From: Thiothrix sp. UBA5583
GTDB lineage: Bacteria; Pseudomonadota; Gammaproteobacteria; Thiotrichales; Thiotrichaceae
Reading direction: 5' to 3'
Assembly (NCBI GenBank): GCA_002425225.1
Contig: DILV01000018.1
Coordinates: forward strand, 67,819 to 131,818
DNA: 64,000 bases
Below are positions 1 to 64,000 of this stretch, one piece after another (the first letter of the stretch is position 1; the number at the start of each line of letters is the position of its first letter). Position numbers and translations under genes: made by a program. The notes under the pieces are model-generated. The model searched no databases. It had not been told where the DNA came from and saw only the letters and a list, made by a program, of their open reading frames with translations.

Positions 1-91
1 CCCCTAGCCCCCTCTCCCTCAAGGGGAGAGGGGGAAAGAAAGCATTTAAGCCCCTCTCCCCTTGAGGGAGAGGGGTTGGGGTGAGGGGTTA
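1..91. repeat. C-rich palindromic repeat, copy A (cut by window edge)
   Basis: Two palindromic cores of the CCCTCTCCCTCAAGGGGAGAGGG type face each other around a short AT-richer spacer. The right end is GGGGTGAGGGGTT. The same cores and end recur at 7970, 17854, 22501, 30081 and 54334. This copy lies directly after dnaK, so transcribed as RNA it could fold strongly and act as a terminator or 3' stabiliser. That role is inference. The left end is lost at the window edge. Confidence 0.85.
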
Positions 92-103
92 AGGGCGTTA
101 AGC

Positions 104-2026
104 TTACTTCTTGCCGTCAACTTCTTCAAACTCGGCATCAACGATGTCGTCGTCGCCTGACTTGCCACCAGCCTGTTGTGCGCCAGCACCTGCCGCACCA
201 GCGTCACCGCCAGCCTGGCCCGCCATAGCCTGCATCAGTTTGCCAGAAGCCTCCAGCAGCGCTTCGGATTTGCGCTGGATCACGTCCTTGTTGTCGCCCT
301 TGATGGCATCACGCAGTTCACTGATCAGGGACTCGATATTCGCACGGTCAGCGCCCGGAACCTTATCACCGTATTCCTTCAGTGATTTCTCGGTCGCATG
401 GATCATGTTGTCAGCCTGATTGCGCACATCCACCAGTTCACGCTGGCGCTTGTCTTCCTCGGCGTGTGCTTCCGCATCCTTGATCATCTGTTCAACTTCG
501 CTGTCGGACAAGCCGGAAGATGCCTTGATGACGATGTTCTGCTGTTTGCCGGTTGCCTTGTCTTTCGCCGTTACGTTGAGGATACCGTTGGCATCGATGT
601 CGAAAGTGACTTCGATCTGTGGCATACCGCGCGGTGCTGGCGGGATGTCTTGCAGGTCGAAACGACCCAGCGACTTGTTATCACGCGCCATTTCACGCTC
701 ACCTTGCAACACATGTACGGTCACAGCGGTCTGGTTGTCGTCTGCCGTGGAGAACACTTGTGATGCCTTGGTCGGGATGGTGGTGTTCTTCTGAATCAGC
801 TTGGTGGAAACGCCACCCAAAGTTTCAATGCCCAGTGACAACGGGGTAACGTCGAGCAGCAGGATGTCAGTTACACCGCCACTCAATACACCGCCTTGGA
901 TAGCTGCACCAACGGCAACCGCTTCGTCAGGGTTGACATCCTTGCGCGGTTCCTTGCCGAAGAAGTTTTTGACCGCTTCCTGCACTTTCGGCATACGAGT
1001 CTGACCACCGACCAGAATCACATCGTTGATTTGGGCAGCAGACAAACCGGCATCTTTCAGCGCAACCTTGCACGGCTCGATGGTACGACTGATCAGGTCA
1101 TCCACTAGCGCTTCCAGTTTGGCACGAGTGACCTTGAGATTCAGGTGTTTCGGGCCGGTGGCGTCAGCAGTAATGTAAGGCAGGTTGACATCAGTCTGCT
1201 GGCTGGAAGATAGCTCAATCTTGGCTTTTTCTGCGGCATCTTTCAGACGCTGCATAGCCAGTGGGTCGCCTTTCAAGTCAATACCGCTGGTTTTGCGGAA
1301 TTCGTCAGCCAGATAGTCGATCAGGCGCATGTCGAAGTCTTCACCCCCGAGGAAAGTGTCGCCGTTGGTGGAGAGCACTTCAAACTGCATTTCGCCGTCA
1401 ACGTCCGCAATCTCGATGATGGATACGTCGAAAGTACCGCCACCCAGATCGTAAACCGCGATCTTGCTGTCACCTTTGGATTTGTCCATCCCGTAAGCCA
1501 GCGCCGCTGCGGTTGGCTCGTTGATGATACGCTTGACATCCAGACCGGCAATTTTGCCTGCGTCCTTGGTCGCCTGACGCTGGGAATCATTGAAATAGGC
1601 CGGAACAGTAATGACTGCTTCGGTCACTGGCTCACCCAGATAGTCTTCGGCAGTCTTTTTCATTTTCATCAGCACGCGGGCGGAAATTTCCGGTGGTGCC
1701 ATTTTCTTGCCGCGCACGTCTACCCAAGCGTCGCCGTTGTCAGCCTTGACGATTTTGTAAGGTACCAGCTTGATGTCTTTCTGTACGGCATCTTCCTGGA
1801 AACGGCGACCAATCAGGCGCTTGATGGCATACAGGGTATTTTCAGGGTTGGTGACAGCCTGACGTTTGGCGGTCTGACCAACCAGCACTTCATCTTCGGT
1901 AAACGCGATGATGGAAGGGGTAGTGCGGTCGCCTTCAGAGTTTTCAATGACACGCGGCTTGTCGCCATCCATGATGGCAACGCAGGAATTGGTTGTACCA
2001 AGGTCAATACCGATGATTTTTCCCAT
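104..2026 (-). CDS. dnaK: Chaperone DnaK (Hsp70)
   Basis: Cytoplasmic ATP-dependent Hsp70 chaperone that binds exposed hydrophobic segments of unfolded proteins and works with DnaJ and GrpE. The 640-residue protein has the usual order: an actin-like ATPase domain (about 1-383) opening with [10 protein letters not shown], the linker near [10 protein letters not shown], a beta substrate-binding domain and a helical lid (about 510-610). A Gly/Ala/Gln-rich stretch and the acidic EFEEVDGKK tail follow. An in-frame start 15 codons further upstream exists, but the ATG at 2026 has GGAG at proper spacing and matches the family N-terminus. grpE and hrcA lie upstream on the same strand. A sigma-32-like promoter sits in the grpE-dnaK gap. 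dnaJ is presumably beyond the left edge. Confidence 0.98.
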
Positions 2027-2082
2027 GATATAAATCTCCAGAATTCTTTGTGTGTTTTTGGGTGTAAACAATTGGCTTGTTT

Positions 2083-2109
2083 ATGTGGGGTCAATTGCCC
2101 CTTTTCAAG
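2083..2109 (-). promoter_or_regulatory. Predicted sigma-32 heat-shock promoter of dnaK
   Basis: Read on the minus strand, CTTGAAA (2109-2103) is followed after 12 bases by CCCCACAT (2090-2083). This nearly matches the sigma-32 consensus CTTGAAA and CCCCATNT. The predicted start near 2076 gives a leader of about 50 bases before the dnaK ATG. dnaK could therefore be induced separately from hrcA and grpE. Confidence 0.72.
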
Positions 2110-2126
2110 AGCCTTTGTTACAGAAA

Positions 2127-2684
2127 TTACTTTTTGCAAACCATGACCATCGCCGGGCGCACCACGCGACCGTTCAGCAGATAGCCTTTTTGCATAACCA
2201 AGGTCAGGGTGTTGTTGTCAAAGTCAGGGTGCGGTTGCATAGACATGGCCTGATGGTGTTCAGGATTGAAGGCATCGCCAGGCTTGCCAACGGCTTCAAT
2301 GTTGAATTTTTCCATGACGGTTTCAAACTGCTTGAGAGTCAGTTGCATCCCTTCACGGATTTGTTCGATGTCACCTTGCGCCTGCAAGCCCATTTCCATG
2401 CTGTCGATGACCGGAATCAGGGATTCGACGAACTTTTGCGCGGCGTATTTGTGGGCATCTTCCACCAGTTTGTCGGTGCGACGGCGCTGGTTGGCAAGCT
2501 CGGCCTGAGTACGCAGGAACTGGTCGTAGTTGGCGGCAGCTTCGGCTTTGGCTTGTTCGAGTTCGGCTTGCAGCTTGGCTACATCGACCGTTTCGACAGC
2601 AGTTTCTTCTACAGGGGGCAGGTCTGCGCTGGTAGTGCCTGTGCCTGCTGCGGCATCCGGCATGTTTTCTTTGACATCAGTCAT
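2127..2684 (-). CDS. grpE: Nucleotide exchange factor GrpE
   Basis: Cytoplasmic co-chaperone that dimerises and releases ADP from DnaK, resetting the chaperone cycle. The 185-residue protein has an acidic, low-complexity N-terminus. A long coiled coil follows (about 35-100), rich in Glu, Ala, Gln and Lys, and a compact C-terminal beta domain ends in GRVVRPAMVMV, a GrpE signature. Length is normal for the family. It lies 50 bases after hrcA and 100 bases before dnaK. Its SD (GGAG, nine bases before the ATG) lies in the 3' arm of a nine-base-pair hairpin, which suggests translation is conditional or coupled to hrcA. Confidence 0.97.
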   Translation of the reverse strand: MTDVKENMPDAAAGTGTTSADLPPVEETAVETVDVAKLQAELEQAKAEAAANYDQFLRTQAELANQRRRTDKLVEDAHKYAAQKFVESLIPVIDSMEMGLQAQGDIEQIREGMQLTLKQFETVMEKFNIEAVGKPGDAFNPEHHQAMSMQPHPDFDNNTLTLVMQKGYLLNGRVVRPAMVMVCKK

Positions 2685-2693
2685 TTGTTACTA

Positions 2694-2726
2694 CTCCACG
2701 GCGATAAAAATCAATCTGCCGTGGAG
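2694..2726 (-). promoter_or_regulatory. Hairpin masking the grpE ribosome-binding site
   Basis: In the minus-strand RNA, CTCCACGGC (2726-2718) pairs perfectly with GCCGTGGAG (2702-2694) around a 15-base loop. The second arm contains the GGAG used by grpE. The first arm begins nine bases after the hrcA stop codon. A ribosome finishing hrcA, or heat, could open it. Seen: the dyad and its position. Inferred: the regulatory role. Confidence 0.5.
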
Positions 2727-2734
2727 AGTAGGGT

Positions 2735-3790
2735 TTAATTGCGGGATTTCAAGGCCACACTCAACAATTTCGCAGTAAGATCGACCACCGGAATCACCCG
2801 TTCATACGGCATCCGCTTCGGCCCGATCACGCCCAGCACCCCCAGTTGCTCGCCATCCACGGTATAGGGCGCTGTCACCAAGCTACAATCGTCAAATACC
2901 GCCTGCCCCGATTCACGCCCGATAAAGATTTTCACCCCGTCAGCCTGCAAGCATTTGTCCAGCAAGCCCAGAATGTCACGCTTGCGGGTAAAGGCCGCAA
3001 ACAACTCCCGCAACTTGTGGATGTCGGACAAATCGTCATACCCCATCAGGTTGGTTTCGCCCGCAATCACGCAATCTTCGCCGGAAGCATCATCCACATC
3101 TGCCACCGTTTTTTCCCCCAACTCAATGGCGGACAGCATCATGCGGTTCATTTCTTCACGGTGTCCGCGCATTTCTTCCAGCAAGGCAGCGCGAGCCTGG
3201 CGTAAATCCTTGCCAATCAGGCGCTCGTTGAGGAAATTGGCAGCCTGTTGCAACTCGTTGGCGCTTACTTCGTCATCCAGTTGGATGATGCGGTTTTGCA
3301 CTTCGTTGCGGTTCATCACCAGAATCGCCAGCACCTGCTTGCCGGACAAACGCAAAAATTCAATCTGGCGAATCGCGGAAGGATTGCGCCGGGGCAGGCT
3401 GACAACCCCAGTGAGTTGGGTCATACCCGACAACAGACTGGAAGCCGACTGGATCAGGAAACCGGGATCACGCTCCGCTTTCAACTGGCCTTGCAGGAAA
3501 TGGATGGCCTGTTCTTCGGGTGGTTTCACCGTGACCAGCGCATCCACAAACAGCCGATAGCCCTGCGAAGTCGGAATGCGCCCCGCCGACGTATGCGGCG
3601 CACGGATATAGCCCATTTCTTCCAGATCCGCCATTACATTGCGGATGGTGGCAGCGCTCAGGTCAAGACCGCTGCTGCGGGCAAGGTTGCGCGAACCGAC
3701 CGGCTGACCGTCATGGATATAGCTTTCCACCAGCACTTTAAGGATATGCCGGGCGCGATCATTGAGTTCAGGGTGCAGATGTGTTGTCAT
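2735..3790 (-). CDS. hrcA: Heat-inducible transcription repressor HrcA
   Basis: DNA-binding repressor of class I heat-shock genes that classically binds CIRCE elements (TTAGCACTC-N9-GAGTGCTAA) and is kept active by GroEL. The 351-residue protein has an N-terminal winged helix (about 1-75, with QPVGSRNLAR and SAATIRNVMADLEEMGY). A GAF-like dimerisation part follows, and the C-terminus has GVLGVIGPKRMPYERVIP, typical of HrcA. The ATG at 3790 gives the family N-terminus; a TTG 12 codons upstream is less likely. It heads the hrcA-grpE block and is divergent from nadK. I found no CIRCE inverted repeat near dnaK, grpE or hrcA, so its operators may lie elsewhere, for example at groESL. Confidence 0.96.
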   Translation of the reverse strand: MTTHLHPELNDRARHILKVLVESYIHDGQPVGSRNLARSSGLDLSAATIRNVMADLEEMGYIRAPHTSAGRIPTSQGYRLFVDALVTVKPPEEQAIHFLQGQLKAERDPGFLIQSASSLLSGMTQLTGVVSLPRRNPSAIRQIEFLRLSGKQVLAILVMNRNEVQNRIIQLDDEVSANELQQAANFLNERLIGKDLRQARAALLEEMRGHREEMNRMMLSAIELGEKTVADVDDASGEDCVIAGETNLMGYDDLSDIHKLRELFAAFTRKRDILGLLDKCLQADGVKIFIGRESGQAVFDDCSLVTAPYTVDGEQLGVLGVIGPKRMPYERVIPVVDLTAKLLSVALKSRN

Positions 3791-3797
3791 GGCTTCA

Positions 3798-3827
3798 TTT
3801 ATAGGGGCAAACCTGCCCGGATACAAG
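3798..3827 (-). promoter_or_regulatory. Predicted hrcA promoter (sigma-70/sigma-32 overlap)
   Basis: On the minus strand TTGTAT and TATAAA (3803-3798) are exactly 17 bases apart, fitting sigma-70. The same DNA reads CTTGTAT (3827-3821), 13 bases, CCCCTATA (3807-3800), fitting sigma-32. Either start would fall within a few bases of the hrcA ATG, implying a leaderless or nearly leaderless mRNA. That agrees with the weak SD before hrcA. Confidence 0.5.
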
Positions 3828-3892
3828 CCTGTTTAACTTGCAATTTATCCGCAGCTTTGCCAGCCTTGCAGCTTTTACGGCAAGCCAGCAAC

Positions 3893-4759
3893 ATGAGCCT
3901 GTTTTCCCACATCGGTATTTTCACCAAACCTAACGACATCCGGGTCGACAAGACCCTGTTCCAGTTGCATGAATTCCTGATCCAGCGCGGCTTTCAGGTG
4001 TTTTGCGACCAGAACGCCGGGTTGATTCTGGGTTTGCCTGCCATGTCTGCCGAAGAGCTGGCACGGCGCATTGACCTAGCGATTGTGGTCGGCGGTGATG
4101 GAACCTTACTGGGGGCTGGGCGCTTACTGGCGGCGTATGAAGTACCGATTGTCGGAATCAATCTGGGGCGACTGGGCTTTCTGGTGGATGTTTCCCCCGA
4201 TGAAATGGGCACACAACTGGACGCCATCCTTGCAGGGGAATACCGTGAGGAACAGCGCCTGATCCTGCACGCCGAAGCCGAACGTGACGGTGAGATCATT
4301 GGCAGCGGCGATGCACTCAATGACGTGGTGCTGCATGTACGTGATGAAATCCGCATGATCGAATTCACCACTTGGATCGACGGCAGTTTCGTCAACACCC
4401 AGCGGGCGGATGGCATCATCATTACCACCCCGACCGGCTCCACCGCCTATGCCCTCTCCAGTGGCGGCCCGATCATGCACCCCGCCCTGCAAGCGATTGC
4501 ACTGGTTCCGGTTTGCCCGCATACCCTCAGCGACCGTCCGCTGGTACTCAGCAGCCAGAGCACTGTGGAACTCCAGCTTGATGAGCAACGTGATGTTCCG
4601 GCACGGGTATCGTTTGACGGGCACAACAATATCGAACTGGAATCCGGCGATCGTGTGCGTATCAGCGCCCGCCCGGAAAAAGTGCACCTGCTGCACCCAC
4701 AAGGCTATGATTACTTCCACATTTTACGCGAAAAACTGCACTGGGGAGTCCAGCTTTAA
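3893..4759 (+). CDS. nadK: NAD kinase
   Basis: Phosphorylates NAD+ to NADP+ in the cytoplasm. The 288-residue protein shows the GGDGT nucleotide-binding motif at about 67-71, the conserved DALND stretch, and TPTGSTAYALSSGGPI, the second NAD-kinase signature. The reading frame is open far upstream, but that part is antisense to hrcA. The ATG at 3893 gives the expected N-terminus (SHIGIF, then a KPNDI stretch). It is divergent from hrcA, and recN starts three bases after its stop, so the two are probably one transcript. This nadK-recN order next to hrcA is common in gammaproteobacteria. Confidence 0.97.
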   Translation: MSLFSHIGIFTKPNDIRVDKTLFQLHEFLIQRGFQVFCDQNAGLILGLPAMSAEELARRIDLAIVVGGDGTLLGAGRLLAAYEVPIVGINLGRLGFLVDVSPDEMGTQLDAILAGEYREEQRLILHAEAERDGEIIGSGDALNDVVLHVRDEIRMIEFTTWIDGSFVNTQRADGIIITTPTGSTAYALSSGGPIMHPALQAIALVPVCPHTLSDRPLVLSSQSTVELQLDEQRDVPARVSFDGHNNIELESGDRVRISARPEKVHLLHPQGYDYFHILREKLHWGVQL

Positions 4760-4762
4760 GCC

Positions 4763-6424
4763 ATGCTGACACACATCCATATCCGCGACTTCGCCATTAT
4801 CGAAACCCTTGAGCTTGAACTGCACCCCGGCATGACCGCCCTCACCGGCGAAACCGGCGCAGGCAAATCCATCCTGCTGGACGCCATCGGGCTGGTGCTG
4901 GGCGACAAGGCCGACAGCCATACGGTGCGCCACGGTGCGGACAAGGCCGACCTGACCCTGAGTGTGGACATTACCCAAACCCCTTCCGCCCGCACTTGGC
5001 TGGAAGAACACGGCATGGAAGGCGATGAGGAAACCTGCCTGCTGCGCCGCGTGATCACCGCCCAGGGTAAATCCCGCGCCTGGATCAACGGTTCCCCCGC
5101 CAACCTCACCCAGCTACGCGAACTCGGCGAACAACTGGTCGACATCCACGGCCAGCACGAACACCAATCGCTGATGAAAAAAGATGCCCAGCGCGACCTG
5201 CTGGATGCTTTCGCCGCTAATGATGCCCTGCTAACCAGTACCCGTGCAGCCTGGAAACAGTGGAAAACCCTGTACGAGCGCGTCACCCTACTGACCAGCC
5301 AGAACCAGCAACATCAGGAACGTATCGACCTGTTGCGCTTCCAGTCTCAGGAACTGGAAGCCCTCAACCTGCAAACCGACGAGCCGGAACAGCTTGACGA
5401 AGAACTCAACCGCCTCGCCAATGCCGAACAATTGCGAACAACCGCAGCCCAAGGCTACGACCAGCTTTACGACAATGAACCATCCCTGTATTCCCTGCTA
5501 GGTCGCCTGATTCACGATATTGAACAGCAACTGCGGGTTGATAGCCGTCTGGAACCTGCCCACGAATTACTGAATGGGGCACAGATTCAGGTGCAGGAAG
5601 CCGCCAGCCTGCTGCGTGATTATGCCGAAAGCCTCGACATTGACCCCGCACGCCTGCAATGGGTAGAAAACCGCATTGCTGACATCCGCAGCCTTGCCCG
5701 CAAATACCGCACCGACCCGCACGAACTCCCCACCCGGCTCGCCAGCATTCAGGCCGAACTCGCCCAGCTTGGCGGTGACGATTACGACCTTGATGCACTC
5801 GAACAACAGTTGCAAGCGGCTGCTGACACTTATCGCCAGCAGGCTGATGCCTTAAGCCAGGCGCGGCAACAGGCCGCCCAACAGCTTTCCAGCGGCGTGA
5901 CCCAGGCCATGCAGCAATTGGGAATGCAGGGCGGCAAATTTGCCATCCCCGTCAGCCCCAACACCAGCAACACATTCCAGGCACTGGGCATGGACGAGAT
6001 CGAATTCACCGTCACTGCCAACCCCGGTCAACCCCTGAAATCACTGCTGAAAGTCGCTTCCGGTGGTGAGCTATCACGTATCAGCCTTGCCATCCAAATG
6101 ATTGCCGCGCAGAAAGTCACCCTGCCCGCGCTGATTTTCGACGAAGTGGATACTGGCATTGGTGGCGGCATTGCCGAAGTGGTCGGCAAACAATTACGCG
6201 CATTGGGTGAAAACCGGCAAGTCCTGTGCGTCACCCACCTGCCACAAGTCGCATCCCAGGCTCACCAGCACTACAAAGTGACCAAGCTCAAAGGCAAGGA
6301 ACACACCAGCACCGGCATCGAACACCTGAACCGGGCGCAACGGGTGGAAGAAGTGGCACGGATGATCGGCGGAATGGAAATCACGCCGACAACACGGGCG
6401 CTAGCGGAAGAGATGTTGGGGTAA
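4763..6424 (+). CDS. recN: DNA repair protein RecN
   Basis: SMC-like ATPase acting in recombinational repair of double-strand breaks. The 553-residue length is standard. Walker A GETGAGKS is at about 29-36. Long coiled-coil arms fill about 150-370, rich in Gln, Glu, Leu and Ala. The ABC signature ASGGELSR and Walker B LIFDEVDTGIGG lie near 430-465, followed by the H-loop VTHLPQVA. It begins three bases after nadK and is convergent with lysS, leaving only 18 bases between them. No LexA box is expected here because its promoter would lie upstream of nadK. Confidence 0.97.
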   Translation: MLTHIHIRDFAIIETLELELHPGMTALTGETGAGKSILLDAIGLVLGDKADSHTVRHGADKADLTLSVDITQTPSARTWLEEHGMEGDEETCLLRRVITAQGKSRAWINGSPANLTQLRELGEQLVDIHGQHEHQSLMKKDAQRDLLDAFAANDALLTSTRAAWKQWKTLYERVTLLTSQNQQHQERIDLLRFQSQELEALNLQTDEPEQLDEELNRLANAEQLRTTAAQGYDQLYDNEPSLYSLLGRLIHDIEQQLRVDSRLEPAHELLNGAQIQVQEAASLLRDYAESLDIDPARLQWVENRIADIRSLARKYRTDPHELPTRLASIQAELAQLGGDDYDLDALEQQLQAAADTYRQQADALSQARQQAAQQLSSGVTQAMQQLGMQGGKFAIPVSPNTSNTFQALGMDEIEFTVTANPGQPLKSLLKVASGGELSRISLAIQMIAAQKVTLPALIFDEVDTGIGGGIAEVVGKQLRALGENRQVLCVTHLPQVASQAHQHYKVTKLKGKEHTSTGIEHLNRAQRVEEVARMIGGMEITPTTRALAEEMLG

Positions 6425-6442
6425 ACATCTCCTCTCCAACGT

Positions 6443-7948
6443 TTATTCAGGTCGCATGTGCGGAAAGAGAATCACGTCCCGGATCGACGGTGCATCAGTA
6501 AACAGCATCACCAGCCGGTCGATACCGATCCCCTGCCCGGCGGTTGGCGGCATCCCGTATTCCAGCGCCCGCACATAATCGGCATCGTAATGCATGGCTT
6601 CATCGTCGCCCGCATCCTTGTCCGCCACCTGCTGCATGAAGCGTTCAGCCTGGTCTTCCGCATCATTCAACTCGGAGAAACCATTGCCGATTTCACGCCC
6701 GCCCACGAAAAACTCGAAACGGTCGGTAATGAACGGATTATGGTCGTTACGCCGTGCCAATGGTGACACTTCCGCCGGGTATTCGGTAATGAAGGTCGGT
6801 TGCAACAGGCGATGTTCGACGGTTTTCTCAAAGATTTCGATCTGCACCTTGCCGAGGCCGTAGCTATCCTTGAGCGGAATGCCGAGACTGCTAGCAACCG
6901 CTTTTGCCCCTTCCAGCGTGTCGATCTGTTCGCCAGTAACATGCGGATTGAAGTGCAAAATGGAATCACGCACACTGATGCGCGTAAACGGCTGGCTGAA
7001 ATCAAACACTTCACCCTGATAGGTGATTTCGGTGCTGCCAATCACGTCGGTGGCGATACCGCGCATCAGGGTTTCAGTCAAATCCATCAGGTCGTGGTAA
7101 GTCGCATACGCCTGATAGAATTCGATCATGGTGAATTCGGGGTTATGGCGGGTGGAAAGCCCTTCGTTGCGGAAGTTGCGGTTGATTTCAAACACACGCT
7201 CAAAACCGCCCACCACCAGACGCTTGAGGAACAGTTCCGGCGCAATACGCAGGTACATCGGCAGATCCAGCGCATTGTGATGGGTGATGAAAGGCCGAGC
7301 GGTCGCTCCACCGGGGATGATCTGCAACATCGGCGTTTCCACTTCCAGAAAATCACGCTGGATGAAGAAGTTACGGATATAGCTGACAATTTTGGAACGT
7401 ACAATGAAAGCATCGCGCGTGTCATGATTCATGATCAGGTCGATGTAACGCTGGCGGTAACGCTGCTCATGGTCAGTCAGGCCGTGGAATTTTTCCGGCA
7501 GCGGGCGCAGCGATTTGGTCAGCAGGCGAATTTCCCTGACCTTGACCGACAGTTCGCCGGTCTGGGTTTTGAACAGCACACCCTGCGCCCACACGATGTC
7601 ACCCAAATCCCAGTGGCTATATTCGCCAAACAGCTCATCGCCCAGCACGTTTTTCTGGGTATAAAGCTGGATGCGCCCGGACACGTCGGAAATGGTGGCA
7701 AAACTGGCCTTACCCATCAGACGCTTGAGCATCATGCGCCCGGCAACGGTTACTTCCACCGGGTTTTCTTCAAACCACGGCTTGTCATGTTCGCCGTATT
7801 GCGCGTGCAGTTCAGCGGCTTTGTGTTCACGCACCACATCGTTGGGAAATGGCACACCCTGTTCACGCAGCTTCGCCAGCTTTTCGCGGCGTTGCGTGAT
7901 CAGTTTGTTTTCATCGTGATGCTCGTGATGGAGTTCCTGTTCGCTCAT
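6443..7948 (-). CDS. lysS: Lysyl-tRNA synthetase (class II)
   Basis: Charges tRNA-Lys with lysine in the cytoplasm. The 501-residue class II enzyme has an N-terminal OB-fold anticodon-binding domain (about 60-150, with [11 protein letters not shown]). The catalytic domain carries motif 2 [11 protein letters not shown] and motif 3 [11 protein letters not shown] near the C-terminus. The His/Glu-rich first 12 residues are a variable extension. It follows prfB on the same strand after a 66-base gap that contains one copy of the C-rich repeat. This is the classical prfB-lysS operon order. Confidence 0.98.
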
Positions 7949-7969
7949 GGTATTAACCTTGCTCTTGTT

Positions 7970-8010
7970 CCCCCTCTACCGCTTGGTGGGAGAGGGGGCT
8001 AGGGGGTGAG
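7970..8010. repeat. C-rich palindromic repeat, copy B (short, divergent)
   Basis: A single divergent palindrome (CCCCCTCT to AGAGGGGG around a CGCTTGG-type centre) is followed by GGGGGTGAGGG. It fills most of the prfB-lysS gap and may modulate the ratio of the two mRNAs by folding. It is a half unit compared with the copies at 17854 and 22501. Confidence 0.7.
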
Positions 8011-8014
8011 GGTC

Positions 8015-9110
8015 TTACAAGCCGCTTTTCAAACTTGCTTCAATAAATTTGTCGAGGTCGCCGTCCAGCACTGCCTGGGTATTGGCAGTTTCCACACCGG
8101 TACGCAAATCCTTGATACGCGACTGGTCGAGAACGTAGGAACGGATCTGGCTGCCCCAACCGATGTCGGATTTGCTGTCTTCCAGCGCCTGCTTTTCAGC
8201 GTTGCGTTTCATCATTTCCAGCTCATACAACTTGGCACGCAACTGTTTCATCGCGGTATCCTTGTTTTGATGCTGGGAACGCCCGCTCTGGCACTGCACC
8301 ACCGTGTTGGTGGGCATATGGGTAATACGTACCGCTGATTCCGTCCGGTTGACGTGCTGACCACCAGCGCCGGATGCACGGTAAACGTCAATACGCAAAT
8401 CCGCCGGGTTGATGTCGATTTCGATGTTGTCGTCGATTTCAGGGGATACGAACACGCCACTGAACGAGGTGTGGCGGCGGTTGCCGGAATCGAACGGCGA
8501 TTTGCGCACCAGACGGTGTACGCCGGTTTCGGTGCGCAGCCAGCCGAACGCATACTCACCTTCAAAGCGGATGGTGGCGCTCTTGATGCCTGCCACGTCA
8601 CCGGCGGAGGCTTCCATCAGTTCGGTCTTGAAACCCTTGGCTTCACCCCAACGCAAGTACATGCGCAGCAGGATTTCCGCCCAGTCTTGTGCTTCCGTGC
8701 CACCGGAACCGGCCTGGATGTCGAGGAATGCGTTGTTGTGATCCATTTCGCCGGAGAACATGCGCTCGAATTCGAGTTTGGCAACTTTGGCTTCCAGCCC
8801 ATCCACATCGGCAATGACGGCTTCGGCACTGGCTGCGTCGTCTTCCATTTCCGCCAGTTCCAGCAGTTCTTTGGCATCAGCAAGACCGGAGGTCAGTTTG
8901 TCCAAACCGCCGACAATGCCTTCAAGCACGGCGCGTTCCTTGCCGAGATCCTGGGCGCGTTGCGGGTTATCCCAGACTTTGGGATCTTCCAGTTCGCGGC
9001 TGACTTCTTCTAGGCGTTCGCTCTTGAATTCGTAGTCAAAGATACCCCCTCAGAGCGTCCACGCGCCCTTGGAGATCTTTGATTTTGGTATAGGTGGGGT
9101 TGAGTTCCAT
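8015..9110 (-). CDS. prfB: Peptide chain release factor RF2 (programmed +1 frameshift)
   Basis: Terminates translation at UGA and UAA. The gene is in two frames. The first 24 codons run 9110-9039 and end CTT, then an in-frame TGA C (9038-9035). Skipping base 9038 continues for 340 codons to 8015, for a total of 364 residues. An internal SD-like AGGGGG precedes CTT TGA by one codon, exactly the E. coli autoregulatory arrangement, where low RF2 favours the shift. The tripeptide SPF (about 204-206) and the GGQ hydrolysis motif (about 249-251) are both present. A start only inside the second frame would lose about 60 residues and is wrong. lysS follows in the same operon. Confidence 0.97.
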
Positions 9111-9182
9111 GTGTATCGCAATGCAAAAAAGAAAAGCGGGGATGATACCAACCCCGCTTCAGACAAGAAAGAACTATATGAT

Positions 9183-10154
9183 TTAGAAATCTTCCTGCTC
9201 AGCTTCCAGAATTGCCAGACTGATGTGTTTGCCCAGAATTTCGTCGAAACTGTGCCAGTCTTTGCTGTCAGTCAGTTTTTCGATGACTTTGGGTTTCATT
9301 TCATGGGCTTCCATGGTTTCACGCAACTCTTTGACCGCACTGTACAGGGTACTCATGTACTTGCCGTAAGCTGTCACGATGGCTTTGTCGCCAGTTGCAC
9401 CGTGACCGGGAACAATGGTTTTTACATCCATTGCGGAAATCCGTTCTGCATTGCTGGCACTGCCGGGAAAACTGCCTTCATCCATCATGATCAGGCGTTT
9501 GTTGCTGATGGTATCGCCAGTAAATAATAGTTTGTCCTCCACCACTTCAAACATCACTTCGTTGGACGTGTGGGCTTTGCCTTCTACCAGATGGGCTTTG
9601 ACCGTCACATTGCCCACCTTGATTGCCTGATCTTGACTCAGGGGCTCGCCGGGAATGACAATTTCTGTACCTGCTGTGGCGTTTTCGGTCATGGTATTCA
9701 TGGTTTCCACCCAAGAATCACCCGCGCCGTTTTTCGCCTCTTCAATCATGCCTGCACTTGCGTAAAAGCGGGTATCGGCATTGGCTTCCTTGAAAGCCTG
9801 ATTGCCCAGCCAGTGGTCGCCATGAATATGGGTAATGAAAACCTTGGTGACAGGCTTGTCTGTGACCTTGCGGATATGTGCCAGCACTGCCCGCCCAATC
9901 GCGGCGCTGGAACCAGGGTCGACCACTGCCACTTCGCTATCACCCACGATGAACCCCGGATTGTTGATAAAGCCTTGGTTTTCTTTGCTGGGTTGACCGG
10001 CAGGGCCGTGGATGACATAAACATGATCCGATACTTTTTCGGCTTTGTAGTTATCCACGATGCCTTGATGGATGGATTTGTCGGCCGCCCAGGTGTTGAG
10101 GCTCAAAGCCAGCAAAGCCATGCCGCCCAGCCAGTGCCATACAGGTTGTTTCAT
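9183..10154 (-). CDS. Exported metallo-beta-lactamase-fold hydrolase
   Basis: A probable periplasmic zinc hydrolase of unknown substrate. The 323-residue protein starts with a signal peptide (about 1-23, cleavage after WAA). It has the MBL motif THIHGDH at about 108-114, a second metal region around LVEGKAHTSNEV, the FTGDTISN loop and a late His in VPGHGATGD. This is the SoxH-like or quinoprotein-relay type of MBL protein rather than a true beta-lactamase. The ATG has AAGGAG at good spacing. It follows the large TPR lipoprotein on the same strand, 79 bases apart. Substrate cannot be read from sequence. Confidence 0.82.
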   Translation of the reverse strand: MKQPVWHWLGGMALLALSLNTWAADKSIHQGIVDNYKAEKVSDHVYVIHGPAGQPSKENQGFINNPGFIVGDSEVAVVDPGSSAAIGRAVLAHIRKVTDKPVTKVFITHIHGDHWLGNQAFKEANADTRFYASAGMIEEAKNGAGDSWVETMNTMTENATAGTEIVIPGEPLSQDQAIKVGNVTVKAHLVEGKAHTSNEVMFEVVEDKLLFTGDTISNKRLIMMDEGSFPGSASNAERISAMDVKTIVPGHGATGDKAIVTAYGKYMSTLYSAVKELRETMEAHEMKPKVIEKLTDSKDWHSFDEILGKHISLAILEAEQEDF

Positions 10155-10233
10155 GTGTACTCCTTCTGCTCTTCAGTGTTGTAAGACAGTCAGTGTACGT
10201 GATGCAGGAAGGCTGCAAAAAATTCCCGTTTCG

Positions 10234-13200
10234 TTAGCCGTTTTTCAGTTCCTTGCGCATTTCTTCCGGCCAGGTCTTGAATTCGTCCGGCAAACGCTGT
10301 TCCTGCCGCAGTTGTTCCAGAATGCTGATAGCTTCACGCAGCAAGGTATCGTGCTGCTGCGCATCCTGGTAGGTTTTCGCCATCTGGTATTTGCTGCCCA
10401 CAATGCCCATTTGCCAACCAACATGCTCAGGGCTGGTTTTCACCAGTTGCTGAAACATGGCAAGTGCCGTTTCAAAGGAGTGACGAGCATCCGCCAGTTT
10501 TTTCTGAGCGAGCAATACCGAACCGATACGGTTGTGGTTGGTCGCCATCTCACCCTGCAAGTCAGCATTATCCACTGATTTTTCAGCCAATTGTTGCGTA
10601 ACAGTGAGCGCATCGCGGTAACTTTGCAGTGCCCCGGCATTATCCTCCTGAGTTTGCTGCGTTTCTCCCAGTTGAATCAGGCTGCGCAGGTAATCGTTTT
10701 TCACCTGGATATTGTCAGGATCGTGTTCCACCAGTTTGCCCCGGATTTGTGCAGTACGCTGCAACAAAGACAGTGCCTTGACCTGATCGTTGTTTGCCAG
10801 ATGGAACGCTGCCAGATCGCCTAGCCCAACAGACAGATCACGCTGCCATTCGGCATTTTTCAGGTCTTTGCCTGCAATTTTTTCTTTCTGCTCCAGTGAT
10901 TGCTGAAATGCCGTCAAAGCCGCCTTGTTATTACCCCTGGCTTGCTCACTCTCGCCGATATTTTCGTAGCTGATGCCGAGATCACGTTGCCAGTCGATAT
11001 TATCCGGGTCGGTCTGGATGAGTTTCTCCAGAATGACCACAGAACGCTGGAAGGCTTGCAGGGCTGCATCCTGTTCGCCACTTTGCTGCTGAAGTACCCC
11101 CAGCTTGTTGAGACTAATGACCAGATCGCTTTGCCAGCCAACATCCGCCGGGTCTTGCTGCACCAGTTTTTCCATAATGCCCAGTGCCTGCTGAAAGCGT
11201 GCCAAAGCGGCGGGATTATTGCCTTGCAATTGCTCCATTTCTGCCACGTTGTTCAGACTTACGAACAGGTCACGTTGCCACTGGCTGTTGTCAGGCTCAC
11301 CTTGCACCAACGTTTCGCGGATAGTTAATGCTTGCTGGAAAGCCTTGAGTGCCGCCGCATTATTACCACCGAGACGCTGGGCATGAGCCAGCTTGTTCAA
11401 GTTCACACCCAAATCACGTTGCTTACCCGTGTCGTCAGGCGACTGCCTTGCCAGTTTTTTTGCCAGATCCAACGCTGCTTGCAGGTTTTGTAATGCCTGT
11501 GCGCTCTCCCCCTTGACCTGATACAGGGAACCAAGGCTGTTGAAGCTGGAAGACAATAATGTTTGCCAGTCAGGGTTATCCGGCTGCTGTTGCACCAGCT
11601 TTTGTGCGGTGGTTTGTACCGTTTGATAGGCATGAATAGCGTCGTCCGTTTTGCCCTGCGCCAGTAGCATGTCACCCTTGCCCAGCCAGGCTGTCATGTA
11701 CAGGGCAGGCTCGCGCTGTGGATCAGCATGGTTTGCCATATCCGTCCATGCCTGAATCGCTCGGGAAGAATCACCTGTTTTACTGGCGATTTCTGCCAGA
11801 TGTTGCCATGCCGTCAGGTTGTCGGGTTGATGTTTCAGTACCGCCTGATAACGTTCCATTGCTTTGGGGTAATCAAGTTTCAGGGCGCTGACTTCCGCCA
11901 GATCAAACATCCGTTGCGCCAGTTGCTGATCCGCCAATTGCTGATCGCGCTCGTAAATACGTTGCAGCAGGGTTTCTGCCACATTCAGATTGCCTGTCTG
12001 CAATTCCTGGCGGGCTTGTTGTGCCAGCACGTCGGTCGCAGCATAGTTCCCCAAACGGGTCTGCAAATCGCTGTAGGTCTGGGCAAGCTGGGCAAATTCA
12101 CGGGTGCGGGTTGCCAGTGCCAGATTCTTGTCAGCGATGTTTTTCAATAGGGCTTCAGCTTGCTGCTTGTCCAGCTTGAGCTTGTCCTGCAACTGTTTGA
12201 CTGCCTGTTCATCTGCCCCATAAAAGTTGGTGACGTACTGGATAGTAACGTTGCCCTGTACCTGCGTGACGATGGCACTTTGGTCGCCCGTTGTCTGCAA
12301 ACCCGTTGCCGTTTGCTGCCCTACCGGATTCTGTCCGGTTTTGCTGATGACCGTATCATTTGCGGTCGTAATATGTTGCACGCTGGCTTGTCCTGCCACA
12401 CCTTGCAGGACGGGTGTCCGGTCAGCAGCAGCCGGGTCAAGTTCCTGTGTAATATTCGCCAGCCACTGTTGTTGCTTGTCAGGCAGGGGTTGGGTTTGTT
12501 GCCAGTTTTGCAGGATGGTTTGCGCCTTGCGCAACAAAACCGGACGCTGCTCTGTTTGCAAATCTGCCAGACGCAGGTAATGCGAAGCCAGATCCATCTG
12601 CCAGCGCCACACATCAGGTTTGGCTTTAACCAGATTTTCCGACAACCCGATGGCTTGCTGGAAAGTGGCAATGCCTGCTTTGGTATCGCCTGCCAAATGC
12701 AGGGCGTAACCCAGCAGGTTGTAACGTGCTGCCTGATCGCCCTGCCATTGCCGGTTGTCAGGGTTAAGCTGAAGCAGTTTGTCCCCCTGTCTGACTGCCT
12801 GTTGCAGCGTAGCCAAGGCTGCTTGCTGGTCGCCATTGTCTTGCTGGACATCGCCAACCCGTTCCAGACTAACCACCAGATCAGCCAGCCATTGCACATT
12901 GGCGGGGTCATGCTGTACCAGCTTTTCACGAATAGCTTGAGCTTCCTGCAAGGATTTCAGGGCGGCTGCTCCATCCTTTTTCAACTGGTAAATGTCGCCC
13001 AGTGCGTCCAGCGAAATGCTCAGATCACGCTGCCATTCCTGATTATTGGCATCCAGTTGCGCCAGTTTGCGGGTAATCGCCATTTCATCCTGAAAGGCTT
13101 GCAGGGCTTCATCCAACTGGTTGTTGCTTTGGTATGCACGACCCAGTTTGAAGAAACTGGTAGCAAGATCGCGCTGCGCCCTGGCGTCATCTGGCTCGTG

Positions 13201-14529
13201 CCCGGCAAGCTGCTGGTTGATGGCAAGCGTGTTCTGGAAGGCGCTCAAGGCAGCTTCAGTGTCCCCCCGCAACATCTGGATTTCTCCGATATTGGTGTAA
13301 CTGACCGCCAGATTGCGCTGCCACTGGCGATTGCTTGCATCCATCTGCACGAAACGCTGGCTGATCTGCAAACTTTGCTGGTAGCTTTGCAACGCGGCTG
13401 GCAAATCCCCCATGTCCTGCTGGATGTCACCCATGTTTTCCTGCACCGGTAACAAATCCAGTTGCACCACCAGATTGTTGGCATCAGCAGCCCATAGTTT
13501 CCTGCTAATGTCAGCACTAGCCTGTAAATTCTGCAAAGCAGCCACATTATCACCATTGCTGCGCTGGATGACTGCCATCCGGTTCAAACTTACGGCCAAA
13601 CCGCGTTGCCAATCAGGGTTATCGGCAAACCGGCTGGCAAGTTGCTGCATGAATTGCTGCGCCTGCTGATACTGTTGCAAAGCTGCCTGACTATTGCCCT
13701 GTTCTTTTTGCATGTCGCCACTACCCAACAAGGCAGCGAAATGCATCCGGGGCTGGTTGTCCGCATGGGTTTGCTTGCCGAGTTGATCCCATGCGCTCAA
13801 TGCCAGTCGGGTATCTCCAACCTTTTCCGCCAGTCTCGCCAGGTTTTGCCAGGCATCCAGATTGTCAGGCTGGAGATGGATTGCCGTTTGATAACGCTCG
13901 ATGGATTTGTCTCGCTCCAGTTTCAACTCGCTCAATTCCGCCAGCAACAAGGCGTGCTGGCTCAAGCGTTGCCGCGCTTGCTGTGCACCGCGCTGATAAG
14001 CCTGTTCCAGCAACTTTTCCGCCTTGTCCAGATCACCAGCTTGCAGGGCTTCCTGCGCTTGCAGGCTTGATGCATCGGTTGAATTGCCAGCCCCCAGATT
14101 TTTTTGCAGATCGGCGTATTTCTGGGCAAGGTACGTAAATTCCTGGGTACGGTTTTCAACAGCCACCTGCTTGTTAGCCAACTGTTTGAGTAAGGCTTCG
14201 GCAGCTTGTTGCGAGAGATGAAGGTCGTCTTGCAGGCGTTTGACATCAGCGGCATTTGCACCGTAAAAGTTGGTGACGTATTGGACAGTAGCGTCGCCGC
14301 TAACCTGCTGGATGATGGGGCTTTGGTCGCCCTTGCCATCAGCTTGAGGGGCAAGCACATCTGTGGCAGCACGCTCATCCTTGTACTGGATATTGACGTT
14401 ACCAGTTACATCACTGACCACGGCACTTTGATTGCCAGTGGTTTGTGCTGGGGGAATCTCTGGTTCTTTTTCCCCGCACGCGGCTAACAACACCAACAGA
14501 CTGAAATGGAAATAGTTTTTACCCAACAT
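10234..14529 (-). CDS. Giant TPR lipoprotein with a tandemly duplicated module
   Basis: No recognised function. The ATG at 14529 gives a lipoprotein signal with lipobox LAAC (Cys about 18, then Gly, so outer-membrane sorting is likely); starts 3 and 16 codons upstream are possible. The 1431 residues consist of two similar halves. Each opens with a pair of short beta-like motifs (NQSAVVSDVTGNVNIQY and GDQSPIIQQVSGDATVQY; RTPVLQGVAGQASVQH and GDQSAIVTQVQGNVTIQY), then VTNFYGA, a Gln/Ala/Leu-rich helical segment, and an array of TPR-like repeats of about 46 residues with a recurring W-Q-R-D-L core. It likely acts as a periplasmic-face scaffold. It is divergent from the TetR operon and upstream of the MBL gene. 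Confidence 0.85.
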   Translation of the reverse strand: MLGKNYFHFSLLVLLAACGEKEPEIPPAQTTGNQSAVVSDVTGNVNIQYKDERAATDVLAPQADGKGDQSPIIQQVSGDATVQYVTNFYGANAADVKRLQDDLHLSQQAAEALLKQLANKQVAVENRTQEFTYLAQKYADLQKNLGAGNSTDASSLQAQEALQAGDLDKAEKLLEQAYQRGAQQARQRLSQHALLLAELSELKLERDKSIERYQTAIHLQPDNLDAWQNLARLAEKVGDTRLALSAWDQLGKQTHADNQPRMHFAALLGSGDMQKEQGNSQAALQQYQQAQQFMQQLASRFADNPDWQRGLAVSLNRMAVIQRSNGDNVAALQNLQASADISRKLWAADANNLVVQLDLLPVQENMGDIQQDMGDLPAALQSYQQSLQISQRFVQMDASNRQWQRNLAVSYTNIGEIQMLRGDTEAALSAFQNTLAINQQLAGHEPDDARAQRDLATSFFKLGRAYQSNNQLDEALQAFQDEMAITRKLAQLDANNQEWQRDLSISLDALGDIYQLKKDGAAALKSLQEAQAIREKLVQHDPANVQWLADLVVSLERVGDVQQDNGDQQAALATLQQAVRQGDKLLQLNPDNRQWQGDQAARYNLLGYALHLAGDTKAGIATFQQAIGLSENLVKAKPDVWRWQMDLASHYLRLADLQTEQRPVLLRKAQTILQNWQQTQPLPDKQQQWLANITQELDPAAADRTPVLQGVAGQASVQHITTANDTVISKTGQNPVGQQTATGLQTTGDQSAIVTQVQGNVTIQYVTNFYGADEQAVKQLQDKLKLDKQQAEALLKNIADKNLALATRTREFAQLAQTYSDLQTRLGNYAATDVLAQQARQELQTGNLNVAETLLQRIYERDQQLADQQLAQRMFDLAEVSALKLDYPKAMERYQAVLKHQPDNLTAWQHLAEIASKTGDSSRAIQAWTDMANHADPQREPALYMTAWLGKGDMLLAQGKTDDAIHAYQTVQTTAQKLVQQQPDNPDWQTLLSSSFNSLGSLYQVKGESAQALQNLQAALDLAKKLARQSPDDTGKQRDLGVNLNKLAHAQRLGGNNAAALKAFQQALTIRETLVQGEPDNSQWQRDLFVSLNNVAEMEQLQGNNPAALARFQQALGIMEKLVQQDPADVGWQSDLVISLNKLGVLQQQSGEQDAALQAFQRSVVILEKLIQTDPDNIDWQRDLGISYENIGESEQARGNNKAALTAFQQSLEQKEKIAGKDLKNAEWQRDLSVGLGDLAAFHLANNDQVKALSLLQRTAQIRGKLVEHDPDNIQVKNDYLRSLIQLGETQQTQEDNAGALQSYRDALTVTQQLAEKSVDNADLQGEMATNHNRIGSVLLAQKKLADARHSFETALAMFQQLVKTSPEHVGWQMGIVGSKYQMAKTYQDAQQHDTLLREAISILEQLRQEQRLPDEFKTWPEEMRKELKNG

Positions 14530-14597
14530 ACTCGGCATCTTACGGACTGTGCAAAACGCATCACACGGATGCGGCAATTATTGGTGGTGCAACATTC

Positions 14598-14626
14598 TCG
14601 ACAACTGACTAACAGTCATTTAGAAT
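14598..14626 (+). promoter_or_regulatory. Predicted promoter of the TetR-efflux operon
   Basis: TCGACA (14598-14603) and TAGAAT (14621-14626) are separated by 17 bases, each one mismatch from the sigma-70 consensus. The predicted start is near 14633. The first operator copy fills the spacer and half the -10 box. Confidence 0.6.
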
Positions 14627-14656
14627 CACTCCAAACAACTGACCGCTAGTCATTTA
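14603..14656. promoter_or_regulatory. Twin TetR-type operators
   Basis: Two 20-base copies, AACTGACTAACAGTCATTTA (14603-14622) and AACTGACCGCTAGTCATTTA (14637-14656), start 34 bases apart. Each has a TGAC-N5-GTCA dyad. They differ only in the dyad centre. One covers the core promoter and the other ends two bases before the TetR ATG. This is the expected layout for autorepression. They could also affect the divergent lipoprotein gene. Confidence 0.65.
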
Positions 14657-14657
14657 C

Positions 14658-15299
14658 ATGCAAATCCGTGCCACCAACCCTGAAGACAAGGAACTGCGCC
14701 GCGAAGCCATCCTTGATGCCGCCGAACAGCTCTGGCTTGCCCAGCCGGAACGCATGTCCAACGTTGCCGACATTGCCTCTACCGCCGGGCTAGCCAAAGG
14801 TACAGTCTACCTGTATTTCCGCAGCAAGGAAGAGCTGTTTCTCGCTATCCACGAGCGCCACGTCAACACCTTTTTCAACCGCATGAAGGCACGCGCCAGC
14901 CAGACTGACCAGCCGATGACGTTGAACGACCTGTTTACCGTCAACCGTCAGTTCCTGCACGACTTCCCCGCATTCCTACCACTGGCAACGCTGTGCCACG
15001 GTCTGCTGGAACGGCAAATACCGCTGGACATTGCCTTTGCGTTTGAAGAACGTACTTATGCCCAACTGAACGAACTCGTCGAGGCACTACGCACCCATTT
15101 CCCCCAAGCCACCCAAGCATTGATGCTGCAAAGTTACTCCCTGTTCCTTGGCTTGTGGCAATTGATGCGCCCTTCCCCACTCAAGGAACTGATGAAAGAA
15201 CGCTCGCTGCTGTGCGCCTGCACCGACGATTATCTGTACATGCTGGAAACCGCCCTGAACGCCCTGTGGCGTGGCGCACTGATGCCGGAGGAACCATGA
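14658..15299 (+). CDS. TetR/AcrR-family repressor of the adjacent efflux operon
   Basis: A 213-residue one-component regulator. The N-terminal TetR helix-turn-helix spans about 15-62, with VADIASTAGLAKGTVYLYF as the recognition region. The helical C-terminal ligand domain is variable, as usual. It is the first gene of a three-gene operon; its TGA overlaps the ATG of the membrane-fusion protein by ATGA. Twin dyads upstream suggest it represses its own operon until a toxic ligand binds. The ligand is unknown. The SD is weak. Confidence 0.9.
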   Translation: MQIRATNPEDKELRREAILDAAEQLWLAQPERMSNVADIASTAGLAKGTVYLYFRSKEELFLAIHERHVNTFFNRMKARASQTDQPMTLNDLFTVNRQFLHDFPAFLPLATLCHGLLERQIPLDIAFAFEERTYAQLNELVEALRTHFPQATQALMLQSYSLFLGLWQLMRPSPLKELMKERSLLCACTDDYLYMLETALNALWRGALMPEEP

Positions 15300-16378
15300 T
15301 GATAAAGTATTTTTCACTTATCCCTCTCTTTCTCTTGTTAACACTCAGCGCCTGCAAGGAACCCGCAACCACCACCCCGGTCATCCGCCCCGCCCAGGTC
15401 TGGACAGTCAGCGACCAAACCAGCACCACCACCCTCACCTGGTCAGGCGAAACCAAAGCCCGTTTTGAAGCCGACCTTTCGTTCCGCGTCGGTGGCAAAG
15501 TCACCGCCCGCAACGCCGAACCCGGCGATATGGTCAAAGCCGGGCAAACGCTCGCAAGCCTCGACACTGCCGACCTCAACCTCGGCCTTGCCACCGCCAA
15601 AGCCAGCCTTGCTGCTGCCGAAGCCGACCTGACCAATGCCAAAGCTGAACTCACACGAGTTGCCGAATTGCGCCGCAAGCAATTCATCGGGCAAGCCGCG
15701 CTCGACGCCGCGCAAGCTGCCCACGATGCCGCCGCCGCCCGCGTCGCTTCTGCCAAAGCGCAACTCAAACTGAGCGGCAACCAGACAGGCTACACCGAAC
15801 TCAAGGCCGACCAACCCGGCATCATTACCCAGGTCAATGTGGAAACCGGGCAAGTGGTCGCCGTCGGACAACCCGTTGCCCACATCGCCTACGACGGTGA
15901 ACGCGAAGTGCACATCCGTGTCGGTGAAGCCACTGCCCAGTCGCTCAAAACCGGCACTGTCACCGACATCAAACTGTGGTCACAGCCTGACAAACCATTC
16001 CAGGGCAAGGTACGCGAAATTTCCCCCTCTACCGATGCCACCCGCAGCTTTCTGGTCAAGATCAGCCTGCTGAACCCGCCGGACGATTTGCGCCTCGGTG
16101 TCACCGCCGATGTCAGCCTGCCGAATGCGCAAGCCAGCGGTGCAAGCTGGTTGCCAGCTTCCGCCCTGTTCCAGCAGGACAAGCAACCGGCTGTCTGGGT
16201 CGTTGCTGCTGACAACCAGGTGCAACTGCAAGCTGTCACCCTGATTGCTTACCACGACGATGGCGTCACCGTCAGTGGCTTGCAACCGGGCGTCAAAGTC
16301 ATTGCCGCCGGTATCCACAAACTCAGCGCCGGGCAAACCATCAACCCCGTCCCGTATGATGGGAAGGCCACACCATGA
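15296..16378 (+). CDS. RND efflux membrane-fusion lipoprotein (HlyD/AcrA family)
   Basis: Periplasmic adaptor linking an inner-membrane RND pump to an outer-membrane channel. The 360-residue protein has a lipobox LSAC (Cys about 20), a barrel-sandwich (lipoyl) half near FRVGGKVTARNAEPGDMVKAG, and an Ala/Lys-rich helical hairpin (about 100-165). The second lipoyl half (QPGIITQVNVETGQVV) and beta-barrel domains follow. The frame is open further upstream, but that part overlaps TetR. The ATG at 15296 overlaps the TetR stop, and its own stop overlaps the RND start, both by ATGA, so the three genes are translationally coupled. No TolC-type gene is nearby. Confidence 0.93.
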   Translation: MMIKYFSLIPLFLLLTLSACKEPATTTPVIRPAQVWTVSDQTSTTTLTWSGETKARFEADLSFRVGGKVTARNAEPGDMVKAGQTLASLDTADLNLGLATAKASLAAAEADLTNAKAELTRVAELRRKQFIGQAALDAAQAAHDAAAARVASAKAQLKLSGNQTGYTELKADQPGIITQVNVETGQVVAVGQPVAHIAYDGEREVHIRVGEATAQSLKTGTVTDIKLWSQPDKPFQGKVREISPSTDATRSFLVKISLLNPPDDLRLGVTADVSLPNAQASGASWLPASALFQQDKQPAVWVVAADNQVQLQAVTLIAYHDDGVTVSGLQPGVKVIAAGIHKLSAGQTINPVPYDGKATP

Positions 16379-19300
16379 ACGGTTTCAACCTGTCGGAATG
16401 GGCGTTACGCCACCGCAATTTTGTCCTCTACCTGATGGTATTGACGTTGGGGCTGGGCATTTTCGGCTACAACAAGCTGGGGCAATCCGAAGACCCACCC
16501 TTCACCTTCAAGGTGATGCTGGTGCAAGCCTACTGGCCGGGTGCTACCGCGCAAGAAATCGAGTCGCAAGTCACCGACCGCATCGAAAAAGTCATGCTGG
16601 AAACCCAGTACGTGGACGTGGTACGCAGCTTTTCGCGCCCCGGTGAAACCAATATTTTCGTCATCGCCAAAGACAACGCCCCTTCCTCCGCAATGGAAGG
16701 CATGTTTTACGACCTCCGCAAACGGGTTGGAGACATGCGCCATACCCTACCCCAAGGGGTGATCGGCCCACTGTTCAACGACGAATTCGGCGAAACCTAC
16801 GGCAATATCTTTGCCCTGACCGGTGACGGTTTCAACTACGCCCAGTTACGCGACGCTGCCGACAATATCCGCAAGGAACTGCTGCTGGTGAAGGACGTAG
16901 CTAAAATCCTCAGTATCGGCGAACAGGAAGAGCGCGTCACCATCGAGCTTTCCAACAGCAAGCTGGCCAACCTCGGTTTCAGCGTGCAGCAACTGGTGGA
17001 TGTGTTGCAGGCACAGAACGCCGTTGCCGCCGTGGGTGCATACAACACCAGTGCCGACCGCATTTACGTGCGCCCGCAAGGGGCTTTCACCAATCTGGAA
17101 GACATCCGCAACCTGCCAATCGTGATCGGCAACCGCACCCTGCGCCTGCGCGAAGTGGCGGAGGTGAAACGCGGCTATGCTGACCCACCACATTCCACCT
17201 TCCGCTACCAGGGGCAGGAGGCGCTGGGCATTGGCATTTCCATGCGCAAAGGCGGCGACATCATTGCGCTGGGCAAATCGCTGGACGAAGCGCTGGTACG
17301 CATCGGCAACCAGCTTCCGGTCGGCATGGAATTGCACCGGGTCAACGACCAGCCTGCTGCCGTCAAACGCTCGGTGGGCGAATTCCTGCAAGTGGTGTTT
17401 GAAGCCGTGGTGATCGTGCTGGCGGTGAGTTTCATCAGCTTAGGGCTACGGGCTGGAACGGTGGTGGCACTCTCCATCCCGCTGGTGCTGGCAGCAACCT
17501 TTTTCACCATGCACCTGTTCGGCATCGGCTTGCACAAGATTTCGTTGGGTTCACTGGTGCTGGCGCTGGGCTTGCTGGTGGATGACGCCATTATCGCCAT
17601 CGAAATGATGGTGGTGAAAATGGAAGAAGGCTGGGATCGGGTCAAGGCTGCCAGTTTCGCCTACAGCACCACCGCCTTCCCGATGCTGACCGGCACGCTG
17701 GTGACGGCTGCCGGGTTCCTGCCGATTGCCACCGCGCAATCGTCGGTGGGGGAATATACCCGCTCAATCTTTGAAGTGGTGACCATTGCGCTGGTGATCT
17801 CGTGGTTTGCGGCAGTGATTGTGATTCCGTATCTGGGGTATAAGTTGTTGAAAGAACCCCTCACCCCCCATCCCCCTCTCCCTCAAGGGGCGAGGGGGGG
17901 CAAGAATGATGACCTCTTAGCCCCTCTCCCCTTGAGGGACGACCCCTCAGGGGGCTGGGTGCGGGGTTGGGGTGAGGGGTTATCTTCAGCTTTCTACCGC
18001 TGGTTCCGCCACCTGATCCAGCAATGTGTGGCCTACCCCGTCACCGTCATCCTGCTGACCATCGCCACCTTTGCCGGGTCGCTGTTCCTGTTCCAGTTCG
18101 TGCAACAACAGTTTTTCCCCGACTCGACCCGCATGGAACTGGTGGTGGATTTGAAACTACCGGAAGGCTCCTCCCTACAAGCCACCCAGACCGAAGTGGA
18201 CAAGCTGGAGCAATACCTCAACACCCAGCAGGAACACATCGACAACTTTGTGGCGTATGTAGGCAATGGTTCGCCGCGCTTCTACCTGCCGCTAGACCAG
18301 CAATTGCCTGCTGCCAGCTTTGCGCAATTCGTGATTACCACCAACAGCATTGCCGACCGCGAAGCCTTGCGCAGCAAGCTGATTGAGCGGCTCGACAACA
18401 ACCCGGATTTCAGTCTGGCACGTGGGCGCGTGATTCGCCTCGAAAACGGCCCGCCAGTGGGCTACCCGGTGCAATTCCGCGTCTCCGGTGATGACTTGTG
18501 GAAGCTACGGGAATTGGGCGAACAAGTTGCCAGCGTGATGCGTGCCAACCCCAATCTGGTCAACGTGCATCTGGACTGGAACGAACGCAGCAAAGCCATC
18601 AGCCTCAAACTCGACACCGCTAAAGCCATCAGCCTCGGCGTGACCCAATCCGCGCTGTCGCAACTGCTGCAAAGCACCTTGAGCGGCACAACCATTGGCG
18701 AATTCCGTGAACAGGATCAAACCATTCCCATCCTGCTACGAGGAACGGCAACCGACCGTGACATGGTATCGCGCCTTGCCGGGCTGAATGTGCCGACAAC
18801 CACCGGCAAAACCGTGCCCTTGTCACAACTGGCGAAAATCGATTATGTGCAGGAAGAAGGCATCCTCTGGCATCGCAACCGTACCCGTACCATTACCGTG
18901 CGCGGCGATATTTACACCAAGATTCAAGCCCCAACCGTCACCACACAGGTGGAAGCTCAATTGGGTGACATCCGCGCTACCCTGCCACTGGGCTACAAAC
19001 TGGAAACGGGCGGTGCGGTGGAAGAAAGCGCCAAGGGCAACGAATCCATTGGTGCAGGCTTCCCGCTGTTCATCGTGGTGGTACTGACCTTGCTGATGAT
19101 CCAGTTGCAAAGTTTCCAGCGCGTGATCATGGTGGTGCTGACTGCGCCGTTCGGCATGATCGGGGTGGCGGTGTTCCTGCTGCTGTTCGACAAGCCGTTC
19201 GGATTTGTGGCAATGCTGGGGACGATCGCACTTTCCGGGATGATCATGCGCAACTCGGTGATTTTGGTGGATCAGATTGAGCGTAATATTGATGATGGAG

Positions 19301-19557
19301 AAGTGCCGCGTGATGCAGTGATCGAAGCTGCCGTGCGCCGCTTCCGCCCCATCATGCTGACCGCGCTCGCGGCGATACTGGCGATGATCCCACTGTCGGA
19401 AAGTGTGTTCTTCGGGCCGATGGCAATTGCGATCATGGGCGGGTTGCTGGTGGCAACGCTGCTGACGCTGCTGTTCCTGCCTGCGGTTTACACCGTGTGG
19501 TTCAAGCTGGCGAAGGGCAAGCAAGCGTTCCTGGGTGAAGCTCAGCTCAGCGGGTAA
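16375..19557 (+). CDS. RND-family efflux pump with an in-frame repeat insertion
   Basis: Proton-driven inner-membrane exporter of the AcrB type. The 1060-residue protein has TM1 at the start, a large periplasmic loop, and TM2-6 around 335-490, including the conserved LGLLVDDAIIAIEMM. A second half repeats this layout, with TM8-12 at about 890-1045. Residues about 494-536, between TM6 and TM7, are translated from a C-rich palindromic repeat and read as Pro/Gly-rich sequence (EPLTPHPPLPQGARGG and on). The frame survives, and the insertion falls in a cytoplasmic surface linker that can tolerate it. The gene ends 16 bases inside convergent folK. Substrate unknown. Confidence 0.93.
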   Translation: MNGFNLSEWALRHRNFVLYLMVLTLGLGIFGYNKLGQSEDPPFTFKVMLVQAYWPGATAQEIESQVTDRIEKVMLETQYVDVVRSFSRPGETNIFVIAKDNAPSSAMEGMFYDLRKRVGDMRHTLPQGVIGPLFNDEFGETYGNIFALTGDGFNYAQLRDAADNIRKELLLVKDVAKILSIGEQEERVTIELSNSKLANLGFSVQQLVDVLQAQNAVAAVGAYNTSADRIYVRPQGAFTNLEDIRNLPIVIGNRTLRLREVAEVKRGYADPPHSTFRYQGQEALGIGISMRKGGDIIALGKSLDEALVRIGNQLPVGMELHRVNDQPAAVKRSVGEFLQVVFEAVVIVLAVSFISLGLRAGTVVALSIPLVLAATFFTMHLFGIGLHKISLGSLVLALGLLVDDAIIAIEMMVVKMEEGWDRVKAASFAYSTTAFPMLTGTLVTAAGFLPIATAQSSVGEYTRSIFEVVTIALVISWFAAVIVIPYLGYKLLKEPLTPHPPLPQGARGGKNDDLLAPLPLRDDPSGGWVRGWGEGLSSAFYRWFRHLIQQCVAYPVTVILLTIATFAGSLFLFQFVQQQFFPDSTRMELVVDLKLPEGSSLQATQTEVDKLEQYLNTQQEHIDNFVAYVGNGSPRFYLPLDQQLPAASFAQFVITTNSIADREALRSKLIERLDNNPDFSLARGRVIRLENGPPVGYPVQFRVSGDDLWKLRELGEQVASVMRANPNLVNVHLDWNERSKAISLKLDTAKAISLGVTQSALSQLLQSTLSGTTIGEFREQDQTIPILLRGTATDRDMVSRLAGLNVPTTTGKTVPLSQLAKIDYVQEEGILWHRNRTRTITVRGDIYTKIQAPTVTTQVEAQLGDIRATLPLGYKLETGGAVEESAKGNESIGAGFPLFIVVVLTLLMIQLQSFQRVIMVVLTAPFGMIGVAVFLLLFDKPFGFVAMLGTIALSGMIMRNSVILVDQIERNIDDGEVPRDAVIEAAVRRFRPIMLTALAAILAMIPLSESVFFGPMAIAIMGGLLVATLLTLLFLPAVYTVWFKLAKGKQAFLGEAQLSG
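17854..17981. repeat. C-rich palindromic repeat, copy C (inside the RND gene)
   Basis: A full-length unit of 128 bases. Its left end is AACCCCTCACCCC and its right end GGGGTGAGGGGTT, so the termini are inverted repeats. Two inward palindromes and a variable centre lie between them. It is read through in frame by the RND gene without stop codons. Confidence 0.88.
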
Positions 19558-20033
19558 AGGTCATCGCAGGTCAAGGCTTGCAGACAATCCTGCAAGCGGC
19601 GTCCGCTGGGGAATACCAGATGCGGCGCTAGATCAGCCAATGGCAATACGACGAATGAACGCTCACAAACGCCGGGATGTGGCACACGTAAATCCGGGGA
19701 TTCGATGGTTTCATCGCCATACAACAGCAGGTCGAGGTCAAGAGTACGTGGCCCCCAGCGCAAGCTGGCATCGCGTACCCGCCCATGCGCCCGCTCAACT
19801 GCAAACAAAACATGCAGCAAGGTGTGAGCATCAAGGGTGGTTTGCACGCAAGCGACTGCGTTTACATAATCCGGCTGATCTTGTGGCCCCATTGGCTTGC
19901 TGGTGTAGAAACGCGAAACACCTGCCAACTCAACCCCTTCCCAGGCTGCCAGTTGTGCCAGTGCAGAACGCAAATTAACAGCCGGGTTGCCCAGATTGCT
20001 GCCCAGTCCGAGATAACAGGTGATGGATGTCAT
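19542..20033 (-). CDS. folK: HPPK, folate biosynthesis pyrophosphokinase
   Basis: Transfers pyrophosphate from ATP to 6-hydroxymethyl-7,8-dihydropterin in folate synthesis. The 163-residue protein opens with the family N-terminus YLGLGSNLG and has the HPPK signature RWGPRTLDLDLLLYGD (about 93-108) and the RVPHPG loop. Its ATG overlaps the pcnB stop by four bases. This is the usual pcnB-folK pair. The 3' end overlaps the convergent RND gene by 16 bases. Confidence 0.96.
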   Translation of the reverse strand: MTSITCYLGLGSNLGNPAVNLRSALAQLAAWEGVELAGVSRFYTSKPMGPQDQPDYVNAVACVQTTLDAHTLLHVLFAVERAHGRVRDASLRWGPRTLDLDLLLYGDETIESPDLRVPHPGVCERSFVVLPLADLAPHLVFPSGRRLQDCLQALTCDDLYPLS

Positions 20034-21430
20034 TCCGCCGAAGGCGCGGCAGATTTGGCATTGCTACCGCTATTCTTGCGCTTCTTACGGCGGCGTTGCT
20101 GGCTGTTTCTGCCCTGCCCGCCCTTGCACAAACCGGGACGATCTTCCGGGCTAGCCTGCTGGAAAGCAGTCCACCACTCGGCTTCATCCTTGACCGGCTC
20201 GCCCGCTTGCGCCCGCAGGCATAGAAAATCGTAAGCAGCCCGGAAACGCGGATTCACCAGCAAGGTATTAGCACGGCGCAAATCGTGATAACGGAAACGT
20301 GATTGCAGCGCCCAGATTTCACGGGTTACATTGCTGTAACGGCGCGGAATAGCGGTGCAGTCCACCTGATCACGCAAGGCATCAGTTGCCGCCAGATGCC
20401 ACGCCTGCATTTCCGGGAAACCCTGCAACTGTGCGGCAACAGAAGCCATGTGCACCTTGTGCCACAGCAATACGGCATACAAGAACGCGGGCATGACCGA
20501 CCTGCCATCCGCAATACGCTGATCGGTGTTGGTCAGGGACAATTCCAGCATCCGCTCAAAGATACCTTCTGCATCCTCGACAATACTCTCGGCGGTCAAC
20601 GGCAACAGGTGTTGCAGGATGTCGTATTCACGCAAAAGCTGGAAAGTTTTCCAGCCATCGCCGCAATGCAGCAACTTGATGATTTCGTCGAACAGGCGGG
20701 CAGCCGAAATGCCTTCTAGCAGGATGGCGAGCGGCGTAATGAATTCACGGGTACGCGCCTCAATCTCAAAACCGAGTTTGGCGGCGAAACGGACTGCCCG
20801 CAGAATCCGTACCGGATCTTCGCGGAAACGCTTTTCCGGGTCGCCAAGCAAACGTACCTTGCCTTGCTGTAAGTCTGCCAGACCACCAACAAAGTCCAGT
20901 AATTCACCATTGCTTGGGTTGTAAAACAAGGCATTGATGGTGAAATCGCGCCGCCACACATCCTCTTCCAGCGTACCGTACACATTGTCGTGCAGGATAC
21001 GGCCTTCGTCGTTAACTTTGCCGCCATCATCGCTGTCATCATGCGGGGCGCGGAAGGTTGCGACTTCCAGATAATCACGCCCGTAATAGATGTGGGCAAG
21101 GCGGAAACGCCGCCCAATCAGGCGACAGGAATTAAACAGCTTGCGGATTTCTTCAGGGCGGGCGCTAGTGGCAATATCAAAATCTTTGGGAGTGCGGTTC
21201 AGCAACAAGTCACGCACACAACCACCTACCAGATAGGCTTCGTAACCCGCTTTCTGTAAGCGCCTGATCACATCCTTGGCGCGACCACATATCTTGTCAG
21301 GGGCAATAGCGTGTACCGTGACAGAAACCGTTTCCTCGTTACTGCCAACAATATCGCCCACTGATTCAACAAATTCCGTTTTGGACACAATATAGCCGTC
21401 ACTTACACCAGAAAGTGGTAATAATACCAC
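20030..21430 (-). CDS. pcnB: Poly(A) polymerase I
   Basis: Adds 3' poly(A) tails to RNA to promote decay. The 466-residue protein has the class II nucleotidyltransferase core with LVGGCVRDLLL and the catalytic KDFDIATSA. The RNA-binding region is helical, and the C-terminus is strongly basic (RRRKKRKN), typical of PcnB rather than CCA-adding enzymes. The start is uncertain: the longest frame opens with GTG at 21430, and a GTG at 21388 is an alternative. Neither has a clear SD. A perfect seven-base dyad (21414-21431) lies across the first of these. folK overlaps its end. Confidence 0.93.
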   Translation of the reverse strand: MVLLPLSGVSDGYIVSKTEFVESVGDIVGSNEETVSVTVHAIAPDKICGRAKDVIRRLQKAGYEAYLVGGCVRDLLLNRTPKDFDIATSARPEEIRKLFNSCRLIGRRFRLAHIYYGRDYLEVATFRAPHDDSDDGGKVNDEGRILHDNVYGTLEEDVWRRDFTINALFYNPSNGELLDFVGGLADLQQGKVRLLGDPEKRFREDPVRILRAVRFAAKLGFEIEARTREFITPLAILLEGISAARLFDEIIKLLHCGDGWKTFQLLREYDILQHLLPLTAESIVEDAEGIFERMLELSLTNTDQRIADGRSVMPAFLYAVLLWHKVHMASVAAQLQGFPEMQAWHLAATDALRDQVDCTAIPRRYSNVTREIWALQSRFRYHDLRRANTLLVNPRFRAAYDFLCLRAQAGEPVKDEAEWWTAFQQASPEDRPGLCKGGQGRNSQQRRRKKRKNSGSNAKSAAPSAE

Positions 21431-21466
21431 TACTAACCACTAACACATACCCCATCTGCAACCTTT

Positions 21467-21937
21467 TTACAACACCCACAGCAATGTTTTTGCCATGACG
21501 ATGGCATCTTCCCGCCCAACTGCCGCCGGGTAGTAACCCTTGCGTACCCCGACCTCATTGAAACCAGCATTCAGATATAGACGAATCGCCTGAAAATTCG
21601 ATTGGCGTACTTCCAGAAAACAGGTTTCTGCTTTGGCTCCACGTGCAATCCGCTCCAGTGTACCAAGCAAACGGCTGCCCAGACGCTTGCCCTGATCCAG
21701 TGGACGAACACAAATATTCAACAGGTGCATTTCATCCAGCACGAACATCATCATGGCGTAACCGCAAATTTGCCCATCCTGCTCATAAACCCAGCCGGAA
21801 TAACCGTGTTTGAGGCAATCCATAAAAATACCCTGCGTCCAGGGATAGGGAAAAGCCGCTTGTTCAACCTGCATCACTGCCTCAATATCATCGGCAGTCA
21901 TGGGGCGCAACGGTAACAAATCGGTTTCAGCGGACAT
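21467..21937 (-). CDS. rimI: Ribosomal protein S18-alanine N-acetyltransferase
   Basis: GNAT-family enzyme acetylating the N-terminal Ala of ribosomal protein S18. The ATG at 21937 gives 156 residues. A TTG eight codons earlier (21961) has AGGA eight bases before it and could be the true start, giving 164. The GNAT core is visible: MHLLNICVRPLDQGKRLGSR (acetyl-CoA P-loop, Q/R-x-x-G-x-G/S type), then FLEVRQSNFQAIRLYLNAGF and GYYP. It overlaps the end of udg, and pcnB follows 36 bases later. Confidence 0.9.
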   Translation of the reverse strand: MSAETDLLPLRPMTADDIEAVMQVEQAAFPYPWTQGIFMDCLKHGYSGWVYEQDGQICGYAMMMFVLDEMHLLNICVRPLDQGKRLGSRLLGTLERIARGAKAETCFLEVRQSNFQAIRLYLNAGFNEVGVRKGYYPAAVGREDAIVMAKTLLWVL

Positions 21938-22718
21938 AACGGGCAGCAACTTCGCGGGCAAACAGCAAATCCTGCCACGCTTTGCGTTTGTCGGCAGGTT
22001 GGCGTAACAGGTAGGCAGGGTGATAAGTCACCACAACGGGTGTACGGCTGACAGGAGCAAGATGCTCGCGCCCGCGTAAACGCGCCAGTGGTGCGTCAGT
22101 TTGTAGCATGTTTTGCGCAGCAATGCGCCCTACCACCAAAATCAGGGCGGGATTGACCAACTCGATCTGCCTTTCCAAATAGCCCCGACAGTTGGCTGCT
22201 TCATCCGGTTTGGGATCACGGTTGTTGGGAGGGCGGCATTTGAGGACATTGGCAATATACACCGTTTCACGCGGCATCCCGATGGCTGCCAGCATGTTGT
22301 TGAGCAATTGCCCGGCTTTGCCCACAAACGGTAGCCCCTGTTTGTCTTCCTCTGCACCGGGTGCTTCCCCGATTACCATCCAAACAGCCTGCTGGTTGCC
22401 GGTGCCAAATACGGTCTGGGTACGGGTTTTGGCAAGATCGCAACGGGTGCAGGACTGGACGGTGGCGCGGAGTTCGTCCCAGGAGAGGTGGGAGCAAGAA
22501 GAACCCCTCACCCCCCGCCCCGCACCCAGCCGCTCTTCGCGTCGTCCCTCAAGGGGAGAGGGGAGTGAAGAAGGGTACGAGTTTAGCAGAACGGATGGCA
22601 TCTCTTCCTCCCCCTCTCCCCTTGAGGGAGAGGGGGGCGGGGGGTGAGGGGTATCTTTCGGCTTCCACACCGGAATCCCCATCGCCTGCATGTACCTGTC
22701 CCGCAGTTGCGCATCCAC
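21927..22718 (-). CDS. Family 4 uracil-DNA glycosylase with an in-frame repeat insertion
   Basis: Excises uracil from DNA; an iron-sulfur enzyme of the SPO1-polymerase-like family. The 263-residue protein has Cys pairs fitting a 4Fe-4S site (SCTRCDLAKTR, then LKCRPPNNRDP and ANCRGYLE), the active-site motif GEAPGAEEDKQGLPFVG and the late VVVTYHPAYLLR. The first 20 residues (LRDRYMQAMGIPVW) are a conserved N-terminal helix. Residues about 23-72 are translated from a C-rich repeat and separate that helix from the catalytic domain. The ATG lies seven bases after the leuA stop. Confidence 0.92.
   Translation of the reverse strand: MDAQLRDRYMQAMGIPVWKPKDTPHPPPPSPSRGEGEEEMPSVLLNSYPSSLPSPLEGRREERLGAGRGVRGSSCSHLSWDELRATVQSCTRCDLAKTRTQTVFGTGNQQAVWMVIGEAPGAEEDKQGLPFVGKAGQLLNNMLAAIGMPRETVYIANVLKCRPPNNRDPKPDEAANCRGYLERQIELVNPALILVVGRIAAQNMLQTDAPLARLRGREHLAPVSRTPVVVTYHPAYLLRQPADKRKAWQDLLFAREVAARYVR
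22501..22651. repeat. C-rich palindromic repeat, copy D (inside udg)
   Basis: A full unit of about 151 bases with the same left and right ends as copy C. It has two inward palindromes and an unrelated centre of roughly 45 bases. It is translated on the minus strand in a different frame from copy C, again with no stop codon. Confidence 0.88.
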
Positions 22719-22724
22719 CGACGC

Positions 22725-24275
22725 TTACACCCCGTCGTGCTGGTGCGGATGCGCCCGCTGATCCTGACTGGCGAGCTTGTTCCACGCATCCACATAGGCC
22801 TTGGCAGAGGCAATCACGATGTCGGTATCCGCGCCATGCCCGTGGATGATGCGCCCTGCCTTTTCCAGACGTACCGTTACCTCACCCTGTGCATCCGTAC
22901 CGCTGGTAATGTTGCTGACGGAATACAGCGCCAGCGTGGCGGTTTCACCAACAATACTTTCAATCGCCTTGTAGACCGCATCAACCGGGCCACCGCCCAC
23001 CGCCGTAGCAGTTTGTTCCTTGCCTTGTGTTTTCAGGGTCACACTGGCTTGCGGCGCTTCACCCGTTGAGGAACAGACGTGGGAAGACACCAGTTCATAC
23101 GCGACCTGTTCCTGTGCGGAACGCGCATCCATCATCAGCACCATCAGGTCTTCGTCGAAGATGTCGTGCTTACGATCTGCCAAATCCTTGAAGCGCGAGA
23201 ACGCGGTATTCAATTCTTCTTCCGATTTCAGCTCAATGCCTAGCTCCTGCAAGCGGGTCTTGAGGGCGTTACGCCCGGAATGCTTGCCAAGGACAATCTT
23301 GTTGTCTGTCCAACCAACATCTTGCGCCCGCATGATTTCATAGGTTTCACGATGCTTGAGCACGCCGTCCTGATGGATGCCGGATTCATGCGCAAACGCA
23401 TTCGCACCAACAATGGCCTTGTTCGGCTGCACGGGAAAACCGGTGACACTGGAAACCAGGCGTGAGGTTGGCACAATGTGAGTGGTGTCGATACGGGTTT
23501 CGACCGGGAATACATCGGCACGGGTACGCACTGCCATGACCACTTCTTCCAGAGAAGCATTACCGGCACGTTCCCCCAGACCATTGATCGTACACTCTAC
23601 CTGTCGCGCACCATTCAGGACGGCTGACAAGGAGTTGCCAACAGCCAAACCCAAGTCATTGTGGCAATGTACCGAGAAAATCGCCTTGTCCGCATTCGGA
23701 ATGGTTTTGATCAAACGGCCTACAATATCACCAAATACGGAGGGAATCTGATAACCAACGGTGTCCGGGATGTTGATGGTACGTGCCCCGGCAGCAATGG
23801 CAGCTTCGATGACCCGGCACAGGAAATCAAATTCGGAACGCCCGGCATCTTCACAGGAAAACTCGACATCATCGGTGTAGTTACGCGCACGTTTCACTGC
23901 ATACACCGCCTGTTCCACCACCTGATCCGGTGTCATGCGCAACTTGTTCTGCATGTGGATGGGAGATGTGGCAATAAACGTATGGATACGCCCGGAATTG
24001 GCAGGTTTGATGGCTTCGGCAGCACGGTCAATATCCTTGTCCAGTGCGCGGGCAAGCCCGCAGACTGTGCTGTCCTTCACGAGGCTGGCAATGGCTTTGA
24101 CCGACTCAAAGTCACCGGAGCTGGCAATCGGGAAACCAGCTTCGATAACATCCACCCGCATTTTTTCCAGCATCAGGGCAATGCGGATTTTCTCTTCCTG
24201 CGTCATGGATGCGCCAGGGCTTTGCTCCCCATCGCGCAAAGTGGTATCAAAAATAATCAAACGCTCTTTTGACAT
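22725..24275 (-). CDS. leuA: 2-Isopropylmalate synthase
   Basis: First committed step of leucine synthesis: acetyl-CoA plus 2-oxoisovalerate gives 2-isopropylmalate. The 516-residue protein has a TIM-barrel with the HMGL signature [15 protein letters not shown] at about 9-23 and the metal-binding motif [17 protein letters not shown] linker with [12 protein letters not shown] and the C-terminal leucine-feedback domain (about 385-500) follow. GGAG lies eight bases before the ATG. The 199-base gap to pssA presumably holds its promoter. The rest of the leucine pathway is not in the window. Confidence 0.97.
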
Positions 24276-24474
24276 GAGTTATGCTCCAAATCACGGCTGC
24301 ACTGCTTGATTTGCAACCGGGGTATCAATCTGAAAGTGGGGGTAATGATAGCGCGTATGGCCCCGCCGGGCGTAAGAATTTATGCCGCCCAGCCGGGCAG
24401 TCGCAGGAAGGGAAAGAATAGAATGTAGCGATTGGCTTTCATGTCACAAACGCTACAACAAAGCGGGTAGAACT

Positions 24475-25257
24475 TCAAGCATCCATATCTTTTTTACGCC
24501 GCTGAAAACGCCGCCAGCGTCGCCATGCCCACAATACCGGGCCTGACAAGGCATACAACAGGAAAACCCCAAACAAGACTTTGGGTGGGTCAATTGTCGT
24601 CAAGGCAAACACCAGCAACACCACCAGTACCGCCACAAACGGCACGCGATTACGCAGGTCAAAATCCTTGAAACTGTAGAAGCTGACATTACTGACCATC
24701 AGCAACCCCGCCGCCAAAGTCAGGAACAGAGCTGGAATCTGTACATTGCGTCCAGTTACATCCAGATCGTGAAAAACCCACACCATACCCACCATCAGGG
24801 CTGCTGACGCAGGACTTGGCAAACCAACGAAGAAACGCTTGTCCACCTTGCCAATTTGCACATTGAAACGCGCCAGCCGCAACGCAGCACACGCCACATA
24901 GACAAACGCCGCCAACCAGCCTGCCTTGCCCCATGCCGCGCCGGAAGACTGTAAATGCACCAGCGCCCACTGATACATCACCAGCCCTGGTGCAACACCA
25001 AAGGAAATCAGATCCGCCATACTGTCGTATTGCGCCCCAAATTCCGATTGGGTATTGGTCATGCGGGCAACCCGCCCATCCAGCCCATCCAGAATCATGG
25101 CGACAAACACGGCCACAGCGGCTGCCTCAAACTTCCCCTGCATGGCAGCAACGACGGCGTAGAAGCCAGCAAACATGGCTCCTGTCGTCAACAAATTGGG
25201 TAAAAGGTAAATCCCCTTGCGCGGAGGAGTTTTTAATTCTGCTTGATTATCTTCCAC
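24475..25257 (-). CDS. pssA: CDP-diacylglycerol-serine O-phosphatidyltransferase
   Basis: Inner-membrane enzyme making phosphatidylserine, the precursor of phosphatidylethanolamine. The 260-residue protein has about eight hydrophobic segments. The CDP-alcohol phosphotransferase motif is complete: DGRVAR, then Gly and two spaced Asp in FGAQYDSMADLISFG (about 58-82). This is the subclass II (Bacillus-like) membrane type, not the peripheral E. coli type. The C-terminus is highly basic (RRWRRFQRRKK). It is upstream of leuA on the same strand. Confidence 0.93.
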   Translation of the reverse strand: MEDNQAELKTPPRKGIYLLPNLLTTGAMFAGFYAVVAAMQGKFEAAAVAVFVAMILDGLDGRVARMTNTQSEFGAQYDSMADLISFGVAPGLVMYQWALVHLQSSGAAWGKAGWLAAFVYVACAALRLARFNVQIGKVDKRFFVGLPSPASAALMVGMVWVFHDLDVTGRNVQIPALFLTLAAGLLMVSNVSFYSFKDFDLRNRVPFVAVLVVLLVFALTTIDPPKVLFGVFLLYALSGPVLWAWRRWRRFQRRKKDMDA

Positions 25258-25340
25258 TTTAGAACATTTCCCGGTTACTGAGGTATCAGCATATTAGCCA
25301 GCAATCTGAGCAAAGTGAAATGTATTTTCGCGGCTGACTG

Positions 25341-25460
25341 TTACTTCTCGCCTGACTTTTTGACGAACAACCAGCCAAAGTACGAAACAATCACTATTGT
25401 CACCACGATAACCAACAAGCTCAAAATGCCTGTCCAGCTTCCAAACATTAGTTCCGCCAT
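25341..25460 (-). CDS. Small single-span membrane protein, DUF3149-like
   Basis: A 39-residue protein too short for most gene finders. It has a short polar N-terminus (MAELMFGSWTG), one strongly hydrophobic segment at about 12-32 and a basic end (FVKKSGEK). Length, topology and the G-x-L-S-L-L start of the membrane segment resemble the DUF3149 family as I remember it; no function is known. Start at 25460; AGG lies close upstream. An FNR site at 25535-25548 lies about 80 bases before the start, between this gene and divergent fnr, so oxygen may control it. Confidence 0.6.
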   Translation of the reverse strand: MAELMFGSWTGILSLLVIVVTIVIVSYFGWLFVKKSGEK

Positions 25461-25534
25461 GATAGCCTATGCTCCTATACTACCGATAATAAACGTGTAC
25501 AATGCACAGTTTAGGCGAATAGACTTACAGCGTT

Positions 25535-25548
25535 TTGATTTACATCAA
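25535..25548. promoter_or_regulatory. FNR box between fnr and the small membrane gene
   Basis: TTGAT-TTAC-ATCAA matches the FNR consensus TTGAT-N4-ATCAA in every defined base. It could autoregulate fnr or activate the minus-strand gene, whose weak -10 candidate TAAACT (25514-25509) is at suitable distance. Confidence 0.8.
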
Positions 25549-25634
25549 GAAACCATCAGCTTTGAAGGGCATGGGAGAGCCGTCCGAGGGAAAATCGGCG
25601 TGCTATTGACAATTATCACAGTTTGGAATGACGC

Positions 25635-26387
25635 ATGAAGACAGTCCCTTTGCACAATGCCAAAAAGCCAGCCGTTGCCTGCAACAATTGCAGCCTGAGC
25701 GAGCTGTGTCTGCCGCGTGGCCTCAACAGTGAAGAGCTGGAATTACTGGAAAACTCCATCAACAAAACCGTCAAGATCAAGAAAAAAGACTACCTGTTCC
25801 ACCGCGATGACAAACAGCACGCCATCTTTGCCGTCAAGGCCGGAGCCATCAAAACCTCGCTATCGACCCCTGACGGTGAAGAACAAATCCTCGGCTTCTA
25901 TCTGCCCGGTGACTTGCTCGGCTTCGATGCATTTTCCCGCGACCGCCACACCTGCGACGCCCAGGCACTGGATGACACATTGGTCTGCGAATTAAGCATG
26001 GACAACTTTCAGGAACTGTGCGGCATGTTGCCCGTCATGCGCGGGCAAATGATGCGGCAGATTGGGGCAGAAATTGAGCGGGAACAAATGCTGTTACTGA
26101 CATTGGGACAAATGCGCACCGAAGAACGCCTAGCAACTTTCCTCTCGAGTCTGGCAGAACGTAACAAGGAACGTGGTTTCTCCAGCACCGAATTCAACTT
26201 ACCGATGGCACGCCACGATCTCGCCAACTATTTGGGCATGGCGGTCGAAACTCTGAGCCGCATGTTTTCTCGCTTGCAGGAAGAAAAAATCATTGCGGTA
26301 CAGCACCGTTTGGTCAAAATCGAAGATCCAAACCGCCTGAAACAACTCGCGCATCACACCTGCCGCCCTGCTAGCGATGCGCTATAA
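25635..26387 (+). CDS. fnr: FNR-type oxygen-sensing transcription regulator
   Basis: Global anaerobic regulator of the CRP/FNR family. The 250-residue protein has the N-terminal cluster Cys16, Cys19 and Cys25 (ACNNCSLSELC) plus a central Cys in RHTCDAQ, fitting the four ligands of an oxygen-labile 4Fe-4S cluster. A cyclic-nucleotide-like beta barrel and dimer helix follow. The helix-turn-helix includes the recognition stretch VETLSRMFSRLQEE, with the E-x-x-S-R pattern that reads TTGAT. It lies beside hemN and the cco genes, its usual targets, and several FNR boxes are found nearby. Confidence 0.96.
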   Translation: MKTVPLHNAKKPAVACNNCSLSELCLPRGLNSEELELLENSINKTVKIKKKDYLFHRDDKQHAIFAVKAGAIKTSLSTPDGEEQILGFYLPGDLLGFDAFSRDRHTCDAQALDDTLVCELSMDNFQELCGMLPVMRGQMMRQIGAEIEREQMLLLTLGQMRTEERLATFLSSLAERNKERGFSSTEFNLPMARHDLANYLGMAVETLSRMFSRLQEEKIIAVQHRLVKIEDPNRLKQLAHHTCRPASDAL

Positions 26388-26392
26388 GCGCA

Positions 26393-27778
26393 TCAGATAA
26401 CCCGAGAGAACCGCTGCTGCACCGTTTGCTTGCGTAAACTGACATCAAACACCATGCAAATATTGCGGATCAAGAAACGCCCACGCGGTGTTACTGCCAA
26501 ACCTGTTGTCGTGAATTGCAGCAATGCATCCTCTGCCATCGGCTGGAGCATTTCCAGTTCACGGGCAAAATAATCGGCAAACTCCAGCTTGAACAAGCGT
26601 TCCACCTGGGTGAAATCCAGTTCAAAATGACAAGCCAGTTGCTGAATGATATAGCGGCGCAGCACATCATCCTCATCCAGCGTCAGCCCCTTAATGACCG
26701 GAAAATGACCTGAATCAAGAGCCGCATAATACTCATCCAGTGTTTTGGCATTCTGGCTATAGCATTCCGCCACACTGCTGATGGAACTGACCCCCATCCC
26801 CACCAGATCACAGTCTGCATGGGTAGTATACCCCTGGAAATTGCGGTGCAACGTACCGTTACGCTGGGCAATCGCCAATTCATCATCCGGCTTGGCGAAA
26901 TGATCCATGCCGATGTATTCGTAACCAGCCCCAGTCAAATGCTCTACCGCCAGTTGCATGATTTGCAACTTGGTTTCAGCAGATGGCAAATCGGCCTCAT
27001 TGATGCGGCGCTGCGGCTTGAACAGATTGGGCATGTGCGCATAGTTGAACACTGAAATCCGGTCAGGCGAGAGTGCAATGATCGTATCCAGCGTCTGGCG
27101 AAAACTGTCAACTGTCTGAAATGGCAAACCGTAGATCAAGTCCACACTGATGGATTTCGCCCCATAAGCACGGCAGGCATCAATCACCGCACGGGTCTGT
27201 TCAATCGGTTGAATGCGATTGACAGCAACCTGTACTCTTTCATCCACATCCTGCACGCCGAGGCTGAAGCGGTTGAAACCGATTTCACGCAACACCCCAA
27301 TGGTTTCTGGCGTTACCGAACGCGGGTCGATCTCGATGGAATAGTCGCAATCGTCGCCCGTATACAGGGAAAAATGCTGGCGGGTCTTTTCCATCAATGC
27401 ACGCATTTCATCGTGATTGAGGAAGGTTGGCGTACCCCCACCCCAGTGCAACTGCTCCACCATGCGGTCACTGTCGTACAACTTTGCCTGCATTTCGATT
27501 TCGCGGAACAGGTACGCCAGGTATTTTTCTGACAGGGAACGATCCTTGGTCGCAATCTTGTTACAAGCACAATAGAAACAGACCGTATCGCAAAACGGAA
27601 TGTGGAAATACAGTGATAGTGGCAACGGGATCGGATCTTCGTTGCTCATGTAGACATGAGCCTTGTACTCATCTTCCGTAAATGCCCCAAAAGCGACTGC
27701 TGTAGGGTAAGACGTATAACGCGGCCCTGCCGTATCATACCGGCGGATCAAGTCTGCATCGAACTGGACTGTACTCAT
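26393..27778 (-). CDS. hemN: Oxygen-independent coproporphyrinogen III oxidase
   Basis: Radical-SAM enzyme converting coproporphyrinogen III to protoporphyrinogen IX without oxygen, in heme synthesis. The ATG at 27778 (GAGG five bases upstream) gives 461 residues; an upstream in-frame start adds an unlikely extension. The radical-SAM motif C-x3-C-x2-C is in HIPFCDTVCFYCAC, and the N-terminal YDTAGPRYTSYPT is the true HemN signature. HemW lacks this. It is convergent with fnr. An FNR box lies about 100 bases upstream, and heme supply fits the neighbouring cbb3 oxidase genes. Confidence 0.96.
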   Translation of the reverse strand: MSTVQFDADLIRRYDTAGPRYTSYPTAVAFGAFTEDEYKAHVYMSNEDPIPLPLSLYFHIPFCDTVCFYCACNKIATKDRSLSEKYLAYLFREIEMQAKLYDSDRMVEQLHWGGGTPTFLNHDEMRALMEKTRQHFSLYTGDDCDYSIEIDPRSVTPETIGVLREIGFNRFSLGVQDVDERVQVAVNRIQPIEQTRAVIDACRAYGAKSISVDLIYGLPFQTVDSFRQTLDTIIALSPDRISVFNYAHMPNLFKPQRRINEADLPSAETKLQIMQLAVEHLTGAGYEYIGMDHFAKPDDELAIAQRNGTLHRNFQGYTTHADCDLVGMGVSSISSVAECYSQNAKTLDEYYAALDSGHFPVIKGLTLDEDDVLRRYIIQQLACHFELDFTQVERLFKLEFADYFARELEMLQPMAEDALLQFTTTGLAVTPRGRFLIRNICMVFDVSLRKQTVQQRFSRVI

Positions 27779-27874
27779 ACCAACCTCTTTTACTGCCGCG
27801 AACCCCCGGCAGGCTACATAAATGCAGTATCTGATCAACAATTACAAGGGATTGAAATAAAACATCAATCTTAG

Positions 27875-27888
27875 TTGACTTGTATCAA
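27875..27888. promoter_or_regulatory. FNR box between hemN and a predicted sRNA
   Basis: TTGAC-TTGT-ATCAA, one mismatch from consensus. It is about 97 bases upstream of the hemN ATG. It is also about 40 bases before the predicted plus-strand start at about 27922, close to the -41.5 position used by activating FNR. Confidence 0.7.
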
Positions 27889-27921
27889 GAAACCGAAATT
27901 CGACAGATTGTAAACCACATA

Positions 27922-28046
27922 AAAAAAGAGTGTAATAGCTCCCGAAGGTTGTTGAAGTCGATGTTCGTTACCTCCTCTAAATCAGCAATCTTCAACGCTC
28001 TACATACCCTAAAGCACTTGGGCCCTCGCAAGAGGGCCTTCTTTTT
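27922..28046 (+). ncRNA. Predicted FNR-controlled small RNA with a CCUCCUC loop
   Basis: No plus-strand gene exists here, yet there is a full transcription unit: FNR box (27875-27888), a -10-like TGTAAA (27909-27914) and an intrinsic terminator at 28021-28046. Between them GTTGAAG (27951-27957) pairs perfectly with CTTCAAC (27990-27996). Their 32-base loop displays CCTCCTC (27971-27977), complementary to Shine-Dalgarno sequences. This layout is typical of trans-acting small RNAs that block translation. The 5' end is approximate. Short open frames inside have no SD. Function and targets are inference. Confidence 0.6.
28021..28046 (+). terminator. Intrinsic terminator of the predicted sRNA
   Basis: GGCCCTC (28021-28027), loop GCAA, GAGGGCC (28032-28038), then TTCTTTTT. 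The T run is only on the plus side, so it terminates rightward transcription, where no coding gene lies. Confidence 0.8.
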
Positions 28047-28055
28047 GTGATCCGT

Positions 28056-28559
28056 TTATTGTGCTGGTTGAAGGCTCACAGCCGTACTGTCTGCCCTCGG
28101 CAATGTGCCATCCAAACGCCAGCTTGCGTCCAGCGGCAGCAATTGCGCATACCACTTCCCGGCAGATAGGGCATGGATACGCCCCGTCCACTGCCCGGCA
28201 GCGTGCTTGCTCAACAACACCTCCTGATCACGGTCAGGAAACGTGGCGTGGAACACTTTCAATACCAATTGCTGCTGATCTTGTACCACCGCATTATCCA
28301 AGGTCAGAGTGACCGTTTGCCCGTTAAATGCCAGATTGCCTTGCAAACCCAGTTCAGTCGCTTTTTGCCCCTTTGCCAACGAATGATTAATGGCTTTGCC
28401 CACTTTATAGTAGTCATCCACCACCAAGCCACTGCTGCCGGAAGCCGCCAGTGAGTAAGTGTACAGCCCCGCCACCACCGCCGTCGCAGGCATGACCATC
28501 AACAGCCACGGCCACGGCTGCTTGTACCACGGGGTATTGTCTTTTACATCAACGTACAT
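28056..28559 (-). CDS. ccoH: cbb3 oxidase assembly protein CcoH (FixH)
   Basis: Membrane protein needed for cytochrome cbb3 oxidase assembly or stability. The 167-residue protein has one N-terminal membrane segment (about 16-40, after a WYKQPWPWLLM stretch typical of FixH). A periplasmic beta domain follows, with VDDYYKVGKAIN just after the membrane, a FixH hallmark. It follows ccoG by 15 bases on the same strand. ccoI and ccoS, often next in such clusters, are absent; the predicted sRNA terminator and hemN come next. Confidence 0.92.
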   Translation of the reverse strand: MYVDVKDNTPWYKQPWPWLLMVMPATAVVAGLYTYSLAASGSSGLVVDDYYKVGKAINHSLAKGQKATELGLQGNLAFNGQTVTLTLDNAVVQDQQQLVLKVFHATFPDRDQEVLLSKHAAGQWTGRIHALSAGKWYAQLLPLDASWRLDGTLPRADSTAVSLQPAQ

Positions 28560-28574
28560 ATGCTCTACCTCTGA

Positions 28575-29945
28575 CTAGTTTGGCCCCAGGAAACGGGCTT
28601 TCTGGGTTTGTGCTACGGTTGGGTCATCTTGTGCTTCAATATGGAACATCACTTCCTGACTGCGGCTGCTCATTTTGTCAGGGTTGACAATAACCTTGAC
28701 CGGCACTTCCGCCACTTTGCCAGAGCCAAGATGCACATTCTCAGCCCCTTGCAGCTTGATACCGTCAATACCGGCAATGGTAATGTTATAGTGGTGTTCC
28801 CGCTCGTCCATATTCATGATTTTCAAGGTATAAATATTTTCGACATTGCCATCACCGGTATCACGGAACAGCGCGTTGCGATCTCGGATAATGTCCATTT
28901 CCAGCGGCACACGTTGCATCACGGAATACATCAGCGCCGCCGTAATCGCCAGCAGTAAACCGGCATAAATGTAAGTCCGCCCACGCAGGATATGGGTTTT
29001 GCCGCCTTGCAGGGCATGTTCGGTGGTGTAACGTACCAACCCACGCGAATAGCCCATTTTGTCCATGATGCTGTCGCAAGCATCAATACATGCCGCGCAA
29101 CCGATACACTCGTATTGCAAACCCTTGCGGATGTCGATCCCGGTTGGGCAAACCTGCACACACAAGGTGCAATCCACGCAATCACCTTTATCGCTGGGCT
29201 TGTCTGCACCACGTTTGCGCGAACCGCGTGGCTCACCACGTGCCTCGTCATACGACACGATCAGGGTATCTTTATCGAACATGGCACTTTGAAAACGTGC
29301 ATACGGGCACATATACAGGCAAATTTGTTCACGCAGGAAACCAGCGTTGCCATAAGTCGCCAGCCCATAAAACAGAATCCAGAACAATGCCCAGCCGCCA
29401 ATAATGCCACTACTGAGTTCAAACCACAGTTCATCCACTGGCACAAAGAAGCCTACAAAGGTAAAACCGGTCCACAGTGAGAAAAACAGCCACAGTGCGT
29501 GTTTAATCGCTTTCTTGCCGATTTTGACCCGATCCCACGGCGCATTGTCGAGTTTGATCTGTTGCGGGCGATCACCTTCCACCCATTGCTCAATCCAGAT
29601 AAATACCTCACTCCACACGGTTTGCGGGCAGGCGTAACCGCACCAAACCCTCCCCGCCAGCGCGGTGACAAAGAACAGCAACAATGCCGCTAAAATTAGG
29701 ATAACCGCCAGATAGAAAAAGTCCTGCGGCCAGAATGTCATGCCAAACAGATAGAATTTACGGGCAGGCAAATCGAACAACACCAGTTGCTGGTCGTTCC
29801 ATTTCAGCCAGGGCAACAAATAAAACAACCCCAGCAAACCCCACACCGAAATCTTGCGCAAGGTCGTAAACAAACCTTTGGTTTGGCGTGGGTAGATTTT
29901 CTGATGTTCTTTGTAGAACCCGCTACTTTGCTTATTGCTGGACAT
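28575..29945 (-). CDS. ccoG: cbb3 oxidase accessory ferredoxin-like protein CcoG
   Basis: Polyferredoxin-type membrane protein that supports copper handling for cbb3 oxidase. The ATG at 29945 gives 456 residues; 16 extra codons upstream are unlikely. It has five or so membrane segments, a CGYACPQTVW motif, and two 4Fe-4S binding sets (CVDCTLCVQVCPTGID and CIGCAACIDACD, about 260-300). A C-terminal Ig-like domain (about 350-456) completes it. It lies between ccoP and ccoH. The gap to ccoP carries repeat copy E. Confidence 0.95.
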   Translation of the reverse strand: MSSNKQSSGFYKEHQKIYPRQTKGLFTTLRKISVWGLLGLFYLLPWLKWNDQQLVLFDLPARKFYLFGMTFWPQDFFYLAVILILAALLLFFVTALAGRVWCGYACPQTVWSEVFIWIEQWVEGDRPQQIKLDNAPWDRVKIGKKAIKHALWLFFSLWTGFTFVGFFVPVDELWFELSSGIIGGWALFWILFYGLATYGNAGFLREQICLYMCPYARFQSAMFDKDTLIVSYDEARGEPRGSRKRGADKPSDKGDCVDCTLCVQVCPTGIDIRKGLQYECIGCAACIDACDSIMDKMGYSRGLVRYTTEHALQGGKTHILRGRTYIYAGLLLAITAALMYSVMQRVPLEMDIIRDRNALFRDTGDGNVENIYTLKIMNMDEREHHYNITIAGIDGIKLQGAENVHLGSGKVAEVPVKVIVNPDKMSSRSQEVMFHIEAQDDPTVAQTQKARFLGPN

Positions 29946-30080
29946 ACCAATACCCTTCAACCTGAATGAGTCACAAGACCCGTAAGCTAGCACGCAACAC
30001 GGTGAATTTATTTGATAAAAAGCGGATTGGAAAACAGTTTGTTGCTTTACGAACCACTTTTCAGATATTTGTCAAAGATT

Positions 30081-30121
30081 GCCCCCCTCCCATTGAGGGA
30101 GAGGGGGTAGCGTGAGGGGTT
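30081..30121. repeat. C-rich palindromic repeat, copy E (half unit)
   Basis: One palindrome (CCCCCCTCCC to GGGAGAGGGGG) plus the right end GTGAGGGGTT, between ccoP and ccoG. It may cap the ccoNOQP mRNA at its 3' end, separating structural genes from the accessory genes. Confidence 0.75.
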
Positions 30122-30126
30122 CTCAC

Positions 30127-31020
30127 CTACTTCTGTGACAAACCATACACATAAGCTGCCAGCAAGTGCACCTTATCTTCCCCAAGGAAGTCAGCGTGCG
30201 CAGGCATCTGCCCCATACGCCCGTTGGCAATGGTTTCCTTGATGGTGTCAACCGAAGAGCCATACAACCAGGTGTTGTCAGTCAGGTTCGGGCCACCCAA
30301 TGCCTGATTGCCTTTGCCATCCGCACCGTGGCAAGCCAGACAGCCATTAGCGGTGAACAGTTGTTGACCTTGCGCCACTTTGGCAGCATCGGCTTCACGA
30401 CCACTCAGACTCATGACGTAATTGGCTAACGCATCAATACCGGCTGCATCCACCCGATCCTTGTGCGGCGGCATCACCCCATTACGCCCGGCAAGGATGG
30501 ATTGCTTGATTTGCTCCGGTGCACCACCGTACAGCCAATCCGCATCCGCAAGGTTAGGGAAACCCTTGGCCCCTTCCGCATCCGACCCGTGGCATTGAGC
30601 GCAGTAGCTCAGGAACATGCGCCGCCCCATTCCCTGGGCTTCTTCGTTTTTCGCAACCTGGTCAATTGGCAAGGCAGCGAATTTCTTGAAGACCGGATCA
30701 TAAGTAGCCGCTGCTTGCTCCATCTCAGCCCCGTATTGACTGCCCTGTGACGACCAGTTCAACAAGCCTTTGAAAGAACCCAGACCTGGGAACAGCGCCA
30801 TGTAAGCCAAGCCGAAGATGATGGTGATGTAAAACAACCACAACCACCAGCGCGGCATCGGGTTATTGTACTCTTCCAGACCATCCCATTGATGGCCTGT
30901 CACGTCACCCTCTGCTGCTTCACCCGGACGGGTTTTCGTTGTCCAGCGAATCAGCCAGTAACAGGCAAAAATATTGCCCAATGTGATCAGGATAATCCAA
31001 CCACTCCAGAAACCACTCAT
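30127..31020 (-). CDS. ccoP: cbb3 oxidase diheme subunit CcoP
   Basis: Membrane-anchored diheme c-type cytochrome delivering electrons to CcoN. The 297-residue protein has two N-terminal membrane segments (about 5-25 and 58-80). Two periplasmic cytochrome c domains follow, with heme sites CAQCH (about 140) and CLACH (about 228) and downstream Met ligands in VMPPH and QMPAH. The N-terminal DGLEEYNNPMPRWW segment is a CcoP hallmark. Its ATG overlaps the ccoQ stop by ATGA. Confidence 0.97.
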   Translation of the reverse strand: MSGFWSGWIILITLGNIFACYWLIRWTTKTRPGEAAEGDVTGHQWDGLEEYNNPMPRWWLWLFYITIIFGLAYMALFPGLGSFKGLLNWSSQGSQYGAEMEQAAATYDPVFKKFAALPIDQVAKNEEAQGMGRRMFLSYCAQCHGSDAEGAKGFPNLADADWLYGGAPEQIKQSILAGRNGVMPPHKDRVDAAGIDALANYVMSLSGREADAAKVAQGQQLFTANGCLACHGADGKGNQALGGPNLTDNTWLYGSSVDTIKETIANGRMGQMPAHADFLGEDKVHLLAAYVYGLSQK

Positions 31021-31196
31021 TTGTCTACCTCCTTAACTGACGCACTGTGCACACTTTCCTCTTGCTCATCGAAGATGGAACTTGCAGCACTATCGAAACG
31101 CTGTTGACGCCGCTTGCTGTAAGCCCACCACACGACCGCAAAAAAAGCGATCATCACCAGTAACGTCGAAATACCTCGGAAATCACTGTAGTCCAT
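31017..31196 (-). CDS. ccoQ: cbb3 oxidase small subunit CcoQ
   Basis: Short single-span membrane protein (59 residues from the ATG at 31196) that stabilises the CcoP association with the core oxidase. It has one hydrophobic segment (about 9-26, ISTLLVMIAFFAVVWW) followed by a basic YSKRRQQRF turn and an acidic tail. A GTG three codons upstream (31205) overlaps the ccoO stop and is an alternative; GGTGAG spacing favours the ATG. It sits between ccoO and ccoP as usual. Confidence 0.9.
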   Translation of the reverse strand: MDYSDFRGISTLLVMIAFFAVVWWAYSKRRQQRFDSAASSIFDEQEESVHSASVKEVDK

Positions 31197-31201
31197 CTTG
31201 C

Positions 31202-31822
31202 TCACCGTTGGGTTTTGAGAGCCGTACCCAAGTTTTGCAGGTAAGCGATGAGCGCCTCCATTTCGGTCTTGCCCTTCACCTCGTCCGCACCCTTGGCGAT
31301 TTCCTCATCGGTATAAGGAACACCCAGCGTCTGCATGGTTTTCATCTTGGCAGCCGTATCCGCGCCATCCAGCACGTTTGCAGCCAGCCATGGATAACCC
31401 GGCATATTGGACTCTGGCACTACGTCACGTGGATTGGTCAGGTGAACACGATGCCAGTCATTGCTGTAACGCCCGCCAACACGTGCCAGATCAGGGCCAG
31501 TACGCTTGGAACCCCACTGGAACGGATGGTCGTAGACAAATTCGCCTGCGACAGAGTAATGCCCGTAACGCTCGGTTTCAGCCCGGAATGGACGGATCAT
31601 CTGTGAATGGCAGTTGTAACAACCTTCACGGATATACACATCACGTCCTTCAAGCTGTAACGCGCTGTACGGTTTCAATCCTGCCACCGCTTCAGTCGTG
31701 TCTTTGACAAAGAACAGAGGCACAATCTGCGCCAAGCCCCCAAAGCTCACCACGATCAAAATCAAAATAGCCATTAAACCGACGTTTTTCTCAACGACTG
31801 CATGGCCTGTATTGCTACTCAT
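31202..31822 (-). CDS. ccoO: cbb3 oxidase monoheme subunit CcoO
   Basis: Membrane-anchored monoheme cytochrome c of the cbb3 oxidase. The 206-residue protein has one N-terminal membrane segment (about 15-38), then [20 protein letters not shown] with the heme c site CYNCH, and the Met ligand region near [11 protein letters not shown]. ccoN ends 11 bases upstream, and ccoQ begins at its stop codon. The order N-O-Q-P is canonical. Confidence 0.97.
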
Positions 31823-31833
31823 GGCTGACCTCC

Positions 31834-33273
31834 TTAGTGTGCTGCGGCGGGAATGGCATCATCAGCAGCCTTGTTGCTACCAGCGACGGTTTTCCACACG
31901 TTGTATGCCATCATAAACATGCCAGTCAGTACCATCAGACCACCCAGCAAACGCACGGTGTAGTAAGGGTAAGTGGCTTCAACAGACTGTACAAAGCTGT
32001 AAGTCAATGTACCGTCAGCATTCACTGCACGCCACATCAAGCCTTGCATCACCCCGGAAATCCACATGGAAGCGATATACAACACCACCCCAACCGTCAT
32101 GACCCAGAAATGGATTTCAATCAGCTTGGTGCTATACATACCGTCACGTCCGAACAGCTTTGGAACCAAAGCGTAAATCGAACCAATGGAAATCATTGCT
32201 ACCCAGCCCAGTGCGCCGGAGTGAACGTGACCAACCGTCCAGTCAGTGTAGTGGGAAAGTTCGTTGACGGTTTTGATCGCCATCATCGGCCCTTCAAAAG
32301 TTGACATGCCGTAGAATGACAGTGAAACCACCATAAAACGCAAGATTGGATCAGTACGCAATTTATGCCAAGCACCGGAAAGCGTCATGATACCGTTGAT
32401 CATACCGCCCCAGCTTGGAGCCAGCAGGATCAGCGAGAACACCATACCCAGAGACTGAGTCCAGTCAGGCAGCGCGGTGTAATGCAGATGGTGCGGGCCT
32501 GCCCACATGTAAGTGGAAATCAACGCCCAGAAATGCACCACTGACAAACGATAAGAGTAAACCGGGCGGTTAGCCTGTTTCGGAACGAAGTAATACATCA
32601 TCCCCAGGAAGCCTGCTGTCAAGAAGAAACCGACCGCGTTATGCCCGTACCACCACTGCACCATTGCATCAATCGCACCCGGATAAGCAGAGTAAGACTT
32701 CATCATGTCACCCGCGCCAAACAATGCGGTTGGCAGAGCAGCACTATTCACCACATGCAGCAAGGCAACGGTCAGGATGAATGCGCCGTAGAACCAGTTT
32801 GCCACATAGATGTGCGGCGTTTTGCGCTTCATAATCGTACCGAAGAACAGGATGGCATAAGCGACCCACACTACGGTAATCAGCAAGTCAATTGGCCATT
32901 CCAGTTCCGCATATTCTTTGGAAGACGTGATGCCCAAGGGCAGAGTAATCGCCGCCAGCAGGATGATCAACTGCCAACCCCAGAACACGAAGGATGCCAA
33001 GCCATCAGACAGCAGCCGGGTATGACAAGTACGCTGTACCACATACAGCGAGGTCGCAAACAGGGCAGAACCCCCGAAAGCAAAGATGACTGCATTGGTA
33101 TGCAGCGGACGTAAACGGCTGTACGTGAGCCACGGAATATCAAAGTTGAGTTCCGGCCAACGTAATTGCGCGGCAATAAGCACGCCTACCAACATGCCGA
33201 CGATCCCCCAGATCACCGTCATAATGGCAAACTGCCGCACGACCTTGTAATTGTAGGTCTGCTGGTTTTGCAT
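31834..33273 (-). CDS. ccoN: cbb3 oxidase catalytic subunit CcoN
   Basis: Proton-pumping heme-copper oxidase subunit, 479 residues, about 12 membrane helices, high oxygen affinity. Heme and copper His ligands are visible in [36 protein letters not shown] and [12 protein letters not shown]. The ATG at 33273 has GGAGG at six bases; ten extra codons upstream are not needed. It is first in the ccoNOQP operon. The upstream 337-base gap holds FNR-like boxes, so expression should rise at low oxygen. Confidence 0.98.
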
Positions 33274-33330
33274 AAATTCCTCCGACAGAGTTAAAGGCAA
33301 CACCGGGCCAAGCCATTACACACACCATGC

Positions 33331-33346
33331 TGTGTGAAATCACACA
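33331..33346. promoter_or_regulatory. Perfect 16-base dyad upstream of ccoN
   Basis: TGTGTGA-AA-TCACACA is a perfect inverted repeat 58-73 bases before the ccoN ATG, downstream of the FNR-like site and near the expected transcription start. It resembles half sites of CRP-family operators but with the wrong spacing. The binding factor is unknown. Confidence 0.45.
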
Positions 33347-33386
33347 CCCGATTTGCGAAGCATCTATCAGAGAGACCACCCCATGC

Positions 33387-33400
33387 TTGACTAAAGTCAA
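33387..33400. promoter_or_regulatory. FNR-like box upstream of ccoN
   Basis: TTGAC-TAAA-GTCAA is a perfect dyad, two changes from the FNR consensus. It lies about 120 bases before the ccoN ATG. A weak -10 (TAGATG, 33366-33361) is at fitting distance on the minus strand. Confidence 0.6.
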
Positions 33401-33446
33401 AATCCTGCTGTTGTAAATTGACTACAAACCCTAAAACTGCAAGTTA

Positions 33447-33460
33447 ATGACATATATCAA
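33447..33460 (+). promoter_or_regulatory. Second FNR-like half-conserved box
   Basis: ATGAC-ATAT-ATCAA has one perfect half site. A TATAAA lies at 33481-33486, about the FNR class II distance rightward. It may serve the glycosyltransferase gene or add to ccoN control. The rest of this 337-base gap shows no gene. Confidence 0.4.
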
Positions 33461-33619
33461 GAAAACCAATCATGGCTAATTATAAAAATTCAGCAGCGAG
33501 CCAATCATCGCACCAATCTATCCGATTGACATTGAGAGGCTTTTACACAAAAGCACGGCTGCTATGCTGGTCGCCAGCCTACACAATAACCCGTTAATGC
33601 CTGTTTTCTGGTGCACAAC

Positions 33620-34822
33620 ATGTTCAAACAATACAAACGAATCCGGGTCGTACACATCATTACCAATCTGTCACATCATGGCTCCAGCATGATGCTGTAC
33701 CGCTTGATGGCGCATACCGACCGCAGCCGGTTTGAACCGATTGTCATATCGCTGGACAGGGGGGATGACTTCAAGGAAAAGATCAGCGCACATGGCATTC
33801 CCGTGCATACTTTCAACATGAGCAGCAGTCTCAGCTTCGGCGCACATGTCGTCAAACTGGCACACATGTTGCGCAAATTATCGCCAGACATCCTGCAAGG
33901 CTGGCAATATCATGGCAATTTGGCGGTTTCCTTAGTCAGCAAACTGCTTCCCAAACCACCGGTACTGCTTTGGAATGTACGTCAGACGGTGTATGACATT
34001 GAACAGGAATCAAACAGCAATCACTGGGCGATTGGTTTTTTGCGACGCCTGACCAATACACCCGCCCGCATCATCTACAACTCATGGATCAGTGAAGGGC
34101 AACACACCCGTCTCGGTTACAGTGAGCAAAAAAGCCAGGTCATTGCCAACGGTTTTGACCTCCAGATGTTTGCTCCTAACGCCCACAGCCGGGAGATTAT
34201 CCGTCAGCAACTGGAAATTCCCGAAAAAGCCACTGTGATCGGCATGATTGCTCATCACCAACCTGCCAAAAATCACCGCTTGTTTATCGAGGCAGCGCAT
34301 CTGCTGGCGCGTCACGACCCTGATGTCCATTTCATACTTGCCGGAAACAGGGTAACGGCAGATAACCATGACATTGCCACCTTATTGCAACGTTTCCCTG
34401 AACTGCACGAGCGGCTGCACCTGCTGGGCAACCGCCAGGACATCCCTGCTCTATTAAACAGCATGGACATTTTCAGCCTGACCTCATCCAGTGGGGAAGG
34501 TTTTTCCAATGTCGTCGGAGAAGCCATGGCCTGCGGGGTTCCCTGCATCGTGACCGATGTAGGCGATACGCCGCTGCTGGTAGGCAAAACCGGCGAGACC
34601 ATAAAAAATGCCACAGCATCCTCCCTCGCTTTTGCTTGGCTGGAATGGATCAATGCGGGTGAAATATGGCGACAGGAACAGGGGCAACAGGCACGACAAC
34701 GTATCCAACGGCATTACCGCATCCAGCATATTGCCCGACAGTATCAGGATATTTACGAAAGCCTGTACCACGCCCATGCAGCAGGAACGCATTCCTTTTT
34801 TTCACAACTGCAAATAGCCTGA
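33620..34822 (+). CDS. Glycosyltransferase family 4 protein
   Basis: Probable retaining GT-B sugar transferase acting at the cytoplasmic face of the membrane. The 400-residue protein has an N-terminal acceptor domain with a HHGSSMMLYRL loop. The donor domain carries GFDLQMFAP and the KNHRLFIEAAHLL helix, and the E-x7-E type motif reads EGFSNVVGEAMACGVP. Start may be this ATG or a GTG at 33611; neither has a strong SD. It stands alone, with no other polysaccharide genes near, so substrate cannot be inferred. It is convergent with the LysR gene. Confidence 0.85.
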   Translation: MFKQYKRIRVVHIITNLSHHGSSMMLYRLMAHTDRSRFEPIVISLDRGDDFKEKISAHGIPVHTFNMSSSLSFGAHVVKLAHMLRKLSPDILQGWQYHGNLAVSLVSKLLPKPPVLLWNVRQTVYDIEQESNSNHWAIGFLRRLTNTPARIIYNSWISEGQHTRLGYSEQKSQVIANGFDLQMFAPNAHSREIIRQQLEIPEKATVIGMIAHHQPAKNHRLFIEAAHLLARHDPDVHFILAGNRVTADNHDIATLLQRFPELHERLHLLGNRQDIPALLNSMDIFSLTSSSGEGFSNVVGEAMACGVPCIVTDVGDTPLLVGKTGETIKNATASSLAFAWLEWINAGEIWRQEQGQQARQRIQRHYRIQHIARQYQDIYESLYHAHAAGTHSFFSQLQIA

Positions 34823-34829
34823 AAGTTCG

Positions 34830-35753
34830 TCACCCGGCCTGTTCATTCTCAAAGAAGGTTTCGTCAAACATTTCGATGAAGCGTTTGGCCTGCGGGGTAA
34901 AGAACTTGCCCCTTCGCACGATCAGGCCATAGCTACGCGGCGGGAAGTAATGGCGCAATGGGATAGCATCAATTTTTTCGTCACCGGTCAGACAAACCTC
35001 CGTCACGATGGAAATGCCCAGACCATGCTCGACATATTTCTTGACGACTTCCCAGCCGCCTGCCTCCATCGCCACCGAATAGGGCACTTCATTTTGGCGG
35101 AATACCGTGTCGATCATCCGCCAGGTACTCATGTTACGGGGTGGTAAAATCAAGCCGTAAGGACTGATGTCCTCTAGGGTAATGTCACGCTCCAGACCGG
35201 CCAGCGGATGACCTTTAGCAGTCACCAGAATGGAACCAAATGACGCAAACGGCTTGTAAATGATGCTTTCAGGAATCTGCAACAGCGGGCCTACCGCCAG
35301 ATCCACCTGATCTTCCAGCAGCATTCTCATGCCGCTTTGCCCTTCCACATTGTGCAAATTGATACGGATACCGGGGTAGGTTTCATTAAACAGCTTCAAG
35401 TACTTGGGCAACACATACAAAGCCGTTGATTGCCCAGCAGCGATATTGAGTTCCCCCTGCTCCATCTTGCCCAAACTGGCAGCGAAGGTTTCCTTCAGGC
35501 CATCAATCCCGGCAGCAATGGGCTGTACCAGTTGGTACAATATTTTGCCCTCGGGAGTCAAACGCACACTCGGCCCACGCCGTTCCAGCAGCTTTTCCCC
35601 CATTTCCCGCTCAAGCGCCTGGATTTGCAAAGAAACCGTCGGCTGACTGATATGCAATTGTTCGGCTGCGTGCGTAATATTTTCCTTTTGGGCAACCACG
35701 CAAAAGGTACGCAACAGCTTGTAGCGGGTCTGCTTGTAGTAGTGCATTGCCAA
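34830..35753 (-). CDS. LysR-type regulator (CysB-like), divergent from ppsA
   Basis: A 307-residue LysR-type regulator. The N-terminal winged HTH (about 10-68) includes ITHAAEQLHISQPTVSLQI, and a periplasmic-binding-protein-like effector domain spans about 95-300. The best SD (GGAG, eight bases) serves the TTG at 35753; an ATG at 35747 gives a near-identical protein. It is divergent from ppsA, and two dyads in the gap are natural operator candidates. The effector is unknown; the ppsA context suggests a carbon-metabolism signal. Confidence 0.9.
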   Translation of the reverse strand: MAMHYYKQTRYKLLRTFCVVAQKENITHAAEQLHISQPTVSLQIQALEREMGEKLLERRGPSVRLTPEGKILYQLVQPIAAGIDGLKETFAASLGKMEQGELNIAAGQSTALYVLPKYLKLFNETYPGIRINLHNVEGQSGMRMLLEDQVDLAVGPLLQIPESIIYKPFASFGSILVTAKGHPLAGLERDITLEDISPYGLILPPRNMSTWRMIDTVFRQNEVPYSVAMEAGGWEVVKKYVEHGLGISIVTEVCLTGDEKIDAIPLRHYFPPRSYGLIVRRGKFFTPQAKRFIEMFDETFFENEQAG

Positions 35754-35781
35754 TGTAACAACTCCTCCATTAATATTTCAG

Positions 35782-35816
35782 TATTGTGCAATACAATAGT
35801 AATAATTGAAACAATT
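35782..35816. promoter_or_regulatory. LysR-type operator dyads
   Basis: TATTGT-GCAAT-ACAATA (35782-35798) contains the T-N11-A pattern of LysR boxes. AATTG-AAA-CAATT (35804-35816) follows. A TATAAA at 35827-35832 then gives a likely rightward promoter for the ppsA leader. Confidence 0.55.
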
Positions 35817-35838
35817 GATTTTTTACTATAAAGGTTTT

Positions 35839-35935
35839 TGGGTATCTTACGCGCCAGTTAAACATTCACACCGAATGTTTATCTCATGCTAACTGTGGTG
35901 CTTGCGGCGTCTCTTTATGGACGCCGCTCTTTTCC
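35839..35935 (+). ncRNA. Structured ppsA leader or short RNA ending in a terminator
   Basis: AAACATTC (35860-35867) pairs with GAATGTTT (35873-35880), inside a longer CAGTTA/TAACTG clasp (35855-35860 and 35890-35895). A perfect GCGGCGTC (35904-35911) and GACGCCGC (35920-35927) hairpin with TCTTTT after it looks like an intrinsic terminator about 100 bases before ppsA. It may be an attenuator for ppsA or a free RNA of roughly 95 bases. No known riboswitch was recognised. Confidence 0.45.
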
Positions 35936-36030
35936 TCTCCCCCCGCCCTATGAAACAATAAACCCAAGCACACAAAATACAAGTAGAGCCCAGCAACCAA
36001 CCCGCAACTTTGTTTGAAGGAGTCCAGTAA

Positions 36031-38412
36031 ATGGCGGATTACATTCTTTGGTTTGATCAGTTGGGAATGCACGACGTTGGTATCGTCGGCGGCAAAAACG
36101 CATCCCTGGGAGAAATGATCAGCAACCTCGCCAACGTCGGTGTCAGTGTACCGAATGGCTTTGCCACCACTACCCACGCCTATCAAGATTTTATCCGCGC
36201 TGACGGTCTGGCTGACCGCATCAACGCGCTACTGAACTCACTCAACGTAGACGACATCCACGCCCTCACCGACGCGGGCAAAACCATCCGTGGCTGGGTG
36301 ATGGATGCACCACTGCCAGAAAAACTGCTGGAAACCGTGCGCGATGCCTATGACACACTAGCGCAAGGCTCTGGCGACACCGCTTCTTTTGCAGTGCGCT
36401 CCTCCGCTACGGCTGAAGACTTGCCGGATGCCTCGTTCGCCGGTCAGCAGGAAACCTTCCTCAACGTGCGCGGCCTCGACAATGTGATTGCCGCCATCAA
36501 GGAAGTGTTTGCCTCCCTGTATAATGACCGCGCCATCGCCTACCGCGTACACCAGAATTTCGAGCACGACAAAGTGTTCCTGTCTGCCGGTATCCAGAAA
36601 ATGGTGCGCAGTGACATCGGCGCAAGTGGCGTCATGTTCACCCTCGACACCGAATCCGGCTTCCGTGACGCTGTATTCATCACTGGCGCATATGGCCTAG
36701 GCGAAACCGTGGTACAAGGTGCGGTCAACCCGGACGAATTCTACGTTTACAAACCGAACATTGAAGCCGGTCGCCCTGCCATCCTGTCCCGCCGTTTGGG
36801 GGCGAAAGCGATTGAAATGGTCTACGCCGCCACCGCTGGCGACGCGCACAACAAAGCCACCCTGACCCGCGATGTCGAACCAGCACGCAGTATGCGTTTC
36901 TGCCTCAACGATGAGCAGGTTGAATCCCTGGCACGGCAAGCATTGATCATCGAAAAGCACTACCAGCGTCCGATGGACATCGAATGGGCACTGGATGGCG
37001 GCGACGGCAAGCTCTACATCGTGCAAGCCCGCCCGGAAACTGTCGAAAGCCGCGCTTCCGCCACCATCATTGAGCGTTACCAGCTCCAGCAAAAAGGCAC
37101 TGTGATTGCGGAAGGTCGCGCCATCGGCCAGAAAATCGGCCAAGGCCCAGCCCGCATCATCAGCAGCATCAAACAGATGCACGAAGTCAAGGAAGGCGAC
37201 GTACTCGTCACCGATATGACCGACCCTGACTGGGAACCGATCATGAAACGCGCCTCCGCCATCGTCACCAATCGCGGCGGGCGTACCTGCCACGCAGCCA
37301 TCATTGCGCGTGAAATGGGCATCCCCGCTGTCGTCGGCTGCGGCGATGCCACCGACCGCATCGACAGCGGCGCAGAAGTTACCGTTTCCTGTGCGGAAGG
37401 CGACACCGGCTTCATTTACAGCGGTATCCTGCCGTTTGAAATACGTACCGCTGACACGGGCAACCTGCCCGACCTTTCCGTCAAGATCATGATGAACGTG
37501 GGCAACCCATCCCGTGCGTTTGCCTTCTCCCGCCTGCCCAATGCCGGTATTGGTCTGGCCCGACTGGAATTCATCATCAATAACACCATCGGCATCCACC
37601 CCAAAGCATTGCTGGAATACGACAAGCTGCCAGTGGAGTTGATGACCAAAATTGGCAAGAAAATTGCCGGTTACGCCAGCCCGGTCGATTTCTACGTGGA
37701 AAAGCTGGTGGAAGGCATCGCCACCCTCGCTGCCGCCTACGCTCCCCACAAAGTCATTGTGCGCATGTCCGACTTCAAGTCGAACGAATACGCCAACCTG
37801 ATGGCAGGCGACCGTTACGAACCGCACGAAGAAAACCCGATGATCGGCTACCGGGGCGTTTCCCGCTACCTGTCCGCCAACTTCCGTGACTGCTTTGAGC
37901 TGGAATGCCGTGCACTGCGCAAAGTGCGCAATGAAATGGGCTTGACCAATGTTGAAGTCATGATCCCGTTCTGCCGCACACTGGAAGAAGCGCAGCAAGT
38001 GACCGAACTGCTGGCAACCCAAGGTTTGCAGCGCGGTGAAAACGGTTTGCGCCTGATCATGATGTGCGAAATCCCGTCCAACGCGGTGCTGGCGGAAGAA
38101 TTCCTCGAATACTTCGACGGTTTCTCCATCGGCTCCAACGACATGACGCAGTTGTCACTCGGTCTTGACCGCGACTCCGGCCTGATTGCTCACCTGTTCG
38201 ACGAGCGCAACCCGGCAGTGAAAAAGCTGTTGAAAATGGCGATTGAAGCCTGCCACAAGCACGGCAAATACGTGGGTATCTGCGGGCAAGGGCCTTCCGA
38301 CTACCCGGACTTCGCCGTGTGGCTACACGAACAGGGCATAAGCAGCCTGTCGCTGAACCCGGATACCGTGGTTGACACCTGGCTGCATCTGGCAAGTCTG
38401 GACAGCAAATAA
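36031..38412 (+). CDS. ppsA: Phosphoenolpyruvate synthase
   Basis: Makes PEP from pyruvate and ATP, releasing AMP and phosphate; gluconeogenic entry. The 793-residue length is standard. An N-terminal ATP-grasp domain (about 1-350) is followed by the swivelling phosphohistidine domain with [18 protein letters not shown] (catalytic His about 420) and a C-terminal PEP/pyruvate barrel. The late GICGQGPSD supplies the catalytic Cys. GGAG lies before the ATG. Its last base overlaps the ppsR start, so the enzyme and its regulator are coupled. Confidence 0.98.
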
Positions 38413-39242
38413 TGGCTAATCGGCGGACAGTTTTTTACTTATCTGACCGCACTGGCATCACCGTCGAAACGCTGGGTCACAGTTTGCTGACCCAGTTCGA
38501 TGGCATCCAGTGGCGCAAGGTCAGCATCCCGTTTCTGGATTCCGAAGACAAAGCCCGTGAAGCTGCCGAACAAATCAACCTGATGGCGCAACTGGACGGC
38601 TACCGCCCGCTGGTGTTCAGCACTCTGGTCAACCCGGTAGTCCGTGAACATATTCAGCGTGCTGATTGTGCCATTTACGACTTTTTCGACAATTTCATCG
38701 ACTCGATGGAAAAGGAACTGGGTCAGCAATCGTCCCACGCCATTGGGCGTTCGCATGGCTTGCACGACAATGCGTCCTATACCCGCCGCATTGCTGCCAT
38801 CAACTTTGCGCAGGCCAATGACGATGGCATCAGCGCCAAAAGCTTTGCCGATGCCGACATCATTCTGGTGGGTGTGTCACGTTCCGGCAAAACGCCTACC
38901 TGCCTGTATCTGGCGATGCAGTACGGCATCTATGCCGCCAACTACCCGCTGACCGAAGAGGATATGGATGACAGCAAACTGCCCAAAATCCTGCATCCCT
39001 TCCGCACCAAGCTGTTTGGCCTGACCATTACTGCCGAACAATTGCAGCGCATCCGTCAGGAGCGTAAACCTAACAGCCGTTACGCCTCGTTCAGACAATG
39101 CCAGCAAGAGCTGGAGTGGCAACAGGATCTGTACCGGCGCGAAAATATTCCCTTCATCAACACGACCGCCATTTCGATTGAGGAAATTGCCACCACCATC
39201 CTCAACCGCAGCGGTTTGAAACGGCAGTTGTACGGGGAGTGA
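38412..39242 (+). CDS. ppsR: PEP synthase regulatory protein PpsR (DUF299)
   Basis: Bifunctional ADP-dependent kinase and phosphate-dependent phosphorylase that inactivates and reactivates PpsA on a Thr next to the catalytic His. The 276-residue protein opens with [18 protein letters not shown] and has the P-loop [10 protein letters not shown] at about 153-162, both family hallmarks. It overlaps the ppsA stop by one base (TAATG). The target Thr-Cys-His context (GRTCHAA) is present in PpsA. Confidence 0.96.
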
Positions 39243-39300
39243 GGACAGGGAAGGAGAAAGCTGCGACAATACGCGCTTTTCCTTCCCCGCAGGAATCCCC

Positions 39301-40158
39301 ATGACAGCCCAGATCATTGATGGAAAGAAAGTCTCAGCCGAAGTCCGTGCCGAGGTCAAACAACGTGTTGAAGAACGCTTGGCACGTGGCAAACGCCGCC
39401 CTGGCCTTGCCGTTATCCTGATTGGTTCCGACCCTGCTTCACAGGTGTATGTCAGCCACAAACGCAAAGCCTGCGATGAAGTAGGCATTATGTCGCGCTC
39501 TTACGACCTACCTGCCGATTCCACCCAACATGAACTGGTGCAACTGGTAGATGAACTCAACCGTGACCCACTGATCGACGGCATTCTGGTGCAACTACCC
39601 CTGCCCCCACACTTTGATGCTTCCCTGATCATTGAACAGATTGACCCGCGCAAGGATGTGGATGGCTTCCACCCTGCCAATATCGGCAAACTGGCCTTGC
39701 GCATTCCCGGCCTGCGCCCCTGCACCCCGTATGGCGTGATGCGCCTGCTGGATAGTATCGGCGAAGTCTACAAAGGTCGCCATGCGGTAATCGTTGGCGC
39801 ATCCAACATCGTTGGTCGCCCGATGGCGCTGGAACTATTGCTGGCGGGTGCAACCGTCAGCGTCACCCACCGTTTCAGTGGCAGCATGACCCCCGAACTG
39901 GTTCGCCAGGCCGACATCGTGGTGGCAGCCGCAGGCAAGCCGGGCTTGGTGAAAGGCGACTGGATCAAACCGGGTGCAACCGTGATCGACGTGGGCATCA
40001 ACCGGCTGGAAAACGGTAAACTGACCGGCGATGTGGATTTTTCCTCAGCATCTGAACGGGCGGCGTGGATTACGCCCGTACCGGGCGGTGTTGGCCCCAT
40101 GACGGTCGCAATGCTGATGAAGAATACGCTGGAAGCGTGCGAGAAGCATTCTTTCTAA
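39301..40158 (+). CDS. folD: Bifunctional methylenetetrahydrofolate dehydrogenase/cyclohydrolase
   Basis: Interconverts methylene-, methenyl- and 10-formyl-tetrahydrofolate using NADP. The 285-residue protein has the active-site Tyr/Lys region [13 protein letters not shown] (about 50-62), the QLPLP motif, DVDGFHP and PCTPYGV. The Rossmann [15 protein letters not shown] and C-terminal [16 protein letters not shown] are also present. AGGA lies before the ATG. It follows ppsR after 58 bases and is followed by a strong bidirectional terminator. Confidence 0.97.
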
Positions 40159-40165
40159 AAAATAA

Positions 40166-40187
40166 AAGGCATCCATCAGGATGCCTT
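40166..40187. terminator. Bidirectional terminator between folD and the SH3 gene
   Basis: AAGGCATCC (40166-40174), loop ATCA, GGATGCCTT (40179-40187): nine perfect pairs. Leftward the hairpin is followed by TTATTTTTT, a strong U tract for the minus-strand gene ending at 40322. Rightward the tail is weaker and serves folD. Confidence 0.8.
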
Positions 40188-40321
40188 AGCTTCTTATTAG
40201 TTAACTTACATCATCACGGCGTGTTGTGTTGTGTAGATTTCCTCGCCAGATGTACTCCCTTATTTTTTATTCATTTTGCTAATAGAGTCTGGTACACCGC
40301 AACACGTTTTGCCATTCAGTA

Positions 40322-41149
40322 TTATTTATTCCCTTGCGCCATCAATTTATTGATGGTCTCTGCATCCAGTGCACCAGATTCCTGCAAGCGTCGAATAACC
40401 GGAGCTGGCAAACAAACCACATCAGACTTGCGGAAATCCACTTCACCAGACGCCATACCGCCACATTTCTGGCGTTTACGGTCGCCTTCCTTGGTAGCAT
40501 CAGGATCAAATTTCAGTTTACCAGCGTCTACCCAGCCATTCTGCCCAGCCCAACGCACCCGCTCCATCGCAAACTTGCCTGCCTCAGCACGCTGCCCCAA
40601 CTGTACTACCCAGGATGCATTGTGCGGCAGTTCCACCGCAATGGCATCAGTCCCTTTATCGACGTACATCATCAAGCTCTCACCAGCCACCAGCTCCTGT
40701 ACACCATAAATCGGGACAGAACGGAATGTACCGCCCTTGGCGGCTTCAGGATAACCACAGCATTCCTTGTCTACCACTTTAGGGTCAGCCATGCAGGCAC
40801 GACGGGCATTCACCACGTCGGTAGCCTCTGGATCATGTACGAGGGAATCTGATGGAACCCAACCGGTCTGGTCATCCCAACTGATCTTTTCCCATACCAC
40901 ATTATCAACCGTTTGCTGGGCATTACGGCGCACGATCCAAGTTGCATTGTGGGGAATGTTAACGATAATGTCCTTGCCGGGTTCTTTGTACATTTTCAGC
41001 ACATTACCTGCATTCAGACCTTGAACTCGATAAATGAGCTTACTGTCTGCTGGCATGGAAAGCGCTGCCTGCGACATCAGGGGTGCAGCAAACAACAACA
41101 CACCTGCCACCAGAGCCAATGCTGGCTTTATTGTCATTCCTTTCTTCAT
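40322..41149 (-). CDS. Secreted protein with two SH3-like domains
   Basis: No specific function recognised. The 275-residue protein has a signal peptide (about 1-28, cleavage after SQA). Two similar bacterial-SH3-like domains follow: YRVQGLNAGNVLKMYKEPG to GWVPSDSL, then YGVQELVAGESLMMYVDKG to GWVDAGKL. Each holds a PHNA-x-W-V motif. Four or more Cys between and after them suggest disulfides, so it likely acts in the periplasm or outside. A good GGAGG precedes the ATG. The 221-base upstream region can form an interleaved helix pair just before the SD. Confidence 0.75.
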   Translation of the reverse strand: MKKGMTIKPALALVAGVLLFAAPLMSQAALSMPADSKLIYRVQGLNAGNVLKMYKEPGKDIIVNIPHNATWIVRRNAQQTVDNVVWEKISWDDQTGWVPSDSLVHDPEATDVVNARRACMADPKVVDKECCGYPEAAKGGTFRSVPIYGVQELVAGESLMMYVDKGTDAIAVELPHNASWVVQLGQRAEAGKFAMERVRWAGQNGWVDAGKLKFDPDATKEGDRKRQKCGGMASGEVDFRKSDVVCLPAPVIRRLQESGALDAETINKLMAQGNK

Positions 41150-41370
41150 GATTAACCTCCGACCATAACCCTGTCTGACTACCGGGTTAGTCTGTCACCT
41201 TAAATTAAAAAGCCGCTTCAGGAGTGGGGTCTCCCGTCACGCACATACGTTATAGAGTGTAGATAAAAACTGGACATCTTTCACAATCCACTGCGTCTTT
41301 TACGCACTGATTGTCTCATTTTGACAAAAGCCAGCTCCACCAGCTTTCTCTTGTTATAGATTAAAATTAT

Positions 41371-42405
41371 CTATGAATCCTGTTTTGGCGCAAGAAACAT
41401 GGCATCACCGTAACTAAAAAAGCGATAACCGTGTTTTATGGCATGGTGGTATGCATTGAATATGTTTTCATATCCAGCAAAAGCCGACACCAGCATGAGC
41501 AAGGTGGATTCGGGCAGGTGGAAATTAGTAATCAGCGCATCCACCACCCGGAAACGGTAGCCGGGTGTAATAAACAGGCGTGTATCCCCCTGAAATGGCT
41601 GCAATTCACCACTTTTCGCCGCACTTTCCAGACTTCTTACCGAAGTTGTCCCGACTGCCACCACCTTGCCACCGCGTTGGCGGCAAGCTGCCACCGCTTC
41701 ACAAACCGCCACAGAAACATCCGCATATTCTGCGTGCATGACATGCTGTGACAAATCCTGCACCCGTACTGGCTGGAAAGTACCCGCCCCCACATGCAAC
41801 GTGACTGCTGCCGTTTGCACACCCTTGTTGCGCAAGGCATCCAGCAACATATTATCGAAATGCAGCCCCGCCGTTGGCGCAGCAACCGCACCCGGATTCT
41901 GGGCAAACACGGTCTGGTAACGTTCCCGATCGGCTTTGGTATCTTCACGCTCAATATAAGGTGGCAACGGAATATGCCCGTATTGTTCTAGCAGCAACAA
42001 GACCGGCTCGTCATGCAGGAACTCAACCACGAACAGGTCGCCTTGCCTCCCGGTCACTTCCGCATCCAGCAAGTTTTCCAGCCGCAAGCGCGTACCTGCT
42101 TTGGGAGCCTTGCTAGCACGGATGTGGGCAAGCACGCTGTGCGTACCAGTAATCCGCTCTACCAGAACTTCTACCTTGCCACCACTGGCTTTCTGACCAT
42201 GCAAACGGGCAGGAATCACCCTAGTATTGTTGAATACCAACAAATCATCCGGTTGGACAAGCTCCAGGATGTCAGTAAACCGACCGTCACGGTATTTGCC
42301 TGTTGCCCCATCCAGTACCAGCAAACGGCTGGCGGTGCGCTCCGGCAAAGGCTCAGCGGCAATCAGTTCGGGAGGCAGGTTGTAATGGAAGTCACTCAGT
42401 TGCAT
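41371..42405 (-). CDS. queA: S-adenosylmethionine:tRNA ribosyltransferase-isomerase
   Basis: Adds the cyclopentenediol ring of queuosine to 7-aminomethyl-7-deazaguanosine at tRNA position 34. From the ATG at 42405 it has 344 residues; an adjacent ATG at 42408 adds one Met, and the long upstream frame overlaps tRNA-Leu and is spurious. Family motifs: [33 protein letters not shown] and the late [20 protein letters not shown]. It is divergent from tRNA-Leu. The usual partner tgt is not in the window. Confidence 0.96.
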
Positions 42406-42441
42406 CATGGGCGCAGATGATAGCAGCTTGAAAAATTTCTT

Positions 42442-42469
42442 TCGACAAATGCAAAAAATCAGGTAGAAT
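42442..42469 (+). promoter_or_regulatory. Promoter of tRNA-Leu
   Basis: TCGACA (42442-42447), 16 bases, TAGAAT (42464-42469). The predicted start near 42476 gives a 5' leader of about 13 bases before the tRNA. Confidence 0.65.
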
Positions 42470-42488
42470 GTGCCTCCTTCACATCCTT

Positions 42489-42575
42489 GCCGGGATGGCG
42501 GAATCGGTAGACGCAGCGGATTCAAAATCCGCCGATGGTGACATTGTGCGAGTTCGAGTCTCGCTCCCGGCACCA
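42489..42575 (+). tRNA. tRNA-Leu (anticodon CAA)
   Basis: An 87-base class II tRNA. Acceptor GCCGGGA pairs with TCCCGGC, followed by discriminator A and an encoded CCA. Anticodon stem GCGGA/TCCGC with loop TTCAAAA gives anticodon CAA, reading UUG. A long variable arm and the T loop TTCGAGT are present. A strong terminator follows within ten bases. Confidence 0.98.
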
Positions 42576-42582
42576 AATTCAT

Positions 42583-42611
42583 AAAAAAGCCGCTGTTACA
42601 GCGGCTTTTTT
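42583..42611. terminator. Bidirectional terminator of tRNA-Leu and the adaptor gene
   Basis: GCCGCTG-TTA-CAGCGGC flanked by A6 on the left and T7 on the right, so it works for the tRNA rightward and for the minus-strand gene ending at 42635. Confidence 0.9.
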
Positions 42612-42634
42612 ATTGCTACCGGTTCACCGACAAC

Positions 42635-43825
42635 CTATTTGGCCAGCGGTACTGGTTCGGTTGTTGCTGGCGTTACAGGTGCTTCCGCCGCACCCGGCAT
42701 CCAACCGGAAGACACGCCTGCCGGTGGATTGTTGATAACACGATCACCCGCATTCAGGCCAGAAACCACTTCCACCTTGCCGTTGCCCTGATCACTACCC
42801 AAACGCACCATCCGCAGTTCGGAAGTATTGTCTGGCTTGACCACCAGCACACCCGGCAGACTGCTGCCTTTCAACAAAGCAGTGGAAGGAACGGTAATGA
42901 CTTGTGCAGCGCCCTGTTTCTTTTCAGGGATATGGATTTCTGCATACATGCCCGGCGCAGCAGCCACTTCCATCGGCACATCGAACTTGACCGTTACAGT
43001 ATGGCGGCTAGCATCAGCAACCGGGTAAATTTCCGCGACACGCACGGACGTATTCATGCTGCCATCAATACGGGCAGACACAACCATGTCTTTGCTCAGG
43101 TTGCCCACCAGACCGGACGGCACATCGGCTTGCAAACGCTTGTACTTGACGTAGCCAAACTTGATTAGCGGCTGCCCCGGCTGCACGGTATCCCCGACTT
43201 CTACCATTTTTTCCATGATGATGCCTTCAAACGGTGCGTAAGCACTGGCATCACGCAACGAGGAGTCGATTTCCTGCAACTGTGACATGGCTTGCTGATA
43301 CTGGGCTTGAGCCTGTGTATAGCCAGCCATTGCATTGCTCAGATCAGCCTGACGAATGGTGTCGGAGTCATAACTGCCCATGAAAGACTCGGCAAACGGG
43401 CGTACCGCCATCTTGTCGAACATGGCAGGCATACCAAAACCAGGCATTGCGCCAATATCCTTGCTGCGCGGGGAGGTCAGCTCACGGTAGTACTGGCTTT
43501 GTGCGTTTTGTATTCCTGCCTGAGCCATCGTGATTTGGGCAACCACTGCATTGCGCTTGGCCATCAACTCGGAGTCATCCACCTGGAAAACGACCGCATT
43601 CTGTTGCAGGTTGGTTCCAACCGGGCCTGCCACGTATTTGATGACGCCTGGAAACTGGGCAGACAAGGTAACTTCTTTATAAGGAACGACAGTACTGCCC
43701 AATACGGAAGCAGACTGGGAACCAGACGCTTCAACAGCAATGATTTCAGCGGCGTGTAGTGCGGGGAAAGAACAGGTTGCCAGCCATGCAAACAGCAAAC
43801 CTGATACAGAATTCCTTGTACCCAT
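42635..43825 (-). CDS. Orphan efflux periplasmic adaptor (HlyD/AcrA family)
   Basis: A 396-residue membrane-fusion protein with a cleavable signal (about 1-26, ending HAAE). The lipoyl half sequence is PYKEVTLSAQFPGVIKYV, the helical hairpin is Gln/Ala-rich (about 90-200), and the second lipoyl half contains APFEGIIMEKMVEVGDTVQPG. Beta-barrel domains and a Pro/Thr-rich tail follow. The hairpin carries an unusual Met/Phe/Pro patch (MPGFGMPAMFDKM). No RND or ABC pump gene is adjacent, so the partner must be encoded elsewhere. Confidence 0.85.
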   Translation of the reverse strand: MGTRNSVSGLLFAWLATCSFPALHAAEIIAVEASGSQSASVLGSTVVPYKEVTLSAQFPGVIKYVAGPVGTNLQQNAVVFQVDDSELMAKRNAVVAQITMAQAGIQNAQSQYYRELTSPRSKDIGAMPGFGMPAMFDKMAVRPFAESFMGSYDSDTIRQADLSNAMAGYTQAQAQYQQAMSQLQEIDSSLRDASAYAPFEGIIMEKMVEVGDTVQPGQPLIKFGYVKYKRLQADVPSGLVGNLSKDMVVSARIDGSMNTSVRVAEIYPVADASRHTVTVKFDVPMEVAAAPGMYAEIHIPEKKQGAAQVITVPSTALLKGSSLPGVLVVKPDNTSELRMVRLGSDQGNGKVEVVSGLNAGDRVINNPPAGVSSGWMPGAAEAPVTPATTEPVPLAK

Positions 43826-43939
43826 GTAGATATTTTCCTCAAAGCAACATTATTTTCCGTGCAGGTGAACCTGCAAATTCTCCGGGGGAAGTTACCACCA
43901 TCAAGATACCAATACCAGCAAAAGTATGGGGTTTACAGC

Positions 43940-44632
43940 TTATGCGCCAACTCCGAAGACTTCCCGTTGCAAGCCATTCAACTGCACCAGACGCGCATTC
44001 AGGTTAAGCTCGATACCCCGCCACAGCGACGCTTGCCCTGCACGGGTTTCGAGGTATGGCATGATGGCTTCTTCAATAATCCGGGAATGGTGAATGTCCA
44101 GCTCGATATGCCCGACAAACAGTTCCAGCGCATCATCGCTCAGCCCTGGCACAGTACGCAGCCCGGTCAGCAACATGCGGTAATACGGCGGAATCGGCCA
44201 TTCCCCGGCAATGCCTGCCACACCGACCGCTGCCAGCCAGTCTGTCCCCTGAGTCAGGCGCATCATGGTGTCGATATAGCCTTGCTGCTCAGGGGTAATC
44301 GGTGCATTTGCCATCTCTTCCTCACTGAAATCCAGCGCCCGCAACAACTTGCGGTAAACCTCCATGTGGGAACGCGATGGATCGCCGTTGCCGTATTCAT
44401 CATACAGGATGTCTGCCAACACCGCCTGGATGCGCTCATCCGGTGTTACCCCCAACGCATTGGCTTGATACAGACGGGTACGCAGGATATGCGGGTAATA
44501 CAACAAGGCAAATGTGCGTGCCTGCCCAAATGTAAGTGGCTGGCTGGAAAACTGTTGCAGGAAAGGGTGACGCAGGAAAGGATGATCCAGGACCTTATCC
44601 TTGAGTTCATGCAGATAGGTTTTTGCATTCAT
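43940..44632 (-). CDS. Heme-oxygenase-like iron enzyme (HDO/CADD-like)
   Basis: A probable non-heme iron oxidase of the helical heme-oxygenase-like superfamily; substrate unknown. The ATG at 44632 (GGAG upstream) gives 230 residues; the longer open frame lacks family sequence. Candidate metal ligands sit in three helices: the YYPHILRTR region, DEYGNGDPSRSHMEVY (Glu and His) and FVGHIELDIHHSRIIEEA (His, Glu, Asp, His). This layout resembles CADD, UndA and related diiron proteins. It stands alone, divergent from the MerR-photolyase operon. Confidence 0.75.
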   Translation of the reverse strand: MNAKTYLHELKDKVLDHPFLRHPFLQQFSSQPLTFGQARTFALLYYPHILRTRLYQANALGVTPDERIQAVLADILYDEYGNGDPSRSHMEVYRKLLRALDFSEEEMANAPITPEQQGYIDTMMRLTQGTDWLAAVGVAGIAGEWPIPPYYRMLLTGLRTVPGLSDDALELFVGHIELDIHHSRIIEEAIMPYLETRAGQASLWRGIELNLNARLVQLNGLQREVFGVGA

Positions 44633-44841
44633 GGCGATTCTCCAAACATGATCGTGACGGCAATGTAACAGGGAAACGGGGCAGACTCGAATTATCCATA
44701 AGTTTTTGCTGATATGCTCGCAAAAAGAACAAGTTCTTGAGCAGCAATCCTGAAATGCCGTAATTTTCCTGTGCGTACTATCCCACTGTTCCAAACTCAC
44801 TTATAGTTCCATCATTACTGTACAAGACCCTTACAAACCTT

Positions 44842-45768
44842 ATGAAGCCAGCCACCAATACCATGATCGACGAAACCGCCCTGTTCCCCATTGGCACAGT
44901 CTCAGAACAGACCGGCGTTAATACCGTGACCCTGCGGGCATGGGAACGGCGCTACGGCCTGTTGCGCCCACGTCGCACCCCCAAAGGCCACCGTCTTTAC
45001 AGCCAGCAGGATGTAGAACGGGTCAAACAGGTACTGATCCTGCTGGAACAGGGGATTCCGGTCAGCCGTGTGCGTGACGTACTGGATACCAACAAACCAC
45101 ACCCGCAACTGCTGCAAGTCGCCCGCGATGTGCAAACCGATGACCCCTGGCGGCATTACCGCGCCCTGTTCCAGCGCTGGATTCGCAAGCTCGACAGCCG
45201 TTCGCTGGAACACGCCTTCAACGAAGCTGCCTCCCTCTATCCGCTGGAACTGCTTGCCAAAAAACTGCTACACCCGTTGTACCGCCAACTTCAGCAGCAG
45301 TGTGACAGCCTGCCTTCCACTCGTGCCGACTCTGCTTTCCTGCACGAATTCCTGTGCGCCAAACTCGGCTCGCGCTACCTGCAACACAACAGCCGCGCCA
45401 ATGGCAAACGCATCCTGATTGCAGCTAACACCAACGCGGATACCTACCAGCAGATTGAAGGCTTGTTACTCGCCAACATCCTCGGCAACCACGGCTACCA
45501 GACTAGCCTGCTGGGGCTGCACACCACGTTGGATCACCTGCCGCTCGTGCTGGAACGTGCCGGTTTCGATGCCTTGCTGCTAACCGACTGCCGCAACATC
45601 GGTGAAGACTTGCAGGTATTGGTGGAAATGACCCGCATCACCGCACTGCTGTGCGGCTATCAGGATGAATTCACCGCTGAACCACCAGATGGGTTGCCTA
45701 TCCATTGGTTGCCGATGGAACTTACCGAAATTCCAGCCGCTGTTGACCGGCTGCTGGCGGATACATGA
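44842..45768 (+). CDS. MerR-family regulator with a degenerate B12-binding domain
   Basis: A 308-residue regulator resembling LitR/CarH light-sensing repressors. An N-terminal MerR winged HTH (about 15-82, with VNTVTLRAWERRYGLL) is followed by a helical domain and a Rossmann-like domain (about 190-305). Where active B12 photoreceptors have an E-H pair and D-x-H-x-x-G, this protein has HEF and D-T-Y-Q-Q-I. Both cobalamin contacts are therefore missing, so B12-based light sensing is doubtful. It overlaps photolyase by ATGA, which still suggests control of DNA repair by light or stress. Confidence 0.85.
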   Translation: MKPATNTMIDETALFPIGTVSEQTGVNTVTLRAWERRYGLLRPRRTPKGHRLYSQQDVERVKQVLILLEQGIPVSRVRDVLDTNKPHPQLLQVARDVQTDDPWRHYRALFQRWIRKLDSRSLEHAFNEAASLYPLELLAKKLLHPLYRQLQQQCDSLPSTRADSAFLHEFLCAKLGSRYLQHNSRANGKRILIAANTNADTYQQIEGLLLANILGNHGYQTSLLGLHTTLDHLPLVLERAGFDALLLTDCRNIGEDLQVLVEMTRITALLCGYQDEFTAEPPDGLPIHWLPMELTEIPAAVDRLLADT

Positions 45769-47186
45769 CCGTACTGGTCTGGTTTCGTCAGGACTTGCGC
45801 CTGACCGACAACCCAGCGCTGTATCATGCCTGCCGCACGGGCGAACCGGTCATCCCGGTATTCATTGACGACCCCTTGCCCACCTCGGTCAGCCAGTTGG
45901 GTTCTGCCAGCCGGGTATGGCTGCATCACAGCTTGCAAGCACTTACGCAAGACCTGCAAGCCAGCGGCAGCCACCTGATCCTGCGGCAAGGTTCCGCGTC
46001 AGTCATCCTGCCGCAACTACTGGCAGAAACCGGCGCAACCCGTCTGTACTGGAACCGCCTTTACGACCCCGCCAGCCTGCAACGCGACCGCCAGCTCAAG
46101 GAAAGCCTGCGGCAGGTTTGTGAAGTACGCAGTTTCAACGCCAGCCTGCTGAACGAACCGTGGGAAGTGCTGAAAGCGGATGGCACACCTTACAAGGTGT
46201 TCACCCCGTTCTGGCAAGCCATGTTGCGCTATGGCATCCAGCATCAGCCTCTGCCAGCCCCGGCGCAGATACCCGCTCCTGCACAGGTTCCAGCCAGCCT
46301 GCCGTTGGATTCACTGAAGCTGTTGCCGCACATCCGCTGGGATATTGGCATGATGTCCCACTGGCAGGTGGGGGAACGTGCAGCCCTGCACAAACTGCTC
46401 AATTTCCTGCCCATCGGTGGCAAGGATTATCAGCAAGCCCGCGACCTGCCTGCCCATTCCGGTACGAGCCGACTATCCCCACACCTGCATTTCGGTGAAA
46501 TCAGCCCGCGTCAGGTGGTATGGCTGGCAGAACAGTTTCTGGCGGAGAATGCCACCGCTGACAGTGGCGTGCGTCATTTCATCCGCGAAATTGGCTGGCG
46601 GGAATTTGCCTGGCACTTGCTGTATCACTTTCCACATACTGTTGAACGCCCGTTGGATGAGCGCTTTACCCGTTTTCCCTGGGCAGAAAATCATGAGGAA
46701 ATATTGATACGCTGGCAACGTGGGCAAACCGGCTACCCCATTATTGATGCCGGAATGCGCGAGCTGTGGCAAACCGGCTGGATGCACAACCGGGTACGCA
46801 TGATTGTGGCTTCCCTGCTGTGCAAAAACCTGCTGGTTCCTTGGCAGAAGGGTGAAAACTGGTTCCGGGATACACTGGTGGATGCCGACCTGGCCAGTAA
46901 TGTGTTGGGCTGGCAATGGACGGCAGGTTGTGGAGCAGATGCAGCACCTTATTTCCGCATTTTCAACCCGATCCTGCAAAGCCAGAAATTTGACCCGGAT
47001 GGTGACTACATTCGCCGCTGGGTTCCTGAACTGCGCGAACGTAGCAGCAAACAGATCCACTTGCCGCGTGAACCGGGAGAAAACAAGCAGAATTATCCTT
47101 TACCTGTAGTGGATTTCAAAGCCAGCCGGGAGCAGGCGTTAAGCCTGTTTGAAAAAATCAAACAACCATCTTTCAGGAAGACGTAG
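45765..47186 (+). CDS. phrB: Deoxyribodipyrimidine photolyase (class I)
   Basis: Repairs UV cyclobutane dimers with blue light using FAD and an antenna cofactor. The 473-residue protein has an N-terminal alpha/beta antenna domain (VWFRQDLRLTDNPAL) and a helical FAD domain with REIGWREFAWHLLYHFP. The signature WMHNRVRMIVASLLCK and WQWTAGCGADAAPYFRIFNP are also present. Length and motifs fit class I CPD photolyase rather than cryptochrome-DASH. It is coupled to the MerR gene by ATGA. Confidence 0.96.
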   Translation: MTVLVWFRQDLRLTDNPALYHACRTGEPVIPVFIDDPLPTSVSQLGSASRVWLHHSLQALTQDLQASGSHLILRQGSASVILPQLLAETGATRLYWNRLYDPASLQRDRQLKESLRQVCEVRSFNASLLNEPWEVLKADGTPYKVFTPFWQAMLRYGIQHQPLPAPAQIPAPAQVPASLPLDSLKLLPHIRWDIGMMSHWQVGERAALHKLLNFLPIGGKDYQQARDLPAHSGTSRLSPHLHFGEISPRQVVWLAEQFLAENATADSGVRHFIREIGWREFAWHLLYHFPHTVERPLDERFTRFPWAENHEEILIRWQRGQTGYPIIDAGMRELWQTGWMHNRVRMIVASLLCKNLLVPWQKGENWFRDTLVDADLASNVLGWQWTAGCGADAAPYFRIFNPILQSQKFDPDGDYIRRWVPELRERSSKQIHLPREPGENKQNYPLPVVDFKASREQALSLFEKIKQPSFRKT

Positions 47187-47247
47187 ATTTTCCCGGTACA
47201 TAAGTCTATATTTCAAACGACAAACACCAACAACGAAATATATCACC

Positions 47248-47865
47248 ATGCATATTTTGGTCATTTGCGGGTTTGAGGGGCTGAGGTTTTACACTACCAA
47301 CCTGTTGCGCGAGGCCGGGTTTGTCGTAACTGATACCGCCTGCTTAACCCAAGCCATAGCCAGTGTCTCAACCATCGGCGTCGATGCCGCCATCATCGGC
47401 CCTGCTGCTGTACCTGATGAAGAAGTCAGCCTGATTCAGAGCTTACGCCAGCATAACCTGTGGTTTCCGCTGATTGCGGTCAGCCGTTGTGAACGTTGGT
47501 CACATATTTCCAACCTGCTGACTGCCGGGGCTGATGAATACATCCAGGAACCCTTTACCACCGCATCCCTGCTGGGCAAGCTGGAAAAACTTTTGCATTA
47601 CAGCCCTTTGCGCAAGCCCCGCGAACTGAAACTCAATGCTGGATTCGGTACTATCCGCGTGCACAACCTAGGGCAACAGGTTTATATCAATGACACGCCT
47701 GCCAAGGTCAGCAGTTACGATTACCTGATGTTGAAATGCATTGCCCAGAACCTAGGGGAAGATGGCCTCACTCCGCATAACCTGCTGAGCCTGCACGCAG
47801 ACCAGCGTTGTGGTCGGGACATGGCAGAAGCTGCCGAACATCTGTTACAGCGTATCCACCCCTGA
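47248..47865 (+). CDS. Pseudo-response regulator (OmpR-like, degenerate)
   Basis: A 205-residue protein with an OmpR/PhoB layout but lost catalytic residues. In the receiver half (about 1-112) the acidic pocket reads ILVICGF, the phospho-acceptor position reads AAIIGPAAV with no Asp, and the usual Lys-Pro-Phe is EPF. AGADEY remains. The output half (about 130-205) retains the early part of a winged helix (KVSSYDYLMLKCIAQ) and ends soon after it. It probably works without phosphorylation, if it is functional at all. ATG at 47248; the longer frame overlaps phrB. Convergent with oppF. Confidence 0.7.
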   Translation: MHILVICGFEGLRFYTTNLLREAGFVVTDTACLTQAIASVSTIGVDAAIIGPAAVPDEEVSLIQSLRQHNLWFPLIAVSRCERWSHISNLLTAGADEYIQEPFTTASLLGKLEKLLHYSPLRKPRELKLNAGFGTIRVHNLGQQVYINDTPAKVSSYDYLMLKCIAQNLGEDGLTPHNLLSLHADQRCGRDMAEAAEHLLQRIHP

Positions 47866-47881
47866 GTCGCCACGCGACTGT

Positions 47882-48841
47882 TTACACCGCGTGGCAGGCA
47901 ACCTGTCGATCCCCCATCTCACGCAATGCCGGAATCTGTTCCCGGCATATGGACTGTACTTGCGGGCAACGGGTATGAAACACACAGCCTGAAGGCGGGT
48001 TCAATGGCGAAGGCAGTTCGCTTGCCCCCACTTTCACCTTGGCTAGCCGTACCCGTTCCTGTTGGGGATCAGGTAGCGGAATGGCATCCAGCAACAGGCG
48101 CGTGTACGGATGCAAGGGTTGCCGATACAGGCTTTCCGCTTCAGCAATTTCCATCACCCGCCCCAGATACAACACCAGCACCCGGTCGCTGAGTTCGCGC
48201 ACTACCCCAAGATCATGGGAAATGAACAACAGGGTCAGGTCACGTTCGCGCTTCAAACCAGCCAGCAACTGCACAACCTGCCGCTGGATGGATACATCCA
48301 GCGCACTCACTGGCTCGTCACACACAATTAGTTGCGGTTCGACTGCCAACGCGCGGGCAATGCCGATGCGCTGGCATTGTCCGCCGGAAAATTCATGCGG
48401 GTAACGGTTACGCATTCCGCTTTCCAGCCCAACCGCTTGCAGCAACTGGTCAGCACGCTGACGAATGGCAGCTTTGCCCCATTCTGGGCGCAAGGCCAAC
48501 ATGGGTTCCTCGATACAATCCCCCACGGTCATGCGCGGGTTGAGCGCATCTAGTGGGTCTTGAAAGATACATTGCACCGCACGACGATAGGTTTGCATCC
48601 CGTGCTGGTCATTTGGGTTCAGCAGTTTGCCCCGCCAGTGGATCTCACCTTGCGCAGGTGTAACCAGTTGCAGGATAGCGCGGGCAAGCGTGGATTTGCC
48701 ACAGCCTGATTCACCGACAATCCCCAGTGTTTCGCCAATTTGCAGGTCAAAGGAAACCTCAGACAACGCCTGCAAAACCTGCCCGGTTTTAAGGCGGAAA
48801 CGCACATCTAGGTTGTCGACGGCAAGCAAGGCTGAATCCAT
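47882..48841 (-). CDS. Oligopeptide/dipeptide ABC transporter ATPase (OppF/DppF type)
   Basis: Cytoplasmic ATPase subunit for peptide-type import. The 319-residue protein has Walker A GESGCGKST, signature FSGGQCQR, Walker B LIVCDEPVSALD and the H-loop LLFISHDLGVV. The C-terminal oligo/dipeptide extension has a Cys-rich CVFHTRCP motif, diagnostic of this subfamily. Its ATG overlaps the pgeF stop (TGATG); a GTG one codon earlier is an alternative. No permease, binding protein or second ATPase gene is nearby. Confidence 0.9.
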   Translation of the reverse strand: MDSALLAVDNLDVRFRLKTGQVLQALSEVSFDLQIGETLGIVGESGCGKSTLARAILQLVTPAQGEIHWRGKLLNPNDQHGMQTYRRAVQCIFQDPLDALNPRMTVGDCIEEPMLALRPEWGKAAIRQRADQLLQAVGLESGMRNRYPHEFSGGQCQRIGIARALAVEPQLIVCDEPVSALDVSIQRQVVQLLAGLKRERDLTLLFISHDLGVVRELSDRVLVLYLGRVMEIAEAESLYRQPLHPYTRLLLDAIPLPDPQQERVRLAKVKVGASELPSPLNPPSGCVFHTRCPQVQSICREQIPALREMGDRQVACHAV

Positions 48842-49578
48842 CACGCCATCCAGATCAGTGATGCCATGCGTCCGGTTTGCCCATCACGACGGTAGGAGAA
48901 AAAGCGTTCGCTATCGCTGTAGGTGCAAAGGTCGCCGCCATGAATCGCTGTAACACCAGCCGCATTCAGGCGCTGCCGTGCCAGCAGGTAGATGTCAGCC
49001 ATCCACTTGCCTGCATTGACTGATGGCTTGAAAGCCACTTCTGCCGCCACGTCATGCAGGATAAAGGCTTCGCACACTTCCGGGCCAACTTCAAAGGCAT
49101 CCGGGCTAATCGCAGGCCCCAGCCATGCCAGCAAGTCGGCAGGCTCGCATTGCAGGGATTCGATGGTACGTTCCAGTACACCAGCATCCAGCCCCCGCCA
49201 ACCGGCATGGGCAGCCGCCACACGGGTTCCGGCGCGGTCACAGAACAATACTGGCAAGCAATCTGCCGTCATCACCACACAGACCTGCCCCTTGCCAAAA
49301 GCGGTGGAAGCATCGCCGGTCGGGTAACAGGTTCCCACATCCATGCCACACACATCTACCCCATGCACCTGTTTGAGCCACAAGGGTTCGCTGGGCAATT
49401 GCAGGGTATCACCCACCATCATGCGATTGCGGGCAACGGCATAAGGGTTGTCGCCTACATGGTCGCCAAGATTGAGGCTGTTGAAAGGTGCTTCGCTCAC
49501 TCCACCGTGACGAGTGGTACAAACCGCGCGGATATTGGCAGGAACAGGCCAGGCGGGGGTAATCCAGTTCGGGTTCAT
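48841..49578 (-). CDS. pgeF: Laccase-domain protein PgeF (YfiH family)
   Basis: Family of peptidoglycan-editing and purine-nucleoside-acting enzymes, formerly called multicopper oxidase-like. The 245-residue protein has N-terminal TTRHGGVSEAPFNSLNLG, LKQVHG, MTADCLPVLF and AAHAGWRG, all family motifs with the His and Cys metal ligands. Its ATG overlaps the rluD stop by four bases, and its stop overlaps oppF. The rluD-pgeF order is standard, as in E. coli rluD-yfiH. Confidence 0.93.
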   Translation of the reverse strand: MNPNWITPAWPVPANIRAVCTTRHGGVSEAPFNSLNLGDHVGDNPYAVARNRMMVGDTLQLPSEPLWLKQVHGVDVCGMDVGTCYPTGDASTAFGKGQVCVVMTADCLPVLFCDRAGTRVAAAHAGWRGLDAGVLERTIESLQCEPADLLAWLGPAISPDAFEVGPEVCEAFILHDVAAEVAFKPSVNAGKWMADIYLLARQRLNAAGVTAIHGGDLCTYSDSERFFSYRRDGQTGRMASLIWMA

Positions 49579-50525
49579 GTATTTTCCTTACGCAGCAAAT
49601 TCAGTAATTCGCTCATGTCGTCTGGCAACGGACGTTCCCATTCCAGATAGTCACCACTGACCGGATGCACCAGCCCCAATCGGGTAGCGTGCAGTGCCTG
49701 ACGCGGGAAAGTCTGAAGTGCGGTGCGCAATTCATCACTGATACCGGCAGGCACACGTGGCCGCCCGCCATACACCTGATCCCCCACGATCGGCAGGTGC
49801 TTCCAGCTCAGATGGACACGGATCTGGTGGGTACGCCCGGTTTCCAGCGCCACCCGCAACAGAGTGTGATGGGGAAAACGCTCTTCTACCCGGTAATGGG
49901 TAATCGCTTGCTTGCCACTCTCGGTGACGGCCTGTTTCTTACGATCAACGTGATGGCGACCGATGTTGGCTTCGATGGTTGAACCGGCAACGACCTGCCC
50001 GGATACGAGGGCGAGGTATTCACGGCTGACATCGCGTTCCTGTAGCAATTCCACCAGTTTGGTATGGGCTTGCAGGGTTTTCGCAACCACCATCAGGCCG
50101 GTAGTATCCTTGTCGAGGCGGTGGACAATTCCGGCTCGTGGCAACATTTCCAATGAAGGAGCGTAATGCAACAAGGCATTGACCAGCGTTCCCGACCAGT
50201 TTCCCGCAGCGGGGTGCACGACCAGCCCGACAGGCTTGTTAATAACCAGAATGGCGTCATCTTCGTACACAATGTCGAGCGGAATGTCTTCGGGTGCGAA
50301 TTCTGTTTGCACCTCCTGTACGGCATTGATTATGATGGCTTCGCCACTGGTTAAGCGTTCCTTGGGTTTGAGGACTTTATCCTCTACCCGAATATGCCCC
50401 GCCTTGATCCATTTCTGGAGCTGGCTGCGGGAATACTGGGGGCACAGGCTGGCGACGACCTGATCCAGGCGATAACCGTCCATTTCGGGCGGGACGATGC
50501 TGATGATCTGTTGATTTTGAAGCAT
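49575..50525 (-). CDS. rluD: 23S rRNA pseudouridine synthase RluD
   Basis: Forms pseudouridines 1911, 1915 and 1917 in helix 69 of 23S rRNA. The 316-residue protein has an N-terminal S4 domain (about 15-75, SRSQLQKWIKAGHI) and a RluA-type catalytic domain with the active Asp in HRLDKDTTGLMVVAK. The late TGRTHQIRVHL is also present. It is divergent from bamD across a 63-base gap, the same arrangement as in E. coli, and heads an operon with pgeF and oppF. Confidence 0.96.
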   Translation of the reverse strand: MLQNQQIISIVPPEMDGYRLDQVVASLCPQYSRSQLQKWIKAGHIRVEDKVLKPKERLTSGEAIIINAVQEVQTEFAPEDIPLDIVYEDDAILVINKPVGLVVHPAAGNWSGTLVNALLHYAPSLEMLPRAGIVHRLDKDTTGLMVVAKTLQAHTKLVELLQERDVSREYLALVSGQVVAGSTIEANIGRHHVDRKKQAVTESGKQAITHYRVEERFPHHTLLRVALETGRTHQIRVHLSWKHLPIVGDQVYGGRPRVPAGISDELRTALQTFPRQALHATRLGLVHPVSGDYLEWERPLPDDMSELLNLLRKENT

Positions 50526-50588
50526 TCTTAATCCGGTTGAATACGCTATACTTGCAAACTCATTCTATCATCATGTGTTGTTAAGCAA

Positions 50589-51407
50589 ATGTCGATAACC
50601 ACAAAAAGACTCAAGGCCAGTGCTTATCTGGCGGGTATGTTGGCTCTCACGGCTGGTTTTAGTGGCTGTTCCATCATGTCCCAAACCACGTCGATCTTTT
50701 CCCAGACTGAAAAAGACCCTACTGAGGGCTGGTCTGCCAACAAGATTTACGTAACCGCCAAGGAAGCCCTCAACGCAGGTGACTACGAGCGAGCCATCAC
50801 CCTGTATGAAGCACTGGAAGCCCGTTACCCGCTAGGCCGTTTTGCCCAGCAGGCACAACTGGAAAAAGCCTATGCTTACTACAAGTACGACGAGGCCGAT
50901 TCCGCACTGGATGAAATCGACCGCTTCCTACGCATGAATCCCGGCAGCGAAAATGTGGATTATGCCCTGTACCTGCGTGGTCTGGTGAATTTCAACCGGG
51001 GCAGCAGCATCGTTGACCAAGTTTTCCCGCGCAGCATTGCCGATCTGGACAGCGTGCGCCAGAAAGAGTCATTCCAGGACTTTTCGCATGTCGTAACCCG
51101 CCACCCGAACAGCAAATACGCACCGGATGCCCGTTCCCGCCTGCAATACCTGCGCAACAGTCTGGCGGAATCCGAAGTCAATGTGGCGAAATACTACATG
51201 TTGCGTGGTGCGTGGCTGGCTGCTTTCAACCGGGCAGAATACGCTATCAAGCATTATCAGGGGTCGCCAGCCATTGCAGATGCATTGGAAATCAAGATTC
51301 AGGCTGCCCACAATCTGGGTAAAACCGATTTGGCGGCTGACAGTATGCGGGTCATGGAACTGAATTTCCCGCAACGTGCTGCTGCTTTGCAAAGTAAACT
51401 CCGCTAA
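50589..51407 (+). CDS. bamD: Outer-membrane assembly lipoprotein BamD
   Basis: Essential lipoprotein of the BAM complex that inserts beta-barrel proteins in the outer membrane. The 272-residue protein has a signal with lipobox FSGC (Cys about 27) and five TPR-like repeats (about 50-260), including YERAITLYEALEARYPLG and RHPNSKYAPDARSRLQYL, characteristic of BamD. It is divergent from rluD and followed by a 16-bp hairpin. Three outer-membrane barrel genes lie just downstream. Confidence 0.96.
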   Translation: MSITTKRLKASAYLAGMLALTAGFSGCSIMSQTTSIFSQTEKDPTEGWSANKIYVTAKEALNAGDYERAITLYEALEARYPLGRFAQQAQLEKAYAYYKYDEADSALDEIDRFLRMNPGSENVDYALYLRGLVNFNRGSSIVDQVFPRSIADLDSVRQKESFQDFSHVVTRHPNSKYAPDARSRLQYLRNSLAESEVNVAKYYMLRGAWLAAFNRAEYAIKHYQGSPAIADALEIKIQAAHNLGKTDLAADSMRVMELNFPQRAAALQSKLR

Positions 51408-51418
51408 AACATCGCGCT

Positions 51419-51454
51419 GAAGCTGGAAAAATAAACGGTTATTTTTCCAGCTTC
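51419..51454. terminator. Long perfect hairpin after bamD
   Basis: GAAGCTGGAAAAATAA (51419-51434), loop ACGG, TTATTTTTCCAGCTTC (51439-51454): 16 perfect pairs starting 12 bases after the bamD stop. U residues are inside the stem rather than after it, so it may terminate in both directions or protect the mRNA end. Confidence 0.65.
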
Positions 51455-51572
51455 CACTTATCGGAACATTATCCCCATCCCTCAGAAAATAATTTACATT
51501 ATAGGCATTAGCCTAAAAGCATAAAAACCTTGGCTAAACCCAAAACAATAATAAGCAAGGGGCTTTGCGAAA

Positions 51573-52175
51573 ATGATTTCACCAAAACTTTCCGGGATTA
51601 CCGCGCTGTTGTTGTGCGCCATGAGCGCTAACACCTTTGCAGCGGAGTCCTCCGCGATTTTCACCCCCATTGGCAAATCCGCCAGCAAACCAGACAACTA
51701 TTTGGGTGGCAGCATTGGTCAGTCATCTGCTGATGGCTTTTGTGATGCACTCCAGAACTGCGAAGACACTGACCAAAGCTGGAAGCTGTTTGGCGGTGTG
51801 CGTGTAAACGAGACTTTTGTGGTGGAAGGTGGTTACATCAACTTCGGCGATCACAAAGGGCAAGATACTGGCACAGATGTTTCCCGCTCCACTACTGCCG
51901 CCATGCTGGCTGGGGTGGCAGGCATTCCCGTGAATGAAGAGATCGAATTGTTCGGCAAAGCTGGCATTGCCCGTTGGAGTCAGGAACGTACCGATGCATC
52001 TGGCAAGTCAGACAGCAAAGGAACCAACCTGATGATGGGGGCGGGAGCCAACTATGATCTGGGTGACAACATGGGCATCCGCGCCGAATGGGAACGTTTC
52101 AAGGATATAGGCGATGCCAGCAGCAAGGGCGATGTTGATCTGCTGAGCGTCGGGGTGACTTTTTCTTCGTTATAA
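51573..52175 (+). CDS. Outer-membrane beta-barrel protein, tandem copy 1
   Basis: A 200-residue protein with a signal peptide (about 1-23, ending FAA). Alternating hydrophobic beta strands of an eight-strand OmpA/OmpW-like barrel follow. It shares with its two downstream neighbours a GGSIGxSSxDGxCDA-type opening with two Cys (CDALQNCED, likely disulfide), VVEGGYINFG, an ELFGKAGI strand and the ending SVGVTFSSL. The final residue is Leu rather than the usual Phe. Function unknown. Confidence 0.8.
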   Translation: MISPKLSGITALLLCAMSANTFAAESSAIFTPIGKSASKPDNYLGGSIGQSSADGFCDALQNCEDTDQSWKLFGGVRVNETFVVEGGYINFGDHKGQDTGTDVSRSTTAAMLAGVAGIPVNEEIELFGKAGIARWSQERTDASGKSDSKGTNLMMGAGANYDLGDNMGIRAEWERFKDIGDASSKGDVDLLSVGVTFSSL

Positions 52176-52209
52176 CAATAACCCTGCAACTGGGGTAATG
52201 AGGGCTTGC

Positions 52210-52881
52210 ATGAAAACATATCTTTCCTGCTCACTGGCAGGTCTTGCACTATTGCTGAATACCGCCCACGCTGGCGGTGGCTTGGAAGGCTTCGGCCTAC
52301 CATCCAACATGGATTTTTACGGTGGCGGCAGCATTGGCTCCTCCAGTGAAGACGGTGCATGTGATGCAGTCAACGGAACAACATCCTGTGAAGACTCTTC
52401 CACCGGCTACAAGATTTTTGCAGGCGCACGCCTAGCACCCACTGTTAACCAGAATACCCTACCAACCCTGGGTGTGGAAGGCGGCTATATCAATTTTGGC
52501 GAAAGCAGTGCGGAAGGTGTCATTCTGTCAGACAGGGGTTTTGTCATTGATAACAGCTCTTCCGAAAGCGAAACATCTGCGGCTTATCTTGCTGCGGTAG
52601 GTTATTTGCCCGTTGCGCCACGAACCGAATTGCTTGGCAAGGCAGGTATTACCTACTGGAGCCAGGATGGCAAAATTACCAGCGCAACAGGTGAAACACC
52701 ATCAACAACATCGTCCGAAAGTGGCATCGGTACATTGCTGGGTGTCGGGGCACAATACCAGATTAATGACAACCTGTCGGTGCGGGGTGAGTACGAACAG
52801 GCATTTGGTATCGGCAAGGATACCAGTTTCGCCACCGAACCCAAGATGATGAGCGTTGGCGCGGTCTTCTCAACCTTATAA
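52210..52881 (+). CDS. Outer-membrane beta-barrel protein, tandem copy 2
   Basis: Paralogue of the previous gene, 223 residues from the ATG at 52210 (a start four codons earlier exists). It has a signal peptide about 1-21 (AHAG). The shared parts are GGGSIGSSSEDGACDA with paired Cys, GVEGGYINFGESS, ELLGKAGITYWSQDG, GVGAQYQINDNLSVRGEYE and the end SVGAVFSTL. Extracellular loops are longer and Ser/Thr-rich compared with copy 1. It starts 34 bases after copy 1 and is probably co-transcribed. Confidence 0.8.
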   Translation: MKTYLSCSLAGLALLLNTAHAGGGLEGFGLPSNMDFYGGGSIGSSSEDGACDAVNGTTSCEDSSTGYKIFAGARLAPTVNQNTLPTLGVEGGYINFGESSAEGVILSDRGFVIDNSSSESETSAAYLAAVGYLPVAPRTELLGKAGITYWSQDGKITSATGETPSTTSSESGIGTLLGVGAQYQINDNLSVRGEYEQAFGIGKDTSFATEPKMMSVGAVFSTL

Positions 52882-52895
52882 CAAGAACAAAAGCC

Positions 52896-53537
52896 ATGAA
52901 AAAACAGCTACTGACAGCCTTGCTCTTTTGCATGAGTGGCAGTGTATACGCCAACGGTTTTTTCAGCCCTGGCATCAACACCGGCACAACACGCCCTCCC
53001 GGCTTCATGAATGGCACCAAACTGTACGCAGGCGGCAGCCTTGGCGCAGGCCAGCAGGGAGATGTCTGCAATGATCCATTTTTTAACGGTTCCTGTGATG
53101 ATAAGGACGTTGCCTGGAAAGTCTTTGGCGGAGCACGATTCGACCCTATGTGGGGAGCAGAAGCCGCTTACAACAAGCTGGGCACAACCAGCAAAACCGG
53201 CAATACCAGTGGCAGTTCTGCCGGACTGGAAAACGAGCTGACGGGCATCAGTGTTGCCGCTGTGGGTTACGTGCCGGTTGCTACCCAAATTGAAGCTTTC
53301 GGCAAGGGTGGGGCCATTTTCTGGGATCGTGAAACAACGCAAACAGCCGGTGGAGCAACCACCAGCAGCAAGGATGAGGGAACCAGCCCACTGCTGGGCG
53401 CAGGCGTGCAATACCAGGTCAATGACAACCTGCACCTGCGCGGTGAGTGGGAACACATGTTCAATGTCGGCTCGGATTCTGCCTATGAGACCGATGCCGA
53501 CCTGTATTCCATCGGCCTGATGTATTCCACCCTGTGA
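52896..53537 (+). CDS. Outer-membrane beta-barrel protein, tandem copy 3
   Basis: Third paralogue, 213 residues, signal peptide about 1-19 (VYANG). It keeps [16 protein letters not shown] with paired Cys, [28 protein letters not shown] and the end SIGLMYSTL, but has lost the GGYINFG strand motif seen in copies 1 and 2. It starts 14 bases after copy 2. It is the most diverged of the three. Function unknown. Confidence 0.8.
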
Positions 53538-53628
53538 AAACCTATCTCCCCCGGAAGGGCTGCATTGCAGCAACCTTTCCGGTAGAGTGGGGAGCGTTTT
53601 GGTCGCCACAGTTCTGAGGAGAAACAAT

Positions 53629-54327
53629 ATGGCACGTCAAGCTGATTTCATTGCACCTTCCATCCTGTCCGCCGACTTTGCCCGTCTGGGGGAAGAAGTC
53701 GTCAACGTACTGACTTCCGGCGCTGATATTGTGCACTTCGACGTGATGGATAACCATTACGTCCCCAACCTGACCATCGGCCCGCTGGTATGCGAAGCCC
53801 TGCGCAAGCACGGCGTGACCGCCCCCATCGACGTGCACCTGATGGTCAAGCCAGTTGACCGCATCATTCCTGACTTCGCCAAGGCGGGCGCAACCTACAT
53901 TACTTTCCACCCGGAAGCCTCCGAACACGTTGACCGCACCCTGCAACTGATCCGCAGCGAAGGCTGCAAATCTGGTATGGTGTTCAACCCGGCTACTCCG
54001 CTGTCGGTGCTGGAATACGTGATGGACAAGGTGGACATGATCCTGCTGATGTCGGTCAACCCCGGTTTCGGCGGGCAGAGCTTCATTCCGTCCGCACTCG
54101 ACAAACTGCGTCAGGCTCGCAAGATGATTGATGACTCCGGTCTGGACATCCGTCTGGAAATCGACGGTGGCGTGAAAGCCAGCAATATCCGTGAAATCAA
54201 GGAAGCGGGTGCAGATACTTTCGTGGCTGGTTCAGCGATTTTCAATGCAGCCAAAGCCACCGATCCGCAGCATTACAACAGTATTCTGGCGGAATTCCGG
54301 GCGCAATTGGCAGAAGCGAAGGTTTAA
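53629..54327 (+). CDS. rpe: Ribulose-phosphate 3-epimerase
   Basis: Interconverts ribulose 5-phosphate and xylulose 5-phosphate in the pentose-phosphate and Calvin cycles. The ATG at 53629 (GAGGAG upstream) gives 232 residues. The TIM-barrel motifs are [50 protein letters not shown] and [11 protein letters not shown]. It is followed by repeat copy F and then gph and trpE, the common rpe-gph-trp order. Confidence 0.97.
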
Positions 54328-54333
54328 GATAAA

Positions 54334-54377
54334 GAACCCCTCACCCCCAACCCCTCTCCCTCAAGGGGAGAGGGGTT
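54334..54377. repeat. C-rich palindromic repeat, copy F (half unit)
   Basis: Left end AACCCCTCACCCCC, one core palindrome, then GGGGTTAAG. It fills the 64-base gap between rpe and gph. Confidence 0.85.
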
Positions 54378-54391
54378 AAGAGAGAGAAATC

Positions 54392-55066
54392 ATGTTCAAA
54401 CCAAAAATGGTATTGATCGACGTGGACGGGACGCTGGTTGACAGCGTTCCCGACCTGACGTTTTGCGTCGATGCAATGATGCAGCAACTGGATATGCCGG
54501 TGCGTGGTGAAGCGGCGGTGCGCCAGTGGGTCGGCAATGGCGTGCAACGGCTGGTAGAACGCGCCCTGACCAACGATCTGGATGGAATGCCGGATGCCGC
54601 ACTGTTTGCACGCGCCATGCCGGTTTTCATGGACTTGTACGCAGAAAACACGTCTAAACGCAGTCGTCTGTATGACGGTGTGCTGGAGGGGCTGGATTTC
54701 CTGCAAGGTTGCAAGGGGCTGAAAATCGGCTGCGTCACCAACAAGGCTGCGCAATTCACCCACCCATTGCTGAAGGATCTAGGCATTTTCGACCGTTTCG
54801 AGATCATCATCAGCGGCGATACCCTGCCGGAAAAGAAACCGCATCCCCTGCCATTGCTGCACGCTGCCGAGGCATTGTGCGTAAAGCCGGAAGATGCAGT
54901 GATGATCGGTGACTCAAAGTCCGACGTAAAAGCGGCGCGGGCTGCCGGTTTCCAGATCATCTGCATGACCTACGGCTATAACCACGGCGAAGATATTCGT
55001 AACTATCACCCCGATGCTGTGATAGACTCGATGGCTGAATTCAGCAACCTGATTAGCTGCAACTGA
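54392..55066 (+). CDS. gph: Phosphoglycolate phosphatase
   Basis: HAD-family phosphatase removing phosphate from 2-phosphoglycolate, a product of DNA repair and of Rubisco oxygenation. The 224-residue protein has the HAD motif I DVDGTLVDSVPDL with both Asp, a helical cap, motif II VTNK, motif III Lys in KKPHPLPLL and motif IV MIGDSKSDVKAARAAG. Its stop codon overlaps the start of the Trp leader peptide (TGATG-like overlap at 55064-55068), tying it to trpE. Confidence 0.95.
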   Translation: MFKPKMVLIDVDGTLVDSVPDLTFCVDAMMQQLDMPVRGEAAVRQWVGNGVQRLVERALTNDLDGMPDAALFARAMPVFMDLYAENTSKRSRLYDGVLEGLDFLQGCKGLKIGCVTNKAAQFTHPLLKDLGIFDRFEIIISGDTLPEKKPHPLPLLHAAEALCVKPEDAVMIGDSKSDVKAARAAGFQIICMTYGYNHGEDIRNYHPDAVIDSMAEFSNLISCN

Positions 55067-55110
55067 TGAAATACATTCCGAATAAAACGTGGCGATGGCG
55101 TTCCCGCTAA
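55066..55110 (+). CDS. trpL: Predicted Trp leader peptide of trpE
   Basis: A 14-codon frame beginning inside the gph stop and encoding MKYIPNKTWRWRSR. It has two Trp codons (55090-55092 and 55096-55098) in three codons, which is rare by chance. It ends 45 bases before trpE. Codons 4 to 8 form one arm of the helix that masks the trpE SD. There is no SD of its own; reinitiation after gph is likely. Seen: the frame and its position. Inferred: its role in sensing charged tRNA-Trp. Confidence 0.65.
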   Translation: MKYIPNKTWRWRSR

Positions 55111-55149
55111 CCCCAGCAGGAAGTGTTTCGTTGACCGTTTTATTTGGAA
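55076..55149 (+). promoter_or_regulatory. Long-range helix masking the trpE SD
   Basis: TTCCGAATAAAACG (55076-55089) pairs with CGTTTTATTTGGAA (55136-55149): 14 pairs, one a G-U. The right arm contains the trpE SD region (GGAAG). A ribosome stalled at the leader Trp codons would cover the left arm and free the SD. No U-tract follows, so this fits translational rather than transcriptional control. Confidence 0.6.
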
Positions 55150-55155
55150 GCCCTC

Positions 55156-56637
55156 ATGAATCAGGATACCTTTGATACTTATATTGCCCAAGGCTACAAC
55201 CGTGTCCCCGTCCGCCGCACCACTCTGGCAGACCTCGACACCCCGTTAAGCGCCTATCTCAAACTGGCTGATGCGCCCTATTCCTACCTGTTCGAGTCTG
55301 TACAGGGCGGGGAGAAATGGGGGCGTTATTCCATGCTCGGCCTGCCCGCCAAAACGTTCATCAAGGTGTTTGGTTTGCGGGTGGAATTGCACCGCGCCCA
55401 TCAACCGGTTGAAAGTTTTGACGTAGTTGACCCATTGGCGTGGATTACGTCATTCCAGCAACAATACAACGTGCCGGACATTGAAGGTTTGCCACGTTTC
55501 AACGGCGGTCTGGTCGGCTATTTCGGCTACGAAACCATCCGTTACATTGAGAAAAAACTCAGCACGGGGCGTGACAAGCCCGACCCGATCGGCACGCCTG
55601 ACATCCTGCTGATGGTGTCAGATGAGGTGGTGGTATTCGACAACCTGCGCGGCGAACTGCATTTGATCGTGCTGGCAGAAGCCGGTGGTTTCCAGCAAGC
55701 GCAGCAACGGCTGGATGCGCTGGAACGCCAGTTGCAGGAAGCTCGCCGCCTCTACCAACCTGCCCCTAAAGCCCGGCAGGTTGAGGAAAGCGATTTCGTT
55801 TCCGGCTTTACCGAGCAGGGCTTCAAGGATGCGGTGGTCGCTGCCAAGGAATACATCAAGGCCGGTGACATCATGCAGGTAGTACTTTCGCAACGCATGA
55901 GCATCCCGTTTGAAGCCCCACCGCTGGACTTGTACCGCGCCTTGCGCCGCCTCAACCCGTCGCCGTACATGTATTTCCTCAATCTGGGCGATTTCCACAT
56001 CGTCGGCTCCTCACCGGAAATCCTGGTGCGTCTGGAAGACGACGTGATCACTGTGCGCCCGATTGCCGGAACCCGCAAGCGCGGCGACACCGAACAACGC
56101 GATCAGGAACTGGAAACCGAACTGCTCAACGACCCCAAGGAAATAGCCGAACACCTGATGCTGATCGACCTTGGGCGCAACGACACCGGGCGCGTCAGCG
56201 AAATCGGCTCCGTCAAGCTGACCGATAAAATGATCGTGGAACGCTATTCGCACGTCATGCACATCGTTTCCAACGTCACCGGCAAACTGCTGCCGGGGCT
56301 GGATGCGATGGACGTATTACGCGCCACCTTTCCCGCCGGAACCGTCAGCGGCGCACCCAAAATCCGTGCGATGGAAATCATCGACGAATTCGAGCCGGTC
56401 AAGCGTGGCGTCTACTCCGGTGCGGTCGGCTATCTGGCCTGGAACGGCAATATGGATACTGCCATTGCCATCCGTACCGCCGTGATCAAGGATACTGTGC
56501 TGCACATCCAGGCCGGTGCAGGTGTGGTGTACGACTCCATCCCCGATTTGGAATGGAAGGAAACCATGAACAAAGGGCGTGCGGTGTTCCGCGCCGCCAG
56601 TGCTGCATTATCCGGCCTCAACGGCAAACACAAATAA
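55156..56637 (+). CDS. trpE: Anthranilate synthase component I
   Basis: Makes anthranilate from chorismate, the first step of tryptophan synthesis, with TrpG. The ATG at 55156 gives 493 residues (a TTG four codons earlier is less likely). Feedback site: [21 protein letters not shown]-type N-terminal motif. Catalytic domain: [56 protein letters not shown] and [11 protein letters not shown]. trpG follows 14 bases later. A leader peptide and SD-masking helix lie just upstream. Confidence 0.97.
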
Positions 56638-56651
56638 GCAGGAGGTGTAAG

Positions 56652-57236
56652 ATGCGTGTCTTAATGGTTGATAACTATGACTCTTTTACTTACAACCTTG
56701 TTCAGTATCTGGGTGAGTTGGGTGCAGACGTTCAGGTTGTACGTAACGACGAAATCCCGGTGGAAGCGATTGACGATATTGCGCCGGACAAGATCGTGCT
56801 GTCCCCCGGCCCTTGTACGCCGACCGAAGCGGGTATTTCCATCCCCACCCTGCTGCGCTTTGCCGGAAAAATCCCGATTCTGGGCGTATGCCTTGGGCAT
56901 CAATCCATCGGGCAGGCGTTTGGCGGCAGGATTATCCGCGCCAAGGAAATCATGCACGGCAAAACCTCCATGATCCATCACAAAGGCGTGGGCGTATTCA
57001 GCAACTTGCCCAGCCCGCTGGAAGCTACCCGCTACCATTCGCTGGTGATTGAGCAGGCAACCATCCCCGACTGTCTGGAAATTACCGCGTGGACGAAAAC
57101 GGCAGACGGCAAGCTGGATGAAATCATGGGCGTGCGGCATAAAACCCTGCCGGTGGAAGGGGTGCAGTTCCACCCGGAATCCATCCTGACGCAGTATGGG
57201 CATGAGATGCTGAGGAATTTTCTGGATGGAAAATAA
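56652..57236 (+). CDS. trpG: Anthranilate synthase component II (glutamine amidotransferase)
   Basis: Supplies ammonia from glutamine to TrpE; may also serve PabB. The ATG at 56652, after AGGAGG, gives 194 residues; the frame extending upstream overlaps trpE and is spurious. Class I amidotransferase: [23 protein letters not shown], the nucleophile Cys in [11 protein letters not shown] and the His-Glu pair in VQFHPESI. trpD and trpC do not follow; an RDD-family gene overlaps its end. Confidence 0.96.
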
Positions 57237-57672
57237 CGTCACCCTCCTGCGCCGCCTTGGTGCAATGATCTACGACACCGTACTCGCCGGTTTCAGTATC
57301 GTGGTGGTCGCTGGCATCATTGCCGTCATTTTCCAGAGCATCACTGGCATCAAACTGCCTGACGTGGCGATGATCCTGCTCTACGCGGGCATGGCTTATG
57401 GCTTTTTTACCTTTTTCTGGATGCGCGGCGGGCAAACGCTGGGGATGCGGGCTTGGAAAGTGCGCGTAGTCACCAGCGACGATCAGCCCATCAACCGCCA
57501 GCAGGCCTCGGCGCGTTTCCTCTGGTCTATTGCCAGTTGGGCTGCGCTGGGTATCGGTTTTCTGGTTTCCCTTGTCAACACTGACAAACTGACGTGGCAT
57601 GACCGTTTTTCCGGTACACGTCTGATCAGGATTGAAAAACCCCTTCCCTGGTGGCCCCGGCAGCAAAAATAG
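57226..57672 (+). CDS. RDD-family membrane protein
   Basis: A 148-residue protein with the RDD fold: an N-terminal [12 protein letters not shown] (Arg, then Asp in the first membrane segment). Three or so hydrophobic segments follow, the turn [14 protein letters not shown], and a late [10 protein letters not shown] holding the second Asp. The family is proposed to act in small-molecule or ion transport, without a fixed substrate. Its ATG lies 11 bases inside trpG, so the two are translationally coupled, though a functional link is not obvious. Confidence 0.85.
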
Positions 57673-57728
57673 TCGGTCTGGGGTAAACTTACCCGCTATC
57701 ACCACCAGAATGACTGCAAGGATAATGC

Positions 57729-59216
57729 ATGAACTACCACTTTGAGGCATCTGCCAACCCCGCCACCATCCATACCGATTGCGTGATCGTGGGCATCTAT
57801 AAACAGGGCAAACTGTCAGCGGCGGCCAGTCAACTGGATGCAGCCAGTGAAGGTGCCATTACTGCCCATCTGGACATGGGTGATTTCAGCGGCGACAAGC
57901 ATCGTACCAGCCTGGTGTACAAACTGCCGGGTGTTACCAGCAAACGAGTGCTGCTGGTGGGCATGGGGGAAAAGGACAAACTAACCCAGGAATCCCTCGC
58001 ACAGCTTACCCAAACAGCAGTTAATGCGCTGAAAACCAGCAAAACCAACAATGTGGTTTCCTTCCTGACCGATGAAATTGCCCCGGACTTTCTGGAAGCA
58101 GCCGTGCGCCAAACAGTAACTGCCGTAACGGATGCGCTGTACACTTTCGACCAGTTCAAGAGCAAGAAAGACGAAGCAGCCCGCCCGGTATTGGCAGGCT
58201 GGACGGTTGCCCACACACTCGCCGGTGATTTCAGCAAACCACTCAGTCATGGTATTGCCATTGCTGAAGGCATGTGCGTCGCCCGTGACCTTGCCAACAG
58301 CCCCGGCAATGTCTGCACCCCCTCCCATCTGGCAATGGTGGCGCAGGAGCTTGCCAATTCTTCCAACAAAACCGACGTCAACATTCTTGAAGAAGGCGAC
58401 ATGGAAGCCTTGGGCATGGGTTCTTTCCTGTCGGTGTCCAAGGGCAGTGCGCAAGACGGCAAAATGATCATCCTGCAATACCACGGCGGTAAAACCGGTG
58501 AAGCGCCGCTAGTACTGGTAGGCAAAGGCATTACCTTCGACACCGGTGGCATCTCACTTAAACCGAGCGCTGCCATGGATGAAATGAAATTCGACATGAG
58601 TGGAGCAGCCAGTGTGTTGGGGACAATGACCGCCTGCATTGCCATGCAATTACCCTTGAATGTGGTCGGCATGATCGCAGCGGCTGAGAACATGCCTAGC
58701 AGCAAAGCCAGCAAACCGGGCGACATCGTGACCAGCATGTCCGGCAAGACCATCGAAATTCTCAATACGGATGCGGAAGGTCGTCTGGTCTTGTGTGATG
58801 CCCTCACCTACGCCGAACGCTTCAACCCGGCAGCCGTCATCGACATTGCTACCCTGACTGGTGCGTGCATCACTGCGCTGGGGCATCACACCAGTGGACT
58901 GCTTGGCAATAGCGATGCACTGGCAGAAGAAATCATCATTGCCAGCAAACAGGCCAGTGATGATGTGTGGCGCTTGCCTATGGGTGAAAAATATCAGGAT
59001 CAGCTCAAAAGCAACTTCGCCGACATGGCAAACATTGGTGGCGCACCGGGCGGCACGATCACCGCCGCCTGTTTCCTGTCACGCTTTGCCGAAAACTATC
59101 CGTGGGCACATCTGGATATTGCCGGTACTGCCTGGAAAAGCGGTGCGGCAAAAGGCGCGACCGGACGCCCGGTTCCCCTGCTGTGCCAATGGCTGATCAA
59201 CCGTGCTGGCACATGA
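57729..59216 (+). CDS. pepA: Leucyl aminopeptidase PepA
   Basis: Hexameric zinc or manganese M17 aminopeptidase; in E. coli it also binds DNA. The 495-residue protein has the catalytic C-terminal domain with GKGITFDTGGISLKP, NTDAEGRLVL (signature with metal ligands), and the DSMxEMKFDMSGAA-like stretch. The late HLDIAGTAW is also present. The N-terminal domain is alpha/beta (about 1-165). Its stop overlaps the holC start by ATGA. Confidence 0.97.
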   Translation: MNYHFEASANPATIHTDCVIVGIYKQGKLSAAASQLDAASEGAITAHLDMGDFSGDKHRTSLVYKLPGVTSKRVLLVGMGEKDKLTQESLAQLTQTAVNALKTSKTNNVVSFLTDEIAPDFLEAAVRQTVTAVTDALYTFDQFKSKKDEAARPVLAGWTVAHTLAGDFSKPLSHGIAIAEGMCVARDLANSPGNVCTPSHLAMVAQELANSSNKTDVNILEEGDMEALGMGSFLSVSKGSAQDGKMIILQYHGGKTGEAPLVLVGKGITFDTGGISLKPSAAMDEMKFDMSGAASVLGTMTACIAMQLPLNVVGMIAAAENMPSSKASKPGDIVTSMSGKTIEILNTDAEGRLVLCDALTYAERFNPAAVIDIATLTGACITALGHHTSGLLGNSDALAEEIIIASKQASDDVWRLPMGEKYQDQLKSNFADMANIGGAPGGTITAACFLSRFAENYPWAHLDIAGTAWKSGAAKGATGRPVPLLCQWLINRAGT

Positions 59217-59641
59217 CCAAAGTTGATTTTTACGTTGGCAAGACCAACAGTTTGCAGGCACGGCTGTTGCTGGCCTGCAAGGTCGTGACCAAAGCCCATC
59301 AACACGGGATGCCGACCTACATCCACACCGACAGCCCCGCCACGACCGCACGACTGGATGATTTGTTGTGGACATTTCACGACATTGCGTTCATTCCTCA
59401 TGCACTGGCTCCCAGCAAGGAAGCCAATAGCCGCATCCTGCTGGGGCATGATCACGAGCCGATGGAAAACTGTGGATTGCTGATTAATTTATCCAACGAA
59501 ATACCGTCTTTTTTCTCGCGGTTTGAACGTCTGGCTGAAATTCTGGATCAGGAAGAAGCTATTTTGCACGCTGGTCGCAAACGTTATCAGTTTTATCGGG
59601 ACAGGGGCTATAATCTGGACTACCATCAACTGAATATCTGA
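59213..59641 (+). CDS. holC: DNA polymerase III chi subunit
   Basis: Clamp-loader accessory subunit linking the polymerase to SSB. The 142-residue protein opens with KVDFYVGKTNSLQARLLLACKVV and has the LLWTFHDIAFIPH and LINLSNEIPSFFSRFERLAEIL regions, all typical of HolC. The true ATG at 59213 overlaps the pepA stop; the longer open frame is antisense-like. The pepA-holC-valS order matches E. coli. Confidence 0.95.
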   Translation: MTKVDFYVGKTNSLQARLLLACKVVTKAHQHGMPTYIHTDSPATTARLDDLLWTFHDIAFIPHALAPSKEANSRILLGHDHEPMENCGLLINLSNEIPSFFSRFERLAEILDQEEAILHAGRKRYQFYRDRGYNLDYHQLNI

Positions 59642-59658
59642 CAACAGCCACAAGCAAC

Positions 59659-59997
59659 ATGATGCAGGATTTTGACAAAACCATACGCATTCCGGTCATT
59701 ACCGATCTGGTAAGAGCAGGTAATCCTGAGGTTGTGGGTGTAACCAAAAACCAGCAAGCCAAACAGCAGCGTCGCCAGGTCTTTGAACAACGCCTGAAGG
59801 AACGCATTGCCGAGCTGCAATCTGCCACCGGACAAGATGAATATTCCGGCTTGGCGCGTGCCCATGCCATCCGCTCGGAAAGCCACCGGGAAAACGACGC
59901 ATCCACCCAGTCGCGTTTCGACCCTTCAGTAGAAAAGCACATCGACGCCGCCCGCCACGAGCTGATCCGTGAACTTTCCGGGATGTTGAAGCCGTAA
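59659..59997 (+). CDS. Small conserved protein between holC and valS, unknown
   Basis: A 112-residue, mostly helical protein not recognised by motif. It has a hydrophobic start (RIPVITDLVRAG), a basic coiled-coil-like centre (KNQQAKQQRRQVFEQRLKER) and a charged C-terminal helix (HIDAARHELIRELSGML). No signal or membrane segment. Two ATGs stand in tandem at 59659; no clear SD. It lies 18 bases after holC and 48 bases before valS, so it is probably in the same transcript. The position suggests a role in replication or translation, but nothing in the sequence proves it. Confidence 0.7.
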   Translation: MMQDFDKTIRIPVITDLVRAGNPEVVGVTKNQQAKQQRRQVFEQRLKERIAELQSATGQDEYSGLARAHAIRSESHRENDASTQSRFDPSVEKHIDAARHELIRELSGMLKP

Positions 59998-60044
59998 AAT
60001 CCCGTTATAATGCCGTGTTTTGGACTTGCACAAAGTAGCGGCAC

Positions 60045-62870
60045 ATGGAAAAGACCTACCAACCTCAAGACATCGAACAACGCTGGTATCAGCACTGGGA
60101 ACAAAGCGGCTATTTCGCCCCCAAAGGCGAAGGCAAGCCGTATTGCATCATGATCCCGCCGCCGAACGTCACCGGCACGCTGCACATGGGGCACGGTTTC
60201 AACCAGATGGTGATCGACACCCTGATCCGCTACCACCGCATGAAGGGCGACAAAACCCTCTACCAACCCGGCACTGACCACGCAGGCATCGCCACGCAAA
60301 TGGTGGTGGAACGCCAATTGCTGGCACAAGGTGTGACCCGCCACGATCTGGGGCGTGAGGCTTTCCTCGAAAAGGTCTGGGAGTGGAAAGGGCAATCCGG
60401 CGACACCATCAACCGCCAATTGCGCCGTTTGGGGACGACCCCCGACTGGTCACGCGAACGCTTTACGATGGATGAAGGCTTGTCGGAGGCGGTGCGTGAA
60501 GTGTTCGTGCGCCTGCATGAAGAAGGCTTGATCTATCGCGGCAAACGCTTGGTGAATTGGGATACCGTGTTGCACACCGCTGTTTCCGACCTTGAAGTTG
60601 TGTCCGAAGAAGAAAACGGCAATATGTGGCACTTCCGCTACCCGCTGGCGGATGCGGCGGGCAATGCCACTGACGAATTCCTGATCGTTGCCACCACGCG
60701 CCCGGAAACCATGCTGGGTGACTCCGCCGTGGCGGTGAACCCGAAAGACGAGCGCTACCAGCATTTGATTGGCAAAAACGTGGTGCTGCCGCTGGTGGGG
60801 CGCTTGATTCCGGTGGTGGGCGACGATTACGCTGACCCAGAAAAAGGCACGGGCTGTGTGAAAATTACCCCGGCACACGATTTCAACGACTATCAGGTGG
60901 GCAAGCGTCACCACCTGCCGCTGATTAATATTTTTACCATTGATGCCTGCATCAACGAGGTAGCACCGGAAAAATATCAGGGTCTGGAACGCTTTGCGGC
61001 GCGTAAGCAAATCGTCGCGGACATGGACGCGCTCGGCTTGCTGGACAAAATCGAAGACCACAAGCTGATGGTTCCGCGTGGCGACCGTTCCGGCACGGTG
61101 ATCGAACCGTACCTGACGGATCAGTGGTACGTGGATTTGACCCGCGAAACGCTGGATGACGGACGACCCGGCGGCAAAACCGCGATTGCCCAACCGGCGA
61201 TTGACGTGGTGGCGAATGGTGAAGTGCGCTTCATTCCGGGCAACTGGGTGAACACCTACAACCACTGGATGAACAACCTCGACGACTGGTGCATTTCACG
61301 CCAATTGTGGTGGGGGCATCGCATTCCGGCGTGGTATGACGAGGCGGGCAATGTTTACGTGGCGCGTTCCGAAGCTGAAGTACGCAGCAAATACAGCCTG
61401 CCTGCCGACCTCGCCTTGCGTCAGGATGAGGACGTGCTGGATACGTGGTTCTCCTCCGCGCTGTGGCCGTTTTCTACCCTCGGTTGGCCGAATGTTGACG
61501 ATGAGGCACTGAAAGCCTTCTACCCGACCCAAATGCTGATGACCGGCTTCGACATCATCTTCTTCTGGGTGGCGCGGATGATCATGTTCGGCAAGAAATT
61601 CATGGGCGACGTGCCGTTCCGCGACGTGTACATCCACGGGCTGGTGAAGGATGCGGACGGGCAGAAAATGTCCAAATCCAAGGGTAACGTACTCGACCCG
61701 CTCGACATTATCGACGGCATCGACCTCGAAGCACTGGTTGCCAAACGCACTACTGGTTTGATGCGTCCCGAAGATGCTCCGAAAATCGAAAAGGCCACCC
61801 GCAAGCAATTCCCCGACGGCATCACCCCGCACGGCACGGATGCGCTGCGCATGACCTTTGCCTCGTTCGCCACGGCGGGGCGCGACATCCGCTTCGATAT
61901 GCAGCGGCTGGAAGGCTACCGCAATTTCTGCAACAAGCTGTGGAACGCGGCGCGTTACGTGCTGATGCAGTGCGAAGAGCAGGATACCGGGCTGGACGCA
62001 TCCTTGCCGGTGGAATTGTCGGCGGCAGATCGCTGGATCATTTCCTTGCTGCAACAGACCGAGGCTGAAGTCGCCGACCACATCGACAATTACCGCTTCG
62101 ACCTTGCCGCCAAAGCGATGTACGAATTTGCCTGGCACGAATACTGCGACTGGTATCTGGAGCTGACCAAGCCGATTTTAAGCAAAGCCAACGACAACCA
62201 GGCCGCCAAACGTGGCACACGCCGTACCTTGGTGCGCGTACTGGAAGCAGCGTTGCGCCTGATGCACCCGATCATGCCGTTCATCACCGAAGAAATCTGG
62301 CAGAACATCAAGGGCTTGGCGGGCGTATCCGGCGATTCCATCATGCTGCAACCCTACCCCGTCGCCGACACGGCACTGGTTGACCAAGCCGCGCTGACGG
62401 AAATCGAATGGGTGAAAGCCTTCATCATGGGCATCCGCCGCATCCGCTCCGAGATGGACATCAAGCCGGGGCAAGTGCTGGACGTGCTGCTGCAAAACTG
62501 GAACGACACCGACAAGGCGCTGTTCACCACCAGCGAAGCGTTTGCGCGGACGCTGGCGAAAGTCGGCAACGTGACGTGGCTGGAAGCGGGGGCGGATGCG
62601 CCGGAGTCGGCTACCGCACTGGTTGGCGAAATGCAAATCCTCATCCCGCTGGCGGGGCTGATCGACAAAGACGCGGAAATTGCGCGGCTGAGTAAGGAAA
62701 TCGAGAAGCTGCAAAAGAATCTCGGCGGGTTGGAAGGTCGGCTGAATAATCCGGCGTTTGCGGACAAAGCTCCGGCAGCAGTGCTGGAACAGACGCGCAA
62801 GCAGGCGGATGAGCAGCGCGTGGCGTTGGGACAGTTGGTGGGGCAGTTGGAGAAGATTCGGGCGTTGTGA
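60045..62870 (+). CDS. valS: Valyl-tRNA synthetase
   Basis: Charges tRNA-Val, with editing of misactivated threonine. The 941-residue class I enzyme has the HIGH motif in [15 protein letters not shown] (about 42-52), the editing domain (about 200-330, [17 protein letters not shown]) and the KMSKS motif in [15 protein letters not shown]. The anticodon domain and a C-terminal coiled-coil arm (about 875-941, [15 protein letters not shown]) follow. A decayed second copy of this gene's last 130 bases lies 470 bases downstream, so the present 3' end may have been supplied by an integrating element. Confidence 0.98.
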
Positions 62871-62874
62871 TTGA

Positions 62875-63006
62875 CTGAATCCTTATCGTAAATTGCGCTT
62901 GCAGACGTTGGGATTATGGAACGGGGTGGTTGTATTTGTGGTACACACGCCCCGTTTGTATAAAGACCACATTATCTCCATCCGTAAGGAAGGCAGAGAA
63001 ACATGA
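62875..63006 (+). pseudogene. brnT: 5'-truncated brnT toxin remnant
   Basis: The frame ending in a TGA that overlaps the brnA ATG (63003) encodes RLQTLGLWNGVVVFVVHT and then HIISIRKEGRE. This resembles the C-terminal half of BrnT RNase toxins, which end in an FVVHT strand and an IISARKA strand. Upstream the frame stops at 62872, two bases after valS, so the N-terminal part and the catalytic residues there are missing. The overlapping toxin-antitoxin arrangement is still intact. Identification is from memory of the family. Confidence 0.65.
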
Positions 63007-63329
63007 AGAACGAATCTACTGGAAGTATTTCCCCCGATAACCTGACCGATTGGGCGCAGGTACGGGCGATGAAAGATGAAGATATTCATCATGATGCCGA
63101 TAGCCCCAAGACTACTACCGATGACTGGGAAGGCGCAGTGATGAAGGTGGCAGGGAATGAAGTCGGTACAGTACGCACACGCGGGCGGCAAAAAACACCA
63201 CCTAAAGTGCAACTGTCGCTACGGATTTCCCCAGACGTGGTGGAATTTTTCCGCGCAACAGGTGATGGCTGGCAAACACGCATGGATGATGCTTTGCGCG
63301 AGTGGGTGGAGCAGCATAAAGCAGCTTAG
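63003..63329 (+). CDS. brnA: BrnA-family antitoxin
   Basis: A 108-residue protein with a disordered acidic N-terminus. The C-terminal ribbon-helix-helix fold contains KVQLSLRISPDVVEFFRATG and GWQTRMDDALREWVEQ, characteristic of BrnA antitoxins that bind BrnT and repress their own promoter. GGAAGG stands upstream. Its toxin partner is truncated, so this is now an orphan antitoxin, perhaps kept as a DNA-binding protein or anti-addiction factor, or newly decaying. Confidence 0.8.
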   Translation: MKNESTGSISPDNLTDWAQVRAMKDEDIHHDADSPKTTTDDWEGAVMKVAGNEVGTVRTRGRQKTPPKVQLSLRISPDVVEFFRATGDGWQTRMDDALREWVEQHKAA

Positions 63330-63338
63330 TAATTACCT

Positions 63339-63473
63339 CGAAAGGCGGGAAGGACGGCTGAATAATCCGCTATTTGCGGATAAAGCTCCGGCAGCAGTAT
63401 TCCACAAACGCGCAAGCAAGCGGGTTAGCAGCGGGCTACTTTGGGGCAGTTGAAGAAAATTCGGGTGTTGTGA
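63339..63473 (+). repeat. Decayed duplicate of the valS 3' end
   Basis: This stretch follows valS 62725-62870 closely: shared blocks include GGCTGAATAATCCG, AAAGCTCCGGCAGCAGT and GGGCAGTTG. It ends at an equivalent stop (TGTTGTGA, 63466-63473). About 12 bases are missing and many bases differ, so it no longer encodes the arm. With valS itself it makes direct repeats flanking brnTA, as expected when an element integrates at a gene's 3' end and restores it. Confidence 0.8.
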
Positions 63474-63600
63474 ACTAATAATTACTTCTGCCAGATGTTT
63501 ATATCTTCCGGCAAAAGTCAGAAATGATATTTTATGTAATGAAAAGAGTGTCGAAGCATGACGAATACACGGAAATTTAGATTCAAGTCAGATGAGTCAT

Positions 63601-64000
63601 ATGGCCACTGAAATATATCAAACTCAATATGGAAAACTGTTTGGTGCTAACTTTAACGATCTGCACCTAGACCTATTAAAAGAAAAATACCAAGGAAAAT
63701 TTAACTTAATAATAACATCGCCACCGTTCCCTCTGAACAACAAAAAAAAATATGGAAACCTGAAAGGCGAAAATTACTACCAATGGTTTGCTGATTTAGC
63801 TCCTATATTTTATGATCTCCTTGCAGATGATGGCTCATTAGTAATAGAAATAGGAAATTCTTGGGAGGCTAATAGACCCGTCCAATCACTCCTTCACTTG
63901 GAATGTTTATTCTCACTTGTTAAAAATGAAGATTCCGATTTAAGATTAATACAAGAATTCATTTGTTATAACCCCTCACGCTTACCATCTCCTGCACAGT
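63601..64000 (+). CDS. DNA methyltransferase, PvuII-like (cut by window edge)
   Basis: An N-terminal 133-residue part. It contains FNLIITSPPFPLN and KKKYGN, the catalytic motif IV (TSPPF, as in N4-cytosine enzymes) with the following K/R-YGN found in M.PvuII-type proteins. Then come LADDGSLVIEIGNSW and NRPVQS. The motif order (IV before the SAM-binding motif I, not yet seen) fits the beta class. A 17-codon frame at 63558-63611 overlaps its start and might couple translation. The DNA is about 35% GC against 57% for valS, so recent transfer is likely. A cognate nuclease gene may lie just beyond the window. Confidence 0.75.
   Translation, partial: MATEIYQTQYGKLFGANFNDLHLDLLKEKYQGKFNLIITSPPFPLNNKKKYGNLKGENYYQWFADLAPIFYDLLADDGSLVIEIGNSWEANRPVQSLLHLECLFSLVKNEDSDLRLIQEFICYNPSRLPSPAQ

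Follow-up and report, generated by a model that had tools for sequence, protein, structure and literature searches.

Predicted tryptophan-sensing translational attenuation of trpE through a short leader ORF in Thiothrix and other gammaproteobacteria

Upstream of trpE in Thiothrix sp. UBA5583, we found what is probably a tryptophan-sensing, ribosome-mediated translational attenuator of the cat type, a prediction made by computation on a window of 64,000 nucleotides (contig DILV01000018.1, positions 67,819 to 131,818). Its parts are a short leader open reading frame (ORF) carrying two Trp codons and a helix, P1, in which leader codons would pair with the Shine-Dalgarno sequence (SD) of trpE. The comparative evidence is strong that this predicted helix over the trpE SD is conserved in relatives and, judging by the upstream regions compared, the arrangement is not peculiar to this genome and extends to many gammaproteobacteria. 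We infer the promoter, the translation of the leader, the stalling, the release of the SD and the sign of the response.

The leader consists of 14 codons and a stop (ATG AAA TAC ATT CCG AAT AAA ACG TGG CGA TGG CGT TCC CGC TAA), with the product read from the sequence being MKYIPNKTWRWRSR, and its Trp codons are the 9th and the 11th (55090-55092 and 55096-55098). The last base of the gph stop codon TGA (55064-55066) is the A of the leader ATG. The remaining features of the locus are given in Table 1. A PabB-like paralogue of trpE (42%) is present as a second copy elsewhere in the same genome. A search with Rfam over the window gave a single match, a tRNA located elsewhere, and none at the leader.

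Table 1. Features of the gph-trpE locus, in positions of the window
Feature	Position	Strand	Basis or remark
gph (phosphoglycolate phosphatase)	54392..55066	+	ORF; NCBIfam NF009695 over curated cut-off; final codons hold the presumed promoter; stop overlaps leader ATG
Presumed extended -10 element TGATAGACT of the leader-trpE transcript	55020..55028	+	TGNTARACT in 16/16 genus members
Predicted leader ORF, MKYIPNKTWRWRSR then stop	55066..55110	+	Sequence; Arg/Trp leader in 98/208 trpE upstream regions
P1 left arm (leader codons 4-8)	55076..55089	+	Pairing, fold, covariation
TGG CGA TGG, Trp codons 9 and 11 with CGA between	55090..55098	+	Sequence; CGA before Trp in 72/84 Arg cases
P2, imperfect hairpin nested in P1, holding the Trp codons	55091..55132	+	Minimum-energy fold; weak cross-species support, z -4.0
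P1 right arm, over the trpE SD	55136..55149	+	Pairing, fold, covariation
trpE SD, GGAAG	55146..55150	+	Inferred from sequence
trpE (anthranilate synthase component I)	55156..56637	+	NCBIfam TIGR00564 over curated cut-off
trpG/pabA-type amidotransferase, downstream of trpE	56652..57236	+	NCBIfam subfamily TIGR00566 over curated cut-off

P1 comprises 14 continuous pairs, one of them G-U, with 46 bases between the arms, and the GGAA ahead of the trpE ATG falls within its right arm. An earlier note on this stretch had already described a 14-codon Trp-Arg-Trp frame overlapping the gph stop, a 14-bp helix between its codons 4-8 and the trpE SD, and the lack of a visible transcription terminator, and all three descriptions were borne out. 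The helix is part of the minimum-energy fold, with a z of -2.94 for the longer stretch (2 of 200 shuffles as good), and the leader folded by itself reaches -31.7 kcal/mol, a z of -4.20 that no shuffle out of 200 equalled. The leader/SD duplex of -16.1 kcal/mol was matched by 59 of 10,000 dinucleotide shuffles, and a stronger duplex was found somewhere in the upstream DNA of at least 8 of the 69 mechanically called ORFs of the window, many of which are surely not genes. Judged from this sequence by itself, the helix stands out only modestly, which is not decisive. Since a single sequence does not settle the question of chance, 210 trpE upstream regions were gathered, and it is the relatives that settle it.

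The collection was made up of 30 regions from the genome itself and its relatives, 80 from named records (out of 591 matches) and 100 from the family and the class (about 26 class-level matches lie outside these 100); the 208 regions of at least 120 nt were retained (L033 and L097 were dropped). As leaders we counted ORFs of up to 40 codons, with a Trp adjoining an Arg or another Trp, that ended before trpE. Such an Arg/Trp leader (score of 3 or more) was found in 98 of the 208 loci, compared to 1.3% of shuffles; in 91 the first Trp of the cluster lay 50-125 nt from trpE, and 73 non-redundant loci remained once near-copies were removed. Within the genus the leader is present in 10 of 16 genomes, including our own, and absent in 6; relatives thus keep the Trp codons, one of the points that the earlier note proposed to check. 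Of the 53 loci of the whole family, 32 meet the leader criteria; Trp leaders of a different make-up, such as MNLFKHYNWLWI in L023, occur in several of the remaining 21. This other type of leader (e.g., NWLWI and stop) was seen in L023, L027, L028, L121, L122, L124, L125, and L127, in most cases with a small hairpin such as CGTCTTTTGAAAAAAAGACG directly after it.

The pairing of leader and SD was assessed between the 50 bases that lead up to the first Trp in the C-terminal cluster and the last 32 bases before trpE, comparing each locus with partners swapped among the 73. Own duplexes had a mean of -19.5 kcal/mol versus -11.7 for swapped ones (z -19.7, 0 of 20,000), and confining the swaps to regions of similar G+C left a z of -14.8 (0 of 20,000). 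When the left region was shuffled within each locus, 43 of the 73 loci reached p 0.05 and 23 reached p 0.01. Of the 110 trpE loci in which no leader was called, 21 were at p ≤0.05, but this control is not a clean negative because some leaders were missed by the criteria (e.g., L023, L027, and L059). The signal is located in the leader windows from -40 to -16 and from -25 to -1 before the Trp against the 20 bases before trpE (z -14.0 and -11.6, respectively), while the 14 other pairs of windows gave z values from -0.5 to -6.6, the two largest of them neighboring the main ones.

Covariation points in the same direction. In an alignment of 16 relatives over P1, 85.7% of cells pair and two-sided changes are found in 9 of the 14 pairs, between exactly the two arms where the earlier note had proposed to look for them; the two-sided cells numbered 17, compared to 4.4 in shuffles (0 of 500). 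With the partner strand slid along, pairing fell to 33-63%; a slide of -1 also gave 9 two-sided pairs, but with 13 cells instead of 17 and a score of 0.197 versus 0.334. Restricting the comparison to the 13 closest rows leaves weak covariation, with 3 pairs, 5 cells versus 1.3 in shuffles, and pair types not above shuffles, and some genus members have mismatches in the helix. Of the two versions of the alignment, A1 includes L020, L115, and L116, and A2 is without them. In L155 (computed) and L169 (by eye), an arm complementary to the SD was observed around or upstream of the start codon of the leader, so that the start of the leader itself would lie in paired RNA.

In the mechanism that we propose, codons 4-8 of the leader would pair with the SD in the free mRNA and trpE would be left untranslated. 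When charged tRNA-Trp is scarce, a ribosome would pause with Trp codon 9 or 11 in its A site, and its footprint would cover the left arm, blocking P1 and leaving the SD of trpE open. With plentiful Trp the ribosome would reach the stop codon, its rear edge past the left arm, and P1 would form again, lowering the translation of trpE. We modeled this with a ribosome assumed to occupy positions -18 to +12 around its A site. In the window, the left arm would be fully covered at codon 9, covered to 86% at codon 11, and free at the stop, and the unpaired probability of positions -16 to -6 of trpE would go from 0.09 in the free mRNA to 0.48 with a ribosome at the first Trp and back to 0.09 at the stop. 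In this model the geometry of the window is what a translational attenuator needs, with the sensor codons suitably placed, and the proposal of the earlier note that a stalled ribosome over the left arm exposes the SD gains support as a prediction. The means over the 73 loci were 0.24 free, 0.37 at the first Trp, and 0.28 at the stop, and the footprint opened the SD by more than 0.2 in only 24 of the 73. A strong duplex was found in 63 loci, and in just 12 of them would a ribosome at the first Trp cover 80% or more of the left arm (the median distance was 14 nt). In most of the distant relatives the arm and the Trp codons are further apart, and the geometry of the switch is less certain there. 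Ribosomes queued on these short leader ORFs could cover the arm in such relatives.

The same note had also called the element an erm-style switch; the translational part of this stands, and the erm part does not. The ermC type of attenuator requires a competing hairpin, and in the fold we found no alternative anti-sequester hairpin that would compete with P1, P2 being nested inside it. The switch is classed as cat type instead because one sequestering helix was found and no alternative one was identified. Some relatives also show, by eye, another ORF that would begin at the ATG within CGATGG; it was discarded because its frame closes early in several of them.

A further regularity of these leaders concerns the codon that precedes Trp. 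In the 73 leaders, 84 Arg codons immediately precede a Trp, and 72 of them are CGA; for those between two Trp codons the figure is 33 of 35, the case of the window being 55093-55095. After a Trp and not before another one, CGA accounts for 9 of 51 Arg codons, and elsewhere in the leaders for 6 of 75; it is also rare in the trpE ORFs of the same loci (6.7% of 1178). CGA is decoded via an inosine wobble pair. In the his leader of Salmonella it was among the slow Arg codons, taking longer to translate than CGU and CGC (PMC4046918). Considering this slow decoding and the wobble pair, a ribosome with CGA in the P site may wait longer for Trp-tRNA, and the CGA-UGG pair may prime the stall.

Control by a repressor alone, the alternative considered in the earlier note, finds little in the genomes searched: TrpR (PF01371) was found in none of the 36 genomes of the strain, genus, and family and in 3 of 57 overall, and TRAP (PF02081) was not found in our genome, the one searched for it, although other, unknown repressors are possible. 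The E. coli trp attenuator is the textbook case of transcription attenuation, and it would be natural to read the Trp codons of our leader, so similar to those of trpL, as controlling an intrinsic terminator before trpE. We consider this improbable for the window, where a scan that recovered the E. coli attenuator as a positive control found no terminator-like site between 54800 and 55300, and where the conserved helix ends at the SD of trpE and not at a T run. The Rfam family Trp_leader (presumably RF00513) had no match at its gathering score in the window or in 20 loci. Terminator-like sites do occur in 14 of the 73 leader-bearing relatives, compared to 5.1% of shuffles, and hence transcription attenuation may exist in some of them. 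There is an equally small chance that the output is transcriptional by way of Rho, with the stalling or the masking of the SD mainly altering Rho access; from general knowledge, an untranslated trpE would be open to Rho in a manner set by P1, and we found nothing more specific in its favor, while the position of the SD under the right arm in relatives argues for translation as the first step.

The overlap of the gph stop with the leader ATG allows another reading, in which there is no sensing of Trp and any ribosome crossing the leader opens P1, whatever its codons. The location of gph is in agreement with it, since 7 of the 10 genus members with a leader have the end of gph immediately ahead of it (an arrangement seen in none of the 6 that lack a leader); however, the other 3 lack gph at this position and the Trp codons are conserved far above shuffles, which makes such plain coupling as unlikely as the two transcriptional readings. 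Even less probable, in our opinion, is that CGATGG is an RNA motif bound by a protein or a ligand, with an incidental ORF. The hexamer is present within the last 160 bases of 119 of the 210 upstream regions, and the bases beyond it are uneven in 66 aligned loci (G at +4 in 89%, C at +8 in 71%, T at +9 in 72%), running past the stop codon in some of them. Part of this pattern is made up by NGC codons followed by stops, no Rfam family matched, and relatives without CGA before Trp (e.g., L023, L027, L122, and L125) keep their Trp codons in an ORF started by ATG and also keep the SD helix, either by eye or computed (L122). The translational attenuator thus remains the reading that we favor.

Within the genus, the pattern TGNTARACT, picked after viewing the sequences, lies 133-150 nt before trpE in all 10 leader-bearing members and 40-49 nt before it in all 6 leader-less ones (L008, L009, L010, L013, L014, and L015), which keep the element TGNTAGACT. 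It is also present where gph is not adjacent, and in the window it falls within gph codons; a sigma-70 promoter scan found no promoter in this region of the window. This looks like a single promoter from which the leader module has been removed. A trpE tree was built from 16 rows (9 leader-bearing, 6 leader-less and 1 outgroup; L016 was omitted). On this tree the presence of the leader has to change three times, with well-supported branches forcing two of these changes, and at least two independent changes took place. L012, with a leader, and L014, without it, are sisters about 2% apart by branch length.

Among the other biosynthetic genes of the genome, we inspected the upstream regions of trpD, hisG, ilvB, leuA, and pheA. 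No Trp leader was found upstream of trpD, and hisG and pheA have coding sequence directly upstream. A leader-like ORF was seen only at leuA (MKANRYILFFPFLRLPGWAA and stop, 24380-24442, strand -), where it is followed by a GC-rich inverted repeat.

The principle of this switch is already known. In cat-86/catA and ermC, the SD is masked by a helix that is disrupted when a ribosome stalls on a short leader ORF, and in cat there is a single such helix. Our candidate resembles them in that a stalled ribosome would free the SD of the next gene, with a single helix as in cat; unlike these antibiotic sensors, it would sense Trp-tRNA and serve an amino acid gene, and its left arm is formed by the leader codons just upstream of the Trp codons. 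The nearest functional parallel is provided by the polycysteine leaderless short ORFs of mycobacteria, in which, as Canestrari et al. reportedly described in 2020, ribosomes stalled on Cys codons free the ribosome-binding site of metabolic genes. There too stalling on the same amino acid would open the site, although that system concerns cysteine, mycobacteria, and leaderless mRNA, and ours Trp, trpE, and gammaproteobacteria. With trpL of E. coli our element shares a short leader with Trp codons before trpE and the ribosome as sensor; the output of trpL is an intrinsic terminator, whereas here none was seen and the helix covers the SD. Attenuation of trpE and trpGDC is said, by the title of a paper, to occur in Pseudomonas putida. 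Another likeness is the LEU element before leuA of actinobacteria, in which leader codons also pair with the SD of an amino acid gene (PMC1262725). There the run of Leu codons itself pairs and a pseudoknot is predicted, in contrast to our arm of codons before the Trp codons, and its authors argued against attenuation and in favor of a protein.

Our searches of the open-licence literature turned up no proteobacterium for which translational attenuation of trpE is described. A terminator survey states that its method does not detect translational attenuators and that the work of Merino and Yanofsky did (PMC2965389), and therefore an earlier list might include trpE. Use of the principle for trpE is apparently undescribed in the literature searched, which does not prove its absence in print.

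Taken as a whole, the data allow a broader and more tentative proposal, which we regard as possible but somewhat short of an even chance: a widespread and undescribed family of gammaproteobacterial Trp sensors acting on the translation of trpE, in which leader codons pair with the SD, the CGA-UGG pair primes the stall, and the module was excised from between promoter and trpE on more than one occasion. If the switch operates in many gammaproteobacteria, surveys based on terminators would miss it. Repeated excision of the module, if true, would provide natural knock-outs among close species, and the loss of the leader in close relatives together with the CGA-TGG pair would make stalling at hungry codons directly testable.
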